Positions 1 to 64,000 of a stretch of DNA of 64,000 nucleotides are shown one piece after another. The notes beneath the pieces were generated by a model. The model was not told the origin of the DNA. It made no database searches and saw nothing but the letters and a program-made list of their open reading frames with translations. The stretch spans positions 496,001 through 560,000 of the forward strand of contig NZ_OZ032160.1 in assembly GCF_964026585.1 (NCBI RefSeq), given 5' to 3'. The position numbers and the translations under genes were made by a program. Numbering within the stretch: the stretch's first letter is position 1; each line of letters begins with the position of its first letter. This stretch comes from Candidatus Endowatersipora endosymbiont of Watersipora subatra. GTDB taxonomy: Bacteria; Pseudomonadota; Alphaproteobacteria; Rhizobiales; Rhizobiaceae.

Positions 1-1140
1 AATAGCCCAGATACCATCCTTTTCGCGCAGATGCTTTGATCCGGTTCCTGCACTTTCTTCACCACAAAGACTGATCTCACCGGCCTCAAGTAAATTAACA
101 AAAAATTTCCATCCAGTCGGTGTTTCAAAAACTCTCCTACCCTGAAAGCTCATAACCTGATCAACAGCACGACTTGTTGCCATAGAACGGGCAACAGCAT
201 TAATACCTGACCTATATCCTGGGACCAAATGTGCATTGGCTGCAAGAACTGCAAGACTATCCGAAGCAGTGACAAAACAGTCTTTGCCCACAATCACATT
301 TCTATCCCCATCCCCATCAGAGGCCGTAAAAAGGTCCGGACCGTCACTTGTTATTGCAGAATCGTAAAGAATTTTAGAGTAAACACGATTAGGATCAGGA
401 TGTCCCCCTCCGAAATTCGGACTAGGATTACTATTTAAAATAAAACTCTCATCAACACCTAAAAGATTGATAAAAATTTCTTTTGCATAAGGACCTGTTA
501 CGGCATGCATAGCATCAAATGAAAAGGTAAAGCCATCTTTTATAATTTTTCGGACCAGATCAAAATCAATTAATGATTGCATTAAAAGTGTATAATCATA
601 TACAGGATCAATAATACAGATACGCATAGTGCCTGTATTAATTTCACCAATATTGCTCAAATCTATATCCTCAAAATCTGATATCTGATAATATTGGATA
701 GTTTTCGTTCTTTGATAAACAAGACGATTGAAGATTTCTGGGGCTGGACCACCATTACTAACATTATATTTGATGCCAAAATCACCATCTTGACCTCCAG
801 CATTATGACTTGCTGATAAAATGATGCCACCATAAGCTTTATAGAGACGAATAAGATGAGAAGCCGCAGGAGTCGATAACAGTCCATTTTGACCAACAAT
901 CAATTTTCCAAAACCATTCGCTTGACACATCTTGATGATGACCTGAAGTGCTGTTTCATTGAAGAAACGTCCGTCACCACCTAGAACCAATGTCTGGCCG
1001 TATTTATTGTGAAGACAATCAAATATTGATTGAACAAAATTTTGCAAAAAATGAGGAGTTTGAAATTCACTAACTTTCCTACGTAAGCCTGATGTCCCAG
1101 GTTTTTGATCCCTAAAAGAGATTGTTCGAACAAAAGTCAT
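1..1140 (-). CDS. pgm: Phosphoglucomutase (alpha-D-glucose phosphate-specific), 3' part off the left edge
   Basis: Interconverts glucose 1-phosphate and glucose 6-phosphate in the cytoplasm, linking glycolysis to sugar-nucleotide synthesis. The frame is open from an ATG at 1138-1140 to the window edge and gives 380 residues, so the last third of a roughly 540-aa PGM1-type enzyme is missing. The N-terminus carries the substrate-contact GTSGLRRKV motif. The phosphoserine loop reads LSASHNAGG, where the family usually has SASHNPGG, so a conserved proline is replaced by alanine. The metal-binding loop is DGDGDRN, and GEESAGTGSKHLREKDG is the sugar-binding signature. The family identification is firm. 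Whether the gene is intact beyond position 1 cannot be seen. It stands alone; the tRNA-Gly gene lies upstream on the same strand. Confidence 0.93.
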   Translation of the reverse strand, partial: MTFVRTISFRDQKPGTSGLRRKVSEFQTPHFLQNFVQSIFDCLHNKYGQTLVLGGDGRFFNETALQVIIKMCQANGFGKLIVGQNGLLSTPAASHLIRLYKAYGGIILSASHNAGGQDGDFGIKYNVSNGGPAPEIFNRLVYQRTKTIQYYQISDFEDIDLSNIGEINTGTMRICIIDPVYDYTLLMQSLIDFDLVRKIIKDGFTFSFDAMHAVTGPYAKEIFINLLGVDESFILNSNPSPNFGGGHPDPNRVYSKILYDSAITSDGPDLFTASDGDGDRNVIVGKDCFVTASDSLAVLAANAHLVPGYRSGINAVARSMATSRAVDQVMSFQGRRVFETPTGWKFFVNLLEAGEISLCGEESAGTGSKHLREKDGIWAI

Positions 1141-1313
1141 AAATTCTACTTTATGATCATAATTGAAATGTTGAGTGAAGTCATTTGAGAATTTTATTCT
1201 TCATTATCATGACAGTATTCAAATAATTGAAGACTGTAATAGTATCTCTCTTAAGAAGAAAGACCTCCAATGAGTTGATGATAAGAAAGGATTAGAAAAG
1301 AGCATTAAAAAGA

Positions 1314-1388
1314 TGGAGCGGGCGATGAGAATCGAACTCACGACCCCAACCTTGGCAAGGTTGTGCTCTACCCCTGAGCTACACCCGC
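1314..1388 (-). tRNA. tRNA-Gly (GCC)
   Basis: Read on the minus strand, the 7-bp acceptor stem GCGGGTG pairs with CGCCCGC at the other end (one G-U pair). The D-arm is TAGCTCAGGGGTAGAGC, and the anticodon loop CTTGCCAAG gives anticodon GCC. The T-arm has the canonical GTTCGAATC, and the 3' CCA is encoded. The length is 75 nt including CCA. All arms fold without mismatch apart from G-U. Confidence 0.96.
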
Positions 1389-1466
1389 TTATACTGAAAT
1401 AATAATGACAATGAGTTTATCATCATACAAAAAATATTAGATTGCAATCAGAAAATCTATCTTATG

Positions 1467-2153
1467 TTAACAAATCTTAAGAAAAAGATCTGATCTTGAA
1501 TCCAAAGTCCATAAATCACCTGATGAAATATCAAACCAGGCACCATGAAGGTGAATCTGATTTTTTTTAAGCAAACTCGAAACGTAAGGAAACGTTTTCA
1601 AATTTGAAATTGATTGACGAATCGACTGTTCTTCAAGCTTTCGTTGCAAGTCTTCTCCTGTTTCAGGACCGTTAAGAGAAAAGCAGTCCGCAATAGGTTG
1701 CAAAAAAGAAATCCATTTTCCTATAAAATCATCCGGTGACAATGGATTGCCTATACCACACTCTATCTTTTTTTGAAACGCCTGAATGCCACCACACTGT
1801 CGATGTCCCATTACAATAATATGCTTCACAAACAGTCCTTGAACGGCAAACTCCAAAGCTGCTGATATGCCATAATCTCCATTGGACATGTAAGGTGGTA
1901 TCATATTTCCCACATTGCGTACTACAAACATTTCTCCATGGGCTGCTTGAAAAATAACCTCAGGAGACGAACGAGAATCACAACAAGCAATAACCATGAT
2001 TTCTGGCTTTTGCCCCGTTTTAGCTAATTCTAGATAACGCTCACTCTCATCAATTAAGCGATGATTCCTAAAACAATGGTAACCATCGAGAAGTTTTTGC
2101 GGGAATCCATCAGATATAACAGCAGATTCAGTTCCCTCGAGTATTTTAGTCAC
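1467..2153 (-). CDS. can: Beta-class carbonic anhydrase
   Basis: Zinc enzyme that interconverts CO2 and bicarbonate; in bacteria it mainly supplies bicarbonate for carboxylation reactions. At 228 aa it has the normal family length. The zinc and catalytic residues are visible as the CxDSR motif in IACCDSR (Cys57, Asp59, Arg61) and the HxxC motif in GHRQCGG (His117, Cys120). Around residues 77-87 FVVRNVGNMIP is also typical. The first 14 or so residues are a poorly conserved extension, so the true start may be slightly inside. The start lies 5 bp after the stop of the Trm112-like gene, which suggests co-transcription. Confidence 0.95.
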   Translation of the reverse strand: MTKILEGTESAVISDGFPQKLLDGYHCFRNHRLIDESERYLELAKTGQKPEIMVIACCDSRSSPEVIFQAAHGEMFVVRNVGNMIPPYMSNGDYGISAALEFAVQGLFVKHIIVMGHRQCGGIQAFQKKIECGIGNPLSPDDFIGKWISFLQPIADCFSLNGPETGEDLQRKLEEQSIRQSISNLKTFPYVSSLLKKNQIHLHGAWFDISSGDLWTLDSRSDLFLKIC

Positions 2154-2158
2154 AACAT

Positions 2159-2350
2159 CTATCTTTCTTTAGACAATTCTTGCTCAGGATCAAGCTCTCG
2201 ACTTTCTGATATCAGAAGAATCGGTATACCATCACGAATCGGGAAAGCCAGTCCTGCGGTTTGGGAAATCAATTCCTGTGCTACTTCATCATAATCAAGG
2301 ACAGCTTTCGTCTTCGGACAAACTAACAAATCTAGCATTTTTCTATCCAT
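2159..2350 (-). CDS. Trm112 / UPF0434 family small protein
   Basis: A 63-aa protein of the Trm112-like (YcaR, UPF0434) family, small zinc-ribbon-derived proteins that in other organisms act as methyltransferase partners; the bacterial role is not settled. The sequence opens [20 protein letters not shown] and ends its core with the family hallmark [13 protein letters not shown]. Only one cysteine of a possible zinc knuckle is left (LVCP), which is common in the bacterial branch. A longer reading from 2395 adds 15 non-conserved residues, so I chose the internal ATG at 2348-2350. It sits immediately upstream of the carbonic anhydrase. Confidence 0.88.
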
Positions 2351-2686
2351 TTTAGGGTTCGAATCACAAAGAGTAAAACTCTTTATAAGGATCAATGTTA
2401 ACCAGACAGAGTCGCTTAGCTTTTTGTAGATATAATGTTTTTTTCATTTATAAGTCCCCAATAACGGGTATATACGATGCAATATTCTCGTAACGACTTG
2501 AAGAAATAATGACAGACATCGAAAAAAATAGAAAAGGATTTCAGATTGCAAAAGGAACTGGCCATTTTTCAAAAACCTGACTCAATCAGGATCCACTAAA
2601 TCAGATCTATATCAAAGAACATAATGGAATAAACCTCACTTTTTTCACCGTTCAGTTCTTAGTTTCTTAATTTAGCATAGAGGCTG
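2351..2686. other. Gap of 336 bp with no recognisable gene, downstream of nuoD
   Basis: No open frame of useful length and no tRNA or hairpin stands out. In most alphaproteobacteria nuoE would follow nuoD here. I looked in the minus-strand frames for NuoE-like cysteine motifs and saw none. Confidence 0.5.
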
Positions 2687-3922
2687 TTATCGATCTACCT
2701 CACCAAAAACAATATCAAGCGATCCTAGGATCGCACTTACATCTGCGAGTTGGTATCCTTTGCATAGAAAATTCATCGCCTGAAGGTGAGCAAAACCAGG
2801 TGCTCGAAGTTTACAACGATAAGGTTTGTTCGAACCATCAGAGACCAGGTAGACTCCAAATTCGCCTTTAGGTGCTTCAACCGCTGCATAGACCTCGCCA
2901 ACTGGTACTCTAAATCCTTCCGTATAGAGCTTGAAGTGATGAATGAGCGCTTCCATTGACTGCTTCATTTCTGATCGTATGGGGGCAACGACTTTCCTAT
3001 CAATTGATGAAACAGGCCCATTTCTATCTGTCTTTTTAAGCCTCCTAACACATTGCTTGATGATTTTTACGGATTCACGCATTTCCAGCATTCGAATCAG
3101 ATAACGATCATAATTATCACAATTCTTACCGACCGGAATTTCAAAATCAAGTTCACTATAAACTTCATAAGGCTGAGAACGACGTAAATCCCAAGCAGCA
3201 CCAGAGCCACGAATCATAACACCAGAAAATCCTAAAGCCCAAGCATCTTCAAGACTGATAATGCCAATATCCACGTTACGCTGTTTAAAAATACGGTTAT
3301 TAGTTAACAACTTCTCGATATCATCACAAATTTTCAAAAAAGGATCACACCAATCGCCAATATCATCAACAAGTCCTGCAGGTAAATCCTGATGTACACC
3401 GCCAGGACGAAAATAAGCAGCGTGCATGCGGGAACCAGAGGCCCTTTCATAGAATATCATTAATTTTTCCCGTTCTTCAAATCCCCAAAGCGGAGGCGTC
3501 AAGGCACCAACATCCATCGCTTGAGTAGTGATATTCAAAATATGAGAAAGAATTCTCCCTATTTCAGAATACAAGACACGTATCACCTGGGCTCTTTTAG
3601 GGATTTCAAGATCCATAAGTTTTTCAATTGCTAAACAAAATGCATGCTCCTGATTCATAGGCGCCACATAGTCGAGCCGATCAAAATAAGGAAGCGCCTG
3701 CAAATAAGTCTTTTGCTCAATAAGTTTTTCAGTTCCACGATGCAGCAAACCAATATGAGGATCTACTCGTTCAACTACTTCTCCATCTAATTCCAGTACT
3801 AATCTTAAGACACCGTGGGCTGCAGGATGCTGAGGTCCAAAGTTAATATTAAAATTTCTTATGTCGGGTTCATTTCTTATGTTGACTTCAGGAATATCCT
3901 GTTGACTTTCAGACATTACCAA
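2687..3922 (-). CDS. nuoD: NADH-quinone oxidoreductase subunit D (49-kDa subunit)
   Basis: Subunit of the peripheral arm of respiratory complex I, forming the quinone-binding cavity with NuoB. At 411 aa it is full length. It carries the family signatures [14 protein letters not shown] near residue 30, [14 protein letters not shown], and the C-terminal stretch with [15 protein letters not shown] and [13 protein letters not shown]. The N-terminal 20 or so residues are a variable acidic leader; M1 and M3 are both possible starts. It is the last gene of the nuoA-B-C-D run, 64 bp after nuoC. The rest of the usual operon (nuoE onward) does not follow. Confidence 0.98.
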
Positions 3923-3986
3923 TCCTCTAAAAAATCAAGAGGGCTTCGAATAACGAGAATAAGTTTGAGGAAATAATGAAGACTTC

Positions 3987-4589
3987 TTAATCTGTTTTTT
4001 CGTCGCCTCTTAAAAGATAATTCGTTCCTTCCCATTGTGAAATAAAATCAAAATTTCTGAATTCCTGATGGAAGTGAACAGGTTCATAGATAACGCGTTT
4101 TTGTTCAACATCATATCGTACTTCAGTAAATCCGGAGAGCGGAAAATCTTTTCTTAGGGGATAGCCTTCAAATCCATAATCTGTCAGAAGACGCCGCAAA
4201 TCAGGATGTCCACTAAACAAGATACCATACATATCATAAACTTCGCGCTCAAACCAGTCTGCACCAGGAAACAATCCAACAACACTCGGCATCAAAATAT
4301 CAGGATGAAGATTGACTTTTACCCGAACTCTAAGATTCTGACGCGGACTTAGCAAATGATAAACAACTTCAAAACGGTTCTCTCGCTCAGGGTAGTCAAC
4401 ACCACATATGTCAATGATCGAAATAAACTGGGTTTGAACATCATCACGTAGAAAACGAAGTAAACAAACAATATGATCTGGCGAAGAAATAATAGTTATC
4501 TCATTATAGAGAACAGAAATGTCTAATACCTCATTAGACCTATGCTCGTAAACATAGGTCTTCAATTCATTCAGAAATGAGTTATCCAC
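3987..4589 (-). CDS. nuoC: NADH-quinone oxidoreductase subunit C (30-kDa subunit)
   Basis: Scaffold subunit of the complex I peripheral arm that contacts NuoD and NuoB. The 200-aa protein has the NuoC hallmark region near residues 105-155: [37 protein letters not shown] and [13 protein letters not shown]. It is a separate subunit here, not fused to NuoD as in enterobacteria, which is normal for alphaproteobacteria. The start lies 9 bp downstream of the nuoB stop, so the two are clearly translated from one message. Confidence 0.98.
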
Positions 4590-4598
4590 TGATTATCC

Positions 4599-5126
4599 TT
4601 ATCTCTCAATCGTCCCAACGCGTCTGATTTTCTTCTGTAAAAGTAAAACGCCGTATAATAACGCTTCAGCCGTTGGTGGACAACCCGGTACGTAAATATC
4701 AACTGGCACAATGCGATCACATCCACGGACAACAGAATAGGAATAGTGATAATATCCACCACCATTAGCACAAGAACCCATGGAAATTACATAACGGGGC
4801 TCTGGCATTTGATCATAAACTTTACGGAGCGCAGGAGCCATTTTGTTTGTCAATGTTCCTGCAACAATCATGACATCCGACTGACGAGGTGAAGCCCTAG
4901 GAGCAAAACCAAACCGTTCAGCATCATAGCGCGGCATAGATAACTGCATCATCTCAACGGCACAGCACGCTAAACCAAAGGTCATCCACATTAAAGAACC
5001 GGTACGTGCCCAGGTGATCAACTGATCTGCAGAAGTTACAAGAAAACCTTTATCTGTCAATCTACCAGTAATTTCTTGAAAGGAAGCGTTCTGTTTGTCT
5101 ATCAACTTTCTATCAACTTTATCCAT
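4599..5126 (-). CDS. nuoB: NADH-quinone oxidoreductase subunit B (20-kDa, PSST subunit)
   Basis: Carries iron-sulfur cluster N2, the last electron carrier before ubiquinone in complex I. The four cluster ligands are present: adjacent Cys54 and Cys55 in [10 protein letters not shown], Cys119 in MGSCANGGG and Cys149 in VPGCPPTAE. The length (175 aa) is normal. The protein appears functional, so complex I is probably still used despite the break in the operon. It lies between nuoA (63 bp upstream) and nuoC (9 bp downstream). Confidence 0.98.
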
Positions 5127-5189
5127 AAGATTTTTTGGGGCCTCTCTAAAAAAGTACCTTTCAGGTTAATCATAAATGGAGTTTTTTTA

Positions 5190-5555
5190 TTAGTCCCATT
5201 CAAGCGCCCCTTTTTTCCATTCATATATAAATCCAATAGTTAGAATACCGAGAAAAATCATCATAGACCAGAATCCAAACCACCCCATATTACTGAAACT
5301 TAAGGACCAAGGAAGGAGAAAAACGAATTCCAGATCAAAAATAATAAAAAGAATAGCCACAAGATAAAAGCGTACATCGAATTTCATACGTGCATCATCA
5401 AAAGCGTTAAATCCACACTCATAAGGGGATAGTTTTTCATCGTCAGGTGCGCGAAAAGCAATTAAAAATGGTGAAATCAACAAGGCTATACAGATAAGAA
5501 AAGAAACGCCCATAAAAATAAAAACAGGTAAATATGAAGTAATCAATTGTTCCAT
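5190..5555 (-). CDS. nuoA: NADH-quinone oxidoreductase subunit A
   Basis: Small membrane subunit of complex I at the junction of the two arms. The 121-aa protein has three predicted membrane helices (about residues 10-32, 64-84 and 90-112). The conserved cysteine loop reads [23 protein letters not shown], shown here in part because it is the family's diagnostic stretch between helices 1 and 2. It is the promoter-proximal gene of nuoABCD. About 200 bp separate it from the divergent tRNA-Asp gene, so its promoter should lie there. Confidence 0.97.
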
Positions 5556-5702
5556 GATTTTTTTAAGAGCTCCTTGTTAAAAACTGAACCAGAATTTTCA
5601 TTTGAAATGCAAGTTTCAATTTTGTCAACTTCCTAATTCTTTAAATATGTAATTTTAAGTTTGTTGTTTGAACAATCTCCTAAAAGATCGCTAAAACTTT
5701 TC

Positions 5703-5732
5703 TTGACATATACTGAAACTTATTCTTATGAG
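5703..5732 (+). promoter_or_regulatory. Putative sigma-70 promoter for tRNA-Asp and tRNA-Val
   Basis: A perfect -35 hexamer TTGACA (5703-5708) is followed after 18 bp by TATGAG (5727-5732), a 4-of-6 match to the -10 box. The expected start would be about 20 bp before the tRNA-Asp gene, a normal tRNA leader distance. Confidence 0.5.
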
Positions 5733-5758
5733 AGAGAGTAATCTTTTAAAAAGTACTC

Positions 5759-5835
5759 GCGGGTGTAGCTCAGTTGGTTAGAGTGCCGGCCTGTCACGCC
5801 GGAGGTCGCGGGTTCGAGTCCCGTCACTCGCGCCA
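5759..5835 (+). tRNA. tRNA-Asp (GTC)
   Basis: The acceptor stem GCGGGTG pairs with CACTCGC (one G-U), the D-arm is TAGCTCAGTTGGTTAGAG, and the anticodon stem CCGGC/GCCGG encloses CTGTCAC, giving GTC. The T-arm is GGGTTCGAGTCCC and CCA is encoded. The length is 77 nt. It lies 12 bp upstream of tRNA-Val and is presumably co-transcribed with it. Confidence 0.97.
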
Positions 5836-5847
5836 TATCTGAAAGAA

Positions 5848-5923
<76 letters not shown>

Positions 5924-6046
5924 GAATACCAGACTAAGACTGAGCTAATCATCTGACAAATTCTGAGTACGAAATGTCCGATCTGTTTTGAACGGTAATA
6001 ATTGAAACCGAGGTTCATCGTAAAATTATGGAGTAAGATCAAATAA

Positions 6047-6535
6047 CTACTTGCAACTGACCAGCCAAACATCATTAATGGGATGTTCTAATGCATTGAG
6101 ACTAGGGCTTTCAGCAACCATCCAACCCGTAAAGACTCGTCGGATTTGATTATCAAAAGTGATCTCGTCAATTTCAAGAAAAACCGTGGTTTTAGGTGGC
6201 TCGCTGATCGGACGAGAATAACATACACGTGGTGTAATTCGCAGTTGACCAAACCGAACTGTCTCGTTAATAGGTATGCTAAATTTTGTTATTCGACCGG
6301 TAATTTTATCGATTCCGTAAAGCATGGTAATCGGATTTTCGATCCCTTTCGCGATTGCTAGATAGGGAAAAAGGAAAAGGGTCAGAAAAAGCGGATTCAC
6401 CAATAATTTAAGTGATGAGAAATATTGGTAAAGTCCTGAAATGGCTGAAAATTCTGGATATAGTATAAAATTGATAGAGAATCTTCTAGAGAATCTTCTA
6501 GGGAGTCCAGGCTTCATAATCGCCAGCGCCAGCAT
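6047..6535 (-). CDS. DUF2155 domain-containing exported protein
   Basis: Alphaproteobacterial protein of unknown function that usually follows the NDUFA12-like gene, as here. The 162-aa product has a long N-terminal region ending in a hydrophobic segment (about residues 44-62), likely a signal peptide or anchor. The DUF2155 core follows: MLYGIDKITGRITKF, a conserved PRVCYSRP motif, TVFLEIDEI and the GWMVAESPSLNALEHPINDVW region near the end. The start is uncertain: the ATG at 6535 makes it overlap the NDUFA12 gene by 38 bp, and a second ATG lies at 6517. A 12-bp tandem repeat lies in the overlap and produces an RRFSRRFS duplication in the leader. Confidence 0.85.
   Translation of the reverse strand: MLALAIMKPGLPRRFSRRFSINFILYPEFSAISGLYQYFSSLKLLVNPLFLTLFLFPYLAIAKGIENPITMLYGIDKITGRITKFSIPINETVRFGQLRITPRVCYSRPISEPPKTTVFLEIDEITFDNQIRRVFTGWMVAESPSLNALEHPINDVWLVSCK
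6477..6500. repeat. Perfect 12-bp tandem duplication (GAGAATCTTCTA x2)
   Basis: Two adjacent identical copies of GAGAATCTTCTA. The duplication is in frame for the DUF2155 leader (RRFS twice), and its right end contains the TAG stop of the NDUFA12-like gene on the minus strand. Confidence 0.9.
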
Positions 6536-6890
6536 TCTCTTTTTTCTGACCTGCTATCGAAATGTTAGGATTATAGACTTGAGATCTCCCAGTCTTATTT
6601 TCCTTATTCTTATTATGTCTCATCTTCCCATTGCGTTCCCCATCCCCATGGTCCGTATTTGAAGGCACTAAATCTGTTCGATGGTGAATCCAGCTATGCC
6701 ATCTTACAGGAATGCGAGTTGCCTCAATCGGCCCATGATAGATAACCCAACGTCGATCTTCGCAACTCTGGTAATAAGTATTACCGTCCTCATCTTTTCC
6801 TACTTTTTTCCCTTTACGCCAAGTAAAAAAACGAGTTCCCAGAGTTTGTCCATTCCACCAGGTAAAAATTTCTAATATGAACTTCCTCAT
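6498..6890 (-). CDS. NDUFA12 / B17.2-like complex I accessory subunit
   Basis: Homologue of mitochondrial complex I subunit NDUFA12, one of the few accessory subunits already present in alphaproteobacteria. The 130-aa protein begins MRKFILEIFTWWNGQTLGTR. It contains the family landmarks GTRFFTW, GKDEDGNTYYQ, DRRWVIYHG and PIEATRIPVRWHSWIHHRTD, and it ends in the conserved GDYEAWTP tail. The region between about residues 75 and 115 is low-complexity and asparagine/lysine rich. It supports the view that complex I assembly is retained. The gene precedes and overlaps DUF2155. Confidence 0.95.
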   Translation of the reverse strand: MRKFILEIFTWWNGQTLGTRFFTWRKGKKVGKDEDGNTYYQSCEDRRWVIYHGPIEATRIPVRWHSWIHHRTDLVPSNTDHGDGERNGKMRHNKNKENKTGRSQVYNPNISIAGQKKENAGAGDYEAWTP

Positions 6891-7091
6891 AACAAATTAT
6901 CTAAAGAGATAGAGGGGGCATTCTTCCCTAAAATTTTTATTAAGTCCACAGATCATACCTCTTATCCAAGATTCATCTTCTCTAAAAATCAGTAATTTAT
7001 TATTGATAAATTAGAATTCTTCTCAGCATCTTGAATTCTAACCATGCAGAAAGATCAGACATCAATCCCTAACTTCTTGAAACCGAAATTT

Positions 7092-7167
<76 letters not shown>

Positions 7168-7184
7168 GCTGTCCAAAATAAATA

Positions 7185-7213
7185 TTTCTACCGTGTATAA
7201 AATCTGTATTCAA
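7185..7213 (-). promoter_or_regulatory. Putative promoter of tRNA-Trp
   Basis: On the minus strand TTGAAT (7213-7208) is followed after 17 bp by TAGAAA (7190-7185). Each is a 4-of-6 match or better to the -35 and -10 boxes, and the spacing to the tRNA is appropriate. Confidence 0.35.
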
Positions 7214-7270
7214 GCCGTTTGATAAACTAGATCAGTAAATTTGCTTAGGATTCTTATTTATTGAATGAAT

Positions 7271-8716
7271 TTAGATATGGAGGGCACGACCCTCAGAATC
7301 CAGTACGCTTTCATGCATCACTTCTGATAGAGTCGGATGAGGGAAAACAGTATTTATCAATTCCTCTTCAGTGGTTTCTAAATTCATTGCGACAACGAAT
7401 CCCTGTATCAATTCAGTCACTTCAACCCCAATCATATGGACACCAAGCAATTGCCCATTATCAAGATCAAATATGGTTTTTATTAATCCTTCTGATTCCC
7501 CAAAAGCTAAGGCCTTACCATTTCCTGAAAATGGAAAGCGTCCTATCTTCACCTTCTTTCCTGCTTTTTGGGTTGCACCTTCTGTCATACCAAGATTAGC
7601 AATTTGCGGGTCACAATAAGTACATCCTGGTATCATCTCTTTATTCAAAGGACGGGGATTCAGTCCAGCTATCTTTTCAACACAAACTATACCCTCATGA
7701 CTCGCTTTGTGTGCTAACATAGGCGAGCCTGCAATATCACCAATTGCGTAAATTCCTGGAACATTAGTAGCACCATAAGAATCAACTAATATGATATCAT
7801 GGTCATGAGCAATGCCCAAATTATCAAGTCCTAACCCTTCGATATTTCCAACTACCCCAACAGCTGACACAATGTATTCAGCAGAGATATTCTTCGTTAA
7901 TCCATCTTTGTCTTCTATGGTAGCTAGAATACTGTTATCCTCTTTTGAAAAAGAGATAACTTTTGAATCAAGAATTATCCTCACACCCTTTTTTTCAAAT
8001 TGCTTCTTTACATGATCAGATATTTCTTGATCTTCAACCGGCATCACTTGATTCATTAACTCAATAACGGTGACAGTCGAACCCAAAGTGTTATAAAAGG
8101 AAGCAAGCTCCATGCCTATTGATCCAGATCCCATGATAATAAGCGATTTAGGTATGATCTTCGGAACAAGTGCTTCAAAATATGACCAGATTCTTTTACC
8201 ATCAACTTCTATACCAGAAAGTTGCTTTGGACGGGCACCTGTCGCAATAATAACATGGTTCGCATGATAACTTCCCTCCCCTAATATTTTTTCAGGAACA
8301 GGATGCTGAAGGTGACGGTAAGAAGTCTTATTCGTAAATTTTGAAACCGTTATTTCACCCAATTTCGTGAGATGACCTTGTCCCCAGATGACATCGATTT
8401 TATTTTTTTCTAGCAAGAATCTAACTCCTTCATTAAGTTTTCTAGAAATAGAACGGGAGCGATTTACGATGTCCTTGATGTCGAAACTATGGTTTTCTAC
8501 CTTCAAACCGAAACTTTTGGCATTGCTCATATATCGATAAATTTCAGCGGACCGAAGTAAAGCTTTGCTAGGAATACAGCCCCAATTGAGGCAAATACCC
8601 CCGAGATGTTCACGCTCAACAATGGCTGTTTTAAGGCCCAACTGAGCAGCTCGAATTGCTGCTACATAACCACCAGGTCCGGATCCAACAACAATCAAAT
8701 CATAAAAGTAAGACAT
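7271..8716 (-). CDS. lpd: Dihydrolipoyl dehydrogenase (E3)
   Basis: Flavoprotein that reoxidises the lipoyl arms of the 2-oxoacid dehydrogenase complexes with NAD+. From the ATG at 8714-8716 it is 481 aa, the usual length. The FAD-binding GxGxxG is at the N-terminus (VVGSGPGGYVAAI), the redox-active disulfide is GGICLNWGCIPSK, and the NAD-binding motif is IMGSGSIGMELASF. The C-terminal active-site His-Glu pair lies in FPHPTLSEVMHE. An AAGG ribosome-binding site is 9-10 bp upstream of this ATG; the longer open frame to 8809 adds non-homologous sequence. It is the last gene of the pdh cluster. Confidence 0.97.
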   Translation of the reverse strand: MSYFYDLIVVGSGPGGYVAAIRAAQLGLKTAIVEREHLGGICLNWGCIPSKALLRSAEIYRYMSNAKSFGLKVENHSFDIKDIVNRSRSISRKLNEGVRFLLEKNKIDVIWGQGHLTKLGEITVSKFTNKTSYRHLQHPVPEKILGEGSYHANHVIIATGARPKQLSGIEVDGKRIWSYFEALVPKIIPKSLIIMGSGSIGMELASFYNTLGSTVTVIELMNQVMPVEDQEISDHVKKQFEKKGVRIILDSKVISFSKEDNSILATIEDKDGLTKNISAEYIVSAVGVVGNIEGLGLDNLGIAHDHDIILVDSYGATNVPGIYAIGDIAGSPMLAHKASHEGIVCVEKIAGLNPRPLNKEMIPGCTYCDPQIANLGMTEGATQKAGKKVKIGRFPFSGNGKALAFGESEGLIKTIFDLDNGQLLGVHMIGVEVTELIQGFVVAMNLETTEEELINTVFPHPTLSEVMHESVLDSEGRALHI

Positions 8717-8877
8717 GAAAAACCTTATTAAAACAAGTGTATTATGAGGAAAGAGTGGAGGTTTCTTCCAAAAAGAAGAACTCTTCAGCAGTAATTGGCT
8801 GAGCACCAATAACTATAATCAACTCTTTTACTAATCCAGAATTATCATAAAAAATAACTAAGCTTAAGCTATCTCCA

Positions 8878-10140
8878 TCAAATCAGCATCATTTCGGGTC
8901 TTTCAATATAATGTTTAAAACAGGATACAAGCTCCCCTCCTAACATACCATCAATAGCACGGTGATCAAAAGAAAAGTTGACTGACATCATTGTCCCAAT
9001 AGCTAATTTGTTATCTTGAACAAAGGGTCGTTTTTCGCTTGCACCAATAGAAAGAATCGAGGCTTGAGGGGGATTAATAATTGAAGTAAATTCTCTAACT
9101 CCAAACATACCAAGATTGGAAACAGCTGTACAACCGCCTGAATATTCCTCCGGCCGTAATTGACGATTTCGTGCACGTGTTGCCATATCCTTGACCTCAC
9201 CTGAAATAACAGAAAGAGTTTTAATATCTGCCTGACGTATAGTAGGGGTAAATAATCCATCTTCTACAGAAACTGCAACGCCAACATCCACATGTTTATG
9301 AAAAATGCGTTCAGTCTCAGTCCAGGAAACATTGGCAAGAGGGACTTTTGTTAAAGCCGTAGCTAGAGCTTTAATAACAAAATCATTGATTGAAATTTTA
9401 TATAGAGGTTGATGATCATCTCCAATAGGAGATGCTATATTGAGCTCTTTCCGTAATGTGAGCAGATGATCTAACCTGCATTCGACCATAATAGAATAGA
9501 AAGGAATCGATATTGAACTCTCTGTTAGACGTTGAGCAATAGTTTTTCGCATATTGTCGTGCGTTCTCCTTTCAGAAATATTATCTTCTTTAAGGTGTGG
9601 AAGGGATGTGACAAGAGGAAGAGGACTGGGAACGCTCTCCTTTTCCCTAAGCGCATGATCTACATCTGACTTGATAATCCGCCCACGTGGACCCGAACCT
9701 ATTACATTATGGAGGTTGATCCCGCTCTTTTTAGCAAGGCGACGCGCTAATGGAGAGACCAAACGGAAGTCGCTGTCTCCTAGACGCTGTTCAGATTTGA
9801 CCTGCATTTGAGAATCAGAAATCATAGTTTCATCTTTATCAACGTCTAGAATAGGCATTTTGACAGTAGGGTCTATGATCACTGATAAAGGATCTTCTCC
9901 CTCTTCTGCCAAAATAGCAATAACCGTGTTGACTTTAACTCCAACCGAGCCTTCATCAACTAGAATCTGTGCAACAATCCCTTCATCGACCGTTTCGACT
10001 TCCATCGTAGCCTTATCTGTCTCTATTTCGGCGAGAACATCTCCAACGGATACGGTATCTCCAACTTTAACAATCCATTTACTCAAACTCCCTTCTTCCA
10101 TTGTTGGAGAGAGCGCTGGCATTCTAACGTGTACACTCAT
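8878..10140 (-). CDS. pdhC: Pyruvate dehydrogenase E2 (dihydrolipoyl acetyltransferase)
   Basis: Core of the pyruvate dehydrogenase complex; transfers acetyl groups from lipoate to CoA. The 420-aa protein has a single lipoyl domain (residues 1-80) with the modified lysine in EIETDKATME (Lys43). A hinge follows, then the E1/E3-binding domain around residues 126-162 (VSPLARRLAKKSGI...GPRGRI). The catalytic domain ends with the active-site FDHRAIDG. I chose the ATG at 10140, which has AGGAGA 8 bp upstream and matches the family N-terminus (MSVHVRMPALSPTMEEG). It follows pdhB after a 136-bp gap. Confidence 0.97.
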   Translation of the reverse strand: MSVHVRMPALSPTMEEGSLSKWIVKVGDTVSVGDVLAEIETDKATMEVETVDEGIVAQILVDEGSVGVKVNTVIAILAEEGEDPLSVIIDPTVKMPILDVDKDETMISDSQMQVKSEQRLGDSDFRLVSPLARRLAKKSGINLHNVIGSGPRGRIIKSDVDHALREKESVPSPLPLVTSLPHLKEDNISERRTHDNMRKTIAQRLTESSISIPFYSIMVECRLDHLLTLRKELNIASPIGDDHQPLYKISINDFVIKALATALTKVPLANVSWTETERIFHKHVDVGVAVSVEDGLFTPTIRQADIKTLSVISGEVKDMATRARNRQLRPEEYSGGCTAVSNLGMFGVREFTSIINPPQASILSIGASEKRPFVQDNKLAIGTMMSVNFSFDHRAIDGMLGGELVSCFKHYIERPEMMLI

Positions 10141-10276
10141 GTCTTTTCTCCTGCATGGATTCAACTTTCATGGGTATCAATGTTACTTACGAACTCGAAA
10201 ATATGAATCCTGACGATCACATTATAGAATCGAGGAGAATAAGGAGTTCGTTCAGGATAATTTAAATAGAAGATAG

Positions 10277-11350
10277 TCATTTATATGTGACCGCACGAAC
10301 TGATTCGATAATCTCGTCTACACTAGGTAAAGCTAGCTTTTCAAGATTAGCAGCATATGGCATTGGGACATCTTTACCCGTTACCCGAAGGACAGGTGCA
10401 TCCAGATAATCAAATGCATGATGCATGATTTGTGCCGCAATCTCAGCACCGATACCAGATTGTGGAAATCCCCCTTCAATAGTAACACAGCGATTAGTTT
10501 TGTAAATTGAAGATAACACGGATTCAATATCAAGAGGCCTAATGGTTCGAAGATCGACAATCTCTGCTGCAATACCAAATTCAGTCAAAATATTAGCGGC
10601 CTCTTCTGTATATCTCATCCCGATACCAAAGGTAACAAGTGTTACATCAGAACCTATTCGATGGATGCGTGCCTTACCAATAGGTAATACATAGTCATCA
10701 AGATCAGGAACATCAAAACTCTGATTATACAGAATTTCATTCTCTAAAAACACAACAGGATTGGGATCTCGAATGGCTGATTTTAACAAACCTTTCGCAT
10801 CGGCTGCTGAATAGGGTGCAATCACCTTCAAACCAGGAATATGACCATACCAAGCCGCATAACATTGAGAATGTTGAGCACCTACTCGCGATGCCGCCCC
10901 ATTAGGACCACGAAAAACTACTGGCACACTTACTTGACCACCTGACATATACAGGGTTTTTGCAGCTGAATTCACAATATGATCAATTGCCTGCATAGCA
11001 AAATTAAAGGTCATGAACTCTATGACTGGTCGTAACCCGACCATCGCTGAACCGGTTCCTAGTCCAGCAAAACCGTGTTCGGTAATAGGTGTATCTATAA
11101 CCCTTTTTTTACCAAACTCGTCCAGTAATCCCTGAGTAACTTTGTAGGCGCCTTGATATTCTGCAACTTCTTCTCCCATCACGAAGACTCGATCATCGCG
11201 ACGCATTTCTTCCGCCATCGCATCGCGTAGAGCTTCTCTAACGGTCATAGATGTATAGCTTGTTCCTATGAAACCATCAGGATCTTTTAATCCTTGCTTT
11301 TGTCCCTTCACTTGATCCTCACTACCGTATCCTCTTTTTCGACCATCCAC
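10277..11350 (-). CDS. pdhB: Pyruvate dehydrogenase E1 beta subunit
   Basis: Beta chain of the thiamine-diphosphate-dependent pyruvate decarboxylase (E1). Typical motifs are [47 protein letters not shown] and [14 protein letters not shown]. The catalytic part starts near residue 33. In many alphaproteobacteria this subunit carries an N-terminal lipoyl domain. Here there is only a 32-residue hydrophilic leader ([20 protein letters not shown]...), which may be the remnant of its linker. The start (GTG at 11350) is 26 bp after the pdhA stop; an in-frame TGA lies 18 bp upstream of it. Confidence 0.96.
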
Positions 11351-11376
11351 TTTGCGAGAAGCACCTCAGACATGAA

Positions 11377-12420
11377 TCATGATCCAGCTGGTTCACTCAG
11401 AATATCAGTGTAAAGTTCACTTGGATCGGGCTCTTGATCGCCTTGGGCAAGCTCTGCAGCTTTGGCTATGACTAAGCGAATGTCCTTATCTATCCCCCTT
11501 AACATCTCTTCAGTTGACCATTTTTTTTCTTGAATACGCTGCTTAACTCGCTCAATCGGGTCATTTTCTGCTCGCATTCTTTGTACCTCATCTCTAGTCC
11601 GATATTTTCCTGGATCCGACATTGAATGACCACGATAGCGATATGTTTGCATATCAAGTATAATGGGGCCGTTACCATCACGACACCATTTAATAGAAAC
11701 TTCTCCTGCTGCTTGAACGGCCCGTAAATCCATACCATCTACTTCAATACCAGGAATATTGAAAGAAGAACCTCGTCGTGAAAATTCTGTTAAAGCAGAA
11801 GAACGAGAAACTGATGTCCCCATGGCATATTTATTATTTTCAATTATATAAACAACAGGTAAACTCCAAAGTTTAGCCATATTAAAACTCTCATAGACTT
11901 GGCCCTGATTAGAAGCACCATCTCCTAAATAAGTTAAGCAAACCTTTCTATTTTCGAGGTAATGATTACTAAATGCAATACCAGTCCCCAGTGAAACCTG
12001 GGCACCAACAATGCCATGACCACCATAAAAGTTTTTTTCTTTTGAAAACATATGCATTGACCCTCCCTTACCTCGTGAGTAGCCACTTCTTCTTCCAGTT
12101 AATTCTGCCATCACACCGTTTGGATTCATCCCACAAGCAAGCATATGACCATGATCACGATAGGCAGTAATGACCTGATCACCATCAGTTAATGCATTTT
12201 GCATTCCAACAACAATTGCCTCTTGTCCTATATACAGATGACAAAACCCACCAATTAATCCCATTCCATAAAGCTGACTTGCTTTCTCTTCAAACCGCCG
12301 GATCAACAGCATTTGCCGATAACCAAACAGTTCTTGAGACTTTGTAAAAGCAAGTGGTAAGGGCGCGGGAATAATCCCACCTTTTTCTTTTAAGATGGAT
12401 ATCGACTGGGCCGTTGTCAC
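11377..12420 (-). CDS. pdhA: Pyruvate dehydrogenase E1 alpha subunit
   Basis: Thiamine-diphosphate-binding alpha chain of E1. The 347-aa protein shows RRFEEKASQLYGMGLIGGF, HLYIGQEA and AYRDHGHMLACG. The thiamine/Mg motif is GDGASNQGQVYESFNMA, ending in IENNKYAMGTS, and the phosphorylation-loop-like YRYRGHSMSDP is present. The C-terminus (LAQGDQEPDPSELYTDI) is typical of alphaproteobacteria. It lies first in a pdhA-pdhB-pdhC-lpd series and follows eno and ftsB, as in related genomes. Confidence 0.97.
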   Translation of the reverse strand: MTTAQSISILKEKGGIIPAPLPLAFTKSQELFGYRQMLLIRRFEEKASQLYGMGLIGGFCHLYIGQEAIVVGMQNALTDGDQVITAYRDHGHMLACGMNPNGVMAELTGRRSGYSRGKGGSMHMFSKEKNFYGGHGIVGAQVSLGTGIAFSNHYLENRKVCLTYLGDGASNQGQVYESFNMAKLWSLPVVYIIENNKYAMGTSVSRSSALTEFSRRGSSFNIPGIEVDGMDLRAVQAAGEVSIKWCRDGNGPIILDMQTYRYRGHSMSDPGKYRTRDEVQRMRAENDPIERVKQRIQEKKWSTEEMLRGIDKDIRLVIAKAAELAQGDQEPDPSELYTDILSEPAGS

Positions 12421-12602
12421 GTGAAGACTCCGATCCTTATCTTAGAATCATCAATCTCATTATCGATGATAGGGTTCCTTTCGCAATCCTTCGTGAAAAT
12501 GAAAATTGTTCTCGGAAGAGAATTGGAAGGAAAGATATCACTATCAAAACTAAGCATGCTCTTTTCTAGTTTTCAAGTTAATTTTCATGATGAAACCATA
12601 AT

Positions 12603-12917
12603 TCAGTTAAGCCCAATTATAGCCACCTCATCTTGACGTAACATATTAAGTTGTGAGCGTATATATTGATCAACCATGTCTTTTTCCATGCTACCATCAC
12701 GTAGAAGAGCAATTCTTTTTTCTAATGCTTTGCACCTACGAATCTTTTTCTCAATTTTAAGCTCTAGCTCAGCAATGCGGAGGTCCATAAGACAAAGAGA
12801 GCGCAAACCATGTGGTCCATTAATAGCATGAAATCCAAAATAACTAAGCATCATTAGAGTCATAACAGGAGAAAGAAATCTACTCCAAAAATGTTTTTTT
12901 GTAGAATGAACCGCCAT
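12603..12917 (-). CDS. ftsB: Septum formation initiator FtsB/DivIC-like protein
   Basis: Small bitopic cell-division protein that links FtsL and FtsQ at the septum. The product (104 aa from the ATG at 12917; 112 aa from a GTG at 12941) has one membrane helix near the N-terminus (about residues 15-34). A charged coiled-coil follows (LRIAELELKIEKKIRRCKALEKRIALLRDGS), and then the family's YIRSQLNMLRQDEVAII region. The location between eno and pdhA is the standard alphaproteobacterial one, which supports the weak sequence similarity. Confidence 0.85.
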   Translation of the reverse strand: MAVHSTKKHFWSRFLSPVMTLMMLSYFGFHAINGPHGLRSLCLMDLRIAELELKIEKKIRRCKALEKRIALLRDGSMEKDMVDQYIRSQLNMLRQDEVAIIGLN

Positions 12918-12955
12918 GGGAAGAAATAAACTATATAACACGAAATTCGCATCGT

Positions 12956-16323
<3,368 letters not shown>

Positions 16324-16580
16324 TGAATTCAAACCCCGTCAGTAAGACTAATAATGGAAAAAGAAATTACCGAAAGTGTCAAAGATTGTATTTCATTCCA
16401 ATCACTGATTCTCATAGAGTTAGTATGACCAGCCTCTTGGAGAGATTGAGGTTAAACAGGCCCTTGAGTCTCCAACGATCACAAGATGCTTTTGAATAGA
16501 GAAACAAGATTCTGTCCTTTTTTTCTAACAAAAAATGAATATTTAATTGAAGAATATTCGTTGGGCTTTGTCGCTCATGC

Positions 16581-16865
16581 TCATGAAGTTTTCTCTAAAT
16601 GGAATTGCTTGATTAAGTCTAATACATCTGAATTCCATTTTGGTATTGATGTTGAATGAGACTGGAATTGAGAAAGGGAAAGATTAGGATTCTTCATTAA
16701 TTGTTCAAGCTGATCGAGATGATCATCATTTAATATTGCAATGGTCTGATTTACAAAATGACCTAGAATATAGTCGAATTCACATGTACCAAGATGCCAA
16801 GCACGGTACAAAATTCGTTTACGTCGATGATCCAAATCAGAACTGCTCCGTATCATTGTTTTCAC
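16581..16865 (-). CDS. sdhE: SdhE / SDHAF2-like succinate dehydrogenase assembly factor
   Basis: Assists covalent attachment of FAD to succinate dehydrogenase subunit A. The 94-aa protein has the family pattern RRKRILYRAWHLGTCEFDY and the acidic helical C-terminus. The conserved RGxxE motif needed for flavinylation in characterised members is changed: the position reads LGTCE, so the arginine is replaced by leucine while glycine and glutamate stay. The location next to mfd is the normal alphaproteobacterial one (recG-sdhE-mfd), although recG is missing. Identity is well supported; activity is less sure. Confidence 0.87.
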   Translation of the reverse strand: MKTMIRSSSDLDHRRKRILYRAWHLGTCEFDYILGHFVNQTIAILNDDHLDQLEQLMKNPNLSLSQFQSHSTSIPKWNSDVLDLIKQFHLEKTS

Positions 16866-17067
16866 AAGGATAATCCCACTTTTGTGTTATCTCTTAATCA
16901 TCTGAGTACATTTTGATGAAAGACTAGTCCATTACTAGGTGATCACTGACTCATACCCAACTGAAAAAGAAAATGCCAACAGTAATCATTTTTTTTCAGT
17001 GGAGACTTTATGGATCCATGTTAAAGCTACTTCTCATGGAAGAGGGAAAGTTTGAAGATGAGATTCA

Positions 17068-17769
17068 TTAAGATTCCTTATCTTTAGGCACAGATTGATT
17101 CTTAGTACCTTTAAATTCAGGAGAGACAAGACCAGCAGAAATGACAAGTTTAGCAGCTTCTTCAACTGTCATATCTAATTGAATAACATCCTTGGTTGGA
17201 ACGAATAATAAAAACCCTGAAGTCGGGTTTGGCGTAGTCGGAAGAAATACGCTTATTGTTTTTTCTGCCTTATCTTCTAATCTTTCTTGTATTTCACCGA
17301 GAGTATCGGTTGCAACAAAGGCAAGAACCCATAAGCCACGACGTGGATATTCAATCAAGACAACATTTTTCAAAATGTTAGCATTATCTCTAAAAACCAT
17401 CTCGAATATCTGCTTCAACGCAGAGTAAACATTCCGAATAACAGGCATTCTAGACATCAAAAATTCACCATAAGAAACAATCGATCGACCGATCAGATTG
17501 GCTGTCATAAAGCCAACAATCGTGATTATGATAATCGCAACAATAAGACCGAAACCAGGAATGCTGACATCAAAATAAGAGTCGGGGTTATAGATATCTG
17601 GAAGATAAGGTTTGACCCAGCTATCAACCCATTGAACAAGCGTCCATGTTAGATAGGTAGTAATAGCAAGCGGCGCACAAATGACTAACCCCGTAAAGAA
17701 ATAATTACGAAGACGAGCCGCAGAAGATATCTTGGAGGCTCTTGGATATTTTTTTCGTTCTCTTAGCAC
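17068..17769 (-). CDS. DUF502 family membrane protein
   Basis: Two-helix inner-membrane protein of unknown function found in many proteobacteria and in plants. The 233-aa product has helices at about residues 24-48 and 70-96. Family stretches are RLRNYFFTGLVICAPLAITT, GFGLIVAI, SRMPVIRNVYSALKQI and the C-terminal LPTTPNPTSGFLLFVP. The start codon is a GTG. In related genomes it lies between glmS and recG; here glmS is upstream as expected, but recG does not follow. Confidence 0.9.
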   Translation of the reverse strand: MLRERKKYPRASKISSAARLRNYFFTGLVICAPLAITTYLTWTLVQWVDSWVKPYLPDIYNPDSYFDVSIPGFGLIVAIIIITIVGFMTANLIGRSIVSYGEFLMSRMPVIRNVYSALKQIFEMVFRDNANILKNVVLIEYPRRGLWVLAFVATDTLGEIQERLEDKAEKTISVFLPTTPNPTSGFLLFVPTKDVIQLDMTVEEAAKLVISAGLVSPEFKGTKNQSVPKDKES

Positions 17770-17812
17770 AAGTAATTACACGTCTCTATTATCTCAATCA
17801 TCTCAGGTGATA

Positions 17813-17843
17813 GAGTAGAATTTTCAAAAATAAACTTCTACTC
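17813..17843. repeat. Perfect 8-bp inverted repeat at the 3' end of glmS
   Basis: GAGTAGAA (17813-17820) and TTCTACTC (17836-17843) form a perfect hairpin with a 15-nt loop. It overlaps the glmS stop codon. There is no T-run after it on the minus strand, so it is at best a weak terminator or an RNA 3'-end structure. Confidence 0.45.
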
Positions 17844-19664
17844 CACAGTTACTGATTTAGCTAGGTTTCTAGGTTGATCAATATCTGTTCCCATTATCAC
17901 TGCTGTATGATAGGCTAACATCTGGACTGGTAAAGAATAAACAATTGGTGTTGCAATTTCTGGCATATCTGGCATAATAATTTTCTTATCTAAATCTAGA
18001 CCGCATTCGGATGCGCCGCGTTTGTTTGTGATCAGGATAATCTCTCCTCCTCTAGCAACAACTTCCTGCATATTGGATACTGTTTTTTCATATATATGAT
18101 CATAAGGAGCAATCACTATAATTGGCATTTCCTCATTAATGAGGGCAATGGGCCCATGCTTTAATTCACCTGCCGCATAGCCTTCCGCATGAATATAAGA
18201 AAGTTCTTTTAACTTCAAAGCACCCTCAAGTGCTAGAGGATAATTAGTGTCACGCCCAAGATAGAGAACGTGTTTTTTATGAGCTAAACTATGGGCGATT
18301 TTAACAATTTCATGTTCTAACTTTAAGACCTCATAGGCAAGGTGAGGAATTTCAGATAATTCGCGAACAAACTGCTTCTCTCTTATTCGATCGATGTGAC
18401 CACGCCTGACACCAGCGATGATTGACAAGATAGCAAGTACAGATAACTGACACGTGAAAGCCTTTGTTGATGCCACAGAAATTTCTGGTCCTGCAAGTGT
18501 TGAAACCACAAAGTTAGATGAACGTGCAATTGTGGATTCCTTGACATTAACGATCGCTGCCAAATTCTGACCCTGCTCTTCGCAAAATTTCAAACTTGCA
18601 AGTGTATCAGCAGTCTCACCAGATTGAGAAATAAAAATAGACAAACCACCAGGAGACATAGGTATATTACGATAACGAAATTCAGAAGCAATATCGATCT
18701 CAACAGGGAGTCGAGCGTGTCGTTCAAACCAATATTTTGAAATAAGACCTGCGAGAAACGCAGTACCACAGGCTGTAATGAACAACCGATCTAGATGAGT
18801 AAAGGGGGGCAAGTTCTCTTTGCTCAGATCGACCCTCTCTTCGTTAAAATCGATATAGCTAGAAAGTGTATGACCAATAACCTCAGGTTGTTCATAAATT
18901 TCTTTCAGCATGAAATGACGGTAACTACCTTTTTCCACCTTCAAAGAGGATCCTAAAGACACTTGCTCATTACGACTCACAAGGTTACGATGCATATCAA
19001 ATATTTCAGCAGATTGGGATTTTATGATCGCCCAGTCTCCATCATCAAGATATGTAATTCGATTTGTAAAAGGTGCAAGCGCCACGGCATCTGAACCTAG
19101 ATACATTTCTTTTTCACCATAACCTATTGCTAACGGAGGGCCTCTGCGACCTGCAACCATTAAATTATCTTCACCTTCAAAAACAAGAGCAAGAGCAAAA
19201 GCTCCATGCAAGCGAAGGAGTGCCTGATAAGCCGCTTCTTTAGGGGTTAGCCCTTTCTTTAAACCACTGGAGACAAGATGGGCGATTACCTCTGTGTCTG
19301 TTTGAGAAGAAAATGAAAAACCTTCATACTCTAGCTCAAATCTTAATTCGCGAAAATTTTCAATAATACCATTGTGAACAACCGCTACACCTTCTGAAAA
19401 ATGAGGATGAGCATTGTCCGTAATGGGTGCACCATGGGTTGCCCAGCGTATGTGACCAATGCCAATTGTTCCTCGCAAAGGACATGCTTTGAGTAGCTTT
19501 TCTAGATTAATCAGCTTCCCTTCAGATCGTCTTCTCTCGAGAGATCCTTCTTGAAGAGTCGCAATACCAGCTGAATCATAACCGCGATATTCAAGGTGTT
19601 TCAAAGCATGAAGAATCAAAGAAGAAACCGGGCGAGCACTCACAATACCAATAATTCCACACAT
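17838..19664 (-). CDS. glmS: Glutamine-fructose-6-phosphate aminotransferase (isomerizing)
   Basis: First committed step of UDP-GlcNAc synthesis: fructose 6-phosphate plus glutamine gives glucosamine 6-phosphate. The 608-aa protein begins MCGIIGIV, exposing the nucleophilic Cys2 after Met removal. It has the glutaminase motifs GHIRWATHGAP and HNGIIENFRELR. Two SIS sugar-isomerase domains follow (ITACGTAFLAG and FISQSGETADTLA; YLGRDTNYPLALEGALKLKE). The C-terminal tail PRNLAKSVTVE is canonical. It probably works with the adjacent glmU in cell-wall precursor supply. Confidence 0.98.
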   Translation of the reverse strand: MCGIIGIVSARPVSSLILHALKHLEYRGYDSAGIATLQEGSLERRRSEGKLINLEKLLKACPLRGTIGIGHIRWATHGAPITDNAHPHFSEGVAVVHNGIIENFRELRFELEYEGFSFSSQTDTEVIAHLVSSGLKKGLTPKEAAYQALLRLHGAFALALVFEGEDNLMVAGRRGPPLAIGYGEKEMYLGSDAVALAPFTNRITYLDDGDWAIIKSQSAEIFDMHRNLVSRNEQVSLGSSLKVEKGSYRHFMLKEIYEQPEVIGHTLSSYIDFNEERVDLSKENLPPFTHLDRLFITACGTAFLAGLISKYWFERHARLPVEIDIASEFRYRNIPMSPGGLSIFISQSGETADTLASLKFCEEQGQNLAAIVNVKESTIARSSNFVVSTLAGPEISVASTKAFTCQLSVLAILSIIAGVRRGHIDRIREKQFVRELSEIPHLAYEVLKLEHEIVKIAHSLAHKKHVLYLGRDTNYPLALEGALKLKELSYIHAEGYAAGELKHGPIALINEEMPIIVIAPYDHIYEKTVSNMQEVVARGGEIILITNKRGASECGLDLDKKIIMPDMPEIATPIVYSLPVQMLAYHTAVIMGTDIDQPRNLAKSVTVE

Positions 19665-19795
19665 CTAATTTTGACCTTTAAATTTTAGAGTTAGTTAAAT
19701 TGGTTTTCTTCAAAAAATCTTTGTCTGCTAAACATGAAAGAGTCTTAAGAATTAGGTTAGTCGTTTCAAATCAGTTTGAACAAGTAGCGAACAAT

Positions 19796-21145
19796 TTATG
19801 ATCTGAATTTCTTAGCTTTATTGCGGTTGCGCAAGAATTTAGCATAGCCTTCTTTATTGATCTGATCATTGCGTTCAATTGCGAGTGTGTCTTCAGAAAC
19901 ATCCTTATAAATTATACTTCCTGCACCTGTATTAGAACGAGATCCAACTTTAAGAGGGGCAACTAGTGAAGTGTTGGATCCAATAAATACATCTTCGCCA
20001 ATAACTGTTTTGTATTTGCTATATCCATCATAATTGCAAGTAATTGTTCCTGCCCCTACATTGGTCCTGCTCCCAATCTCAGAATCCCCGACATAAGAAA
20101 GATGATTAATCTTTGCATAAGGCCCCACATAAGTCGTTTTTGTTTCTACAAAGCATCCAACTCTGACTCCTTCATCAATCCGTGTATCAGAGCGCAAACG
20201 AGCATAAGGCCCAATCACTGCATTCGAACCTACACGAGCACCTTCCAGATAGCTGAAGGCACGAATTTTGGCACCAGACATAACTAATACATTTTCTCCA
20301 AAAATAACATTTGGTTCGATGGTAACATCAGGATAAACAACAGTATCATGAGATAAAACAACAGTATCAGGTGCAGACATTGAAACCCCTGACATCAACA
20401 ATTCTCTCCGGCGACGGAATTGCCATCTCTGCTCAGCATGAGCAAGCTGAACACGGTCATTAACACCAAGTATTTCTTCTTCGTCAACATCAAGTGCATG
20501 GACACGCAATCCCATATTAATGCCAACTTCTACAGCATCAGTAAGATAATATTCCTTTTGAGAATTGTTTTTTTTTATTTCCTCGAGGATATCGAGGATA
20601 TATGGGAATTTAAAAATCATTATCCCACTGTTGCAGTAGGTTATTTTTTTTTCTTTCTCTGATGCATTCTTGTGCTCTATGATGGAAGTTAATTTTCCCC
20701 CTTGCATGACCATTCTCCCATATCCAAATGGTTTGCAAGTTTCAAATCCCAGAACAGATAAATCTGAACCTTGAGCTACAGACTTTCTTGCACGATTAAT
20801 TGTATTTGGTGTAATCAAGGGGACATCCCCATAAAGAATCAGAACCTCATTAAAATTACTGCTCATTAATTCACGTGCAGCAAGAACAGCATGGGCCGTT
20901 CCCAATCGTTCATTTTGAATGTGTATTGTTGACATTTCATTTGCCCGACGAGCACATTCGCCTACGAGCTCCGATTTTTCTCCAACAACAACAGCAGTAT
21001 GACTAATACCAGCTAGCTTTGCCGATCTAATAACATGAGCTACCATTGGTAATCCTGCAATCGGATGAAGAACCTTGGGTAGGTCTGACTTCATACGTTT
21101 TCCATCTCCGGCAGCTAAAATAACAGCCAAACAATCTGTGCTCAT
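19796..21145 (-). CDS. glmU: Bifunctional UDP-GlcNAc pyrophosphorylase / glucosamine-1-phosphate acetyltransferase
   Basis: Makes UDP-GlcNAc from glucosamine 1-phosphate in two steps. The N-terminal half has the nucleotidyltransferase signature ILAAGDGKRMKSDLPKVLH and GTAHAV. The C-terminal half is a left-handed beta helix of hexapeptide repeats with the acetyl-CoA region VGAGTITCNYDGYSKYKT. The length is 449 aa. I chose the ATG at 21145, which has TTAGG 9 bp upstream and matches the family N-terminus; the TTG at 21160 adds five residues. It is 131 bp upstream of glmS, both on the minus strand. Confidence 0.98.
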   Translation of the reverse strand: MSTDCLAVILAAGDGKRMKSDLPKVLHPIAGLPMVAHVIRSAKLAGISHTAVVVGEKSELVGECARRANEMSTIHIQNERLGTAHAVLAARELMSSNFNEVLILYGDVPLITPNTINRARKSVAQGSDLSVLGFETCKPFGYGRMVMQGGKLTSIIEHKNASEKEKKITYCNSGIMIFKFPYILDILEEIKKNNSQKEYYLTDAVEVGINMGLRVHALDVDEEEILGVNDRVQLAHAEQRWQFRRRRELLMSGVSMSAPDTVVLSHDTVVYPDVTIEPNVIFGENVLVMSGAKIRAFSYLEGARVGSNAVIGPYARLRSDTRIDEGVRVGCFVETKTTYVGPYAKINHLSYVGDSEIGSRTNVGAGTITCNYDGYSKYKTVIGEDVFIGSNTSLVAPLKVGSRSNTGAGSIIYKDVSEDTLAIERNDQINKEGYAKFLRNRNKAKKFRS

Positions 21146-21482
21146 ACAATAACCTAACAAAAGGATCTAAACCAGAAAGACCTAAAAGACCTAGATGTTA
21201 ATTCCAATCCTTATTCAAAGAAATGAGTATCAATTGATCATTTCATGGATTGATTTTCTGATCAGAAGAAAAAATTATTCAGACAACTATCCTCTTTTAA
21301 TTCTATAAAAGTCATTCATCAAGTCGGCATATAAGGGGAATATGCGATCACCTTAGATATATCATTTTAGATCTCTCTAAAATGCATAACGGTACTGACT
21401 TGACTTTCTTTCTTTAACATGGCCAAAGACATCATGATCATGATAGTACCTGACTGTGCAACAAATTTTTTAGGAACTCTTT
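21146..21482. promoter_or_regulatory. Divergent glmU/aspS intergenic region with a 14-bp palindrome
   Basis: About 340 bp between divergent genes. It must hold both promoters, but I could not place convincing -35/-10 pairs. A perfect palindrome ATCATGATCATGAT lies at 21431-21444, about 40 bp before the aspS start, and could be an operator. An AGGAA ribosome-binding site sits 7 bp before the aspS ATG. Confidence 0.4.
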
Positions 21483-23258
21483 ATGCATCATTATCGTAGT
21501 CATACTTGTGCTGACCTTCGTACATCTCATGTTGGCATGAGGATCCGTCTATCGGGTTGGGTGCATCGAATCAGGGATCACGGTGGAGTCCTCTTCATAG
21601 ATCTTCGAGATCATTACGGCATGACTCAGATTGTTGTCAATTCTGATTGCGATGGGCTTCTCAGCGCAGAAAAGGTGCGACCTGAATGGGTTATTCAGAT
21701 TGATGGCTATGTAGAATCCCGTACTCCTAATACTCGAAATCCTAACTTACCAACGGGTGAGATTGAAGTGTGTGCAATCAGTATGAAAATTCTTTCGAGA
21801 GCATCTGATCTTCCACTGCCAGTTTTTGGTGAACCTGACTATCCTGAAGATATCCGTCTGAAATATCGGTTTCTTGATTTACGCCGTGAAACAATACACC
21901 GTAATTTGATACGCCGTCAAAATATTATTCATGATCTTCGCTCCCGTATGCATGAGGCTGGGTTTAATGAATTCTCAACACCCATTCTAACGGCTTCTTC
22001 ACCGGAGGGTGCTCGTGACTTTCTAGTACCAAGCCGTATACATGCAGGGCAGTTTTATGCACTACCACAAGCCCCACAACAATATAAACAGCTAATCATG
22101 ATTTCTGGATTCGATCGTTATTTTCAAATTGCACCCTGCTTTAGAGACGAAGATCCAAGAGCGGACCGTTTATCAGGAGAATTTTATCAACTCGACCTTG
22201 AAATGAGCTTCATTGAACAAGAAGATCTTTGGATAACATTCGAACCAATTTTAAAGGACTGTTTTAAAAAATTCGCTGAAGGGAAGAGAGTAACACCCCA
22301 ATTCCCGCGTATTCCTTACAAGGAAGCAATTCGTAAATATGGTACCGATAAACCTGATCTACGAAATCCTATTCAGATGCAGGATATGACAGAGTTTTTT
22401 CGTGACTCAGATCTCAAAGTCTTTTCAGAAATGATTGAAAGCGATCCTAATGTAGAAGTGTGGGCTATCCCTGTTAAAGGAGGAGGAAGTCGAAAATATT
22501 GCGATCGAATGAATTCATGGGCCCAGAAAAAGGGTCAGTCCGGAATGGGGTATATCCTGTGGCGTGAATTAGGAGGAAGATTGGAGCCAACCGGTCCCAT
22601 TACTAAAAATATAGGTGAAGAGAGAACAGAATCGATAAGAATGAAACTTGGTCTTGAGATTGGTGATTCTGTCTTTTTTATAGCTGGTCTTCCCAAAAAT
22701 TTTATATCTTTTGCTGCTGAAGCAAGAAACAAGGCGGCAACAGATGCTAAGTTAATTGACGAAAACAGCTATGAGTTTTGTTGGATTACTGATTTTCCAT
22801 TCTATGAGTGGGATGAAGAGAATAAAAAAGTCAATTTTTTTCATAACCCTTTTTCAATGCCAAAAGGTGGGATTAAGGCCTTAGAAAACAAAGATCCTTG
22901 TTCTATTTCTGCGATGCAGTTCGATCTAGTCTGTAATGGTTTTGAAATAGGATCAGGTGGTATTCGTAATCATCTTCCACATATTATGGTCAAAGCCTTT
23001 GAGATCGTTGGTCTTTCAAAAGATAAAGTCAAAGAGCATTTTGGTGGAATTTATCGCGCTTTTCAATATGGAGCGCCACCTCATGGTGGTATGGCTGCTG
23101 GCATAGACCGAATCGTTATGTTACTTTGTGGTGCTAAAAATCTACGTGAGGTCACCATGTTTCCTATGAATCAACAATCAAAGGATCTTCTGATGGATGC
23201 ACCCAGTGATGTAGATAAAAAGCAATTAAGTGATCTGCATATACGATTGATTTCATAA
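21483..23258 (+). CDS. aspS: Aspartyl-tRNA synthetase
   Basis: Charges tRNA-Asp (and possibly tRNA-Asn if AsnRS is missing). The 591-aa length and the GAD insertion domain mark the bacterial-type enzyme. An OB-fold anticodon-binding domain ([21 protein letters not shown]) is followed by class II motif 2 ([11 protein letters not shown]). Motif 3 is at the end ([19 protein letters not shown]). [17 protein letters not shown] is the amino-acid pocket region. The gene is monocistronic and convergent with gyrA, the two stops being only 8 bp apart. Confidence 0.98.
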
Positions 23259-23270
23259 AGTTAACTTTAT
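23255..23270. repeat. 16-bp perfect palindrome covering both aspS and gyrA stop codons
   Basis: ATAAAGTTAACTTTAT is its own reverse complement. It contains the TAA of aspS on the plus strand and the TAA of gyrA on the minus strand. It may act as a short bidirectional 3'-end structure, but the lack of a proper loop and T-run makes this uncertain. Confidence 0.7.
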
Positions 23271-26026
23271 AAATCTGAATCATGAATCTTCTCTACAGAG
23301 ACTACGTTTTCTCCACCTGTTGTTCTAAAAACACGCACGCCTTTGCTAATTCGACTAGCTATACGGATATTATCAACAGGAACGCGGATCAATTGGCCAG
23401 TATTAGATACCAGCATAATCTGATCTGTATCATCGACAGGAAATGCTGAAACCAAACAACCAATTTCAGAAATTTTAGATTGATCTATTATCTTAACACC
23501 TTTTCCACCTCTATTGGAAACTCGGAAATCATAACTAGAAGATCGCTTTCCAAAACCCTTTTCGGTGATCGTCAAAATGAATTGCTCTGATGTTTTCATG
23601 GCACTCAAGCGCTCCATATTGATATCATACTCAGTTTTTTTGACCTCTTTAGCGCTGACAGAAGCAATATCTTCTTCTAAATTTAAATTATGGAGATTCA
23701 AATCTCCTTGCTTCAGATATGTAATTCTCTCAGATGCGTTAGCATCAAAATGCTGGATAATAGCCATTGAAATGACATGATCATTCTTTCCCAGCTGAAT
23801 GCCTCGTACACCGACAGAGTGACGACAAGAGAAAACACGAACATCAGAAACAGTAAACCGTATTGCCTGACCCATCGCAGTTGTAAGTAAGACATCATCA
23901 TGTACTGAACATGTTGCAACATTAACGATTTCATCATGATCCTCTAATTTCATGGCTATTTTACCATTTTTATTGATCGTTGTAAAATCAGATAATTTGT
24001 TCCGTCGTACTTTACCTGACTTAGTCGCAAATAACACATCACGATTTTCCCAAGAATTTTCATCTTCTGGAAGCGGCATAATTGTAGTCATATTCTCTCC
24101 AGGCTCCAATGGTAGAAAATTGATCAATGATTTGCCTTTTGCATGCGGGAGAGCTAAAGGTAATTTCCAAACCTTCAACTTGTAGACAAGCCCCCTTGAT
24201 GAAAGGAAGAGCACTGAAGTATGTGTATTAGCGATAAATAAATGGGTAACAAAATCTTTGTCTTTCGTGCTCATACCAGAGCGACCTTTGCCTCCACGTT
24301 TTTGAGAACGATAGGCTACTAAAGGAACTCGCTTGACATAACTGCTATGACTAACAGTAATAACCATTTCTTCTTTAGCAATAAGATCTTCATCATCAAC
24401 ATCAAAAACGCAATCAATAATTTCTGTTTTTCTTGGCATACCAAACTGATTACGAACAGCGATCAGTTCATCTTTGATGATTGACTGAATTCGGATACGT
24501 GAAGATAAAATATCAAGATAATCGCGAATTTCTATACCAATATCATTCAGTTCATCAGCAATCTCATCTCCACCAAGGGCAGTGAGACGTTGAAGACGGA
24601 GATCAAGAATAGAACGGGCTTGCTCTTCAGAGAGAAGATAAGTATCCTCATCACTGAGGTGGTATCTTGGATCATCAATTAATGTAACTAATGGTCCCAT
24701 ATCTTTAGCGAGCCAACGGCGTTCCATTAATTTAGATCGTGCTGTTAAAGAATCCGATGCCGAACGAATGAGAACAATAATTTCATCAATATTAGCGACA
24801 GCAATTGCAAGACCCACTAAAATATGCGCACGATTACGAGCTCTATGGAGAAGATATTTTATCCTACGTGTCACTATCTCTTCACGAAAAGAGATAAAAG
24901 CATTTAGAAGATCGATGAGATTCATCTGAAGGGGTTTACCGTCACTCAAGACAACAATGTTACAACTAAACGATGTTTGAAGTGTCGTGAACCGATACAA
25001 TTGGTTTAATACTACATCAGCTACTGCATCCCGGCGTAGCTCGATCACAACTCGATATCCATGACGATCAGACTCATCTCGGATATCAGTAATATCTTCT
25101 ATACGTTTATCACGCACGAGCTCTGCAATCTTCTCAACCATTGTTGCCTTATTTACTTGATAAGGAATCTCAGTGATAATGATTGCCTGTCTCCCTCCGA
25201 CCAAAGTATCGATATTCACTTTCCCACGAATCAATATGGAGCCATAACCCTTCTCATAAGTTAAGCGAATTCCACTATGTCCTAATATTTGACCCCCGGT
25301 AGGAAAGTCTGGTCCCGGAATGAGTTCCAATAGACGGTTCAGTTCCGTCTTCGGATTATCGATAAGTTCTAAACATCCTGCGATAACTTCGTTAAGGTTA
25401 TGCGGGGGTATATTGGTTGCCATGCCAACTGCAATACCTCCTGCACCATTAACCAACAAATTAGGATAAGATGCGGGCAATACGATGGGTTCGCGTTCAC
25501 GAGAATCATAATTGGCTTGAAAAGGGACCGTTTCTTTCTCGATATCAGCAAGAAGAACACTAGAAATTTTCTCTAGACGACATTCTGTATAGCGCATTGC
25601 TGCAGGCCTGTCACCGTCGATAGAACCAAAATTTCCTTGTCCGTCGATTAAGGGAGCCCCCATAGAAAAATCTTGTGTCATCCGCACCAGTGCATCATAA
25701 ATAGAAGCATCACCATGGGGATGAAATTTCCCCATAACTTCACCGACAACACCCGCAGATTTTCGATAATCTTTTGAACTATCTAGTCCCATTTTGTGCA
25801 TTGCATAGAGAATACGGCGATGAACCGGTTTAAGTCCATCACGGACATCAGGCAAAGCGCGACTCACTACAACGCTCATCGCATAATCGAGATAAGAGCG
25901 CTGCATCTCATCAACTATAGAGATTGATTGATATCCTGCTACATTTTTATCATTTAATTGAGATCTAATGTTATCACCCGTTTCAACAGGTGAAATTTTA
26001 TTTTCTGGAATGTATTCAGCGACCAA
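23267..26026 (-). CDS. gyrA: DNA gyrase subunit A
   Basis: Breakage-reunion subunit of gyrase, which introduces negative supercoils. From the TTG at 26024-26026 the protein is 919 aa, normal for alphaproteobacteria; an ATG at 26062 adds a hydrophobic 12-residue leader that does not resemble the family. The catalytic tyrosine is in AAMRYTE. The quinolone-determining region reads HPHGDASIYDALVRM, with Ala where E. coli has Ser83 and Asp at position 87. The C-terminal beta-propeller has the GyrA box QKRGGKGRSG. The gene lies downstream of glyQ on the same strand, with a 16-bp palindrome between them. Confidence 0.97.
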   Translation of the reverse strand: MVAEYIPENKISPVETGDNIRSQLNDKNVAGYQSISIVDEMQRSYLDYAMSVVVSRALPDVRDGLKPVHRRILYAMHKMGLDSSKDYRKSAGVVGEVMGKFHPHGDASIYDALVRMTQDFSMGAPLIDGQGNFGSIDGDRPAAMRYTECRLEKISSVLLADIEKETVPFQANYDSREREPIVLPASYPNLLVNGAGGIAVGMATNIPPHNLNEVIAGCLELIDNPKTELNRLLELIPGPDFPTGGQILGHSGIRLTYEKGYGSILIRGKVNIDTLVGGRQAIIITEIPYQVNKATMVEKIAELVRDKRIEDITDIRDESDRHGYRVVIELRRDAVADVVLNQLYRFTTLQTSFSCNIVVLSDGKPLQMNLIDLLNAFISFREEIVTRRIKYLLHRARNRAHILVGLAIAVANIDEIIVLIRSASDSLTARSKLMERRWLAKDMGPLVTLIDDPRYHLSDEDTYLLSEEQARSILDLRLQRLTALGGDEIADELNDIGIEIRDYLDILSSRIRIQSIIKDELIAVRNQFGMPRKTEIIDCVFDVDDEDLIAKEEMVITVSHSSYVKRVPLVAYRSQKRGGKGRSGMSTKDKDFVTHLFIANTHTSVLFLSSRGLVYKLKVWKLPLALPHAKGKSLINFLPLEPGENMTTIMPLPEDENSWENRDVLFATKSGKVRRNKLSDFTTINKNGKIAMKLEDHDEIVNVATCSVHDDVLLTTAMGQAIRFTVSDVRVFSCRHSVGVRGIQLGKNDHVISMAIIQHFDANASERITYLKQGDLNLHNLNLEEDIASVSAKEVKKTEYDINMERLSAMKTSEQFILTITEKGFGKRSSSYDFRVSNRGGKGVKIIDQSKISEIGCLVSAFPVDDTDQIMLVSNTGQLIRVPVDNIRIASRISKGVRVFRTTGGENVVSVEKIHDSDL

Positions 26027-26182
26027 AAGAATAGCCCTTTCAAGGAAAAAGTAGAGAATCATTACTTATTTCTTAATTTATAAGATCTTCGATTACAGAG
26101 CAAATATGCAATGGTATTTGCGTTATCTTTTGAAATTAAAAACTAAATAAAGGAACATTTTACATTCAAATCATTTGAGAGT

Positions 26183-26198
26183 TCATTCTTAAGAATGA
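26183..26198. repeat. 16-bp perfect palindrome upstream of gyrA
   Basis: TCATTCTTAAGAATGA is a perfect dyad located between the glyQ stop and the gyrA start, about 160 bp upstream of gyrA. It could be a gyrA operator or part of a glyQ 3' structure. On the plus strand it is followed by a T-run, but no plus-strand gene ends here. Confidence 0.6.
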
Positions 26199-26219
26199 TT
26201 GTCATTTTTTAGAAACTGA

Positions 26220-27158
26220 TTATAAGAGACTATCATGTATTTTTACTCCACTAGCTTCTGTCTTTAAAAAGGCTTCTCCGCAGGCTTTAGATAAAGTTCG
26301 AACACGTAAAATATAGCTTTGGCGCTCAGTAACTGAAATGACACCACGGGCATCCAGCAAATTAAAAATATGGCTGGCTTTAATGCACTGATCATAGGCC
26401 GGATGAGCCATCACGATAGGATATCCTTTTTTCGGATCAATGGGATGAGAATCAAGAATTCGGCCACACTCTAGTTCAGCATCTTCAAAATGTTTAAGCA
26501 AGGTATTTGTGTTAGCGACATCAAAATTCCAACGTGAATATTCACGTTCGGTTTGCCTAAATAAATCTCCGTAACTGATACGTTCATTGCCAAGCCCCCC
26601 ATTGAAATTTAAATCATAAACATTATCGACATTCTGAAGATACATAGCCAACCGTTCAAGACCGTAAGTTAGTTCTCCAGAAACAGGAGAACATTCATGA
26701 CAACAAATTTTCTGGAAGTATGTAAACTGTGATATTTCCATGCCATCGCACCATACTTCCCATCCAAGCCCCCACGCCCCCAAGGTGTGGCTTTCCCAAT
26801 CATCTTCTACAAAACGGAGATCATGCAATCCTGGATCAATGCCAATAGCTTTCAATGAGCCAATATAAATTTCCTGAATGTCAAGCGGAGATGGTTTTAA
26901 CAACACCTGATATTGATAATAATGGTGCAGACGGTTCGGATTCTCACCATAGCGACCATCTCTTGGTCGACGTGATGGTTGAACATAGGCTGCATTCCAC
27001 TTTTGTGGCCCTAAAGCCCTTAAAGTCGTTGATGGATGGAATGTCCCTGCCCCCACTTCTATGTCATAGGGCTGCAGAAGAATACAACCATACTCTCTCC
27101 AATAATGATGTAGATTTAGAATCAATTCTTGGAATGAATGTTGAGAGGCATATCTCAT
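26220..27158 (-). CDS. glyQ: Glycyl-tRNA synthetase alpha subunit
   Basis: Catalytic alpha chain of the tetrameric bacterial GlyRS. The 312-aa protein contains [72 protein letters not shown] and [10 protein letters not shown], all class II GlyQ signatures. The beta subunit gene glyS normally follows directly, but the next gene on this strand is gyrA. GlyS is needed for activity, so glyS must be elsewhere. The upstream order (S49 peptidase, small membrane protein, glyQ) is conserved in alphaproteobacteria. Confidence 0.98.
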
Positions 27159-27233
27159 AATAGCATTATTTTTACAGATTTTTTAATTTAAAAATTTAAA
27201 TAAATTGAACCTTAGTCTCATACAAAGAGATGG

Positions 27234-27404
27234 TCATTTTTTAGGCTTATAAACACCTGTCACGGGATCTTCTTCCAGTTCAGTGGGTCGAGTGTCTTTC
27301 TTATCACGCTTATCTTGATGGATAGCTGCTATGTACCTACAAAAAGATGAGTAAGCAAGACCTGCAAGGCTGCTGACAAGAACGGCAGTCATTAATTGTA
27401 CCAT
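27234..27404 (-). CDS. Small membrane-anchored protein with C-terminal DPVTGVY motif
   Basis: A 56-aa open frame with an ATG at 27404. The N-terminus is a single hydrophobic helix (MVQLMTAVLVSSLAGLAY), followed by a charged linker rich in Lys and Asp (HQDKRDKKDTRP) and the tail LEEDPVTGVYKPKK. Small proteins ending in a DPVTGVY-like tail occur just upstream of glyQ in other alphaproteobacteria as far as I recall, so position and motif together support a real gene. Function is unknown. It lies between the S49 peptidase (57 bp) and glyQ (75 bp) on the same strand. Confidence 0.75.
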   Translation of the reverse strand: MVQLMTAVLVSSLAGLAYSSFCRYIAAIHQDKRDKKDTRPTELEEDPVTGVYKPKK

Positions 27405-27461
27405 TTTAACACTTCCCCCTGCTTATATTTATATTGACAGGATAATCTTTGAAGATAAAAA

Positions 27462-28340
27462 TTAAAGGCCTAAACGTGACCAAAGTGCTTTTTCTTCAAG
27501 TGCTGATAGGAATCCATCTGCAGCCTGTGCGATGATTTTTTCAGATCCTATACCAAGAACTCCTGACATTGAGATCATGGAACGACGTCCAAAGAGGCTT
27601 TTTTTAGGCTCGATAAATTTCAGCTTTGCTGTTTCACCATAACGGGATCGGATAGATCCTCGAATATCACCAATCGCATCAACGAGTCCAAGGTCCTTAC
27701 CTTGGAGTCCAGTCCAGAAAAATCCAGTGAATAATTGCTCGTTATTCGTATCAATCAATCTATCGCCTCGACTTTCCTTCACTAAATTGATGAAGATATC
27801 GTGGATTTCCAACTGCAATTTTCTTAATCGAGCAATATCTTGTTTTTTTTCTGGTAGAAAAGGATCCAGCATGGATTTATTTTTTCCAGCGCTATAAATG
27901 CGTCGCCTGATACCGATTTTATCAATCGCCTCTTCGAAACCAAATGTAGCAGAGATGACGCCAATTGACCCGACAATGCTAGAAGGATCGCTTGTAATAT
28001 CATGACCTGCGCATGCAATCATATATCCACCTGATGCTGCTACATCCTCAACAAATACATGAACAATTTTGTTATATTCAGAAGATAAATCACGAATACG
28101 TTGATATATCAACCGAGATTGAACTGGTGATCCACCTGGTGAGTTAATAATAATTGCAACAGCAGGGCTATTTTTTCTTTCAAAGGCTTTTTGCAATTGT
28201 TCAGCACATGATGTCAGATTAAGCCCAGGCCTCAATTGTGAGTTATTTGCTATAATGGCACCAGTAAGCTTAACTACTGGTATAGTAGTAGTGGTTTTTT
28301 GGAGTTTCTTAGGAAGAATTTTTTTAAAAAAAAGAGCCAA
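27462..28340 (-). CDS. S49 family (SppA/SohB-like) serine peptidase
   Basis: Membrane-associated protease that degrades cleaved signal peptides or membrane proteins. The 292-aa product is the short single-domain type. The catalytic serine lies in DVAASGGYMIACAG (about residues 98-111) and the general-base lysine in SAGKNKSMLDPF. SPGGSP, forming the oxyanion region, and GSIGVISATF are also typical. The N-terminus has a basic stretch (KKILPKKLQK) and no clear membrane helix. It heads the S49-microprotein-glyQ set and follows the methyltransferase gene by 85 bp. Confidence 0.93.
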   Translation of the reverse strand: MALFFKKILPKKLQKTTTTIPVVKLTGAIIANNSQLRPGLNLTSCAEQLQKAFERKNSPAVAIIINSPGGSPVQSRLIYQRIRDLSSEYNKIVHVFVEDVAASGGYMIACAGHDITSDPSSIVGSIGVISATFGFEEAIDKIGIRRRIYSAGKNKSMLDPFLPEKKQDIARLRKLQLEIHDIFINLVKESRGDRLIDTNNEQLFTGFFWTGLQGKDLGLVDAIGDIRGSIRSRYGETAKLKFIEPKKSLFGRRSMISMSGVLGIGSEKIIAQAADGFLSALEEKALWSRLGL

Positions 28341-28425
28341 ATCTATTCCTCTATCTTAATTAATATTAGCAGACCTACATGTGACGTTGACAACTAGATT
28401 GCAAGCTAAATTGTTACATTTACTG

Positions 28426-29184
28426 TTATCGACCCCTGAATATATTTTCAGCCCATAGCGCATAACATGCTGATTTTTTATGTAAAATTTTACCGCTCAT
28501 CAATTGAAAGGGAGCTCGTGATCCTTTTGTTGCAGTAATAATTATCCTGCTAGCCGGTTCTCCAGATTTTGCATGAATTGGACAAACAGAAATATTCCCC
28601 ATCCGGCCAGTAAGAGCATTCAAAGCCGTCGATAAGCTATCTGGGCGAAGAATAACAGAGAACTGACCTGAAGATTTCAAAATTGAAGTAGCCGTTTTGA
28701 ACCATCCCTCTAAACCTCCAGATTTCAACACATGAGCTTTGGCTTTTAATGTATAATCAGATGCGTGAAAATTGGTGGTATTATAAGGTGGATTTGCAAT
28801 TACGTGATCATATTTATTATCTATTAATTTATTGATTTTTCTATCTTTTCCTGATGCTAGTACATCAGCAGATATAACATTGACTCTATTCCCAAGATGT
28901 TTGTTTTCACGGAGTTTGAGTGATCTCAGAGCTAAACTGACCATAGTTGGATCAACCTCGACGAGATCTACACTCGTCAACTGATTACGTTGGGCTACGG
29001 CTAAACCAGCAACTCCACAACCCGCACCCAAATCTGCTACCAGCAACCCCTTTGCTTTTTGTGATACGCTAGCAGAAAGCAACAATGCGTCAATACCGCT
29101 CCGGTGTGCGCCGGATGCAGGCTGGAGAACAAAAAACGCACCATCTAGAAATGCGTCCTTGGTGATGTTATCACCATTCATCAA
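28426..29184 (-). CDS. TrmN6-like tRNA1(Val) adenine-N6 methyltransferase
   Basis: SAM-dependent N6-adenine methyltransferase of the YfiC/TrmN6 group, which in E. coli modifies A37 of tRNA-Val. The 252-aa protein has the SAM loop VADLGAGCGVAGLAVAQR (about residues 49-66), an acidic ribose-binding residue in VDLVEVDP, and the catalytic ANPPYNTTNF motif. The opening region FVLQPASGAHRSGIDALLLSAS is diagnostic of the group. In relatives this gene sits between DUF2007 and the S49 peptidase; DUF2007 is not recognisable here. The exact RNA substrate is inferred from the family only. Confidence 0.88.
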   Translation of the reverse strand: MMNGDNITKDAFLDGAFFVLQPASGAHRSGIDALLLSASVSQKAKGLLVADLGAGCGVAGLAVAQRNQLTSVDLVEVDPTMVSLALRSLKLRENKHLGNRVNVISADVLASGKDRKINKLIDNKYDHVIANPPYNTTNFHASDYTLKAKAHVLKSGGLEGWFKTATSILKSSGQFSVILRPDSLSTALNALTGRMGNISVCPIHAKSGEPASRIIITATKGSRAPFQLMSGKILHKKSACYALWAENIFRGR

Positions 29185-29618
29185 ATTTCAAGAATCCATA
29201 TCTTTAATCAAGTAGTCAAAAAAATGAGTTAATCTCTAACCATTTCATTTATCACAGTGTTATTGCCTTTTCTAACAGTGATTGTAACAGTACTTGAAAT
29301 GAATATTTTCATGTCTAAGATCAGAATATCACATCTTTCAATGTAAACTGAGCTTTTGATGAGTAAAGAGGAGAGGATTGAGCTGCTAACCTAAAATCAT
29401 ATTATTTAAGAAAAAATGACGAAAACATAAACTTGATTTTTGAAAAGCCCAATACTTCATAATCATAAAATTATAAACGGTTCCATATAATAATACAAGC
29501 AAATTGATAATGCTCAGATCCCTAAAAACAGTGTCAATACTCACTCAATAAGACTTGATATTACTTGTATAAAAAGGGATGAAGTGTATTAAGTTTCTAA
29601 TACGTCTAAGTCAAATAA
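29185..29618. other. 434-bp divergent gap; possible decayed DUF2007 gene
   Basis: No intact gene. The region must contain the promoters for the methyltransferase and polyprenyl synthase genes. On the minus strand around 29230-29360 an open stretch reads ...CDILILDMKIFISSTVTITVR..., which loosely follows the hydrophobic pattern of DUF2007, the family usually encoded here. The resemblance is weak. Confidence 0.3.
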
Positions 29619-30635
29619 ATGGATAGTGTTCTGCCGCTGAGCCATGCACGAGAAACTGCTGCCAGCATCGATCTTTTGGTAAGATCAACTGCTGATGATA
29701 TGGTGCGTGTCAATCAATTTATAGTCTCAAAAACTAATTCTGATGTACCCATGATCCCCCAAATAGCAAAGCATCTGATTAGTTCAGGTGGAAAGCGTTT
29801 ACGGCCCATGTTGACTCTCGCAGCTGCTCAGCTTTGCGGATATCAAGGTGATGGTCATATCAATCTAGCTGCAAGTATTGAGTTTATGCATACAGCAACG
29901 CTATTGCATGATGATGTGATTGATGAAAGTGATATGCGGCGGGGAAAAGAGACAGCTCGTATAGTCTGGGGCAATCAGGCTAGTGTTCTAGTTGGAGATT
30001 TTCTTCTGGGACAAGCGTTCAAGATGATGATTGATGTGGGTTCACTGGATGCGCTTAAATTGTTATCGAAGGCTTCTATGATTATTGCAGAGGGTGAAGT
30101 AATGCAACTGGCTTCTGCACGAAGTATGGAAACAACGGAAGATGATTATCTCGTCGTGATCCAAGCCAAAACCGCTACCTTGTTTTCTGCTGCTGCCGAG
30201 GTTGGTCCTATTTTAGCTCAATCAGATAAGAATGTTCGTGATGCCTTCCGAGTTTATGGCCTTAATCTCGGTATTGCTTTTCAGTTGGTAGATGACGCGC
30301 TTGACTATAGTGGTTCAAAGGATAATCTTGGAAAAAATATAGGTGATGATTTTCAGGAAGGTAAAATCACATTACCAGTATTGCTTGCGTATCGCCGCGG
30401 TGGTGAAAGCGAGCGTAAATTCTGGAAAAAAGCTATGGAAAGTGATGCAACCTGTGCTGATAAAATGGATGAAGCTATGATTTTGCTTCGTAAGCATGGT
30501 GCAATTTCTGATACAGTGGAACGTGCGCGACATTACGGAAAAATTGCCCGTGATGCTTTGTCAGAATTTCCACAAAGTATGCGTAAGCAAGCTTTATTAG
30601 ATGTAGTAGAATTTTGTGTAAGTCGTATCAATTAA
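29619..30635 (+). CDS. ispB: Long-chain trans-polyprenyl diphosphate synthase (ubiquinone side chain)
   Basis: Builds the octa- to decaprenyl diphosphate tail of ubiquinone from FPP and IPP. The 338-aa protein has both aspartate-rich motifs: the first in LLHDDVIDESDMRRG (about residue 104) and the second in FQLVDDALDYSG (about residue 225). SGGKRLRPML binds IPP. An N-terminal extension of about 25 residues is usual in the alphaproteobacterial enzymes. Chain length cannot be read confidently from the sequence. It supplies ubiA, encoded at 36160, and lies 112 bp upstream of ispE on the same strand. Confidence 0.95.
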   Translation: MDSVLPLSHARETAASIDLLVRSTADDMVRVNQFIVSKTNSDVPMIPQIAKHLISSGGKRLRPMLTLAAAQLCGYQGDGHINLAASIEFMHTATLLHDDVIDESDMRRGKETARIVWGNQASVLVGDFLLGQAFKMMIDVGSLDALKLLSKASMIIAEGEVMQLASARSMETTEDDYLVVIQAKTATLFSAAAEVGPILAQSDKNVRDAFRVYGLNLGIAFQLVDDALDYSGSKDNLGKNIGDDFQEGKITLPVLLAYRRGGESERKFWKKAMESDATCADKMDEAMILLRKHGAISDTVERARHYGKIARDALSEFPQSMRKQALLDVVEFCVSRIN

Positions 30636-30747
30636 GAATCATTGCCCATCAGTCATCACTTTCTCCTGTTAAGCCTATAAGGCAGATAAAAAGATTATGC
30701 TTCCTTTTATTTCTTGAGAGTCAATCCTTTAAGTTTCGGAGATATCA

Positions 30748-31665
30748 TTGTTCGCTTTTGCTCCAGCTAAAATCAACCTTTATCTTCATATTCTTGGTCA
30801 ACGCCAAGATGGATATCATTTTTTGAAAACGCTTGTTGTATTTTGCGATGTAGGGGACCGGATAACTGTGATTCCCTCGCAGCGCCAGCGCCTTAGACTG
30901 AGGATTACCGGTCCTTTTGCTTGTCATTTGCCTGTTTCATCATCCAATTTAGTCTGGCGAGCCGCCAAAATGCTTTATAAGATGACTTCAGGTCCTAAAG
31001 CTCATGCAATTTTACATCTGGAAAAAAAACTACCGGTTGCTTCAGGTCTTGGAGGAGGATCAGCTGATGCTGCTGCAACTCTTCGTATTTTGACGAAGTT
31101 TTGGAAAATGAACTCATATAAAGCGATCGTGGAAGAACGTGCACTAACATTAGGAGCAGATGTACCGATGTGTCTCTCTAGTATTCCTGCTTATATTTCT
31201 GGTATTGGAGAAATAATCCAGCCTGTTTTATTGCCTTCATTGTCACTTGTGCTCGTGAATCCAGGACGAGGTTTATCGACAGCGGATGTCTTCAAAAAAC
31301 CGGATCTCTCCCCCCCAAAAAAAAATTTAAGAGAGATGCAACTAAAATCGATCCCTATCTTTACAAATTCATTTGATCTTGTTGAGTATCTGAGTTGTTG
31401 TCACAACTCTCTTGAGAGAGTTGCAAAGAATATAATGCCTGAGATCTGTAAGTGTCTTGACGCTCTATCCTCACAATCTGGACTGATGCTTTCTAGAATG
31501 TCTGGTGCTGGTCCAACCTGTTTTGGTATTTTTTCTAAGCCTGAAGATGCTCAACAAGCCCGAATTGCAATCGCTTCCCAATATCCGCAATGGTGGGTTC
31601 AATATACGCAAACACGAACACAACGAGTTGAAGAAAATTTTCACATCAAGAAAGGTAGAATGTAG
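30748..31665 (+). CDS. ispE: 4-diphosphocytidyl-2-C-methyl-D-erythritol kinase
   Basis: GHMP kinase of the non-mevalonate isoprenoid pathway. The protein (305 aa) starts FAFAPAKINLYLHILGQRQDGYH, the family N-terminus, and has the ATP-binding glycine loop PVASGLGGGSADAAA. The third GHMP motif is MSGAGPTCFGIF. The start is a TTG at 30748 with GGAG 9 bp upstream; no ATG fits the homologous start. The coding sequence contains a run of 7 C and 9 A (31310-31325) that is in frame here, yet is an obvious frameshift hotspot. With dxs at 40.6 kb it shows that the pathway is kept. Confidence 0.96.
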   Translation: MFAFAPAKINLYLHILGQRQDGYHFLKTLVVFCDVGDRITVIPSQRQRLRLRITGPFACHLPVSSSNLVWRAAKMLYKMTSGPKAHAILHLEKKLPVASGLGGGSADAAATLRILTKFWKMNSYKAIVEERALTLGADVPMCLSSIPAYISGIGEIIQPVLLPSLSLVLVNPGRGLSTADVFKKPDLSPPKKNLREMQLKSIPIFTNSFDLVEYLSCCHNSLERVAKNIMPEICKCLDALSSQSGLMLSRMSGAGPTCFGIFSKPEDAQQARIAIASQYPQWWVQYTQTRTQRVEENFHIKKGRM

Positions 31666-31757
31666 AATATCGCGCGGAAGCTTGTTTTCAAGATGATTTC
31701 CTATTAATAGAGTAGAAGATCATTCAGACAAACCGTTTTTTTCCTTGAAAGAGTTCT

Positions 31758-33404
31758 ATGGCTTCTCAGTTTATTTATCATATGCAGAATTTAAACAAGC
31801 TTTACACAGGAGGAAAGAAGGTTCTCGATAATATGCAATTATCGTTTTATTCGAATGCTAAAATTGGGGTATTAGGGCCGAATGGTTCAGGTAAGTCGAC
31901 CTTGCTTAAAATTATGGCAGGGATTGATAGGGACTTTTCAGGTGAGGCCTGGTCGTCAGAAGGAACTAAGATTGGCTATCTAGCGCAAGAACCTGAGTTA
32001 GATAGTAGGAAGACCCTTCGTGAAAATGTGATGGATGGTATAGCCGATAAGACCGCACTCTTGGAACGCTACAATGAATCAATGATGAATTATTCAGATG
32101 AGGTTGCCTCTTTGCAAGATCAAATTGACTCTGAAGGTCTTTGGGATTTGGATATCAAAGTTGATGCCGCTATGAGTGCCCTGCAGTGCCCTGATACTGA
32201 TATGCCAGTTCAACTTCTTTCAGGAGGCGAGCGTCGCCGTGTAGCATTATGCCGTCTACTCTTATCTGAACCTGACTTGCTTCTGCTGGATGAGCCTACG
32301 AATCACTTGGATGCGGAAACTATTTCTTGGCTAGAACAACACTTGCGAGAATTTAAAGGAGCGGTTGTGATGGTGACTCATGATCGCTATTTCTTGGACA
32401 ATGTGACCAACTGGATTCTGGAGCTGGATCGAGGTCATGGTATTCCATATGAAGGGAACTATTCAGCTTATCTAGAGAAAAAGAAAAAAAGGATGATTCA
32501 AGAAGGACGTGAGCAAGATGCCCGTATGCGTCAGTTAGATCGCGAGCGAGAATGGATAGGACAATCTCCGAAAGCTCGTCAGGTGAAATCAAAGGCTCGT
32601 ATCAATAAATATCATGAACTCGTTGAAGCTGCTAATGAACGAAAGCCAACGGATAACCAAATTTTTATTCCAGTAGCAGAACGTCTAGGACAGATCGTAA
32701 TTGAAGCGAACTGTCTCAGTAAAGGATTTGATAAGCGCCCACTGATTGAGAATTTAAATTTTAAACTACCTGCTGGTGGCATTGTTGGTATTATCGGGCC
32801 TAATGGTGCAGGCAAGTCCACGCTTTTTAAAATGATTACAGGTGAAGAAACGCCAGACAGTGGAACCATACGGATAGGTGAAACCGTAAAACTTGGATAT
32901 GTGGATCAAAATCGGGATTCTCTTGATGCTTGTAAAACTGTCTGGGAAGAAATTTCCGGCGGCGCAGAACTGATCAAACTTGGCAGACATACAATAAATA
33001 GTCGTGCCTATGTGAGCTCGTTTAACTTCAAAAAAGGTGATCAGCAGAAAAAGATAGGAATGCTTTCCGGTGGTCAGCGTAACCGTATCCATCTTGCTAA
33101 GATGCTTAAGTCTGGTGCAAATGTTCTATTGCTAGATGAACCGACCAATGATTTAGATACGGAGACTCTTTCTTCTCTAGAGACCTCTCTCGAGGAATTT
33201 GGCGGATGTGCAGTTATTATTTCTCATGATAGGATGTTCCTAGATCGGTTAACCACGCACATCCTAGCCTTCGAAGGGCATTCACATGTTGAATGGTTTC
33301 AAGGGAATTTTGAGGACTATGAAAAGAGTAAAATCGCTCGCTTTAGTAAAAAAGCAAAGTCAAGCACTCCTAAACGAATTCATTTCAAATCGCTAAATCG
33401 TTAG
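31758..33404 (+). CDS. ettA: ABC-F protein EttA (energy-dependent translational throttle)
   Basis: Soluble tandem ATPase that binds the ribosomal E site and gates the first elongation step according to the ADP/ATP ratio. The 548-aa protein has two nucleotide-binding domains: Walker A GPNGSGKSTL and GPNGAGKSTL, signature motifs LSGGERRRVALCRLL and LSGGQRNRIHLAKML, and Walker B LLLLDEPTNHLD and VLLLDEPTNDLD. The EttA arm and linker (EGREQDARMRQLDRER, QSPKARQVKSKARI) distinguish it from other ABC-F types. It has no membrane segments. It is convergent with murA. Confidence 0.96.
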   Translation: MASQFIYHMQNLNKLYTGGKKVLDNMQLSFYSNAKIGVLGPNGSGKSTLLKIMAGIDRDFSGEAWSSEGTKIGYLAQEPELDSRKTLRENVMDGIADKTALLERYNESMMNYSDEVASLQDQIDSEGLWDLDIKVDAAMSALQCPDTDMPVQLLSGGERRRVALCRLLLSEPDLLLLDEPTNHLDAETISWLEQHLREFKGAVVMVTHDRYFLDNVTNWILELDRGHGIPYEGNYSAYLEKKKKRMIQEGREQDARMRQLDREREWIGQSPKARQVKSKARINKYHELVEAANERKPTDNQIFIPVAERLGQIVIEANCLSKGFDKRPLIENLNFKLPAGGIVGIIGPNGAGKSTLFKMITGEETPDSGTIRIGETVKLGYVDQNRDSLDACKTVWEEISGGAELIKLGRHTINSRAYVSSFNFKKGDQQKKIGMLSGGQRNRIHLAKMLKSGANVLLLDEPTNDLDTETLSSLETSLEEFGGCAVIISHDRMFLDRLTTHILAFEGHSHVEWFQGNFEDYEKSKIARFSKKAKSSTPKRIHFKSLNR

Positions 33405-33426
33405 GACGAATAAAGTTTTACTACCC

Positions 33427-34722
33427 TTAAGTTGAAGTTCTTACCCGTCGAATGTTTGCACCAATAGCGGATAGTTTTTCTTCCAAAAGTTCGAAGCCAC
33501 GATCTAGGTGATAAACTCTGTGTACTTCAGTCTCACCTGAAGCGCCGAGACCAGCGATAACAAGAGACATTGATGCACGAAGATCAGTAGCCATAACTGG
33601 AGCTCCAGATAAATTATTCACACCTATGACTCTTGCAGTTTGTCCGTTCACAGATATGTTAGCGCCGAGCCTTGTAAGTTCCTGTACGTGCATAAACCTG
33701 TTTTCAAATATCGTTTCTTTAATATGAGAAACACCATCTGCGCGTGTTGCCAATGCCATGAATTGAGCTTGTAAATCTGTAGGAAATCCAGGAAATGGAC
33801 CAGTTTTAACTAAAATGGGCTGAATGATAGAATCAGTTCTGGATATACGCAGTCCATCACTGTCTTCTTGAATGCAAGTACCACTCGTAGCCAGAACATC
33901 AAGTACCTGCTTTAATAAAGAAGACCGCGCATTTTTAAGAAAAATATCACCGCCTGTCATGGCAACACAAGCGGCAAAGGTTCCAGTTTCAATTCTATCG
34001 GGTAAAACTGTATGGGTTGTTCCGTGCAATGATGATACTCCCTTTATGATGAGTTTGGACGTTCCAATACCAGTAATCTTTGCTCCCATTTTGTTCAAAC
34101 ATTCGGCTAAGTCAGAAATTTCCGGTTCACGAGCTGCATTTTCGATAATTGTCTCGCCGTTTGCTAAGCTAGCAGCCATCATCATTACATGAGTAGCACC
34201 AACAGAGACTTTAGGAAAGCAGTAGTAAGAACCTTGTAACCCTTTGGGTGCTTTGGCAACTATATATCCAGAATCGATATCAATCTTTGCACCAAGTGCA
34301 TTGAGACTTTCAACAAACAGATCAATCGGGCGAGTTCCGATAGCGCATCCACCTGGGAGTGAAACCGTAGCAACACCCATCCGTGCTAAAAGGGGACCAA
34401 TGACCCAAAAGCTAGCTCGCATTTTCCGTACCAGCTCATAAGGAGCGATTGTGTTAACAATTTTGGCAGCGCAAAATTTTACCCTTCTACCTGTTAGATT
34501 AGAGCCATCAGTTTGATTATCCATAACATGGTAGTCAACACCGTGATTTGATAAGATAGATTGAAGAACGAATACATCAGCTAAGCGCGGAATATTTTCA
34601 AGAATCAAGGATTCATGAGTCAATAAAGAAGCTATCATCAGTGGTAATGTTGCATTTTTTGCTCCAGAAATAGGTATAATACCATTAAGGACACTATTTC
34701 CCTGAATTAGAATTTTATCCAT
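33427..34722 (-). CDS. murA: UDP-N-acetylglucosamine 1-carboxyvinyltransferase
   Basis: First committed step of peptidoglycan synthesis; adds enolpyruvate to UDP-GlcNAc. The protein is 431 aa. The catalytic cysteine (target of fosfomycin in sensitive species) is present in LPGGCAIGTRPIDLF. Other signatures are SGAKNATLPLMIASLL, FPGFPTDLQAQFMALA, IFENRFMHVQEL and ATDLRASMSLVIAGL. It is transcribed toward ettA and 86 bp separate its start from the end of purD. Together with glmS, glmU and mltG it implies a peptidoglycan wall. Confidence 0.98.
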   Translation of the reverse strand: MDKILIQGNSVLNGIIPISGAKNATLPLMIASLLTHESLILENIPRLADVFVLQSILSNHGVDYHVMDNQTDGSNLTGRRVKFCAAKIVNTIAPYELVRKMRASFWVIGPLLARMGVATVSLPGGCAIGTRPIDLFVESLNALGAKIDIDSGYIVAKAPKGLQGSYYCFPKVSVGATHVMMMAASLANGETIIENAAREPEISDLAECLNKMGAKITGIGTSKLIIKGVSSLHGTTHTVLPDRIETGTFAACVAMTGGDIFLKNARSSLLKQVLDVLATSGTCIQEDSDGLRISRTDSIIQPILVKTGPFPGFPTDLQAQFMALATRADGVSHIKETIFENRFMHVQELTRLGANISVNGQTARVIGVNNLSGAPVMATDLRASMSLVIAGLGASGETEVHRVYHLDRGFELLEEKLSAIGANIRRVRTST

Positions 34723-34807
34723 AGATAACCTCTGACGCTGAACCTAAAATAGGATTTAGAAAATCAAAATGATTCTTCAGAAAACTAGTTCCTAAAAAGG
34801 AATGTAC

Positions 34808-36085
34808 TTAATTGTTTTCTTTTTCTTGAATGCCCTGAAAACCAATATCTCTTCGGTAGAATCCCTCAGGCCAGTCTATTTTTTTGACAAAATCATAGGC
34901 TTTTTTTTGGGCTTCTAACAAGGTTCTTCCTAATGCAGTTACATTCAGGACGCGCCCTCTAATTGCTTGAATCTGATTGTTAATATGCTCTGTCCCTGCA
35001 TGAAAAACATGAACATTATCATGATCAATATTTTCTAGACCCTTAATTTGACTGTTTTTTTTGTATAGGCTAGGATAACCAGAAGCTGCCATCACAACAG
35101 TAAGGGCAATTTTATTAGACCAAATAGGAGTGACCTCTTTTAAACGTCCTTGTGCACAGTCCAGTAAAGTTGTTAGCAAGTCGCTTTGCAGCCGCATCAT
35201 CAAAACTTGGCATTCTGGATCTCCAAAACGAGTGTTATATTCGATTAATTTAGGACCATCATCTCCAATTATAAGTCCTGCAAACAAAATACCTGAAAAA
35301 GAAATCCCTGAATCGGATAAACCTTGAAGACTAGGTAAAATAATTGAGTTTAGGACCTGATTAACCATTGCATCATTAGCAAGAGGTGAGGGGGAATAGG
35401 CTCCCATTCCTCCGGTATTAGGTCCAGTATTACCGTCACCAACATGCTTGTAGTCCTTAGCCGTACCAAAAGGGATAGCATCCCTTCCTTCACATAGAAA
35501 GAACATTGACACCTCTTCTCCTGTTAGAAATTCTTCAATAATGACCTTCGATTTGCTTTTCTTGAACAGCCCATCAAAACAAGAATCAATAGCAATATAG
35601 GCTTCTTTAAGAGTTTTTGCGACCGTTACACCTTTTCCATCCGCTGGACCATCAGCTTTGATAACAAGTGGAATAGGGGTATGAGCAACATACTGTTTAG
35701 CACTGACTGCATCTGTAAAATAACGATAGTCAGCTGTCGGAACATTCATCTGGTCGCATAGAGTCTTTGTAAAATGTTTTGATCCCTCCAGTTGAGCCGC
35801 TGCAGACGATGGAGAAAATGTTAGAATGCCAGCATTGCGTAATGAATCCGTTAGACCTTCAATAAGAGGCGCTTCAGGCCCGATTACTACGAAGTTAATA
35901 TTCGTTAATTCGCAAAATGTGAGAACATCATCATGGTTACTAATATCAAGATCAATACGCTCAGAAATATTTTCTACACCACCATTACCAGGAGCTATAA
36001 ACAATTTTCTACATTTAGGGGATTGTGAAATCCTCCAGCCGAGGGCATGCTCGCGACCTCCTGATCCAATAAGAAGGATATTCAT
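34808..36085 (-). CDS. purD: Phosphoribosylamine-glycine ligase
   Basis: Second step of de novo purine synthesis, ATP-grasp enzyme. The chosen ATG at 36085 gives 425 aa and the family start MNILLIGSGGREHALGW; a longer frame to 36118 adds 11 residues. Motifs seen are IGPEAPLIEGLTDSL, KADGPADGKGVTVA, IIEEFLTGEEVS, DYKHVGDGNTGPNTGGMGAY and EYNTRFGDPECQVLM. The start lies 74 bp from the divergent ubiA start, so promoters for both must be in that short gap. Confidence 0.97.
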   Translation of the reverse strand: MNILLIGSGGREHALGWRISQSPKCRKLFIAPGNGGVENISERIDLDISNHDDVLTFCELTNINFVVIGPEAPLIEGLTDSLRNAGILTFSPSSAAAQLEGSKHFTKTLCDQMNVPTADYRYFTDAVSAKQYVAHTPIPLVIKADGPADGKGVTVAKTLKEAYIAIDSCFDGLFKKSKSKVIIEEFLTGEEVSMFFLCEGRDAIPFGTAKDYKHVGDGNTGPNTGGMGAYSPSPLANDAMVNQVLNSIILPSLQGLSDSGISFSGILFAGLIIGDDGPKLIEYNTRFGDPECQVLMMRLQSDLLTTLLDCAQGRLKEVTPIWSNKIALTVVMAASGYPSLYKKNSQIKGLENIDHDNVHVFHAGTEHINNQIQAIRGRVLNVTALGRTLLEAQKKAYDFVKKIDWPEGFYRRDIGFQGIQEKENN

Positions 36086-36159
36086 TTTTTCAACCGTTTT
36101 CTGTGTGTTTACACTCACAAATTTACTTACTTTATTTCAAAATCGAATGCCAGATTGCC

Positions 36160-37175
36160 ATGGATTCTGAGACTCAACAAAAAAAAATCAAGAACTTTCA
36201 GATGAAAGATGCAATGATGAATCTCTGGGTTTACCGCATTCTACCAGATTTTCTATGGCCATATGCTCAATTAGCGCGCTGGGATCGGTCTGTTGGTTGG
36301 TGGTTACTGCTTTGGCCCTGTTGGTGGTCGTTATCTTTAGCCTTGAAAAATGGTAAAATTGAAGATTTATGTTCCCAATTACTTCCGGAATGGCCATTTA
36401 TATTTGGGGCTACGGTTAGTTTTAGCCTCTTTGGCCTCGGTGCAATCACAATGCGCGGAGCGGGTTGCACCTACAATGATATTGTGGATGTTGATATTGA
36501 TATGAAAGTGACACGCACAGTATACAGACCCATTTCGTCAGGTAGAGTGAAAAAAAGTCAGGCAAAGTATTTTTTATTACTGCAAGCAATAATAGGAGCT
36601 TTAATTTTGTTAGCTCTTTGCTGCCTGGGTAGAAGGTTTAACAGTTTTGCTATGTGTTTAGGAATAATATCTTTGGTCATCATAGCCTTATATCCTTTCG
36701 CCAAACGGGTGACTTATTGGCCTCAGTTGATCTTGGGTCTTGCTTTTTCTTGGGGTGGGTTAATGGGATGGGCCGTTCTGTATAGCTCATTATCTACGTC
36801 AGCTTACTTTCTCTATATTGGATCTATTTTTTGGGTAATCGGTTATGATACAATTTATGCACATCAGGATAAAGAGGATGATATTCTCGTTGGCGTAAAG
36901 TCAACGGCTTTATTATTTAAAAAAAAACAAAAATAGCGATTCTCATTCTTTATGCACTTGCTTTACTGTTTTTTTTCATGGCTTATGTATATGCAAAGGC
37001 TGGATGGTTCTCTTATTTTGGGCTTTTTATTGGTACAGGACATATGATTTGGCAGCTAATACGTCTTGATATCGATAATGCGTCTCAATGTTGGAAGGTT
37101 TTTCAGTCAAATAGTGATTTTGGATTCATACTCTTTATTGGTCTGTTGATTGATATACTGATCAAGTTCCTGTGA
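36160..37175 (+). pseudogene. ubiA: 4-hydroxybenzoate polyprenyltransferase, split by a frameshift in a poly-A run
   Basis: Membrane prenyltransferase attaching the polyprenyl tail to 4-hydroxybenzoate in ubiquinone synthesis. The first frame (ATG 36160 to TAG 36934-36936) carries both aspartate motifs, YNDIVDVDIDMKV and DTIYAHQDKEDD, and several membrane helices. It then stops after ALLFKKKQK. The homologous C-terminus continues in the -1 frame as TKIAILILYALALLFFFMAY... to a TGA at 37173-37175. The switch point is nine consecutive A (36919-36927); ten A would restore one frame. The downstream part is well conserved, so this is a fresh mutation, transcriptional slippage or a sequencing error, not an old pseudogene. 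Confidence 0.9.
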
Positions 37176-37241
37176 AATATGAAATTCTTTAAACAAAACT
37201 TAAGGTGCAATCTTATTACTCAATGAACAAAGTCAGATAAA

Positions 37242-38675
37242 CTACTTTAAAAGTTTTCCTGGATTCATAATATATCCAGGATCAAATGATTGTTTGATCT
37301 TCTTCATCATTGATAAAGCAATAGGGTCTTTTATCTGTTCTAGTTTATCTGTTTTCATCTGCCCAATTCCATGTTCTGCAGAAATGGATCCCTGAAATTT
37401 CTCTACTATTTCATAGATACAAGTCTGTATTTCTGCTTCATGTTTATAGAAGTCAGCACTATTCCAATCCACTGGTTGCGTAATATTATAATGTAGATTC
37501 CCATCCCCTAAATGGCCAAAATTGCAAATACGAGCACCAGGTATTAAGTTCATAATTGCTCTATCTGCCTGGTTTATAAAGGAAGGAATGGTATTAAGAG
37601 GTAGAGAGATGTCATGCTTAACTGACGCCCCTTGCGATTTTTGTGATTCAGATAAAGTTCTCCGCAAGCGCCAGAATGATTCGTTCTGATCAGATGAAAG
37701 AGAAACATTATCTTCAATTATCAGATCATTTTTGTAAGCAAAGGTCAAGATAGTTTTCAATTTATCGTAAGCATCTTGATTGGATATTCTAGAGGAAATC
37801 TCTATGAGGACATACCATGGTGCTGTCCTTATGAAGGGGCGCTGAATATTATCAGCTTTATATTTCAATGTAAACTCCATGGCTAGAGATGACATGAGTT
37901 CAAATCCTGTCAACTCACCACCCGCAATAAATTGCGATTGATTGAGTAACTGAAGTGCCTGTGAAGGGGTTTCCAAACACACCAGTGCCACTTTTTGGCC
38001 TCTCGGTTTAGAACATAATTTTAAGATCGCTTTTGTGATAATCCCTAGTGTACCTTCAGCGCCGATAAAGAGATTTTTTAAATCAAAGCCAGTATTGTCT
38101 TTACGCAAACAGCTCAAGCCATTCCAAATATCACCATTGGGCAGAACGACTTCTAGCCCCATGATCAGTTCACGCGTATTGCCATAAGCTAAAACTCCCA
38201 TCCCACCCGCATTGGAACTAATATTGCCACCGATCTGGCAACTACGATCTGATCCCAAGAATAAAGGAAAAAGACGGTTAACCTCATCCGCTTTTTTTTG
38301 TACATCTCGTAAGATTGAGCCCGCTTCAACTCCCATTGTATTAGTTTCAAGGTCTGGTTCTAAAATCAAGTTCATCCGCTCCATTGAAACGATAATCTCG
38401 TTTTTATCCCCTCCATTCAGAGGGAGTGCTCCACCGGATAATCCTGTATTTCCCCCCTGTGGAATAATTCCTATTCTTGTCTTTGTTGCCAGCTTAAGGA
38501 TATTTGAAACCTGCTTGACTGTACTAGGTTTCAATACCAACTGTGCTGGATTATTATAGCGACCCCGTGCATCCCTTGTGTAAGGATGAACATCTTCTGA
38601 CGTTGTTAGAGTGTATCTTTTACCAACAATGGTTGAAAATTCATCAATCAAACCTGGATTTATTAGACAGGTCAT
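37242..38675 (-). CDS. FAD-linked oxidase (D-2-hydroxyacid / D-lactate dehydrogenase type)
   Basis: Flavoprotein of the GlcD/D-2-hydroxyglutarate dehydrogenase superfamily. The 477-aa protein has the FAD-binding domain with PQGGNTGLSGGALPLNGGD and GGNISSNAGGMGVLAYGN. The C-terminal domain carries the metal-binding motifs CNFGHLGDGNLHYN and SISAEHGIGQMKTDKL, and it ends MNPGKLLK. The substrate cannot be fixed by eye; D-2-hydroxyglutarate, D-lactate or glycolate are possible. In alphaproteobacteria it typically follows the Sua5 gene, as here (gap 21 bp), suggesting an operon. Confidence 0.9.
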   Translation of the reverse strand: MTCLINPGLIDEFSTIVGKRYTLTTSEDVHPYTRDARGRYNNPAQLVLKPSTVKQVSNILKLATKTRIGIIPQGGNTGLSGGALPLNGGDKNEIIVSMERMNLILEPDLETNTMGVEAGSILRDVQKKADEVNRLFPLFLGSDRSCQIGGNISSNAGGMGVLAYGNTRELIMGLEVVLPNGDIWNGLSCLRKDNTGFDLKNLFIGAEGTLGIITKAILKLCSKPRGQKVALVCLETPSQALQLLNQSQFIAGGELTGFELMSSLAMEFTLKYKADNIQRPFIRTAPWYVLIEISSRISNQDAYDKLKTILTFAYKNDLIIEDNVSLSSDQNESFWRLRRTLSESQKSQGASVKHDISLPLNTIPSFINQADRAIMNLIPGARICNFGHLGDGNLHYNITQPVDWNSADFYKHEAEIQTCIYEIVEKFQGSISAEHGIGQMKTDKLEQIKDPIALSMMKKIKQSFDPGYIMNPGKLLK

Positions 38676-38696
38676 GAGGTTTATATCCTAATATTT

Positions 38697-39674
38697 TTAT
38701 CTTGAAGCAGCTCGTTTTAAACGATCATTAACAGCAGCACCTAATCCCTCAAAAGGGATTGGTTGTACAAGAATTGAGGATGCATCGGTTTTATCCAGTT
38801 CTGAAAGCATAGCAAAAAGATTTTTTGCAGCCTCTACGAGATTTCCACTGGTGCTAAGATTACGTACTGCAACACATGTCTGTTCGTGGATCGGTTGTTG
38901 TCCAAAAGCAAGTAGTGCATCTTTAGGATTAATGCTAATGCTGTTTACATTTAATTTTAGAGGTTTTGAAGGGGCATAGTGTGATAATAGCATACCAGGT
39001 GCTATAATAGAGCCCTCTTTTTTCTTCAGATTCATAGATTTAAATTTCTGTTTTAGGATTAATTCAATATCTTCACTTGCTATCCCCCCCTCACGTAGGA
39101 GAAAACAGCCAAGATCATCAATCTGAATGATAGTAGATTCTAGTCCAACTATACAGGGCCCTGCATCAAGAATAACATCCACAGAATCACCAAGACTATC
39201 TTGAACATGTGATGCACGTGTTGGACTCAGTTTACCTGAAACATTAGCACTAGGAGCCGCTAGAGGTTTCTGAAGAAGTTCTGATAAGGTTGCCATGACT
39301 CCCTGTGGTTGACGAAGCGCAATCGTTTTGAGATCAGAAGTTAGGACAGGGCTGATTCCACTACTATCATTCAATGGGACGACGAGTGTCAACGGTCCTG
39401 GCCAAAATGCTAAGGCCAGATGCTCGGCAATGGCATTGAACTGACCATACTTATGGGCCATAGCGAGATTAGAAACATGGATAATCAGAGGATTAAAAGA
39501 TGGTCTGTTTTTGACTGTATAAATACGGACCACAGCCTCACAGTTGGTAGCATCAGCTGCCAGACCGTAAACTGTTTCTGTTGGCACTCCAACCAACTGG
39601 CCATCATAAAGCGCAGTTCTTGCCGCGTTTAAGCCTTCCATTAACGAGGTTTGAATATCAAAGAGCACACCCAT
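38697..39674 (-). CDS. Threonylcarbamoyl-AMP synthase (Sua5/YrdC family)
   Basis: Makes the threonylcarbamoyl-adenylate used for the t6A37 modification of ANN-decoding tRNAs. From the ATG at 39672-39674 it is 325 aa: an N-terminal YrdC domain (VGVPTETVYGLAADATN, KNRPSFNPLIIHV, AFWPGPLTLV, RQPQGVMATLSELL, PLAAPSANVSGKLSPT) plus a C-terminal Sua5 domain (APGMLLSHYAPSKPL). This two-domain form is Sua5 type, longer than TsaC. A TTG at 39710 extends it by 12 residues without family similarity. It lies upstream of the FAD-linked oxidase. Confidence 0.95.
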   Translation of the reverse strand: MGVLFDIQTSLMEGLNAARTALYDGQLVGVPTETVYGLAADATNCEAVVRIYTVKNRPSFNPLIIHVSNLAMAHKYGQFNAIAEHLALAFWPGPLTLVVPLNDSSGISPVLTSDLKTIALRQPQGVMATLSELLQKPLAAPSANVSGKLSPTRASHVQDSLGDSVDVILDAGPCIVGLESTIIQIDDLGCFLLREGGIASEDIELILKQKFKSMNLKKKEGSIIAPGMLLSHYAPSKPLKLNVNSISINPKDALLAFGQQPIHEQTCVAVRNLSTSGNLVEAAKNLFAMLSELDKTDASSILVQPIPFEGLGAAVNDRLKRAASR

Positions 39675-39846
39675 TACCCATAAGAACCGTAAGAAAATGC
39701 ACAAGTCCAACTGATAAATTTTGATTTATATGTATGATGGTCTCACATCTATAAATACTTCTTTTAAAGAGCTCTATTACTTTTAACGAAACATATTTTG
39801 AAGGATGATAGTTTCTAGCTACTCTTCGATTCAGATCAGAATCTGA

Positions 39847-40551
39847 TTAATTTGCACTAGATAACAAACGTAATAATTTCTGTTTTGCAATCTTCATATC
39901 TTCACCATGCCCTATTGTTCCCCAAAATTTGCCTGATGAATCCATGAGATAGACTGATGAAATATGGTTCATTACATAGTCCTCATCCTTAAAAGAGACT
40001 TTTTCAGCGAAGATACCCCAAGCCTTAATAATTTTTTCAATCTGATTTTTTGATCCTGTAATTCCCGTGATTCGTTTATTAAATGCCGATAAATAAGCTG
40101 ATAAGATTTCAGGTTTATCCCTCATTGGATCAACGGTAACAAAATATGCATCGATTTTGTCTGCTTCATGACCAATTTGATCGAGCCATAAACCAATTTG
40201 ATGTAAAGTAGTTGGGCATATATCTGGACAATGTGTAAAACCGAAAAAAAGAATATGAGGCCGTCCTTTCATATCATCCCAAGTGATCTGAGTTCCATTC
40301 GCTCGCAAGGCTGAAAAGGGACCGCCAATACTCGTTTTTTCTATAATAGTTTTCTCATCTTCTCCCCATTGTTCTAAACTCCAGTTTACGGTCAAATAAG
40401 AGAAAAAAAAACAAGCAGGAAAATCGAACCCCACAGAGTGTAGTGCATTCTCTTCATTATTTCTCTTCATTCTCCTATTATAAATTCTATTATACATGAT
40501 AAGACGCCTCTCATACCTCGAAAACAGGAGGATAGGCGATACCTTAGTCAA
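39847..40551 (-). CDS. SCO1/SenC family copper chaperone
   Basis: Thioredoxin-fold copper chaperone for assembly of the CuA centre of cytochrome c oxidase. The copper ligands are intact: the CxxxC in FFGFTHCPDICPTTL and the distal histidine in DYVMNHISSVYLMD. The catalytic domain starts near residue 75 and runs to the end. The N-terminal part is odd: a basic stretch (YNRIYNRRMKRN) and a short hydrophobic, phenylalanine-rich segment that could be a degenerate membrane anchor. Several in-frame ATGs exist (40551, 40497, 40470), so the start is uncertain. No cox gene is in the window. Confidence 0.9.
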   Translation of the reverse strand: MTKVSPILLFSRYERRLIMYNRIYNRRMKRNNEENALHSVGFDFPACFFFSYLTVNWSLEQWGEDEKTIIEKTSIGGPFSALRANGTQITWDDMKGRPHILFFGFTHCPDICPTTLHQIGLWLDQIGHEADKIDAYFVTVDPMRDKPEILSAYLSAFNKRITGITGSKNQIEKIIKAWGIFAEKVSFKDEDYVMNHISSVYLMDSSGKFWGTIGHGEDMKIAKQKLLRLLSSAN

Positions 40552-40638
40552 AAATACATGAAGTATTAATTCTTGTCTTTCACTTTATCAAAATCAAAAA
40601 ACATAAATCATGCATTTAATTAATATTAGTCAACTAAA

Positions 40639-42522
40639 TTAAATGAGCAAGGTATTAAATATAGTCTGGATAATTGACTTGCAATCAAGGCCAGAAAGAG
40701 TCAGCATTTCTTCTGATGACATCTGATCTATATAAACATCAGGCATTACAAGAGGACGAACACGCAAGTTTGAATCCAAAAACCCTTGCCTAGCTAGGTA
40801 TTGTAAAACATGTGATCCAAATCCACCAGCAGATCCTTCTTCAACTGTAATCAATATTTCGTGATGATGGGCAAGCTGTGATAAAAGGTCGGTGTCTAAA
40901 GGTTTCGCAAAACGGGCATCAGCGACAGTAGTTGATAGATTATGAATTTCAAGTTCTTCTGCAGCGAGTAGGCAGTCGCCTAGGCGTGATCCTATAGACA
41001 AAATCGCAATCTTTGTGCCTTCTTTTACAATTCGTCCCTTACCGATCTCGAGGATCTGACCTTTTTTAGGGATTTCTCCTGCTCCTTCTCCACGGGGATA
41101 TCGAAAAGCAATCGGCCCCTCATCAAAAGCTGCTGCTGTCTTGACCATATTCTTAAGTTCAGCTGAATCAGATGCAGCCATAACAGTGAATCCAGGAAGG
41201 CAGCAAAGATAAGCTAGATCAAAAGAACCGGCATGCGTGGCACCATCAAAGCCAACAAATCCTGCCCTATCTATAGGAAATCGAACAGGGAGATTTTGTA
41301 TGGATACATCGTGAATCACTTGATCATAGGCTCTTTGCAAAAATGTTGAATAGATAGCGCAAAATGGTTTGTAACCCTCACTTGCCATGCCTGCTGCGAA
41401 AGTGACAGCGTGCTGTTCGGCAATCCCAACATCATAGGTTCGATCAGGAAAGTTTTCTTGAAAAATATCAACTCCTGTACCACTCGGCATAGCAGCTGTA
41501 ATTGCTATAATTTTTTTGTCTTTCCGAGCTTCCTGAACAAGAGAATGCCCAAAAACGCTAGTGTAAGAGGGTGCATTGGTTGATCTCTCTTCTTGCTTTC
41601 CAGTCGCCACATCAAATTTGGCAACAGCATGCAATTTATCATACGCTCCCTCCGCAGGAGCATATCCTTTACCTTTTTTTGTAATTACATGAATAAGAAT
41701 AGGGCGATCTTTAGCGTCTCTTACATTACGTAAGACAGGTAATAAATGATCTAAATTATGACCGTCAATCGGACCCACATAGTAGAATCCTAGTTCTTCA
41801 AACATGGTACCACCCATCCAGTACCCTCTTGCAAACTCTTCCGTTTTTCTTGCCTTTTCATAGAAAAACTTAGGCAAATAAGCAGTCAGTTGCCTTGCTG
41901 TTTCACGAATCGATAAGTAGGTTTTTCCTGATACTAGACGAGCAAGATAGGCGCTCATTGCACCTGTTGGAGGCGCAATTGACATATCATTGTCGTTAAG
42001 AATAACGATCTGGCGGGCATTCAAGTGTCCTGCATTATTCATCGCCTCATAGGCCATGCCAGCCGACATCGCACCATCACCTATAATTGAAACAACATCG
42101 CGTTCTACCCCTTCAAGTCGAGAGGCTTCAGAAATACCGAGTCCAGCAGAAATTGAGGTGGATGAATGAGCCGCTCCAAACGGATCATAAACACTTTCAG
42201 AACGTTTGGTGAATCCAGATAATCCTCCTTTTTTTCTTAAGGTAAGAATACGGTTCCGTCTACCTGTTAATATTTTGTGCGGATAACACTGATGTCCTAC
42301 ATCCCAAATAATACGGTCTTGAGGAGTTTTAAATACATAATGCAAAGCAATCGTTAATTCTACTACGCCAAGCCCAGCTCCTAGATGACCACCAGTAACA
42401 GAAACAGTATTAATCATCTCATTTCGGAGTTCTTCAGCAACTTGTTTGAGTGCTGAATCCTTCAACTGGCGTAAATCAGATGGAAGACTAATAGTATCAA
42501 GAAGTGGGGTCTTTGAAATCAC
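40639..42522 (-). CDS. dxs: 1-deoxy-D-xylulose-5-phosphate synthase
   Basis: Thiamine-dependent first step of the non-mevalonate isoprenoid pathway. The family N-terminus ([19 protein letters not shown]) begins at a GTG at 42522, giving 627 aa. An upstream TTG at 42618 would add 32 unrelated residues, and neither start has a strong ribosome-binding site. Motifs are [15 protein letters not shown], the thiamine motif [16 protein letters not shown] ending in [35 protein letters not shown] and [14 protein letters not shown]. With ispE it shows that isoprenoid synthesis is retained; the product also feeds thiamine and pyridoxal synthesis in general. Confidence 0.97.
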
Positions 42523-42745
42523 AGGTGTACCAACAATGAGGATGATATATTTTAAATCATTCTTTACATTGCCTTTAGTCTCATCGATTATACTGATGAC
42601 GGTGGTTAGTCTTAACAATTTCTTTCAGCAAAAAATACTATCTCATAAGGAGACTATAGAGCTCATTACAATGGAAACTATATTGGTTTTTGTAAGCAGA
42701 AAAGAACCATACTACCAAAGACATTGTTTTAGGAATCAGGAAAGA

Positions 42746-43129
42746 TTATTTACTCTTGGCAGAACGCCCTGCTGTCTTTTCAGTAATGCGAGCTGATTTT
42801 CCACGAAGGCCACGTAGATAATAAAGCTTTGCCCGGCGAACGCGACCTAAACGTAGTACTTCAATCCCTTCAACCATCGGTGAATAGAGCGGAAAAACAC
42901 GTTCGACACCTTCCCCATATGAAATTTTGCGAACGGTAAAGCTTCCATTCAGATCAAAACCTTTTCTGGCTATACATACACCTTGATAAGCTTGAATTCG
43001 TGCACGAGTGCCTTCTGTTACACGAACCAGAACACGAAGAGTATCGCCTGGAGAGAAATCCGGTAATCTTCGCTTCGTTTCAATGTTTTGAGACTGCTCC
43101 TTTTCAAGTTGCTCAATGATATTAGCCAT
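42746..43129 (-). CDS. rplS: 50S ribosomal protein L19
   Basis: Ribosomal protein at the subunit interface. The 127-aa product has [64 protein letters not shown] and [18 protein letters not shown], all canonical, with the short alphaproteobacterial basic tail. It usually ends an rpsP-rimM-trmD-rplS operon, but none of these genes precedes it; the gene upstream on this strand is the CDGSH protein after a 204-bp gap. It must therefore have its own promoter. Confidence 0.98.
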
Positions 43130-43333
43130 AATTAAAACCTCTTTATAAAAGGATTTCAGCTAGTTAGAAAAATTATAACCTTAATAAGGCTGAAGAAGTG
43201 ACCTATCTTTACAAATCTTCCTAACTATAATCAAAAATGATTTCCTAGAATCAAGCTAGTCCATCATGATAAATTAAAAATGATCAGAATACAATGATTT
43301 GTGCGATTTAATGTATTATGAAAACCATCTCTT

Positions 43334-44407
43334 TTACCCTTTCCTCTCTTTGTGGCTACCGTCACAATAAGGTTTATTTTTTGAGATTCCACAGCGGCAA
43401 AGAACGAATTTTTTAGAACAGGCACCTTGGATAGAAGATGAAGATACAAGCGGGATACGCACAACACGATAAGGACCATCTTTATCGATACTGATTCCTT
43501 TTTCCTTACTTATTTCATGTCGAGGCGCCTCAGTGTCTAATCTATATGATAAAGCACCCGATGGACAGGTCATGATGATAAAAATAATCTTATCCCTTGA
43601 AGCATTGTCGGGGATAATCCAAGGCGTTCTTGATGTATCAAAGACTGGTTTGAGGTGTTTTGTACATTCTCCAGCATGAGAGCAGAGCAAACGGTTATAA
43701 TAGACTGTTATATTTCGACCTTTGTATTCCTGAAAAGAACCAGATGTATATTCGTTCAAACATCGACTGTCAAAACCAATGTCATTATGAGATCCATCAC
43801 AGTAAGGCTGGTTTTTAGATGCACCACACCTGCACAAGGCCATGATCGGCTTCGTATCGAGAGGAATTCCATCTTCATTTATTAATCGACTGACCCCTTT
43901 TACAATGAGAGGACCACCATCTCTTTCTTCAATGCTAGATCCATTTGATACACTCTTCTTAGCATGAGCCTTCTCAGGAATCCGTCCCGTGAGGATCAAT
44001 CCATCACGGATATTCAAGCCCATCATGACGAGATTTGTTAATCCAGCTATGAGTTCCAATCCTTGTACTAAATAAAATTTAGTGTCAAAGGAGCCTGAGG
44101 AGGCTTTGTATTCGAGATAAAAAGCAGCAGGGACCAAAATTAGGAGACCATTTGCTCCAATGAATGGCATCCTTCTCTTTTTTGTTATAACTTTCGAGTC
44201 AATACGATTGGCCCCTAACCGAATCCCTGACCCGCCCGCAATGATCATAGTTGCGCTCAGGAAAAAAATTCCTTTTAGAATGTTAGATTTGACTAATACA
44301 ATATCTTCATAAGAACCAAATAGCTCAGAATAGACTGTTGATAAAAAAAATATTAGCACAATCAAGAAGCCAATGCATCCGGCAATGGAATGGATTTTTG
44401 TTTTCAT
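43334..44407 (-). CDS. Four-helix membrane protein with CDGSH, Fer4_19-like and CDGSH iron-sulfur modules
   Basis: The 357-aa protein appears to combine four membrane helices (about residues 6-24, 42-62, 83-98 and 112-132) with a cytoplasmic or periplasmic iron-sulfur part. The latter has two complete CDGSH motifs, CRCGASKNQPYCDGSH at 192-207 and CRCGISKNKPYCDGSH at 337-352. Each should bind a [2Fe-2S] cluster through three Cys and one His. Between them a Fer4_19 (DUF1271)-like segment has cysteines in LLCSHAGEC (242, 248) and TCPSGAL (281). CDGSH-Fer4_19-CDGSH proteins are known, but I do not recognise the membrane domain. The start overlaps the cytochrome b561 stop by 4 bp (ATGA), indicating translational coupling. 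Function is inferred as electron transfer only. Confidence 0.85.
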   Translation of the reverse strand: MKTKIHSIAGCIGFLIVLIFFLSTVYSELFGSYEDIVLVKSNILKGIFFLSATMIIAGGSGIRLGANRIDSKVITKKRRMPFIGANGLLILVPAAFYLEYKASSGSFDTKFYLVQGLELIAGLTNLVMMGLNIRDGLILTGRIPEKAHAKKSVSNGSSIEERDGGPLIVKGVSRLINEDGIPLDTKPIMALCRCGASKNQPYCDGSHNDIGFDSRCLNEYTSGSFQEYKGRNITVYYNRLLCSHAGECTKHLKPVFDTSRTPWIIPDNASRDKIIFIIMTCPSGALSYRLDTEAPRHEISKEKGISIDKDGPYRVVRIPLVSSSSIQGACSKKFVLCRCGISKNKPYCDGSHKERKG

Positions 44408-44958
44408 TTTCTACCCTTACTATCAAACCACATCCGGCGTAGTGTATCATCGTCTTTTATAAAATGATGATATATAGCTCCGCTAGCGTGGAACAGGAGT
44501 AAGGCCATCATTAGCTTTGCACCAAATGCATGAGGAGATCGTGGAAAATAAAGAGTAAAATCTGGCAAAGCATCTTCTAAATTCCCGAAAATTAAAAACT
44601 GGACTCCTGCTCCTGACAAAGAGAACATTCTGAGGCCAGTTATTATCATACCCAAAATGATAATATAGAATAAGAAATGAACGATTCTGGCAGATAATTT
44701 TTGCCACGTTGGATAAGATTCTAGGAAATCGGGTTTTTTATCAAAATGGAACCACCAAACTATACGGCTAAATGTCACAATGAGAGTTGCAATGCCCATT
44801 AAAAAATGTAATCTTAGAATATCATTTTTCATCAACGGATTACTGATTTGTCCTAATGAAAAACCTGATCCTAGAAGAGAGATGATAAGCACCGTTGACA
44901 ACCAATGAATTGTAAGAGCTACAATGCAATAATGTGAGTTATCACTTCGATTGATCAT
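44404..44958 (-). CDS. Cytochrome b561 (CybB type)
   Basis: Diheme inner-membrane cytochrome that passes electrons, often to quinone or oxygen species. The 184-aa protein has four helices, with histidines suited for heme ligation in IVALTIHWLSTVLI (His18), RLHFLMGIATLIV (helix 2), and KLMMALLLFHASGAIYHHF (helix 4). WWFHFDKKPDF and PRSPHAFGAKLM are also typical of bacterial cytochrome b561. It is the middle gene of a three-gene operon, 9 bp after the EF-hand gene and overlapping the CDGSH gene. The partner substrate is unknown. Confidence 0.9.
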   Translation of the reverse strand: MINRSDNSHYCIVALTIHWLSTVLIISLLGSGFSLGQISNPLMKNDILRLHFLMGIATLIVTFSRIVWWFHFDKKPDFLESYPTWQKLSARIVHFLFYIIILGMIITGLRMFSLSGAGVQFLIFGNLEDALPDFTLYFPRSPHAFGAKLMMALLLFHASGAIYHHFIKDDDTLRRMWFDSKGRK

Positions 44959-44967
44959 TTTTTATTC

Positions 44968-45723
44968 CTAACGTATAATTTTATATAATGAAGCATGAGT
45001 ATTGAGTCCGTCAACTGATTTGATTGTACTTGATTTATTCATTGCGATGGTAGCTTTATCGAAAGAATCAATGGTGTCCCATTTACTAATATTAACAAGA
45101 GGAAATTTTGCATTGGAGGAAAGGGCTTGATGGAGTTCACTGGAAATATAACCTGGTTGGCTCCGCAAAAATTTAGCAGTATTTTCCCAATATTTTATAG
45201 ATTCCTCTTCTTTTCCAGCAGGAACTGAGAAAAAAGTAACAAGTATTGCTGAATTAGATTTTTTAGCAATCGCTTTGTTCATTACTGCCATTATCTGTAC
45301 GTGAGTAGAAAAATTCTTGAAATCCATGGGTTCGTTTGATGAGATGTAGGATTGTGATAATTTTTGCTCTTGTAAGGAGAGACTAGTGTCTCCATTTAGG
45401 TCCCAACTCTTGAAGAGTTGAATAAGAGATGTTCGATATTGAGCCTCTTTGTTCCGTTCTTTTGCAATTCCCTTCCATCCTACATCCCAAGACATAAACT
45501 CTGATAGAGTTATTTCCTCGTCATCGTTGCTATCCATAGATAGCATTACTAAATTCCTAAAATGCTCAACTTCGCGGTTAGAGACTAAACCATCTTCATT
45601 AGCATCAACAGAATGGAAAATAGTCAAATTGAGATTCTCTAATTCCTTGTCCCAAGCTAAGGCCGAAGCAAAATTTGAAGTCCAGAAAAACAAAACTGCG
45701 CTTATTAATCCCCACCTTTTCAT
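44968..45723 (-). CDS. Exported EF-hand protein with C-terminal ABM (antibiotic biosynthesis monooxygenase-like) domain
   Basis: A 251-aa protein. The first 23 residues look like a signal peptide (KRWGLISAVLFFWTSNFASALA). Three EF-hand loops follow: DANEDGLVSNRE (40-51), DSNDDEEITLSE (64-75) and DLNGDTSLSLQE (108-119), the first and third with near-canonical ligands. Residues 158-245 match the ABM fold pattern: VTFFSVPAGKEEESIKYWEN, LRSQPGYISSELHQA and FPLVNISKWDTIDSF. The combination of calcium loops and an ABM domain in one exported chain is unusual, and I cannot name its function. It is the first gene of the operon with cytochrome b561 and the CDGSH protein. Confidence 0.8.
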   Translation of the reverse strand: MKRWGLISAVLFFWTSNFASALAWDKELENLNLTIFHSVDANEDGLVSNREVEHFRNLVMLSMDSNDDEEITLSEFMSWDVGWKGIAKERNKEAQYRTSLIQLFKSWDLNGDTSLSLQEQKLSQSYISSNEPMDFKNFSTHVQIMAVMNKAIAKKSNSAILVTFFSVPAGKEEESIKYWENTAKFLRSQPGYISSELHQALSSNAKFPLVNISKWDTIDSFDKATIAMNKSSTIKSVDGLNTHASLYKIIR

Positions 45724-46641
45724 CTTTATATATACTCCCTTTGATACTTATTAGATCTTTAATTAGAATTCGTAAATTGAAGGATTTCTAATATGAGAAC
45801 TGGACTTTCTTTAACCAAGACATATAATTTTATCTCTTCACACATTTTTGTCTAAAGAAAAAAATAAGTATATTAAATTTGTTAAGCGTCCACGGATGTT
45901 CTACAAGGAAAGGAACTCTAAGCAATCAAAGAATTCCTAGATATTTAGATCCAATCTGGCAGTCTAATGATAATCCTTTTGTCAAGAGAGACATTTTCCT
46001 TTACTAGAAAGCATACAAGTTAGCGTCTATTCGATATGATAAATCTGATCAAGAGATAGAGCCCTAGCCCTGCACGGAGTAGGTCTTAAACCCTCAAAAT
46101 AGGAATAGGATTCAAAACCTGAAATTATACCTAGAGGCTGAAAAAAGGTCAACCGCTAAAGATTCGAAATACTTAAGAGAGCTTATTTGATTAAGTAAAA
46201 ACGAGAACCTAGCGTCAATGATAGGAACCTTTATATTTGTTTCTCTTAAAAAAGAGGATCGTTGAAAACTTTAAACGAAAGGGTTAAAAGTCTTTAAATA
46301 AAGCCGTTTATTCATTTTTTTCTATTGTGGAAAAACTCTTTAAGAGAAGGTTATATTAACTTTTAAACTGCTAAAGCGCGTTGACGTAAGAGATCTCCTG
46401 ATTCATTCTTCCGTTCTGAATGGCAAACTTTTAATCAGCATAAGACTGAAGACTGTCATTTAAAAATCACCTACCGTCGTTCGGTCATTTATTTTCTAGT
46501 CTCTATTTTTCAGTAGGAACCTTAAGAGAACAATGAGTCAAATCAAACAAAAGAATCAAGGCAGAAGAGCAAACTGCACCAACAGCAAGAGAGAGAGCAT
46601 TAAATCAAACTCTCTTATCCAAACAAGGGATGATAAAAAAA
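45724..46641. promoter_or_regulatory. 918-bp gene-free region upstream of nrdJ with clustered TTAAGAGA motifs
   Basis: No open frame resembles a known protein on either strand. The octamer TTAAGAGA occurs at 46173-46180, 46340-46347 and 46522-46529 on the plus strand and at 46242-46249 on the minus strand, with near matches at 46386 and 46611. An AAGAGAG/CTCTCTT hairpin (46587-46593 with 46610-46616) lies just before the nrdJ ribosome-binding site. A 39-codon frame starting at 46533 overlaps the nrdJ start and is probably chance. I found no cobalamin-riboswitch B12 box. Confidence 0.45.
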
Positions 46642-49600
46642 ATGCGGATTGAGCGTTGCTACACAGAATCAGGACTTTCTCCCTTCGAAAACGTACCCTT
46701 TCGCTTGGCAAAGAGCGAAATCAAAAATCTGGATGGTTCTGTTGTATTTTGCCTTAAAGAGATTTGGGTTCCAGAGCAGTTCAGTCAGGTAGCAAGTGAT
46801 ATCATAGCCCAAAAATATTTTCGGAAAGCGGGTGTTCCTGCGGTCCTGAAAAGAGTTGAAGAGAACGGTGTACCATCATGGCTTTGGCGATCTGTTGAAA
46901 ACAAGGAAGAGCTTAAAAAATTGCCAAAGGCAAAGCGTTATGTCTCAGAAACCGATGCTAAGCAAGTGTTTCATCGATTGTCAGGTACATGGACCTACTG
47001 GGGCTGGAAGGGAGGATATTTTGATAGCGAAAATGATGCTAGAGCTTTTTATGATGAATTATGCTATATGCTGGCCACGCAAAAAGTTGCTCCTAATTCT
47101 CCACAATGGTTCAATACAGGTCTATACTGGGCTTATGGAATTAATGGACCCGCTCAGGGTCACTACTATGTAGATTATCAATCTGGTGAGTTAACTAAGT
47201 CTCAATCATCATACGAACATCCCCAACCCCATGCTTGTTTTATACAATCCGTTAGTGATGATTTGGTTGGCGATGGAGGCATTATGGATCTTTGGGTCCG
47301 TGAAGCACGTTTATTTAAGTACGGATCCGGTACCGGTTCTAATTTCTCACATATCCGTGGAGAAAACGAGCCTCTTTCTGGTGGAGGGCAGTCATCTGGT
47401 TTAATGTCTTTTCTGAAGATCGGTGACCGTGCAGCAGGTTCGATCAAATCTGGAGGAACGACTCGTCGTGCAGCAAAGATGGTTGTCATTGATATCGATC
47501 ATCCCGATGTAGAAAGTTACATAGGCTGGAAAGTACGTGAAGAACAGAAAGTGGCTGCTATTGTCACAGGTTCCAAAATTATTTCTTATCATATGAAAAC
47601 TATCATGAAGGCCTGCTTGACCTGCAAAGGTGATGATGATCAGTGCTTTACCCCTAATCATAATCCTGAGTTGAAAATGGCAATCTATGCAGCAAAAAAA
47701 TCTGCTGTTCCTGAAAACTATATTTCTCGGGTCATTCAGCTTGCCAAACAGGGATTCACTAAGTTTGAATTCCCTGTTTACAATATTGATTGGGATTCGG
47801 AAGCTTATCTAACAGTTTCTGGACAGAATTCTAATAATTCAGTCTCCCTCAAAGATGATTTTCTTAGAGCTGTTGAAAATGATAGAAATTGGAACCTTAT
47901 TGCGAGAAAGGATGGCTCGGTGACCAAAACTGTCCGAGCCCGTGATTTATGGGAACAAATCGCAGCGGCAGCATGGCAGTCAGCCGATCCTGGACTACAT
48001 TACAATACGACGATTAATGATTGGCATACATGCCCTGCTGATGGTCCGATTCGGTCATCTAACCCTTGCTCAGAATATATGTTTCTTGATAATACAGCAT
48101 GTAACCTTGCCTCACTAAATTTGATCCAATTTCAGCGGAATGATCACACTTTCGATGTCGAATCCTTCGAACATGCCTGCCGTATGTGGATGATAGTACT
48201 CGAAATCTCTATTATGATGGCGCAATTTCCATCAAAAGAGATTGCACAACGTTCTTATAATTACCGCACCACTGGTCTTGGTTTTGCTAACATTGGAGGC
48301 TTTTTGATGTCAGCAGGGATTCCGTATGATTCGAATGAAGGCCGCGCAATTTGTAGTGCAATTGCTGCTATCATGACTGGAATTTGCTATACTACGTCCG
48401 CTGAAATAGCTAAGGAACAGGGTCCCTTCTCTCAATATTTACCTAATGCAAAACATATGTCCCGTGTTATGCGTAACCATCAACGTGCTGCTCATGGGAT
48501 AGAAGATGGCTATGAAGGTCTTTCAGTGAAACCTATGCCCCTTGATCATGAACATATTTCTGATACTCGACTTTCTCAACATGCCAAATCAGCATGGGAT
48601 AAAGCTGTTGAACTTGGGAGTCTCTATGGTTACCGCAATGCTCAGACGACTGTTATTGCACCTACCGGTACGATCGGTCTTTTAATGGATTGCGATACAA
48701 CCGGGATCGAACCTGATTTTTCATTAGTGAAATTTAAAAAGCTTGCTGGTGGTGGCTATTTTAAAATTATAAATCGTACTGTACCGAAAGCTCTTGCCAA
48801 TCTTGGTTATGACAGTGATACAATTAAAGATATTATTACCTATGCCTTAGGCAAAGGAACACTAAAAGATTCTCGATCTATCTCTCATAGTGCACTAGAA
48901 GAAAAAGGGTTTAGCAAGCAACAGATAGATACCGTAGAATCTTACCTATCTCAAGCTTTTGATCTCAAATTTGCGATCAATAAATTTTCTCTTGGGGAAG
49001 GTTTTTGTAAAGAGAAACTAGGTTTTTCAGATAAACAACTCAATGATGTTAACTTTGATATCTTAGATGCCATCGGCTTCACGAAAGAAGAAATTCAAGC
49101 TGCTAATGTTCACTGTTGTGGCTCGATGACTCTGGAAGGCGCTCCTGGGTTACATAAAAAACATCTACCTATCTTTGACTGTGCAAATCCTTGTGGTCGT
49201 ATTGGCAAACGCCATTTATCCACCGAAAGCCACATCTTTATGATGGCATCTGTTCAACCTTTCATCTCTGGTGCTATTTCCAAGACAATAAATATACCAA
49301 ACAATGCGGTTATTAAAGATTGTATGGCCGCGTATATGTTATCTTGGAAACTGGGACTGAAAGCAAATGCCCTGTACCGAGATGGTTCAAAACTCTCACA
49401 ACCTCTGAATTCTTCATTGATTGAAGAAGAAGGAAATGAGGAGGAGAGTCTTGATGATTTTATTGAATCCCCAACTGTAGCCCGTACCACACAACTTACG
49501 GAAAAGATCTCTGGAAAAGTTATCGAGCGGATTGTTGAAATAAAAATGAGAGAAAAATTGCCAAATCGCCGCAAGGGTTATACACAAAAGGCAGTTGTTG

Positions 49601-50364
49601 GTGGTCATAAAGTTTATTTACGAACAGGTGAATTTGATGATGGTCGCATAGGTGAAATATTTATTGATATGCACAAGGAAGGTGCTGCATTCCGTGCTAT
49701 GATGAATAATTTTGCTATTGCGATATCACTCGGTCTACAATATGGAGTCCCATTAGAGGAATATGTAGAGGCTTTTACCTTCACGAAATTCGAACCCTCT
49801 GGTCTCGTGAAAGGGAATGATGCTATTAAAAATGCAACCTCTATTCTTGATTACACATTCCGTGAGCTTGCTATTTCTTACCTTGGTCGTCATGATCTTG
49901 GTCATGTCGATACGTCCAACTTTGCTTCTACTGCTCTTGGCAAAGGAATGCAAGAAGGAAAGACCGAAGCAGTTTCTCATGGTCTTACCCGTGGCCATAA
50001 ACTCTCTGTTATCTCTAGTAAAACCAATGAGGTTGATTCAGAGAGCTCAGTCCATACAAAAAGTGAAGAGGTTTTTTATGAGAACTCGGCATTAAGTGGT
50101 AGCTTTTTCTCTACAATGTCGGCTAATGTAGAAGCACAGATACCGAACACGCGAATTCAAGAAAATATTAACTCTTTCAAGCGTAAGGATAGTTCTTCTT
50201 CAGAAGAAAGAAGCCTCAAATTGTCTAGAAGAGAAAGACGTGTCATTGCTAAAATGCAAGGATATGAAGGAGAGAGTTGTCCTGAATGTCAAGATTTTAC
50301 AATGGTTCGCAACGGGACATGTCTTAAATGTGAGACTTGCGGATCGACCACAGGGTGTAGCTAG
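46642..50364 (+). CDS. nrdJ: Adenosylcobalamin-dependent (class II) ribonucleotide reductase
   Basis: Reduces ribonucleotides to deoxyribonucleotides using adenosylcobalamin, with no need for oxygen or a metal radical subunit. The protein is 1240 aa, the long alphaproteobacterial form. It begins [20 protein letters not shown] and has [24 protein letters not shown] and [22 protein letters not shown]. The C-terminus is a zinc-ribbon-like cysteine cluster (SCPECQDF...[14 protein letters not shown]) that also shuttles electrons. The ATG at 46642 matches the family start and has AAGGG at a proper distance; the ATG at 46630 lies on top of that site. The gene is preceded by a long gene-free leader. 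Confidence 0.97.
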
Positions 50365-50586
50365 AAAGTATTCTCTCCAATGTTTATCGGATCAACAAAA
50401 AAGTTGTTTCTGAAAGCATTAATGATAATTAATTTGGACATTAAAACAGTGATAAAAAAGTTTTTTTTCAGTTGACGGTTTCATCTTTAAATCTCTTCTT
50501 TTCTATTTTTATGCATTTTCCTTGCAGTTTCTTTCTCTTACCTATATCTGAGAGCATATAGCTGACCAACGATAAAGTCTTAGAAT

Positions 50587-50907
50587 ATGGTGAAGATCTC
50601 CTATATTGTGCATGATGGAACACGTTTTGAAGTTAAGGCGGAGAATGGATCCACCGTTATGGAAAACGCAATCAGAAATGCAGTTCCAGGTGTTGAAGCA
50701 GAATGTGGGGGTGCATGTGCATGTGCAACTTGCCATGTTTACATAGAGGAGAAATGGATAGAAAAGATTGGTCAAGCTGATCCTATGGAAGAAGATATGC
50801 TTGACTTCGCTTATGCTGTTCAGCGATCATCACGTCTATCGTGTCAAATCAAAGTAACAGATGAGATGGACGGTTTAGTTGTTCATGTTCCTGAGCGTCA
50901 AGCTTAA
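50587..50907 (+). CDS. Adrenodoxin-type [2Fe-2S] ferredoxin
   Basis: Small electron carrier of 106 aa. The cluster ligands follow the adrenodoxin spacing: Cys40, Cys46 and Cys49 in [14 protein letters not shown] and Cys86 in RLSCQIKV. The C-terminal [12 protein letters not shown] is typical of the ISC-type/Rhodospirillaceae group. It lies 222 bp downstream of nrdJ and 55 bp upstream of a ferredoxin-NADP reductase on the same strand, suggesting that the two form an electron-transfer pair. Candidate clients are Fe-S assembly or cytochrome P450-like enzymes, none of which is in the window. Confidence 0.95.
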
Positions 50908-50953
50908 ATACTTGACTTGAAAAAAGTGAAGACCATTCTTATTCAAAGAATAG

Positions 50954-52015
<1,062 letters not shown>

Positions 52016-52040
52016 TCAGAATTTTCCTTGATCAAGTCTC

Positions 52041-52511
52041 TTAATCTTGTCTTGATAAAGACGTTTTTTTTATCCAATTTCTTCCATTCTGTTGCCAATA
52101 GATCAATTCATGATTTTGACATTTTAAGGCCTTCCATTGAATATGTGCGCCTGAAACGGCTTCTAAGTCACTGCCTTCAAACATAAAAACACAACGCTCA
52201 TAGTTTCTCATATCAGGTGGCTCTGCATTATCAATCAGGAATCGAATGTGGGCGTTGTTTAAATTATCATCTTTAATTGTCAACCATATAGGATGGAAAG
52301 TGGCTTCTTCAACCATTGATCCTTCTGCCGCGTGAGGTAAAAAACTTTCATCGCTAAAAGTCCAAAGGTATGTATCTAAAGCATCAAGACGGGAACGAGT
52401 CTTGCACTGAATAGCAACACGCCAGTCGCGCTCCAGACTGCGTTCTAAAAGTCTATGTAAGACCTTACCCAAAGATTGATTATTTAAATGGTAAAACAGA
52501 ATTTGGGTCAC
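52041..52511 (-). CDS. holC: DNA polymerase III chi subunit
   Basis: Chi links the clamp loader to single-strand binding protein. The 156-aa protein begins MTQILFYHLNNQSLGKVLHRLLE, with the family's VAIQCKTRSRLDALDTYLWTFSDESFLPHA and the terminal IYWQQNGRNWIKK. The location directly downstream of pepA on the same strand (54-bp gap) is conserved in alphaproteobacteria and supports the call. Confidence 0.92.
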   Translation of the reverse strand: MTQILFYHLNNQSLGKVLHRLLERSLERDWRVAIQCKTRSRLDALDTYLWTFSDESFLPHAAEGSMVEEATFHPIWLTIKDDNLNNAHIRFLIDNAEPPDMRNYERCVFMFEGSDLEAVSGAHIQWKALKCQNHELIYWQQNGRNWIKKTSLSRQD

Positions 52512-52564
52512 AAGACTTCAAAAATTGAAAATGAGCTTCTCATCATCCTTAGTTCGTTCTCATT

Positions 52565-54067
52565 TTAACGTTCACAATAATCCGCAACAAAACGATCGAG
52601 TAATCTCACGCCATAGCCTGAACCCCAAGAGTAATTAATTGCATTTTGAGTTGATTCGATAGCTACTCCTGAAATATCTAGATGAGCCCAAGGGGTTTTG
52701 TTAACAAAGCGTTGTAAAAACTGAGCTGCAGTTATTGAACCAGCAAAACGATCACCAATATTTTTCATATCAGCATTCTCAGAGTTGATCATTTTATCAT
52801 ATTCAACACCTAAAGGCATCCGCCAGATTCTTTCTTCTGTTTTTAGACCTGATTTTACCAGTTGCTCAGATAATTCATCACTGTTAGAAAACAAACCCGC
52901 ATGATGCCTGCCGAGAGAAACTAAAATAGCCCCAGTTAGTGTTGCTAAATTAATCATAGATCTTGGTTTGAATTCGGATTGACAATACCATAAAATATCG
53001 GCGAGGATGAGGCGCCCTTCTGCATCAGTATTCACAATCTCAATTGTCTGACCTGACATTGATGTAACGATGTCTCCTGGTCTCTGCGCATTGCCATCTG
53101 GCATATTCTCGACTGCAGAAATAATACCAACAATATTTGTTTTGGCTTTACGAGAAGCTAGTGCATACATCAGGCCAACAACTGCTGCAGCTCCTGCCAT
53201 ATCACCTTTCATATTCTCCATGCTAGCAGCTGGCTTAATGGATATTCCACCTGTATCGAAGGTCACTCCTTTACCAATAAAGGCAATAGGTTTTTCCTTC
53301 GGCTTCCCTCCATTCCAGCGTAAAATAGCTACACAAGGAGAATTCCTCGAGCCTTGAGCCACTCCCAAAAGTGACTCCATTTTTAGTTCTCTCATATCCT
53401 TCTCGTAGAGAAGGTCGACCTTGCATCCCATCTTTGTTAACTCGCTACTGCGATTAACAAGTTCTTTTGGAATCAAGACGTTCGCCGGCTCATTGACTAA
53501 ATTTCGGGCTAGTATCACACCTTCACCAAGACCCAACTTTTCTTCCCATATTTTTTTAGCAGTCCTAACTACTTTTGTTTTAATAGTCACTCTCACTGCT
53601 GTTTCTATCTTCTTATCTTTTGTTTTATACTTATCAAAACGGTAAGAAGATAACAGTAATCCCAAAGCAAAGTCTGTTGCTTGGCTCGCATTAGCTCTCT
53701 CGCCTGAGGATAAATCCAAATCAAGACATATTGTTATACAACCCTTTGCCTTTGTACTTAATTTACTAAGATTATCCATTATCTTACCACCAAGTGTTAA
53801 CCATGAATAATCGACGAGATTATCTCGATCTCCTAATCCAAGAAGGATAACAGAGTCGAGTTCACTTCCTTCAGGAGTTAAGATATTAAGTGTCTCAGTA
53901 AAATCAGCTTTGTATCCGCTAGACTTGATTGCTTTTTTAACAGCAGGGAGGATCGGCCAGTTATAAAAACTTGGATCCCATTTTATCTCCTTATCACAAA
54001 GGATGACTATCACGCCTTTTTTAGGTAAAAGAGCATTGGAAAATTTAATATCTACTAACTGACTCAT
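52565..54067 (-). CDS. pepA: Leucyl aminopeptidase
   Basis: Di-metal M17 aminopeptidase removing N-terminal residues from peptides; a DNA-binding role is known for E. coli PepA. The protein is 500 aa. The metal and active-site motifs are GKGVTFDTGGISIKPAASM, NMKGDMAGAAAVVG and the diagnostic VNTDAEGRLILAD, followed by MINLATLTGAILVSLG. The N-terminal domain is the variable part. It heads the pepA-holC pair and faces away from lptF; the 188-bp gap between them should hold both promoters. Confidence 0.97.
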   Translation of the reverse strand: MSQLVDIKFSNALLPKKGVIVILCDKEIKWDPSFYNWPILPAVKKAIKSSGYKADFTETLNILTPEGSELDSVILLGLGDRDNLVDYSWLTLGGKIMDNLSKLSTKAKGCITICLDLDLSSGERANASQATDFALGLLLSSYRFDKYKTKDKKIETAVRVTIKTKVVRTAKKIWEEKLGLGEGVILARNLVNEPANVLIPKELVNRSSELTKMGCKVDLLYEKDMRELKMESLLGVAQGSRNSPCVAILRWNGGKPKEKPIAFIGKGVTFDTGGISIKPAASMENMKGDMAGAAAVVGLMYALASRKAKTNIVGIISAVENMPDGNAQRPGDIVTSMSGQTIEIVNTDAEGRLILADILWYCQSEFKPRSMINLATLTGAILVSLGRHHAGLFSNSDELSEQLVKSGLKTEERIWRMPLGVEYDKMINSENADMKNIGDRFAGSITAAQFLQRFVNKTPWAHLDISGVAIESTQNAINYSWGSGYGVRLLDRFVADYCER

Positions 54068-54255
54068 AAGAACTCCGAAAGGAAAAATTCAAGGAACCAT
54101 TATGCCTATTTGATGATTAAGTGTAAATAATAAATGTATTTTAAGAAACAGTAGCATTTCAATCGTTCTTACCGATTATTCTAGGAGAATCCATGAGTTG
54201 TCTTCGTCCATCGACATCTTCACACACTTTTTTTTCAAGTTAAACTTAGTCTTGG

Positions 54256-55350
54256 ATGATAGTAATGTGGCTGTCGCTTATTGAGCGGTACTTATTCACC
54301 AAAGCCCTTATTTCATTTCTTATAACAATGGCTTTACTCATTAGCTTAGTATGGGTTATCCGTGCTATTCAGGAAGTTGATCTTCTTCTCAGCAAAGGTC
54401 AAAGTATCCTGACCTATTTGCAAATGACCAGTTTATCCGTTCCTATGCTGACAGCATCTACTATTCCATTGGCCCTTCTTATTGGATTGAGCTATACGAT
54501 CAACAACCTTAATAACAATTCTGAGATGGTTGCAATACATTCAACCGGATTGTCTCAGATGTTGCTGGTAAAACCATTTTTAGTACTTGGCCTCCTCACA
54601 TCCTTACTAGTCTACACACTCCATTTATGGCTTGGTCCTATCTCAATGGCAACCCTTCGTCGTTTCGGAACAGAGGTGAAATCAGATCTTATATCTGTAG
54701 TTATTAAAGAAGGACGATTTCAGAGTGTTGGCAAAGGGCTGACTTTCCATGTTTCCAGCCGTGAGCCAGGTGGTATCCTGAAAGGCGTCTTCATTGTTGA
54801 TACGCGTGATCCGAACGAAACTTTTACTTATCTAGCCAAGTCAGGAACAATAAAAAAAATCAAAGAAGAAGCTTTTCTAGTTATCAAAAATGGTCAAATT
54901 CATCATCAGATCAAAAACAAAAGGACAATTTCAATTATTGAATTTAATTCTTACGCTTTCAATCTATCAGCATTCTCTAAACCCAAAAAATCAGGTCCTG
55001 TCAGTCAGATAGAAATCTCAACTTTTCATCTTTTAAATCCTGAGCAAAATGATCGCCTCTTCAAAGAAAAGAAAGGCGATTATCGGGTGGAATTACACAG
55101 CCGACTGACCGGAGGTCTTTACCCCATAGTAGTAACTTTGTTGCTCCTTATTTCTGCCTTCAGACCGCATCCCAGAGGAGTGAGCTCTAGATTATCCCTG
55201 ATTGTTCCAACAATAACATGCCTATTTCTTCGTGCTATAACTCTTTTTGCAGAAGAGATCCTTCGGACTCAACCCTTAATGCTCTTCGTCGTCTGGGGAA
55301 TTCCTATTTTATCTATTTTCATTACGGCCTACTCTTTATCTCGTAGATAA
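54256..55350 (+). CDS. lptF: LPS export permease LptF
   Basis: One of the two permease subunits of the LptB2FG transporter, which extracts lipopolysaccharide from the inner membrane. The 364-aa protein has the typical three plus three membrane helices (residues 12-34, 55-78, 95-115 and three in the last 90 residues) around a periplasmic beta-jellyroll domain. N-terminal IERYLFTKALISFLITMALL and LSVPMLTASTIPLALLIGL are family hallmarks. The start may be the ATG at 54265, which has GGA at a better distance. It is followed by lptG 93 bp later. Confidence 0.92.
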   Translation: MIVMWLSLIERYLFTKALISFLITMALLISLVWVIRAIQEVDLLLSKGQSILTYLQMTSLSVPMLTASTIPLALLIGLSYTINNLNNNSEMVAIHSTGLSQMLLVKPFLVLGLLTSLLVYTLHLWLGPISMATLRRFGTEVKSDLISVVIKEGRFQSVGKGLTFHVSSREPGGILKGVFIVDTRDPNETFTYLAKSGTIKKIKEEAFLVIKNGQIHHQIKNKRTISIIEFNSYAFNLSAFSKPKKSGPVSQIEISTFHLLNPEQNDRLFKEKKGDYRVELHSRLTGGLYPIVVTLLLLISAFRPHPRGVSSRLSLIVPTITCLFLRAITLFAEEILRTQPLMLFVVWGIPILSIFITAYSLSRR

Positions 55351-55443
55351 TAAATTCTAATTTTCTTAAAAATTTAACCACAGATAGGTACAGATTTTAA
55401 AAAAGGAAAAGAGTCTAATAGAGTCTTTGGAATCGGTAACAAT

Positions 55444-56526
55444 ATGATTTTATCCAAAATGGGCTTTTATCTCACGAGAGATTTTGTTCGAAAAATTGTC
55501 TTCTTATACATAGTTTTCTTTTTTTTGATCTTTACTTTCGATCTGATCGAGCTTTCTCGAAAATTAGCAACACAAAAAAGTATAATCTTCTATGATATTA
55601 TTAAGATCGCATTCTTGCGAGCTCCTCATTTTTCCGGTCAAATTTTACCATTTATCGTTTTATTTGCTGCAATGGCTTCATTTTTCCGACTAAATCAAAC
55701 ATTCGAATTAGTGATTGCACGTGCATCCGGGATTTCAGTCTGGCAAATTTTAACACCGTTTATCATGACAGCTGCTGCGATAGGGCTGTTCTCTTCATTG
55801 GTCTATCACTCATTAGCTCTTAAGAGTCAGATTCAATCTCAAAGTGTAGAAGCGTCGGTTTTTACTAATAATTCAAAAAAATTTTGGTTAAGGGCCATGA
55901 GTAGCGATGGTGAAATGATTATTTATGCAAGAGTTAGTGGAGAGTCAGGTAAGAATCTGAAAGGTGTAACAGCCTATCTATTCACATTGGAGGGGGAAAT
56001 AGGAGTTCGGTTTGATGCAGAACAAGCTCACTTCCTAGTGGGAGAAAATGGCATAGCCCGTTACCGACTCATGGATGTTGTAGCCACTGAATCAGGAAAA
56101 GTCAGAAAGAAAATAACAAGCGTCGATCTAAACGTAGACATTAACGAATATGATCTTTTGATCAAGAAAACCGATGCAAAATCTATGCCGTTCTGGAGAT
56201 TACGTGAGCAAGCTAGTCGCGCAGAAGATGCGGGCCGAAACCCAAACCCATTTTTGACTCAATTTCACGCTATGCTCTCTCAACCTCTTTTGTTCGTTGC
56301 TATGGTTTTAATTGCAGCTTCCTTTTCTCTAAGATTGGTAGAAGGAACTAGCAATCTAGTCATTTTGAGTGGCATTCTGATCGCTTTTATGCTGTACATC
56401 GTAGCAGAATTGGTCCTGACTTTTGCTAATAATGGACTAATATCACCTGTTTTAGCGGCTTGGTCCCCTCCATTCGTCGCAACGTTGCTGAGCATTACCA
56501 TTTTATTACATCAGGAAGATGGTTAA
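55444..56526 (+). CDS. lptG: LPS export permease LptG
   Basis: Partner of LptF in the LPS transporter, same topology of six helices and a central periplasmic domain. The 360-aa protein opens with LSKMGFYLTRDFVRKIVFLY and contains PHFSGQILPFIVLFAAMASF, SGISVWQILTPF and the C-terminal helices (MLSQPLLFVAMVLIAASFSL, GLISPVLAAWSPPFVATLL). The stop is 6 bp before the lptD start, so lptG, lptD, surA, pdxA and rsmA form a compact operon. Confidence 0.93.
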   Translation: MILSKMGFYLTRDFVRKIVFLYIVFFFLIFTFDLIELSRKLATQKSIIFYDIIKIAFLRAPHFSGQILPFIVLFAAMASFFRLNQTFELVIARASGISVWQILTPFIMTAAAIGLFSSLVYHSLALKSQIQSQSVEASVFTNNSKKFWLRAMSSDGEMIIYARVSGESGKNLKGVTAYLFTLEGEIGVRFDAEQAHFLVGENGIARYRLMDVVATESGKVRKKITSVDLNVDINEYDLLIKKTDAKSMPFWRLREQASRAEDAGRNPNPFLTQFHAMLSQPLLFVAMVLIAASFSLRLVEGTSNLVILSGILIAFMLYIVAELVLTFANNGLISPVLAAWSPPFVATLLSITILLHQEDG

Positions 56527-56532
56527 GAAAAA

Positions 56533-58839
56533 ATGACTTTCACAGAAAATGCAATTGCATACAGACCCCTCAGTCTACCTTTCTTGTGGAAAAATCTCGT
56601 TTCGCTCCCTTTGTTAGCAAGTTTAACAATTAGTTTTTATGCCTTCAGTGTTAGTATATCTTTGTTATCGGTATATGCAAATACTCTCTTTGAGAATTCT
56701 CTGCAAGATCGACTCTTTTTGACCGCCGGTCAGCTGATTTATGATAAAAAGTCAGAGATCATTATAGCTAAAGATAATGTTCATATGAAATATGATGGCT
56801 ATACTATGCTTGCCAACAGGCTTTCCTACAATCAGAAAACAAAACGTATTTATGGATTAGGTAATGTAGAAATTGTTGAACCGAACGGAAATCATATTTA
56901 TGCAGAAGAAATTGACATCACGAATGATTTCGGAGAGGGATTTGCCAAAGGATTGCGCATCAAGACACCAGATAATACTTGGATCTCATCGGAGAGTGCT
57001 CAACAATTTACCAGGCAAAGAATAATTTTTAATCATGGCGTTTATACTGCCTGTGAGTCCGTTGAAGAGGATCCTATTTGGCAAGCCAAAGCAGAGAAGA
57101 TAATTATTGATAGAACAAATCAAATTGTAACTTATGAAAAAGCGTACTTAGAATTTTTGGGGAAACCAATAGCTTATCTCCCTTGGTTCCGTCACGCTTA
57201 TTCAAATTCTAACCTAAAAACTGGATTTCAGATACCAGAGTTTGGCTATAATGACAAACTAGGAGTTTGGTATAGGCAACCCTATTTTATTGCAAGCGGT
57301 ACCTCCTATGATCTCACTCTAACGACTACGGCTTCCCATCGAAAAGGTTTGTTCGTAGATATGAAATGGCAACATCAACTCGAAAATGGCTTCTATTCGC
57401 TAAAAGCATCGGGAATGAGGCACCGTTCAGAAAAAACTCTTGATAGCTCTCCTGATAAAACAAAAAAAATAGGTGGCCTCATCGCTTCAAACGGAAAACT
57501 TAAATTTAATCTACCCTTACCTTTAATATTGGGATGGACGATTCTAGCTACTACAGACAGCAATTTTCCCTTTACTTTTAAACTCGACGAATACAATGAC
57601 GAAAAATTCGTTAACAAGATTTATCTAACGGGATCCTATGAAAGAAGTTTCTTCAACCTGTCTGCCAGAAAATACAAAATTCAGATTACTGATTCTCTTA
57701 TTCTAAACTATCAGGAAAAAGTGCTACCTTTATTTGACTATAACTATGTCACAAGTGACAATTATGCAGGTGGAGAAATAAATCTTAATGTCAGTGTTAC
57801 TAATCTTGATCGAGATTACGGGATTGAGTCCTCTGTTTTAACTCCTTTACATGAGGCATATAAGAAAAGAACTCGAATTTCATCAGACCTCATCTGGAAA
57901 AAAACAGTTATAACTTCTGAAGGATTGATGCTAACCCCATCCTTTTCAATGAAAGGAGATTGGACTAAGTTTAACACAACAAATCCAACTATGTTAAAAT
58001 CAATACTAGTCAGTGATTTTATGCCAATGGCTGCACTCGAAGTACGTTATCCGCTTCTGCTTCGAACAAAGACATCCAGGCATATTATCGAGCCTGTTAT
58101 GCAAATGCTTATAAGACCTGATCTTGCCCATCAGACTCAGGGTCTTTATCCGGATAAAGAAGAAGTACAAAGACTGGTTTTTGATACGAACCGACTTTTT
58201 TCTTATAATAATTTCTATGGATTTGATCCTATCGAAAGGGGATTGCGGACTAATATTGGTGTCCAATACTCAGGCATTATTCAAAACGGTATCACTTTTG
58301 ATGCCTTATTTAGTCAATCTTTTCATCTCAACGGACAGAACCCTTACGCTCTAGAAAGGAATCTAGAAAGATTCATAGTTGTTTCTGGACTAAAAACAGA
58401 ACGATCTGATTATGTTGCATCTCTGGAAGTAAATACCTCATCAAGATTAGACGTCATTGCAAACGCACGCTTTGACAAAGATAAATTCACGCCTCAGCGT
58501 GCAGAAACGAGAATCAATTACAGAACACAAACCTTATCTTTTAGCACAAACTATACCTATATCCAACCTATGAATCATTATGAATCACCTCTTTCTAACC
58601 AATACATTGGTATATCTACAAATTATAAGTTTAAAAAGAATTGGAATTTATTAAGTTCGGCTTTGTTTAACATCCACCAAAATAAGATTATCGAGGATTA
58701 TTTGAGATTATCATACAACAATAATTGCTTCAACTTCTCATTGGAATTTTCAGAGGAGAAATCTTATGACTCACTCAATGAAATCAGAAGATCAGTTACT
58801 TTCAATATCAGTTTGCGAACAATTGGAGACTATCAATGA
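56533..58839 (+). CDS. lptD: LPS assembly protein LptD
   Basis: Outer-membrane beta-barrel that inserts LPS into the outer leaflet. The 768-aa protein has an N-terminal signal region (hydrophobic near residues 23-50) and a LptA-like jellyroll (ITAKDN-like repeats AKDNVHMKYDGYTM, GNVEIVEPNGNHIYAEEID). The barrel follows, with PYFIASGTSYDLTLT and many alternating beta strands. The junction reads GVYTACESVEEDP; relatives usually have a second cysteine here (YTACEPC), so a redox pair may be missing. One cysteine remains near the end (NNNCFNF). The final four bases overlap surA (ATGA). Confidence 0.92.
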   Translation: MTFTENAIAYRPLSLPFLWKNLVSLPLLASLTISFYAFSVSISLLSVYANTLFENSLQDRLFLTAGQLIYDKKSEIIIAKDNVHMKYDGYTMLANRLSYNQKTKRIYGLGNVEIVEPNGNHIYAEEIDITNDFGEGFAKGLRIKTPDNTWISSESAQQFTRQRIIFNHGVYTACESVEEDPIWQAKAEKIIIDRTNQIVTYEKAYLEFLGKPIAYLPWFRHAYSNSNLKTGFQIPEFGYNDKLGVWYRQPYFIASGTSYDLTLTTTASHRKGLFVDMKWQHQLENGFYSLKASGMRHRSEKTLDSSPDKTKKIGGLIASNGKLKFNLPLPLILGWTILATTDSNFPFTFKLDEYNDEKFVNKIYLTGSYERSFFNLSARKYKIQITDSLILNYQEKVLPLFDYNYVTSDNYAGGEINLNVSVTNLDRDYGIESSVLTPLHEAYKKRTRISSDLIWKKTVITSEGLMLTPSFSMKGDWTKFNTTNPTMLKSILVSDFMPMAALEVRYPLLLRTKTSRHIIEPVMQMLIRPDLAHQTQGLYPDKEEVQRLVFDTNRLFSYNNFYGFDPIERGLRTNIGVQYSGIIQNGITFDALFSQSFHLNGQNPYALERNLERFIVVSGLKTERSDYVASLEVNTSSRLDVIANARFDKDKFTPQRAETRINYRTQTLSFSTNYTYIQPMNHYESPLSNQYIGISTNYKFKKNWNLLSSALFNIHQNKIIEDYLRLSYNNNCFNFSLEFSEEKSYDSLNEIRRSVTFNISLRTIGDYQ

Positions 58840-59777
58840 ATTTAGCAGATCTTAAATTTACTATCCAGATACAAGGTGTAATGTTGATTGCTACTCTTTT
58901 GACAATTGTCGGAGACTCACTGTTTTCTCCCTTTGCCAAAGCTAGTAGCCAAATAGCAATTATCGTGAACAATCAGATCATCACGAACAATGATATAAGA
59001 CATCGAACCGCCTTTTTTCGATTAAGAGGTGAACAAGGAAATATCAAAAAAAAAGTTTTACAAGAACTCATTGATGAAGTTCTAAAAATGCAAGAAGCTA
59101 ACAGAATTGGTACTGTTGCTCACAAAAAGGAGGTAGAGATTGCTTATCTTGGTTTTGCTAAGAGTAATAAAATTTCTCTTAGCAGACTTAATCAAATCAT
59201 GAATGAATCAGGGATCACCATTATAGAATTCAAGAAATATATTAGGACGCAAATTAGTTGGCAAAGGGCCGTTAGTACCAAGATGATTAACAGATCAAGA
59301 ATCGAAAAGAGAAGTCAATCATGGCTATCTCCTATTGAAGAATCGGTTAAGAACACTACAGAATACACCTTTCAGCAAGTTGTATTTACCATTCCTATAA
59401 CACAACGTTCACTGATTCTTAATCATAGACAGACAGAGTCTAAAAAATTTAGAAAAAAATTTAAAGGGTGTGATTCCTCTCTTGCTTTAGCACAAGAGTT
59501 CAACGATGTTGCCGTAATCGATAGGGGCCGAAAATTAAGAGACGAGCTCCCCAAGAGATGGAGGGATTTGTTGAAAACAACACCTGTTGGAGGAATATCG
59601 AATCCTCAGTTTACAGATCGTGGGATTGAGATGCTAGCGGTTTGTAAGATACGCACGGTGTTCTCAGACAATGCGATCGATTTTTTTGATGATCGCTATT
59701 CAAAAGAGTCTATAAAAAAAATTGAAAAAGATTATTTTGATTTGATCAAAACGCGCAGTATTATCAAATATAGATAG
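58836..59777 (+). CDS. surA: SurA-like periplasmic chaperone (SurA_N domain)
   Basis: Chaperone for outer-membrane proteins, presumably needed for LptD. The 313-aa protein has an N-terminal hydrophobic leader (VMLIATLLTIVGDSLF). The SurA N-terminal domain follows (IAIIVNNQIITNNDIRHRTAFF, LQELIDEVLKMQEANRIG). A degenerate single parvulin-like part (TFQQVVFTIPIT, VGGISNPQFTDRGIEMLAVC) is typical for the alphaproteobacterial form. It is shorter than the E. coli protein, which has two parvulin domains. It overlaps lptD by 4 bp and is followed by pdxA after 20 bp. Confidence 0.85.
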   Translation: MNLADLKFTIQIQGVMLIATLLTIVGDSLFSPFAKASSQIAIIVNNQIITNNDIRHRTAFFRLRGEQGNIKKKVLQELIDEVLKMQEANRIGTVAHKKEVEIAYLGFAKSNKISLSRLNQIMNESGITIIEFKKYIRTQISWQRAVSTKMINRSRIEKRSQSWLSPIEESVKNTTEYTFQQVVFTIPITQRSLILNHRQTESKKFRKKFKGCDSSLALAQEFNDVAVIDRGRKLRDELPKRWRDLLKTTPVGGISNPQFTDRGIEMLAVCKIRTVFSDNAIDFFDDRYSKESIKKIEKDYFDLIKTRSIIKYR

Positions 59778-59797
59778 AATACGAATCGTATTGACCA

Positions 59798-60862
59798 ATG
59801 TTAACAAATAATCTTCTTCCTATCGCTGTCAGCATCGGAGAACCAGCTGGAGTTGGTGCTGATGTTTTATTGCTAGCTTGCAAAAAAGCTCATCAAGGCG
59901 TCATTGATCCTCTACCTTTCTTTATTGTTGTCGCAGACCCAGAACATTTGCGAGAACGAGCTAAACTTTTATCAATTAACATTCCAATTATTGAAGTATC
60001 TCTACATGAGGTTTCTTCGCATAAGGCAAAGAATGATTATAGTGTAAAGGTTATACCGTTAGGCTATTCATTTGAAGCCTTACCTGGAAAACCTAACTTT
60101 TCTGATAATGTAGGTGTGATTGAATCTATTGATAAGTGTATTACATTGGCATGGGAGAGAGAAGTTTGTGGTATTGTCACCTTACCGATCAACAAGAAAA
60201 CACTTTACGATTTTGGATTTTGCTATTCAGGACATACTGAATATCTGGCTCATCTCGCACGAAAATGGACTGAAGAAAATAAAAAATTACAAGCTGTTAT
60301 GATGCTAGTAAACTCTAAACTTCGTACTGTTCCCGTTACAATCCACCTTCCTCTTCAACTGATTATACATCATCTTAACACACAGTTAATTGTTGAAATC
60401 TGTACAATCACTACACAAAGCTTAATCACCCAATTTGGTATTTCTAGTCCCAGGTTGGCAATTTCTGGTCTTAACCCCCATGCTGGAGAAAATGGTTTAA
60501 TGGGTAAGGAAGACCGAATGATTATTTCTCCAGCAGTTGAAGCTTTAAAATTAAAAGGAATTAAAGCTTTTGGACCTTTCCCCAGTGATACCATGTTTCA
60601 TGAAGAGGCAAGACGAAATTATGATGTAGCAATCTGTATGTATCATGATCAGGCTATGATACCTGTGAAGACTCTTGCCTTTCACCAAACAGTTAATGTA
60701 ACACTGGGATTACCTTTTATTCGTACCTCTCCAGATCACGGAACTGCTTTTGATCTTGCAGGTACAGGAAAAGCCAATCCTTTAAGTTTCATTTCAGCCC
60801 TCCATATGGTCGCCTCCATGAAAGCACAAGAAGATAGAGTCGATAAAGTTGATCAGATATGA
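59798..60862 (+). CDS. pdxA: 4-hydroxythreonine-4-phosphate dehydrogenase
   Basis: Metal-dependent NAD enzyme of pyridoxal phosphate synthesis. The 354-aa protein starts PIAVSIGEPAGVGADVLLLA and has VTLPINKKTLYD, SGHTEYLAHLA, SGLNPHAGENGLMG, GPFPSDTMFHE, AICMYHDQAMIPVKTLAF and IRTSPDHGTAFDLAGTG. The histidines in these motifs are the likely metal ligands. The start is 20 bp after surA, and the last four bases overlap rsmA (ATGA). Together with dxs it points to DXP-dependent B6 synthesis. Confidence 0.96.
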   Translation: MLTNNLLPIAVSIGEPAGVGADVLLLACKKAHQGVIDPLPFFIVVADPEHLRERAKLLSINIPIIEVSLHEVSSHKAKNDYSVKVIPLGYSFEALPGKPNFSDNVGVIESIDKCITLAWEREVCGIVTLPINKKTLYDFGFCYSGHTEYLAHLARKWTEENKKLQAVMMLVNSKLRTVPVTIHLPLQLIIHHLNTQLIVEICTITTQSLITQFGISSPRLAISGLNPHAGENGLMGKEDRMIISPAVEALKLKGIKAFGPFPSDTMFHEEARRNYDVAICMYHDQAMIPVKTLAFHQTVNVTLGLPFIRTSPDHGTAFDLAGTGKANPLSFISALHMVASMKAQEDRVDKVDQI

Positions 60863-61740
60863 GCTATCTTGATCGTCTTCCCTCTCCGCGCAAGATTATT
60901 GAAAAATATAATCTAACTCCCCAAAAAAAATTCAGCCAGAATTTTATTCTCGACTTGAATATCAATATGAAGATTGCTAGACAGCTCGGTTCGTTAAACG
61001 GAGAAACTGTTGTTGAAGTAGGCTCAGGTCCCGGTAGTCTAACACGTGCTTTACTCTCTAGTGGAGCTCAGAAAGTTATTTCTATCGAACGGGATGAGAG
61101 ATTCATTCCAGTATTGGAAGAAATTTGTTCTGCTAGCAACGGTCGACTAGAATACCATATTGGGGATGCCCTCAAGATTAACATAGATGATATCGTAAAA
61201 AAAATAACTGGTTCTGTAAATTACAAAATTATTTCAAACCTACCGTACAACATTGCCACCCCCTTGTTGATGAGCTGGTTAAGTGGAGACCGATGGCCTG
61301 CAGGTTGGAACGCAATGGCTCTCCTTTTTCAAAAAGAAGTAGCCCAACGCATTACTGCATCCCCACGTGATAAATCATGGGGACGACTAGGGGTTTTTTC
61401 GAGTTGGCGAACATGGTCCAAAATTACTTTTGATTTATCTCCAAAAGTATTTTTTCCATCTCCCAAAGTTTCAACATCTGTTGTCGTTATCTATCCAAGA
61501 ACCAGTCCTCTTCTAGTATCAAAGGAATCACTAATCCTCGTAACAAAAATGGCTTTTCAGCAAAGACGAAAAACTTTAAGACAGAATCTAAAATCAATTG
61601 GTGGTGCTGCTCTTCTGACAGAAGTTAATATCAATCCCACAGCACGAGCAGAAGAACTCATTTTAGAGCAATTTGTAGCCTTAGCACAAGCAATGGAAAG
61701 ATTCTCTAACAATTCAGAAATTCAGATAGAGCATAATTAA
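60859..61740 (+). CDS. rsmA: 16S rRNA dimethyladenosine transferase
   Basis: Dimethylates two adjacent adenines (A1518 and A1519) near the 3' end of 16S rRNA and serves as a late 30S assembly checkpoint. The 293-aa protein has KKFSQNFILDLNI, the SAM motif VVEVGSGPGSLTRALL, IERDERFIPVL, and the catalytic SNLPYNIATPLL. The C-terminus has the RNA-binding region KMAFQQRRKTLRQNL. It closes the lptF-lptG-lptD-surA-pdxA-rsmA set and is convergent with gmk. Confidence 0.97.
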   Translation: MSYLDRLPSPRKIIEKYNLTPQKKFSQNFILDLNINMKIARQLGSLNGETVVEVGSGPGSLTRALLSSGAQKVISIERDERFIPVLEEICSASNGRLEYHIGDALKINIDDIVKKITGSVNYKIISNLPYNIATPLLMSWLSGDRWPAGWNAMALLFQKEVAQRITASPRDKSWGRLGVFSSWRTWSKITFDLSPKVFFPSPKVSTSVVVIYPRTSPLLVSKESLILVTKMAFQQRRKTLRQNLKSIGGAALLTEVNINPTARAEELILEQFVALAQAMERFSNNSEIQIEHN

Positions 61741-61827
61741 TGAAAGAGATTTTACTTTAAGTTTTTCTATAATGAAAACGGTCTGACAAGAACAATGCTG
61801 TGTTATGTTTGATGATTCTATTCATTT

Positions 61828-62478
61828 CTAGGTCAGCATATCTGAGATAAAATTACCAATACCAACCTGACGATCCCGCCTGAGTCGTTCAGATTGTAAG
61901 ATGGACTTAACTTCTGAAAATGCCCTATCTAAATCATCGTTAATAACAATATAGTCGTAATCAATCCAATGTCCAATCTCATTACGGGCATTCTCCAGTC
62001 GTTCGTCAATAACATCTTTTGTGTCTTCAGCACGAAAGATAAGACGATTCTTTAACTCGGCTATCGATGGTGGTAGTATGAAGACGCTAACAATGTCAGC
62101 CGGCGCTCTCTCAAAAATTTTTAAGGCACCCTGCCAATCAATATCAAATAACATGTCCCGACCTTCAGCCATGGCTTGCTCGACTGGCTCCAACGGAGTA
62201 CCGTAAAAATTGCCATGAACGTTTGCCCATTCTAAAAGACCATTCCCTTCACGAACCATATCGAACTCATTTTTGGATTTAAATAGATAATCGGTTCCTT
62301 CAATTTCATTAGGACGTCGTTTCCTAGTAGTAACAGAAACTGAAAGAGATAAGCGTGGTTCCTCTTGCAAAAGATGACGGGCAATCGTTGATTTTCCTGC
62401 ACCAGAAGGAGATGACAATACAAACATCAGTCCTTTTCTTTCAAAAGAAAAGTTAAGTTTTTGGCTGAGTCTATGCAT
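61828..62478 (-). CDS. gmk: Guanylate kinase
   Basis: Phosphorylates GMP to GDP. The 216-aa protein has the P-loop LSSPSGAGKSTIARHLL (from about residue 21), the GMP-binding SVSVTTRKRRPNEIEGTDY, LLEWANVHGNFYGTP and DIDWQGALKI. About 16 extra residues precede the core, as in several alphaproteobacteria; the ATG at 62427 (Met18) would give the short form. In related genomes yicC lies between mltG and gmk, but here the gap is only 143 bp, too short for it. Confidence 0.97.
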   Translation of the reverse strand: MHRLSQKLNFSFERKGLMFVLSSPSGAGKSTIARHLLQEEPRLSLSVSVTTRKRRPNEIEGTDYLFKSKNEFDMVREGNGLLEWANVHGNFYGTPLEPVEQAMAEGRDMLFDIDWQGALKIFERAPADIVSVFILPPSIAELKNRLIFRAEDTKDVIDERLENARNEIGHWIDYDYIVINDDLDRAFSEVKSILQSERLRRDRQVGIGNFISDMLT

Positions 62479-62621
62479 TCTTACTTCACATATAGTAGCT
62501 GATAAATTAAAATTTGACTTTAAAAACCTACTTATCCCATTAAAGAATTCATTTGATTGACATAAAATTCTTACTAGAATTTTAAAAATATAGGATTTTA
62601 GTTTTATTGTCTTTAATATCT

Positions 62622-63680
62622 TTACTGATATTGATGATAGTGAACCTTAATGCTTTCCTTTTTCTTCTTAAGATTTCGCCATTTTAAAACATTATCGTTA
62701 TGCTGTTGCAGTGTTTCAGAAAAAAAATGCCCCCCCCTCCCGTCAGCAACAAAAAACAAGTCACTAGTTTTCAGAGGCTGAGCAACAGCTTTCATGGATG
62801 CCAATCCAGGATTGGTGATTGGTGTTGGTGGGAGCCCATTAATTCGATAGGTGTTATAAGGTGTCGCATGGCGTATATCCGAGCGGTATATTGGCCTTCC
62901 CTTTGGTTTCCTTTTTCCACCAAATATTCCATATATGATTGTGGGATCTGATTCGAGTCGCATCCCTTTATTAAGCCGATTCATAAATACAGATGCAATG
63001 TGAGATCGTTCATTATGAATGCTAGTTTCTTTCTCAACAATTGAAGCTAAAATGACCAATTCTGATTCTGTTTTAACAGGTAATCCCTCAGAGCGCGTCG
63101 CCCAAATTCTTGCTAATTCTTTTTTTTGAGCTTGTTTTATTCTATTGATAAGCTCTATACGACTGGTTCCACGCGGAAAAAAATATGTATTGGGAAGCAA
63201 TGTTCCCTCCAAGGGCATAGAGGGAAGTCCCCCAACTAGTCTTGTGTCAACCTGGATCTTTTTCATAATCTGATAAGATGTCCAACCTTCAGGAAAAGTG
63301 ATCGAATATTCAATAACAGGTCCTTCTGTGAGCGTTTTTACAATATCATACATGCTCATCCCTGGTAAAAATAGAAATTCTCCCGCTTTCAGCTGTGATG
63401 ATTTTCCTAACATCCATACAGCACATAAAAACATATCTAATCCTCCTTGGCGAGGAATGATATCACGTGCAATAAGATCTGGTTCAATAGAATGAAATGT
63501 TGACCCTCTTTGAACTACATAAGTTGTTTCTTTTCTTAATGGACCCTCATCCTTAAATTTTTTATTTCCATACCAGGCAGAGAGGAAGAGGAGCATAAAC
63601 AGAAAGAGAGTAACTAATATAAAAAATCTAAAGAAAGAGAGAAAATAAATCAGAAGATTATTTGCTAAGGTTAACTGCAT
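62622..63680 (-). CDS. mltG: Endolytic murein transglycosylase MltG
   Basis: Inner-membrane lytic transglycosylase that cleaves nascent peptidoglycan and sets chain length. The 352-aa protein has an N-terminal membrane helix (residues 12-36), a LysM-like part (YVVQRGSTFHSIEPDLIARD) and the YceG domain. The catalytic glutamate is in ILASIVEKETSIHNER, followed by RLESDPTIIYGIFGGK and SDIRHATPYNTYRINGLPPTPITNPG. The position after fabF is conserved. Confidence 0.95.
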   Translation of the reverse strand: MQLTLANNLLIYFLSFFRFFILVTLFLFMLLFLSAWYGNKKFKDEGPLRKETTYVVQRGSTFHSIEPDLIARDIIPRQGGLDMFLCAVWMLGKSSQLKAGEFLFLPGMSMYDIVKTLTEGPVIEYSITFPEGWTSYQIMKKIQVDTRLVGGLPSMPLEGTLLPNTYFFPRGTSRIELINRIKQAQKKELARIWATRSEGLPVKTESELVILASIVEKETSIHNERSHIASVFMNRLNKGMRLESDPTIIYGIFGGKRKPKGRPIYRSDIRHATPYNTYRINGLPPTPITNPGLASMKAVAQPLKTSDLFFVADGRGGHFFSETLQQHNDNVLKWRNLKKKKESIKVHYHQYQ

Positions 63681-63824
63681 TGGATTCTTTTGATATAAAA
63701 AACATTATCTACATACTCCTGATTTTAGATGATAATTTGAGTTCTATGCAAACCAAATTAAGTTCTTGATATCATCCTTATCGTCTGATAACGAAGAGAA
63801 GTAACCATCGAAAAAAATCAGATC

Positions 63825-64000
63825 CTAAATCATTTTACGGAAAATCAGAGAAGCGTTAGTTCCTCCAAAACCAAATGAGTTCGACAAGACTGTTGTTAGT
63901 TCTTTTTCTTTAGAAACTTTAGGAACCAGATCGATTGGTGTCTTGATATCTGTATTCTCAAGATTAAGAGTTGGGGGAAGTTTATTATCCCGCATCGCTT
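63825..64000 (-). CDS. fabF: 3-oxoacyl-[acyl-carrier-protein] synthase II, C-terminal end
   Basis: Condensing enzyme of fatty-acid elongation. Only the last 58 codons are in the window: AMRDNKLPPTLNLENTD, then SNSFGFGGTNASLIFRKM and a TAG at 63825-63827. The GFGGTNA motif is the conserved end of KAS II active-site architecture (with Gly-rich loop contacting the catalytic histidines upstream). The 5' part lies beyond the right edge. It precedes mltG on the same strand, as usual in alphaproteobacteria. Confidence 0.93.
   Translation of the reverse strand, partial: AMRDNKLPPTLNLENTDIKTPIDLVPKVSKEKELTTVLSNSFGFGGTNASLIFRKMI

Follow-up and report, generated by a model that had tools for sequence, protein, structure and literature searches.

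What does a compact operon of three putative redox genes do in the reduced genome of Candidatus Endowatersipora, the endosymbiont of Watersipora subatra? The operon lies in the window, the 64,000-nucleotide stretch of contig NZ_OZ032160.1 analyzed here. The first-pass annotation had placed it at 43334..45723, with a 9-bp gap and a 4-bp stop-start overlap between genes, and all of these values are exact; the operon is on the minus strand, and the overlap reads ATGA. Pfam searches and reading of the loops confirmed the claimed trio of an EF-hand and ABM protein, a cytochrome b561, and a TM4-CDGSH-Fer4_19-CDGSH protein. The genome, described there as having shed many genes, is a single 906-kb contig versus 2.4–4.8 Mb in the 14 other searched genomes of its GTDB genus (two of them only 61% and 77% complete), and the description is fair. 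That the operon matters because it survives in such a genome is plausible. A reading of the bacterium as a nitrogen-fixing symbiont was rejected, with no nifH-family match above the cut-off.

The first gene and its features are as follows.

44968..45723, minus strand: EF-hand and ABM protein, 251 residues, with an ABM domain above the Pfam cut-off and three canonical EF loops
45652..45723, minus strand: putative signal peptide, about residues 1–24, N-terminus MKRWGLISAVLFFWTSNFASALA, assigned by eye
45571..45606, minus strand: canonical EF loop 1, DANEDGLVSNRE, residues 40–51
45499..45534, minus strand: canonical EF loop 2, DSNDDEEITLSE, residues 64–75
45367..45402, minus strand: canonical EF loop 3, DLNGDTSLSLQE, residues 108–119
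44980..45249, minus strand: ABM domain, residues 159–248, with N211, W215, and H198 (Pfam, Foldseek, profile search)

To judge from its sequence, the gene 1 product is probably periplasmic. By eye, its hydrophobic N-terminus resembles a Sec signal, and EF homologues likewise begin with hydrophobic leaders. The best Pfam EF model scores 24.8 bits versus a cut-off of 25.4 while the loops are canonical; the fourth loop of stand-alone EF homologues is degenerate in the window protein, and the homologue in an uncultured Rhizobiaceae-group genome (locus L106) exceeds the cut-off with 29.4 bits. The ABM domain scores 29.1 versus 23.1 bits, and the AlphaFold2 model of the protein (pLDDT 87.1) retrieves ABM structures in Foldseek (2ril, TM-score to target 0.93). 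Asn211 and Trp215, four residues apart, are invariant in all ten aligned ABMs. Their equivalents presumably have a catalytic role in ABM oxygenases, which may extend to the window ABM; by its Foldseek match title, SnoaB N63A exists as a solved mutant structure. In the profile search, RslO4, SnoaB, and 9kdp rank above the heme degraders and ActVA-Orf6 below them; WD-40 repeat chains, in which no single stretch passed, were disregarded. The ABMs adjoining a b561 have no evident leader in nine of the 16 distinct loci having both (by eye), which suggests that these are cytoplasmic, unlike the window's ABM.

The second gene encodes the heme-b membrane protein.

44404..44958, minus strand: cytochrome b561, diheme type, 184 residues (PF01292, prokaryotic b561, 90.6 bits)

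His18, His51, His94, His143, His157, and His164 are invariant in all 30 b561s of the fetched loci, counted with the window included and after removal of identical sequences. The window b561 aligns with Escherichia coli CybB (5oc0) at an E value of 1.3e-5. The quinone-site residues H87, H151, H158, and D164 of CybB correspond to His94, His157, His164, and Asp170 of the window protein (30/30), and CybB R63, which contacts H87, aligns with Trp69.

The third gene joins a membrane domain to iron-sulfur modules.

43334..44407, minus strand: TM4-CDGSH-Fer4_19-CDGSH membrane protein, 357 residues (Pfam, AlphaFold2)
43973..44407, minus strand: TM4 membrane domain, residues 1–145, without a Pfam match, defined by homologue alignment
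43784..43915, minus strand: first CDGSH region, 62 bits (Foldseek 3tbm, TM-score to target 0.86)
43541..43726, minus strand: Fer4_19 domain, residues 228–289, 83.9 bits versus a Pfam cut-off of 24
43349..43480, minus strand: second CDGSH region, 49.7 bits

CDGSH-Fer4_19 proteins occur widely among bacteria but, to our knowledge, are little understood. The AlphaFold2 model (mean pLDDT 91.3) has helices at residues 2–30, 33–65, 71–103, and 109–139, followed by the Fe-S part, in which two zf-CDGSH stretches and one Fer4_19 exceed the Pfam cut-offs. The 3Cys-1His motif C-X-C-...-CDGSH occurs twice (residues 192–207 and 337–352), and Cys242, His244, Cys248, and Cys281 of Fer4_19 are invariant in six aligned sequences, the window's included. 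TM4 has six Lys/Arg residues in loop 2, none in loop 1, and one in loop 3, and is probably oriented with both termini inside. The alignment shows one conserved His, H6. For TM4, the Pfam search found no family, and the 445 Foldseek matches at E ≤ 10 include none at E ≤ 0.001; those falling on TM4 among the 50 listed are generic four-helix bundles. TM4 may be a mere anchor. Relatedness to DUF1772 or b561 was rejected at a profile comparison probability of 0.3% each. One TM4 has a weak SpoIIM score (18.7 versus a cut-off of 26.9 bits).

We then inspected other genomes for these parts. Part of this survey used four samples, taken from relatives (61 genomes), order (249), class (385), and phylum (398), the symbiont's own genome being counted in each; for the order sample, EF-ABM was the sole query, and loci span 1.5 kb on each side. 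Locus L106 has the same complete operon as the window, in L129 the parts recur with b561 placed last, and L135, L139, and L147 have the operon without EF. Hence, the trio, which had been taken for a linked unit, is a real operon type, yet the exact trio is rare. Since both fusions recur in other genomes, EF-ABM in L100, L106, and L129 and TM4-CDGSH-Fer4_19-CDGSH in nine of the 80 best TM4 loci, the gene arrangement is not due to chance. Among the matches examined from the four samples, three phylum matches without a locus being left out, no TM4-CDGSH fusion accompanied by b561 was found besides that of the window genome; the order sample gave one such fusion without b561 (L044). The parts are mostly found in smaller combinations, with varying subsets of EF, ABM, b561, DUF1772, and TM4 next to a MarR gene. 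The window genes are the fullest form of this modular cluster and the most compact form seen, and the cluster is apparently a widespread, undescribed family.

In different genomes, TM4 is fused at its C-terminal side to two unrelated redox modules, either CDGSH-Fer4_19-CDGSH or an FAD/NAD(P)H reductase (FNR). Of the 80 best TM4 loci, 25 have a fused TM4, 17 of them with b561, and 55 an unfused TM4, none of them with b561 (Fisher p ~1e-11, with kinship between loci ignored); L086, outside the 80, has one unfused TM4 with b561. As 55 of the 80 TM4s are unfused and without b561, the basic role of TM4 need not involve b561. Identical sequences were removed before the TM4 counts, and one plasmid row was dropped before structure prediction; near-duplicates were kept in the counts (L054 and L084 from one genome, L099 and L105 from one genome, and L112 with the same TM4 sequence). 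The 33 EF locus rows include b561 in 24 (18 distinct ones, without counting the two rows of the window itself and four repeats), a separate reductase in six (three genomes, each twice), TM4-FNR in one, and none of these in two (one genome). In L066, the one locus where the Ferric_reduct and FAD/NAD domains of Pfam were examined, the EF gene lies beside a ferric-reductase/FAD/NAD protein, and the partners in L064 and L068 have the same reductase domain. A few clades account for most of the EF and b561 links.

The MarR gene beside the modules is often divergent and accompanied by one of two near-perfect palindromic sites, TATAGC-NN-GCTATA and TTGACAWCATGWTGTCAA, which account for 84 of 93 divergent loci (108 minus 15 repeats of the same genome, removed before the composition count). 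This survey covered the divergent MarR loci. Of the TM4 loci, 14 of 16 from the class and all six from the relatives have a MarR match no farther than 1.5 kb from TM4, versus none of 12 class and one of nine relative loci for CDGSH-only genes. L106 has a MarR gene beside its operon and a weak palindromic site (9/12 matches). The window has a spacer at this place.

45724..46629, no strand: 906-bp spacer upstream of the operon, where L106 and many relatives have the divergent MarR gene and site

The GC content of the spacer is 0.332 versus 0.389 for the window. Neither a MarR gene nor a palindromic site beside the operon was found in the window or genome, and expression is therefore probably constitutive. 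A MarR relic upstream was rejected (best tblastn E 0.051 over nine residues; no HMM match), and so was the sole MarR-family match in the genome, which by eye is of the AsnC/Lrp type and lies next to an alanine-dehydrogenase-like gene.

We propose that the operon encodes a transmembrane quinone/oxidant redox module with the logic of LcoA-BcnA, in which EF-ABM replaces the lipocalin; the probability of this reading is roughly 45%. The logic would combine an exported EF and/or ABM protein with a membrane heme-b protein and a cytoplasmic redox domain. TM4 would anchor CDGSH-Fer4_19-CDGSH on the cytoplasmic side of the membrane, next to b561, and the Fe-S domain would exchange electrons with the b561 hemes or with the quinone pool. 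The b561 would link these electrons across the membrane to the EF-ABM protein, whose ABM domain, nearest to anthrone-oxygenase-type enzymes, may bind or oxidize a quinone-like or aromatic compound in the periplasm. Periplasmic calcium may govern folding or activity through the EF hands, and a MarR protein would probably switch the module in relatives. Aromatic quinones or oxidants are the likely threat from which the module would shield the envelope or the quinone pool. A chain from cytoplasmic clusters to b561, as suggested by the first-pass annotation, gains strength from the swapping of TM4 modules and from the association of b561 with TM4s that have redox domains; the electron direction and calcium sensing by the periplasmic partner stay at the level of proposals.

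The same genes could instead serve aromatic or anthrone/hydroquinone detoxification, the ABM (or DUF1772) oxygenase being the working enzyme, with TM4, b561, and Fe-S domains only regenerating or disposing of the quinone and calcium only structural. Both families include anthrone oxygenases, and they never share a locus: DUF1772 is present in 13 loci (as Pfam Anthrone_oxy, examined in L109 only), none of which has ABM. ABM with TM4 is the set found most often among the class-B loci (21/41), and the aligned part of the adjoining MarR proteins lacks a conserved Cys, which suggests that they sense a ligand. However, in 24 of the 80 TM4 loci the TM4 is unfused and ABM, EF, and b561 are all missing, and we consider detoxification as the main task unlikely. 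Iron or Fe-S/heme housekeeping, with cluster transfer by CDGSH/Fer4_19, heme degradation by ABM, and periplasmic iron reduction by b561, would accord with the tie of CDGSH proteins to iron metabolism given in the available text of PMC5859297, with the heme degraders MhuD and HmoB among the ABM profile matches, and with a weak HmuQ similarity (15.7 versus a cut-off of 130 bits). But three anthrone-type enzymes outrank these degraders, the replacement of CDGSH-Fer4_19-CDGSH on TM4 by an FAD/NAD(P)H reductase points to electron rather than cluster transfer, and the recurrent, mostly unannotated neighbor clusters listed include no iron regulator or transporter by eye; this reading is distinctly improbable.

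The kinship of b561 with 5oc0 and its conserved quinone-site residues would also suit a CybB-type superoxide oxidase with its neighbors as accessories. The available text of PMC11869295 names R30, R35, R38, R108, and K134 of CybB as a cationic superoxide antenna. The first four align with Leu35, Leu42, Asn45, and Ala117 of the window protein and K134 alone is matched, by Arg140, in an uncertain loop alignment, and the chance of such an oxidase seems small. Least probable is that the operon is a relic of genome reduction, present merely as not yet decayed. The absence of the regulator and its site would fit decay, but all three reading frames are intact and the conserved motif residues are retained.

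The redox module that we favor may belong to a larger class, an idea that we advance tentatively and hold to be doubtful: an undescribed, MarR-controlled, mix-and-match electron-transfer class in Pseudomonadota, in which a TM4 hub docks an NAD(P)H-flavin reductase or CDGSH/4Fe-4S clusters on b561 and calcium-binding partners in the periplasm receive the electrons. Such a class would be a bacterial parallel to the NOX5 layout, linked to calcium but made from unrelated parts. Domain swapping suggests a concrete, testable role for TM4, namely to dock electron donors at the membrane. With the MarR genes and palindromes as a starting point, the inducer should be within reach in Kiloniella spongiae, Ruegeria conchae, and Ruegeria sediminis.

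No described system with these parts appeared among the papers listed by the literature searches, in line with the novelty first claimed. The cofactor-independent ABM oxygenases SnoaB, RslO4, and ActVA-Orf6 share the fold and the Asn/Trp pair of the window ABM, which may have a similar activity; the window ABM differs in its fusion with EF hands and its probable export, and no polyketide genes were noticed by eye near the operon. E. coli CybB is of the same family as the window b561, with the quinone-site His and Asp kept, but the superoxide-collecting arginines named in the available text on CybB are absent from the window protein, which sits in an operon with redox partners. Bacterial CDGSH proteins with Fer4_19 are known, and the available part of PMC5859297 makes no mention of a TM4-like membrane fusion, which the window protein has. 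EfhP (PA4107), described in the accessible parts of PMC4053335 and PMC11559002 as a membrane-tethered or periplasmic EF-hand protein, resembles the predicted location of the window's EF-hand protein; as a homologous system it was rejected, its Pseudomonas aeruginosa neighbors being DUF692/DUF2063, without b561, ABM, or TM4. NOX5-type and bacterial NOX enzymes, as outlined in the available text of PMC5676040, join a ferric-reductase transmembrane domain to FNR, some with EF hands. The window too joins EF hands, a heme-b membrane domain, and a cytoplasmic electron donor, but its EF hands are probably on the periplasmic side, with Fe-S in place of FAD/NAD(P)H; by Pfam, the operon has b561 and CDGSH-Fer4_19 instead of the single-chain ferric-reductase and FNR of NOX/DUOX. 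Closest in logic is LcoA-BcnA of Burkholderia cenocepacia, a cytochrome b561 with a YceI lipocalin, for which the available text of PMC9113575 proposes quinone-based quenching of envelope radicals and reports alphaproteobacterial gene fusions. In both systems, b561 shares its operon with an exported partner, whose export is predicted in the window's case. The window's partner is EF-ABM rather than a lipocalin (Pfam at E ≤ 1 returned only EF-hand/SPARC and ABM families), a membrane-anchored Fe-S protein is added, and MarR adjoins the genes in the window's relatives. If confirmed, the module would stand alongside LcoA-BcnA as a membrane redox defense with periplasmic calcium tied in.

The three packed genes claimed by the first-pass annotation were confirmed, all of them on the minus strand:

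45723-44968, minus strand, EF-ABM (EF-hand plus ABM protein); Pfam ABM over cut-off
44958-44404, minus strand, cytochrome b561; Pfam b561 over cut-off
44407-43334, minus strand, TM4-CDGSH, a four-helix membrane domain (TM4) fused to CDGSH-Fer4_19-CDGSH; Pfam CDGSH (two stretches) and Fer4_19 over cut-off

The tight spacing described there also holds, with a 9-bp gap between EF-ABM and b561 and a 4-bp ATGA overlap between b561 and TM4-CDGSH, and all three proposed EF loops have canonical spacing. The EF-hand Pfam models score slightly under cut-off for the window EF-ABM and over cut-off for its homologue in the Rhizobiaceae-group locus L106. AlphaFold2 modeled TM4-CDGSH and EF-ABM with pLDDT of 91.3 and 87.1, respectively. 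TM4 matched no Pfam family, and no specific solved fold for it was found among the structure matches listed. Its second loop carries six Lys/Arg charges, the third one, and the first none; this pattern suggests a cytoplasmic location for both TM4 ends and for the Fe-S part. Divergent from the operon lies a large (1244 aa), apparently B12-dependent ribonucleotide reductase (46630-50364, by eye). Elsewhere in the window, a 688-aa ORF (14266-16332) resembles the transcription-repair coupling factor Mfd without its N-terminal part (by eye).

We scanned the fetched loci with local HMMs, and found that the genes of the operon recur as sets. The module is almost certainly conserved. Disregarding MarR and the reductase domain, the best 80 of at least 454 TM4 relatives in the named-genome scan comprise ABM+TM4 (31 loci), TM4 (27, three of them fused to an FAD/NAD(P)H reductase, TM4-FNR), EF+b561+TM4 (11), ABM+TM4+CDGSH (4), ABM+b561+TM4+CDGSH (3), all five parts (2), ABM+EF+TM4 (1), and b561+TM4 (1). 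L106, from the uncultured Rhizobiaceae-group isolate YR2-508-J, has a divergent MarR gene followed by EF-ABM, b561, and TM4-CDGSH in the window order, with the same ATGA overlap of the latter two and identities to the window proteins of 54% (EF-ABM) and 65% (TM4-CDGSH). Ruegeria sediminis (L129) has the order EF-ABM, TM4-CDGSH, b561. Marinicaulis (L135) has ABM, b561, and TM4-CDGSH without EF, as does a Woeseiaceae assembly at two loci (L139 and L147). The latter assembly, MAG OFTM62, carries MarR-b561-ABM-TM4-CDGSH in two copies.

The genome samples (61 relatives, 249 order, 385 class, and 398 phylum genomes) each include the source genome. The gene-3 protein has matches in 14 of 61 relatives, those outside the source genome covering TM4 alone or CDGSH-half residues alone, and in 28 of 385 class genomes, where the window provides the sole full-length match. 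TM4 was found in 33 of 398 sampled phylum genomes. EF-ABM matched 7/385 class genomes at E<=1e-8, including one near-full-length relative besides the window (G507, residues 17-250), and 27/249 order genomes at E<=1e-5, full length in the source genome only. Larger-genome relatives (loci L027 and L028) have a stand-alone CDGSH-Fer4_19-CDGSH gene with a different small membrane protein directly upstream (by eye).

Among 111 non-identical TM4 frames, 83 stop after TM4 and 17 run on into an FAD/NAD(P)H reductase-like domain. CDGSH-Fer4_19-CDGSH follows in 10 frames, one of which is the window's; an eleventh such row repeats the window frame in truncated form. Both reductase fusions tested contain Pfam NAD_binding_1 (57.7 and 75.5 bits). 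The strongest argument for electron transfer by the module is that two unrelated electron carriers occur on one membrane domain. The best 80 of at least 454 TM4 loci divide into 16 FNR, 9 CDGSH, and 55 unfused, with b561 in 12, 5, and 0 of them, respectively; L086, outside this set, has b561 beside an unfused TM4. In a tree of 58 TM4 rows, the window adjoins L106 (support 100/84). To fit the well-supported branches, the CDGSH tail must have been gained or lost at least five times, and it is thus exchangeable. The ten FNR rows of this tree form one clade; therefore, as we read it, the independent groups behind the link between b561 and fused TM4 number perhaps four to five, and the earlier Fisher value (p about 1e-11) is too strong. 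The 33 locus rows with EF, in which the window is counted twice and several repeats occur, have b561 (24), a separate reductase (6), TM4-FNR (1), or none of these (2, L043 and L071 of one genome). On the conjugative plasmid pTPRO5 of Salipiger profundus (L060, 5977-7146), TM4-FNR is a single 390-aa open frame, and only its C-terminal part is entered in the gene table, as FAD-dependent oxidoreductase. In L064, L066, and L068, MarR is divergent from a leader-bearing EF-hand protein followed by an FAD/NAD reductase-domain protein, possibly a bacterial calcium-linked NOX pair; a ferric-reductase membrane domain was confirmed in L066 only.

The best 80 of at least 454 TM4 loci include 72 with a match to the MarR model, a broad family model, within 2 kb. 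Within 1.5 kb of TM4, such matches occur in 14/16 loci of the less selected class sample and 6/6 loci of the relatives. Loci matched by CDGSH alone have MarR nearby in 0/12 (class) and 1/9 (relatives) cases. The phylum and class samples overlap; of the 33 matching genomes in the former, 28 had their locus scanned and 21 of these showed MarR, the five left out being the source genome, one earlier-seen locus, and three without a locus. A near-perfect palindrome usually separates the divergent MarR and module genes. Kind A is TATAGC-NN-GCTATA (at least 10/12 matches), which we take to resemble the SlyA box, and kind B is TTGACAWCATGWTGTCAA (at least 15/18 matches); with 15 repeats removed, 43 loci have kind A, 41 kind B, and 9 neither. 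Kind A at that threshold occurs in 52/108 loci versus 1/108 in single-base shuffles, and two kind-B variants each reach at least 12 of 16 matches in 43/108 loci, shuffles never exceeding 11/16. The MarR proteins of the two kinds form separate blocks in a quick midpoint-rooted tree read irrespective of branch support, and have no conserved Cys in their aligned part. From gene position and palindromes, we infer that MarR probably controls the modules. The L106 site matches kind A only at 9/12 positions, and neither a palindromic site nor a MarR relic was found at the window operon. The sole MarR-model match of the genome was rejected as module regulator, as it looks like an AsnC/Lrp protein.

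The window b561 aligns to E. coli CybB (5oc0, E 1.3e-5). The available part of PMC11869295 gives H87, H151, H158, D164, and R63 as quinone-site residues of CybB, of which all but R63 are kept, whereas only K134 of the five superoxide-collecting residues has a counterpart. From these residues, we expect b561 to carry electrons between the periplasmic side and quinone, with superoxide collection not required. In structure, the ABM domain comes closest to 2ril, followed by SnoaB; in the profile search, RslO4, SnoaB, and 9kdp rank before heme degraders, and these before ActVA-Orf6. A DUF1772-type membrane protein occurs in 13 cluster loci (L099 and L105 being one genome), none of which has ABM in the local HMM scan; the one tested (L109) scores 34.6 versus 27.3 bits with Pfam Anthrone oxygenase. 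As these unrelated families of like presumed chemistry replace one another from cluster to cluster, they point to a quinone-like substrate. Over 16 distinct loci having ABM and b561, inspected by eye, leaders occur on stand-alone ABMs in four and on EF-ABM fusions in three more, and are not evident in nine; no evident leader was seen on ABM beside unfused TM4. Exported ABM is hence a trait of the window's type, not of every member.

In our judgement, electrons probably cross the membrane between a redox domain in the cytoplasm and b561/quinone (probability about 0.65). Protection against quinone or oxidant is a tentative purpose, and it is somewhat doubtful that calcium is a regulator rather than a structural ion. 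In the openly accessible PMC literature, we found no description of an operon with the full combination of parts, nor, under wider terms, one in titles and abstract openings among the matches listed. The available part of a paper on CDGSH and Fer4_19 (PMC5859297) does not mention a TM4-like fusion, and those of PMC11559002, PMC4053335, PMC5676040, and PMC13171946 describe other systems. As far as the available part of PMC9113575 goes, LcoA-BcnA is closest in logic to the window operon. We thus count the operon with a known kind of system, a b561 with an exported partner, while the entire range of modular clusters may go further.
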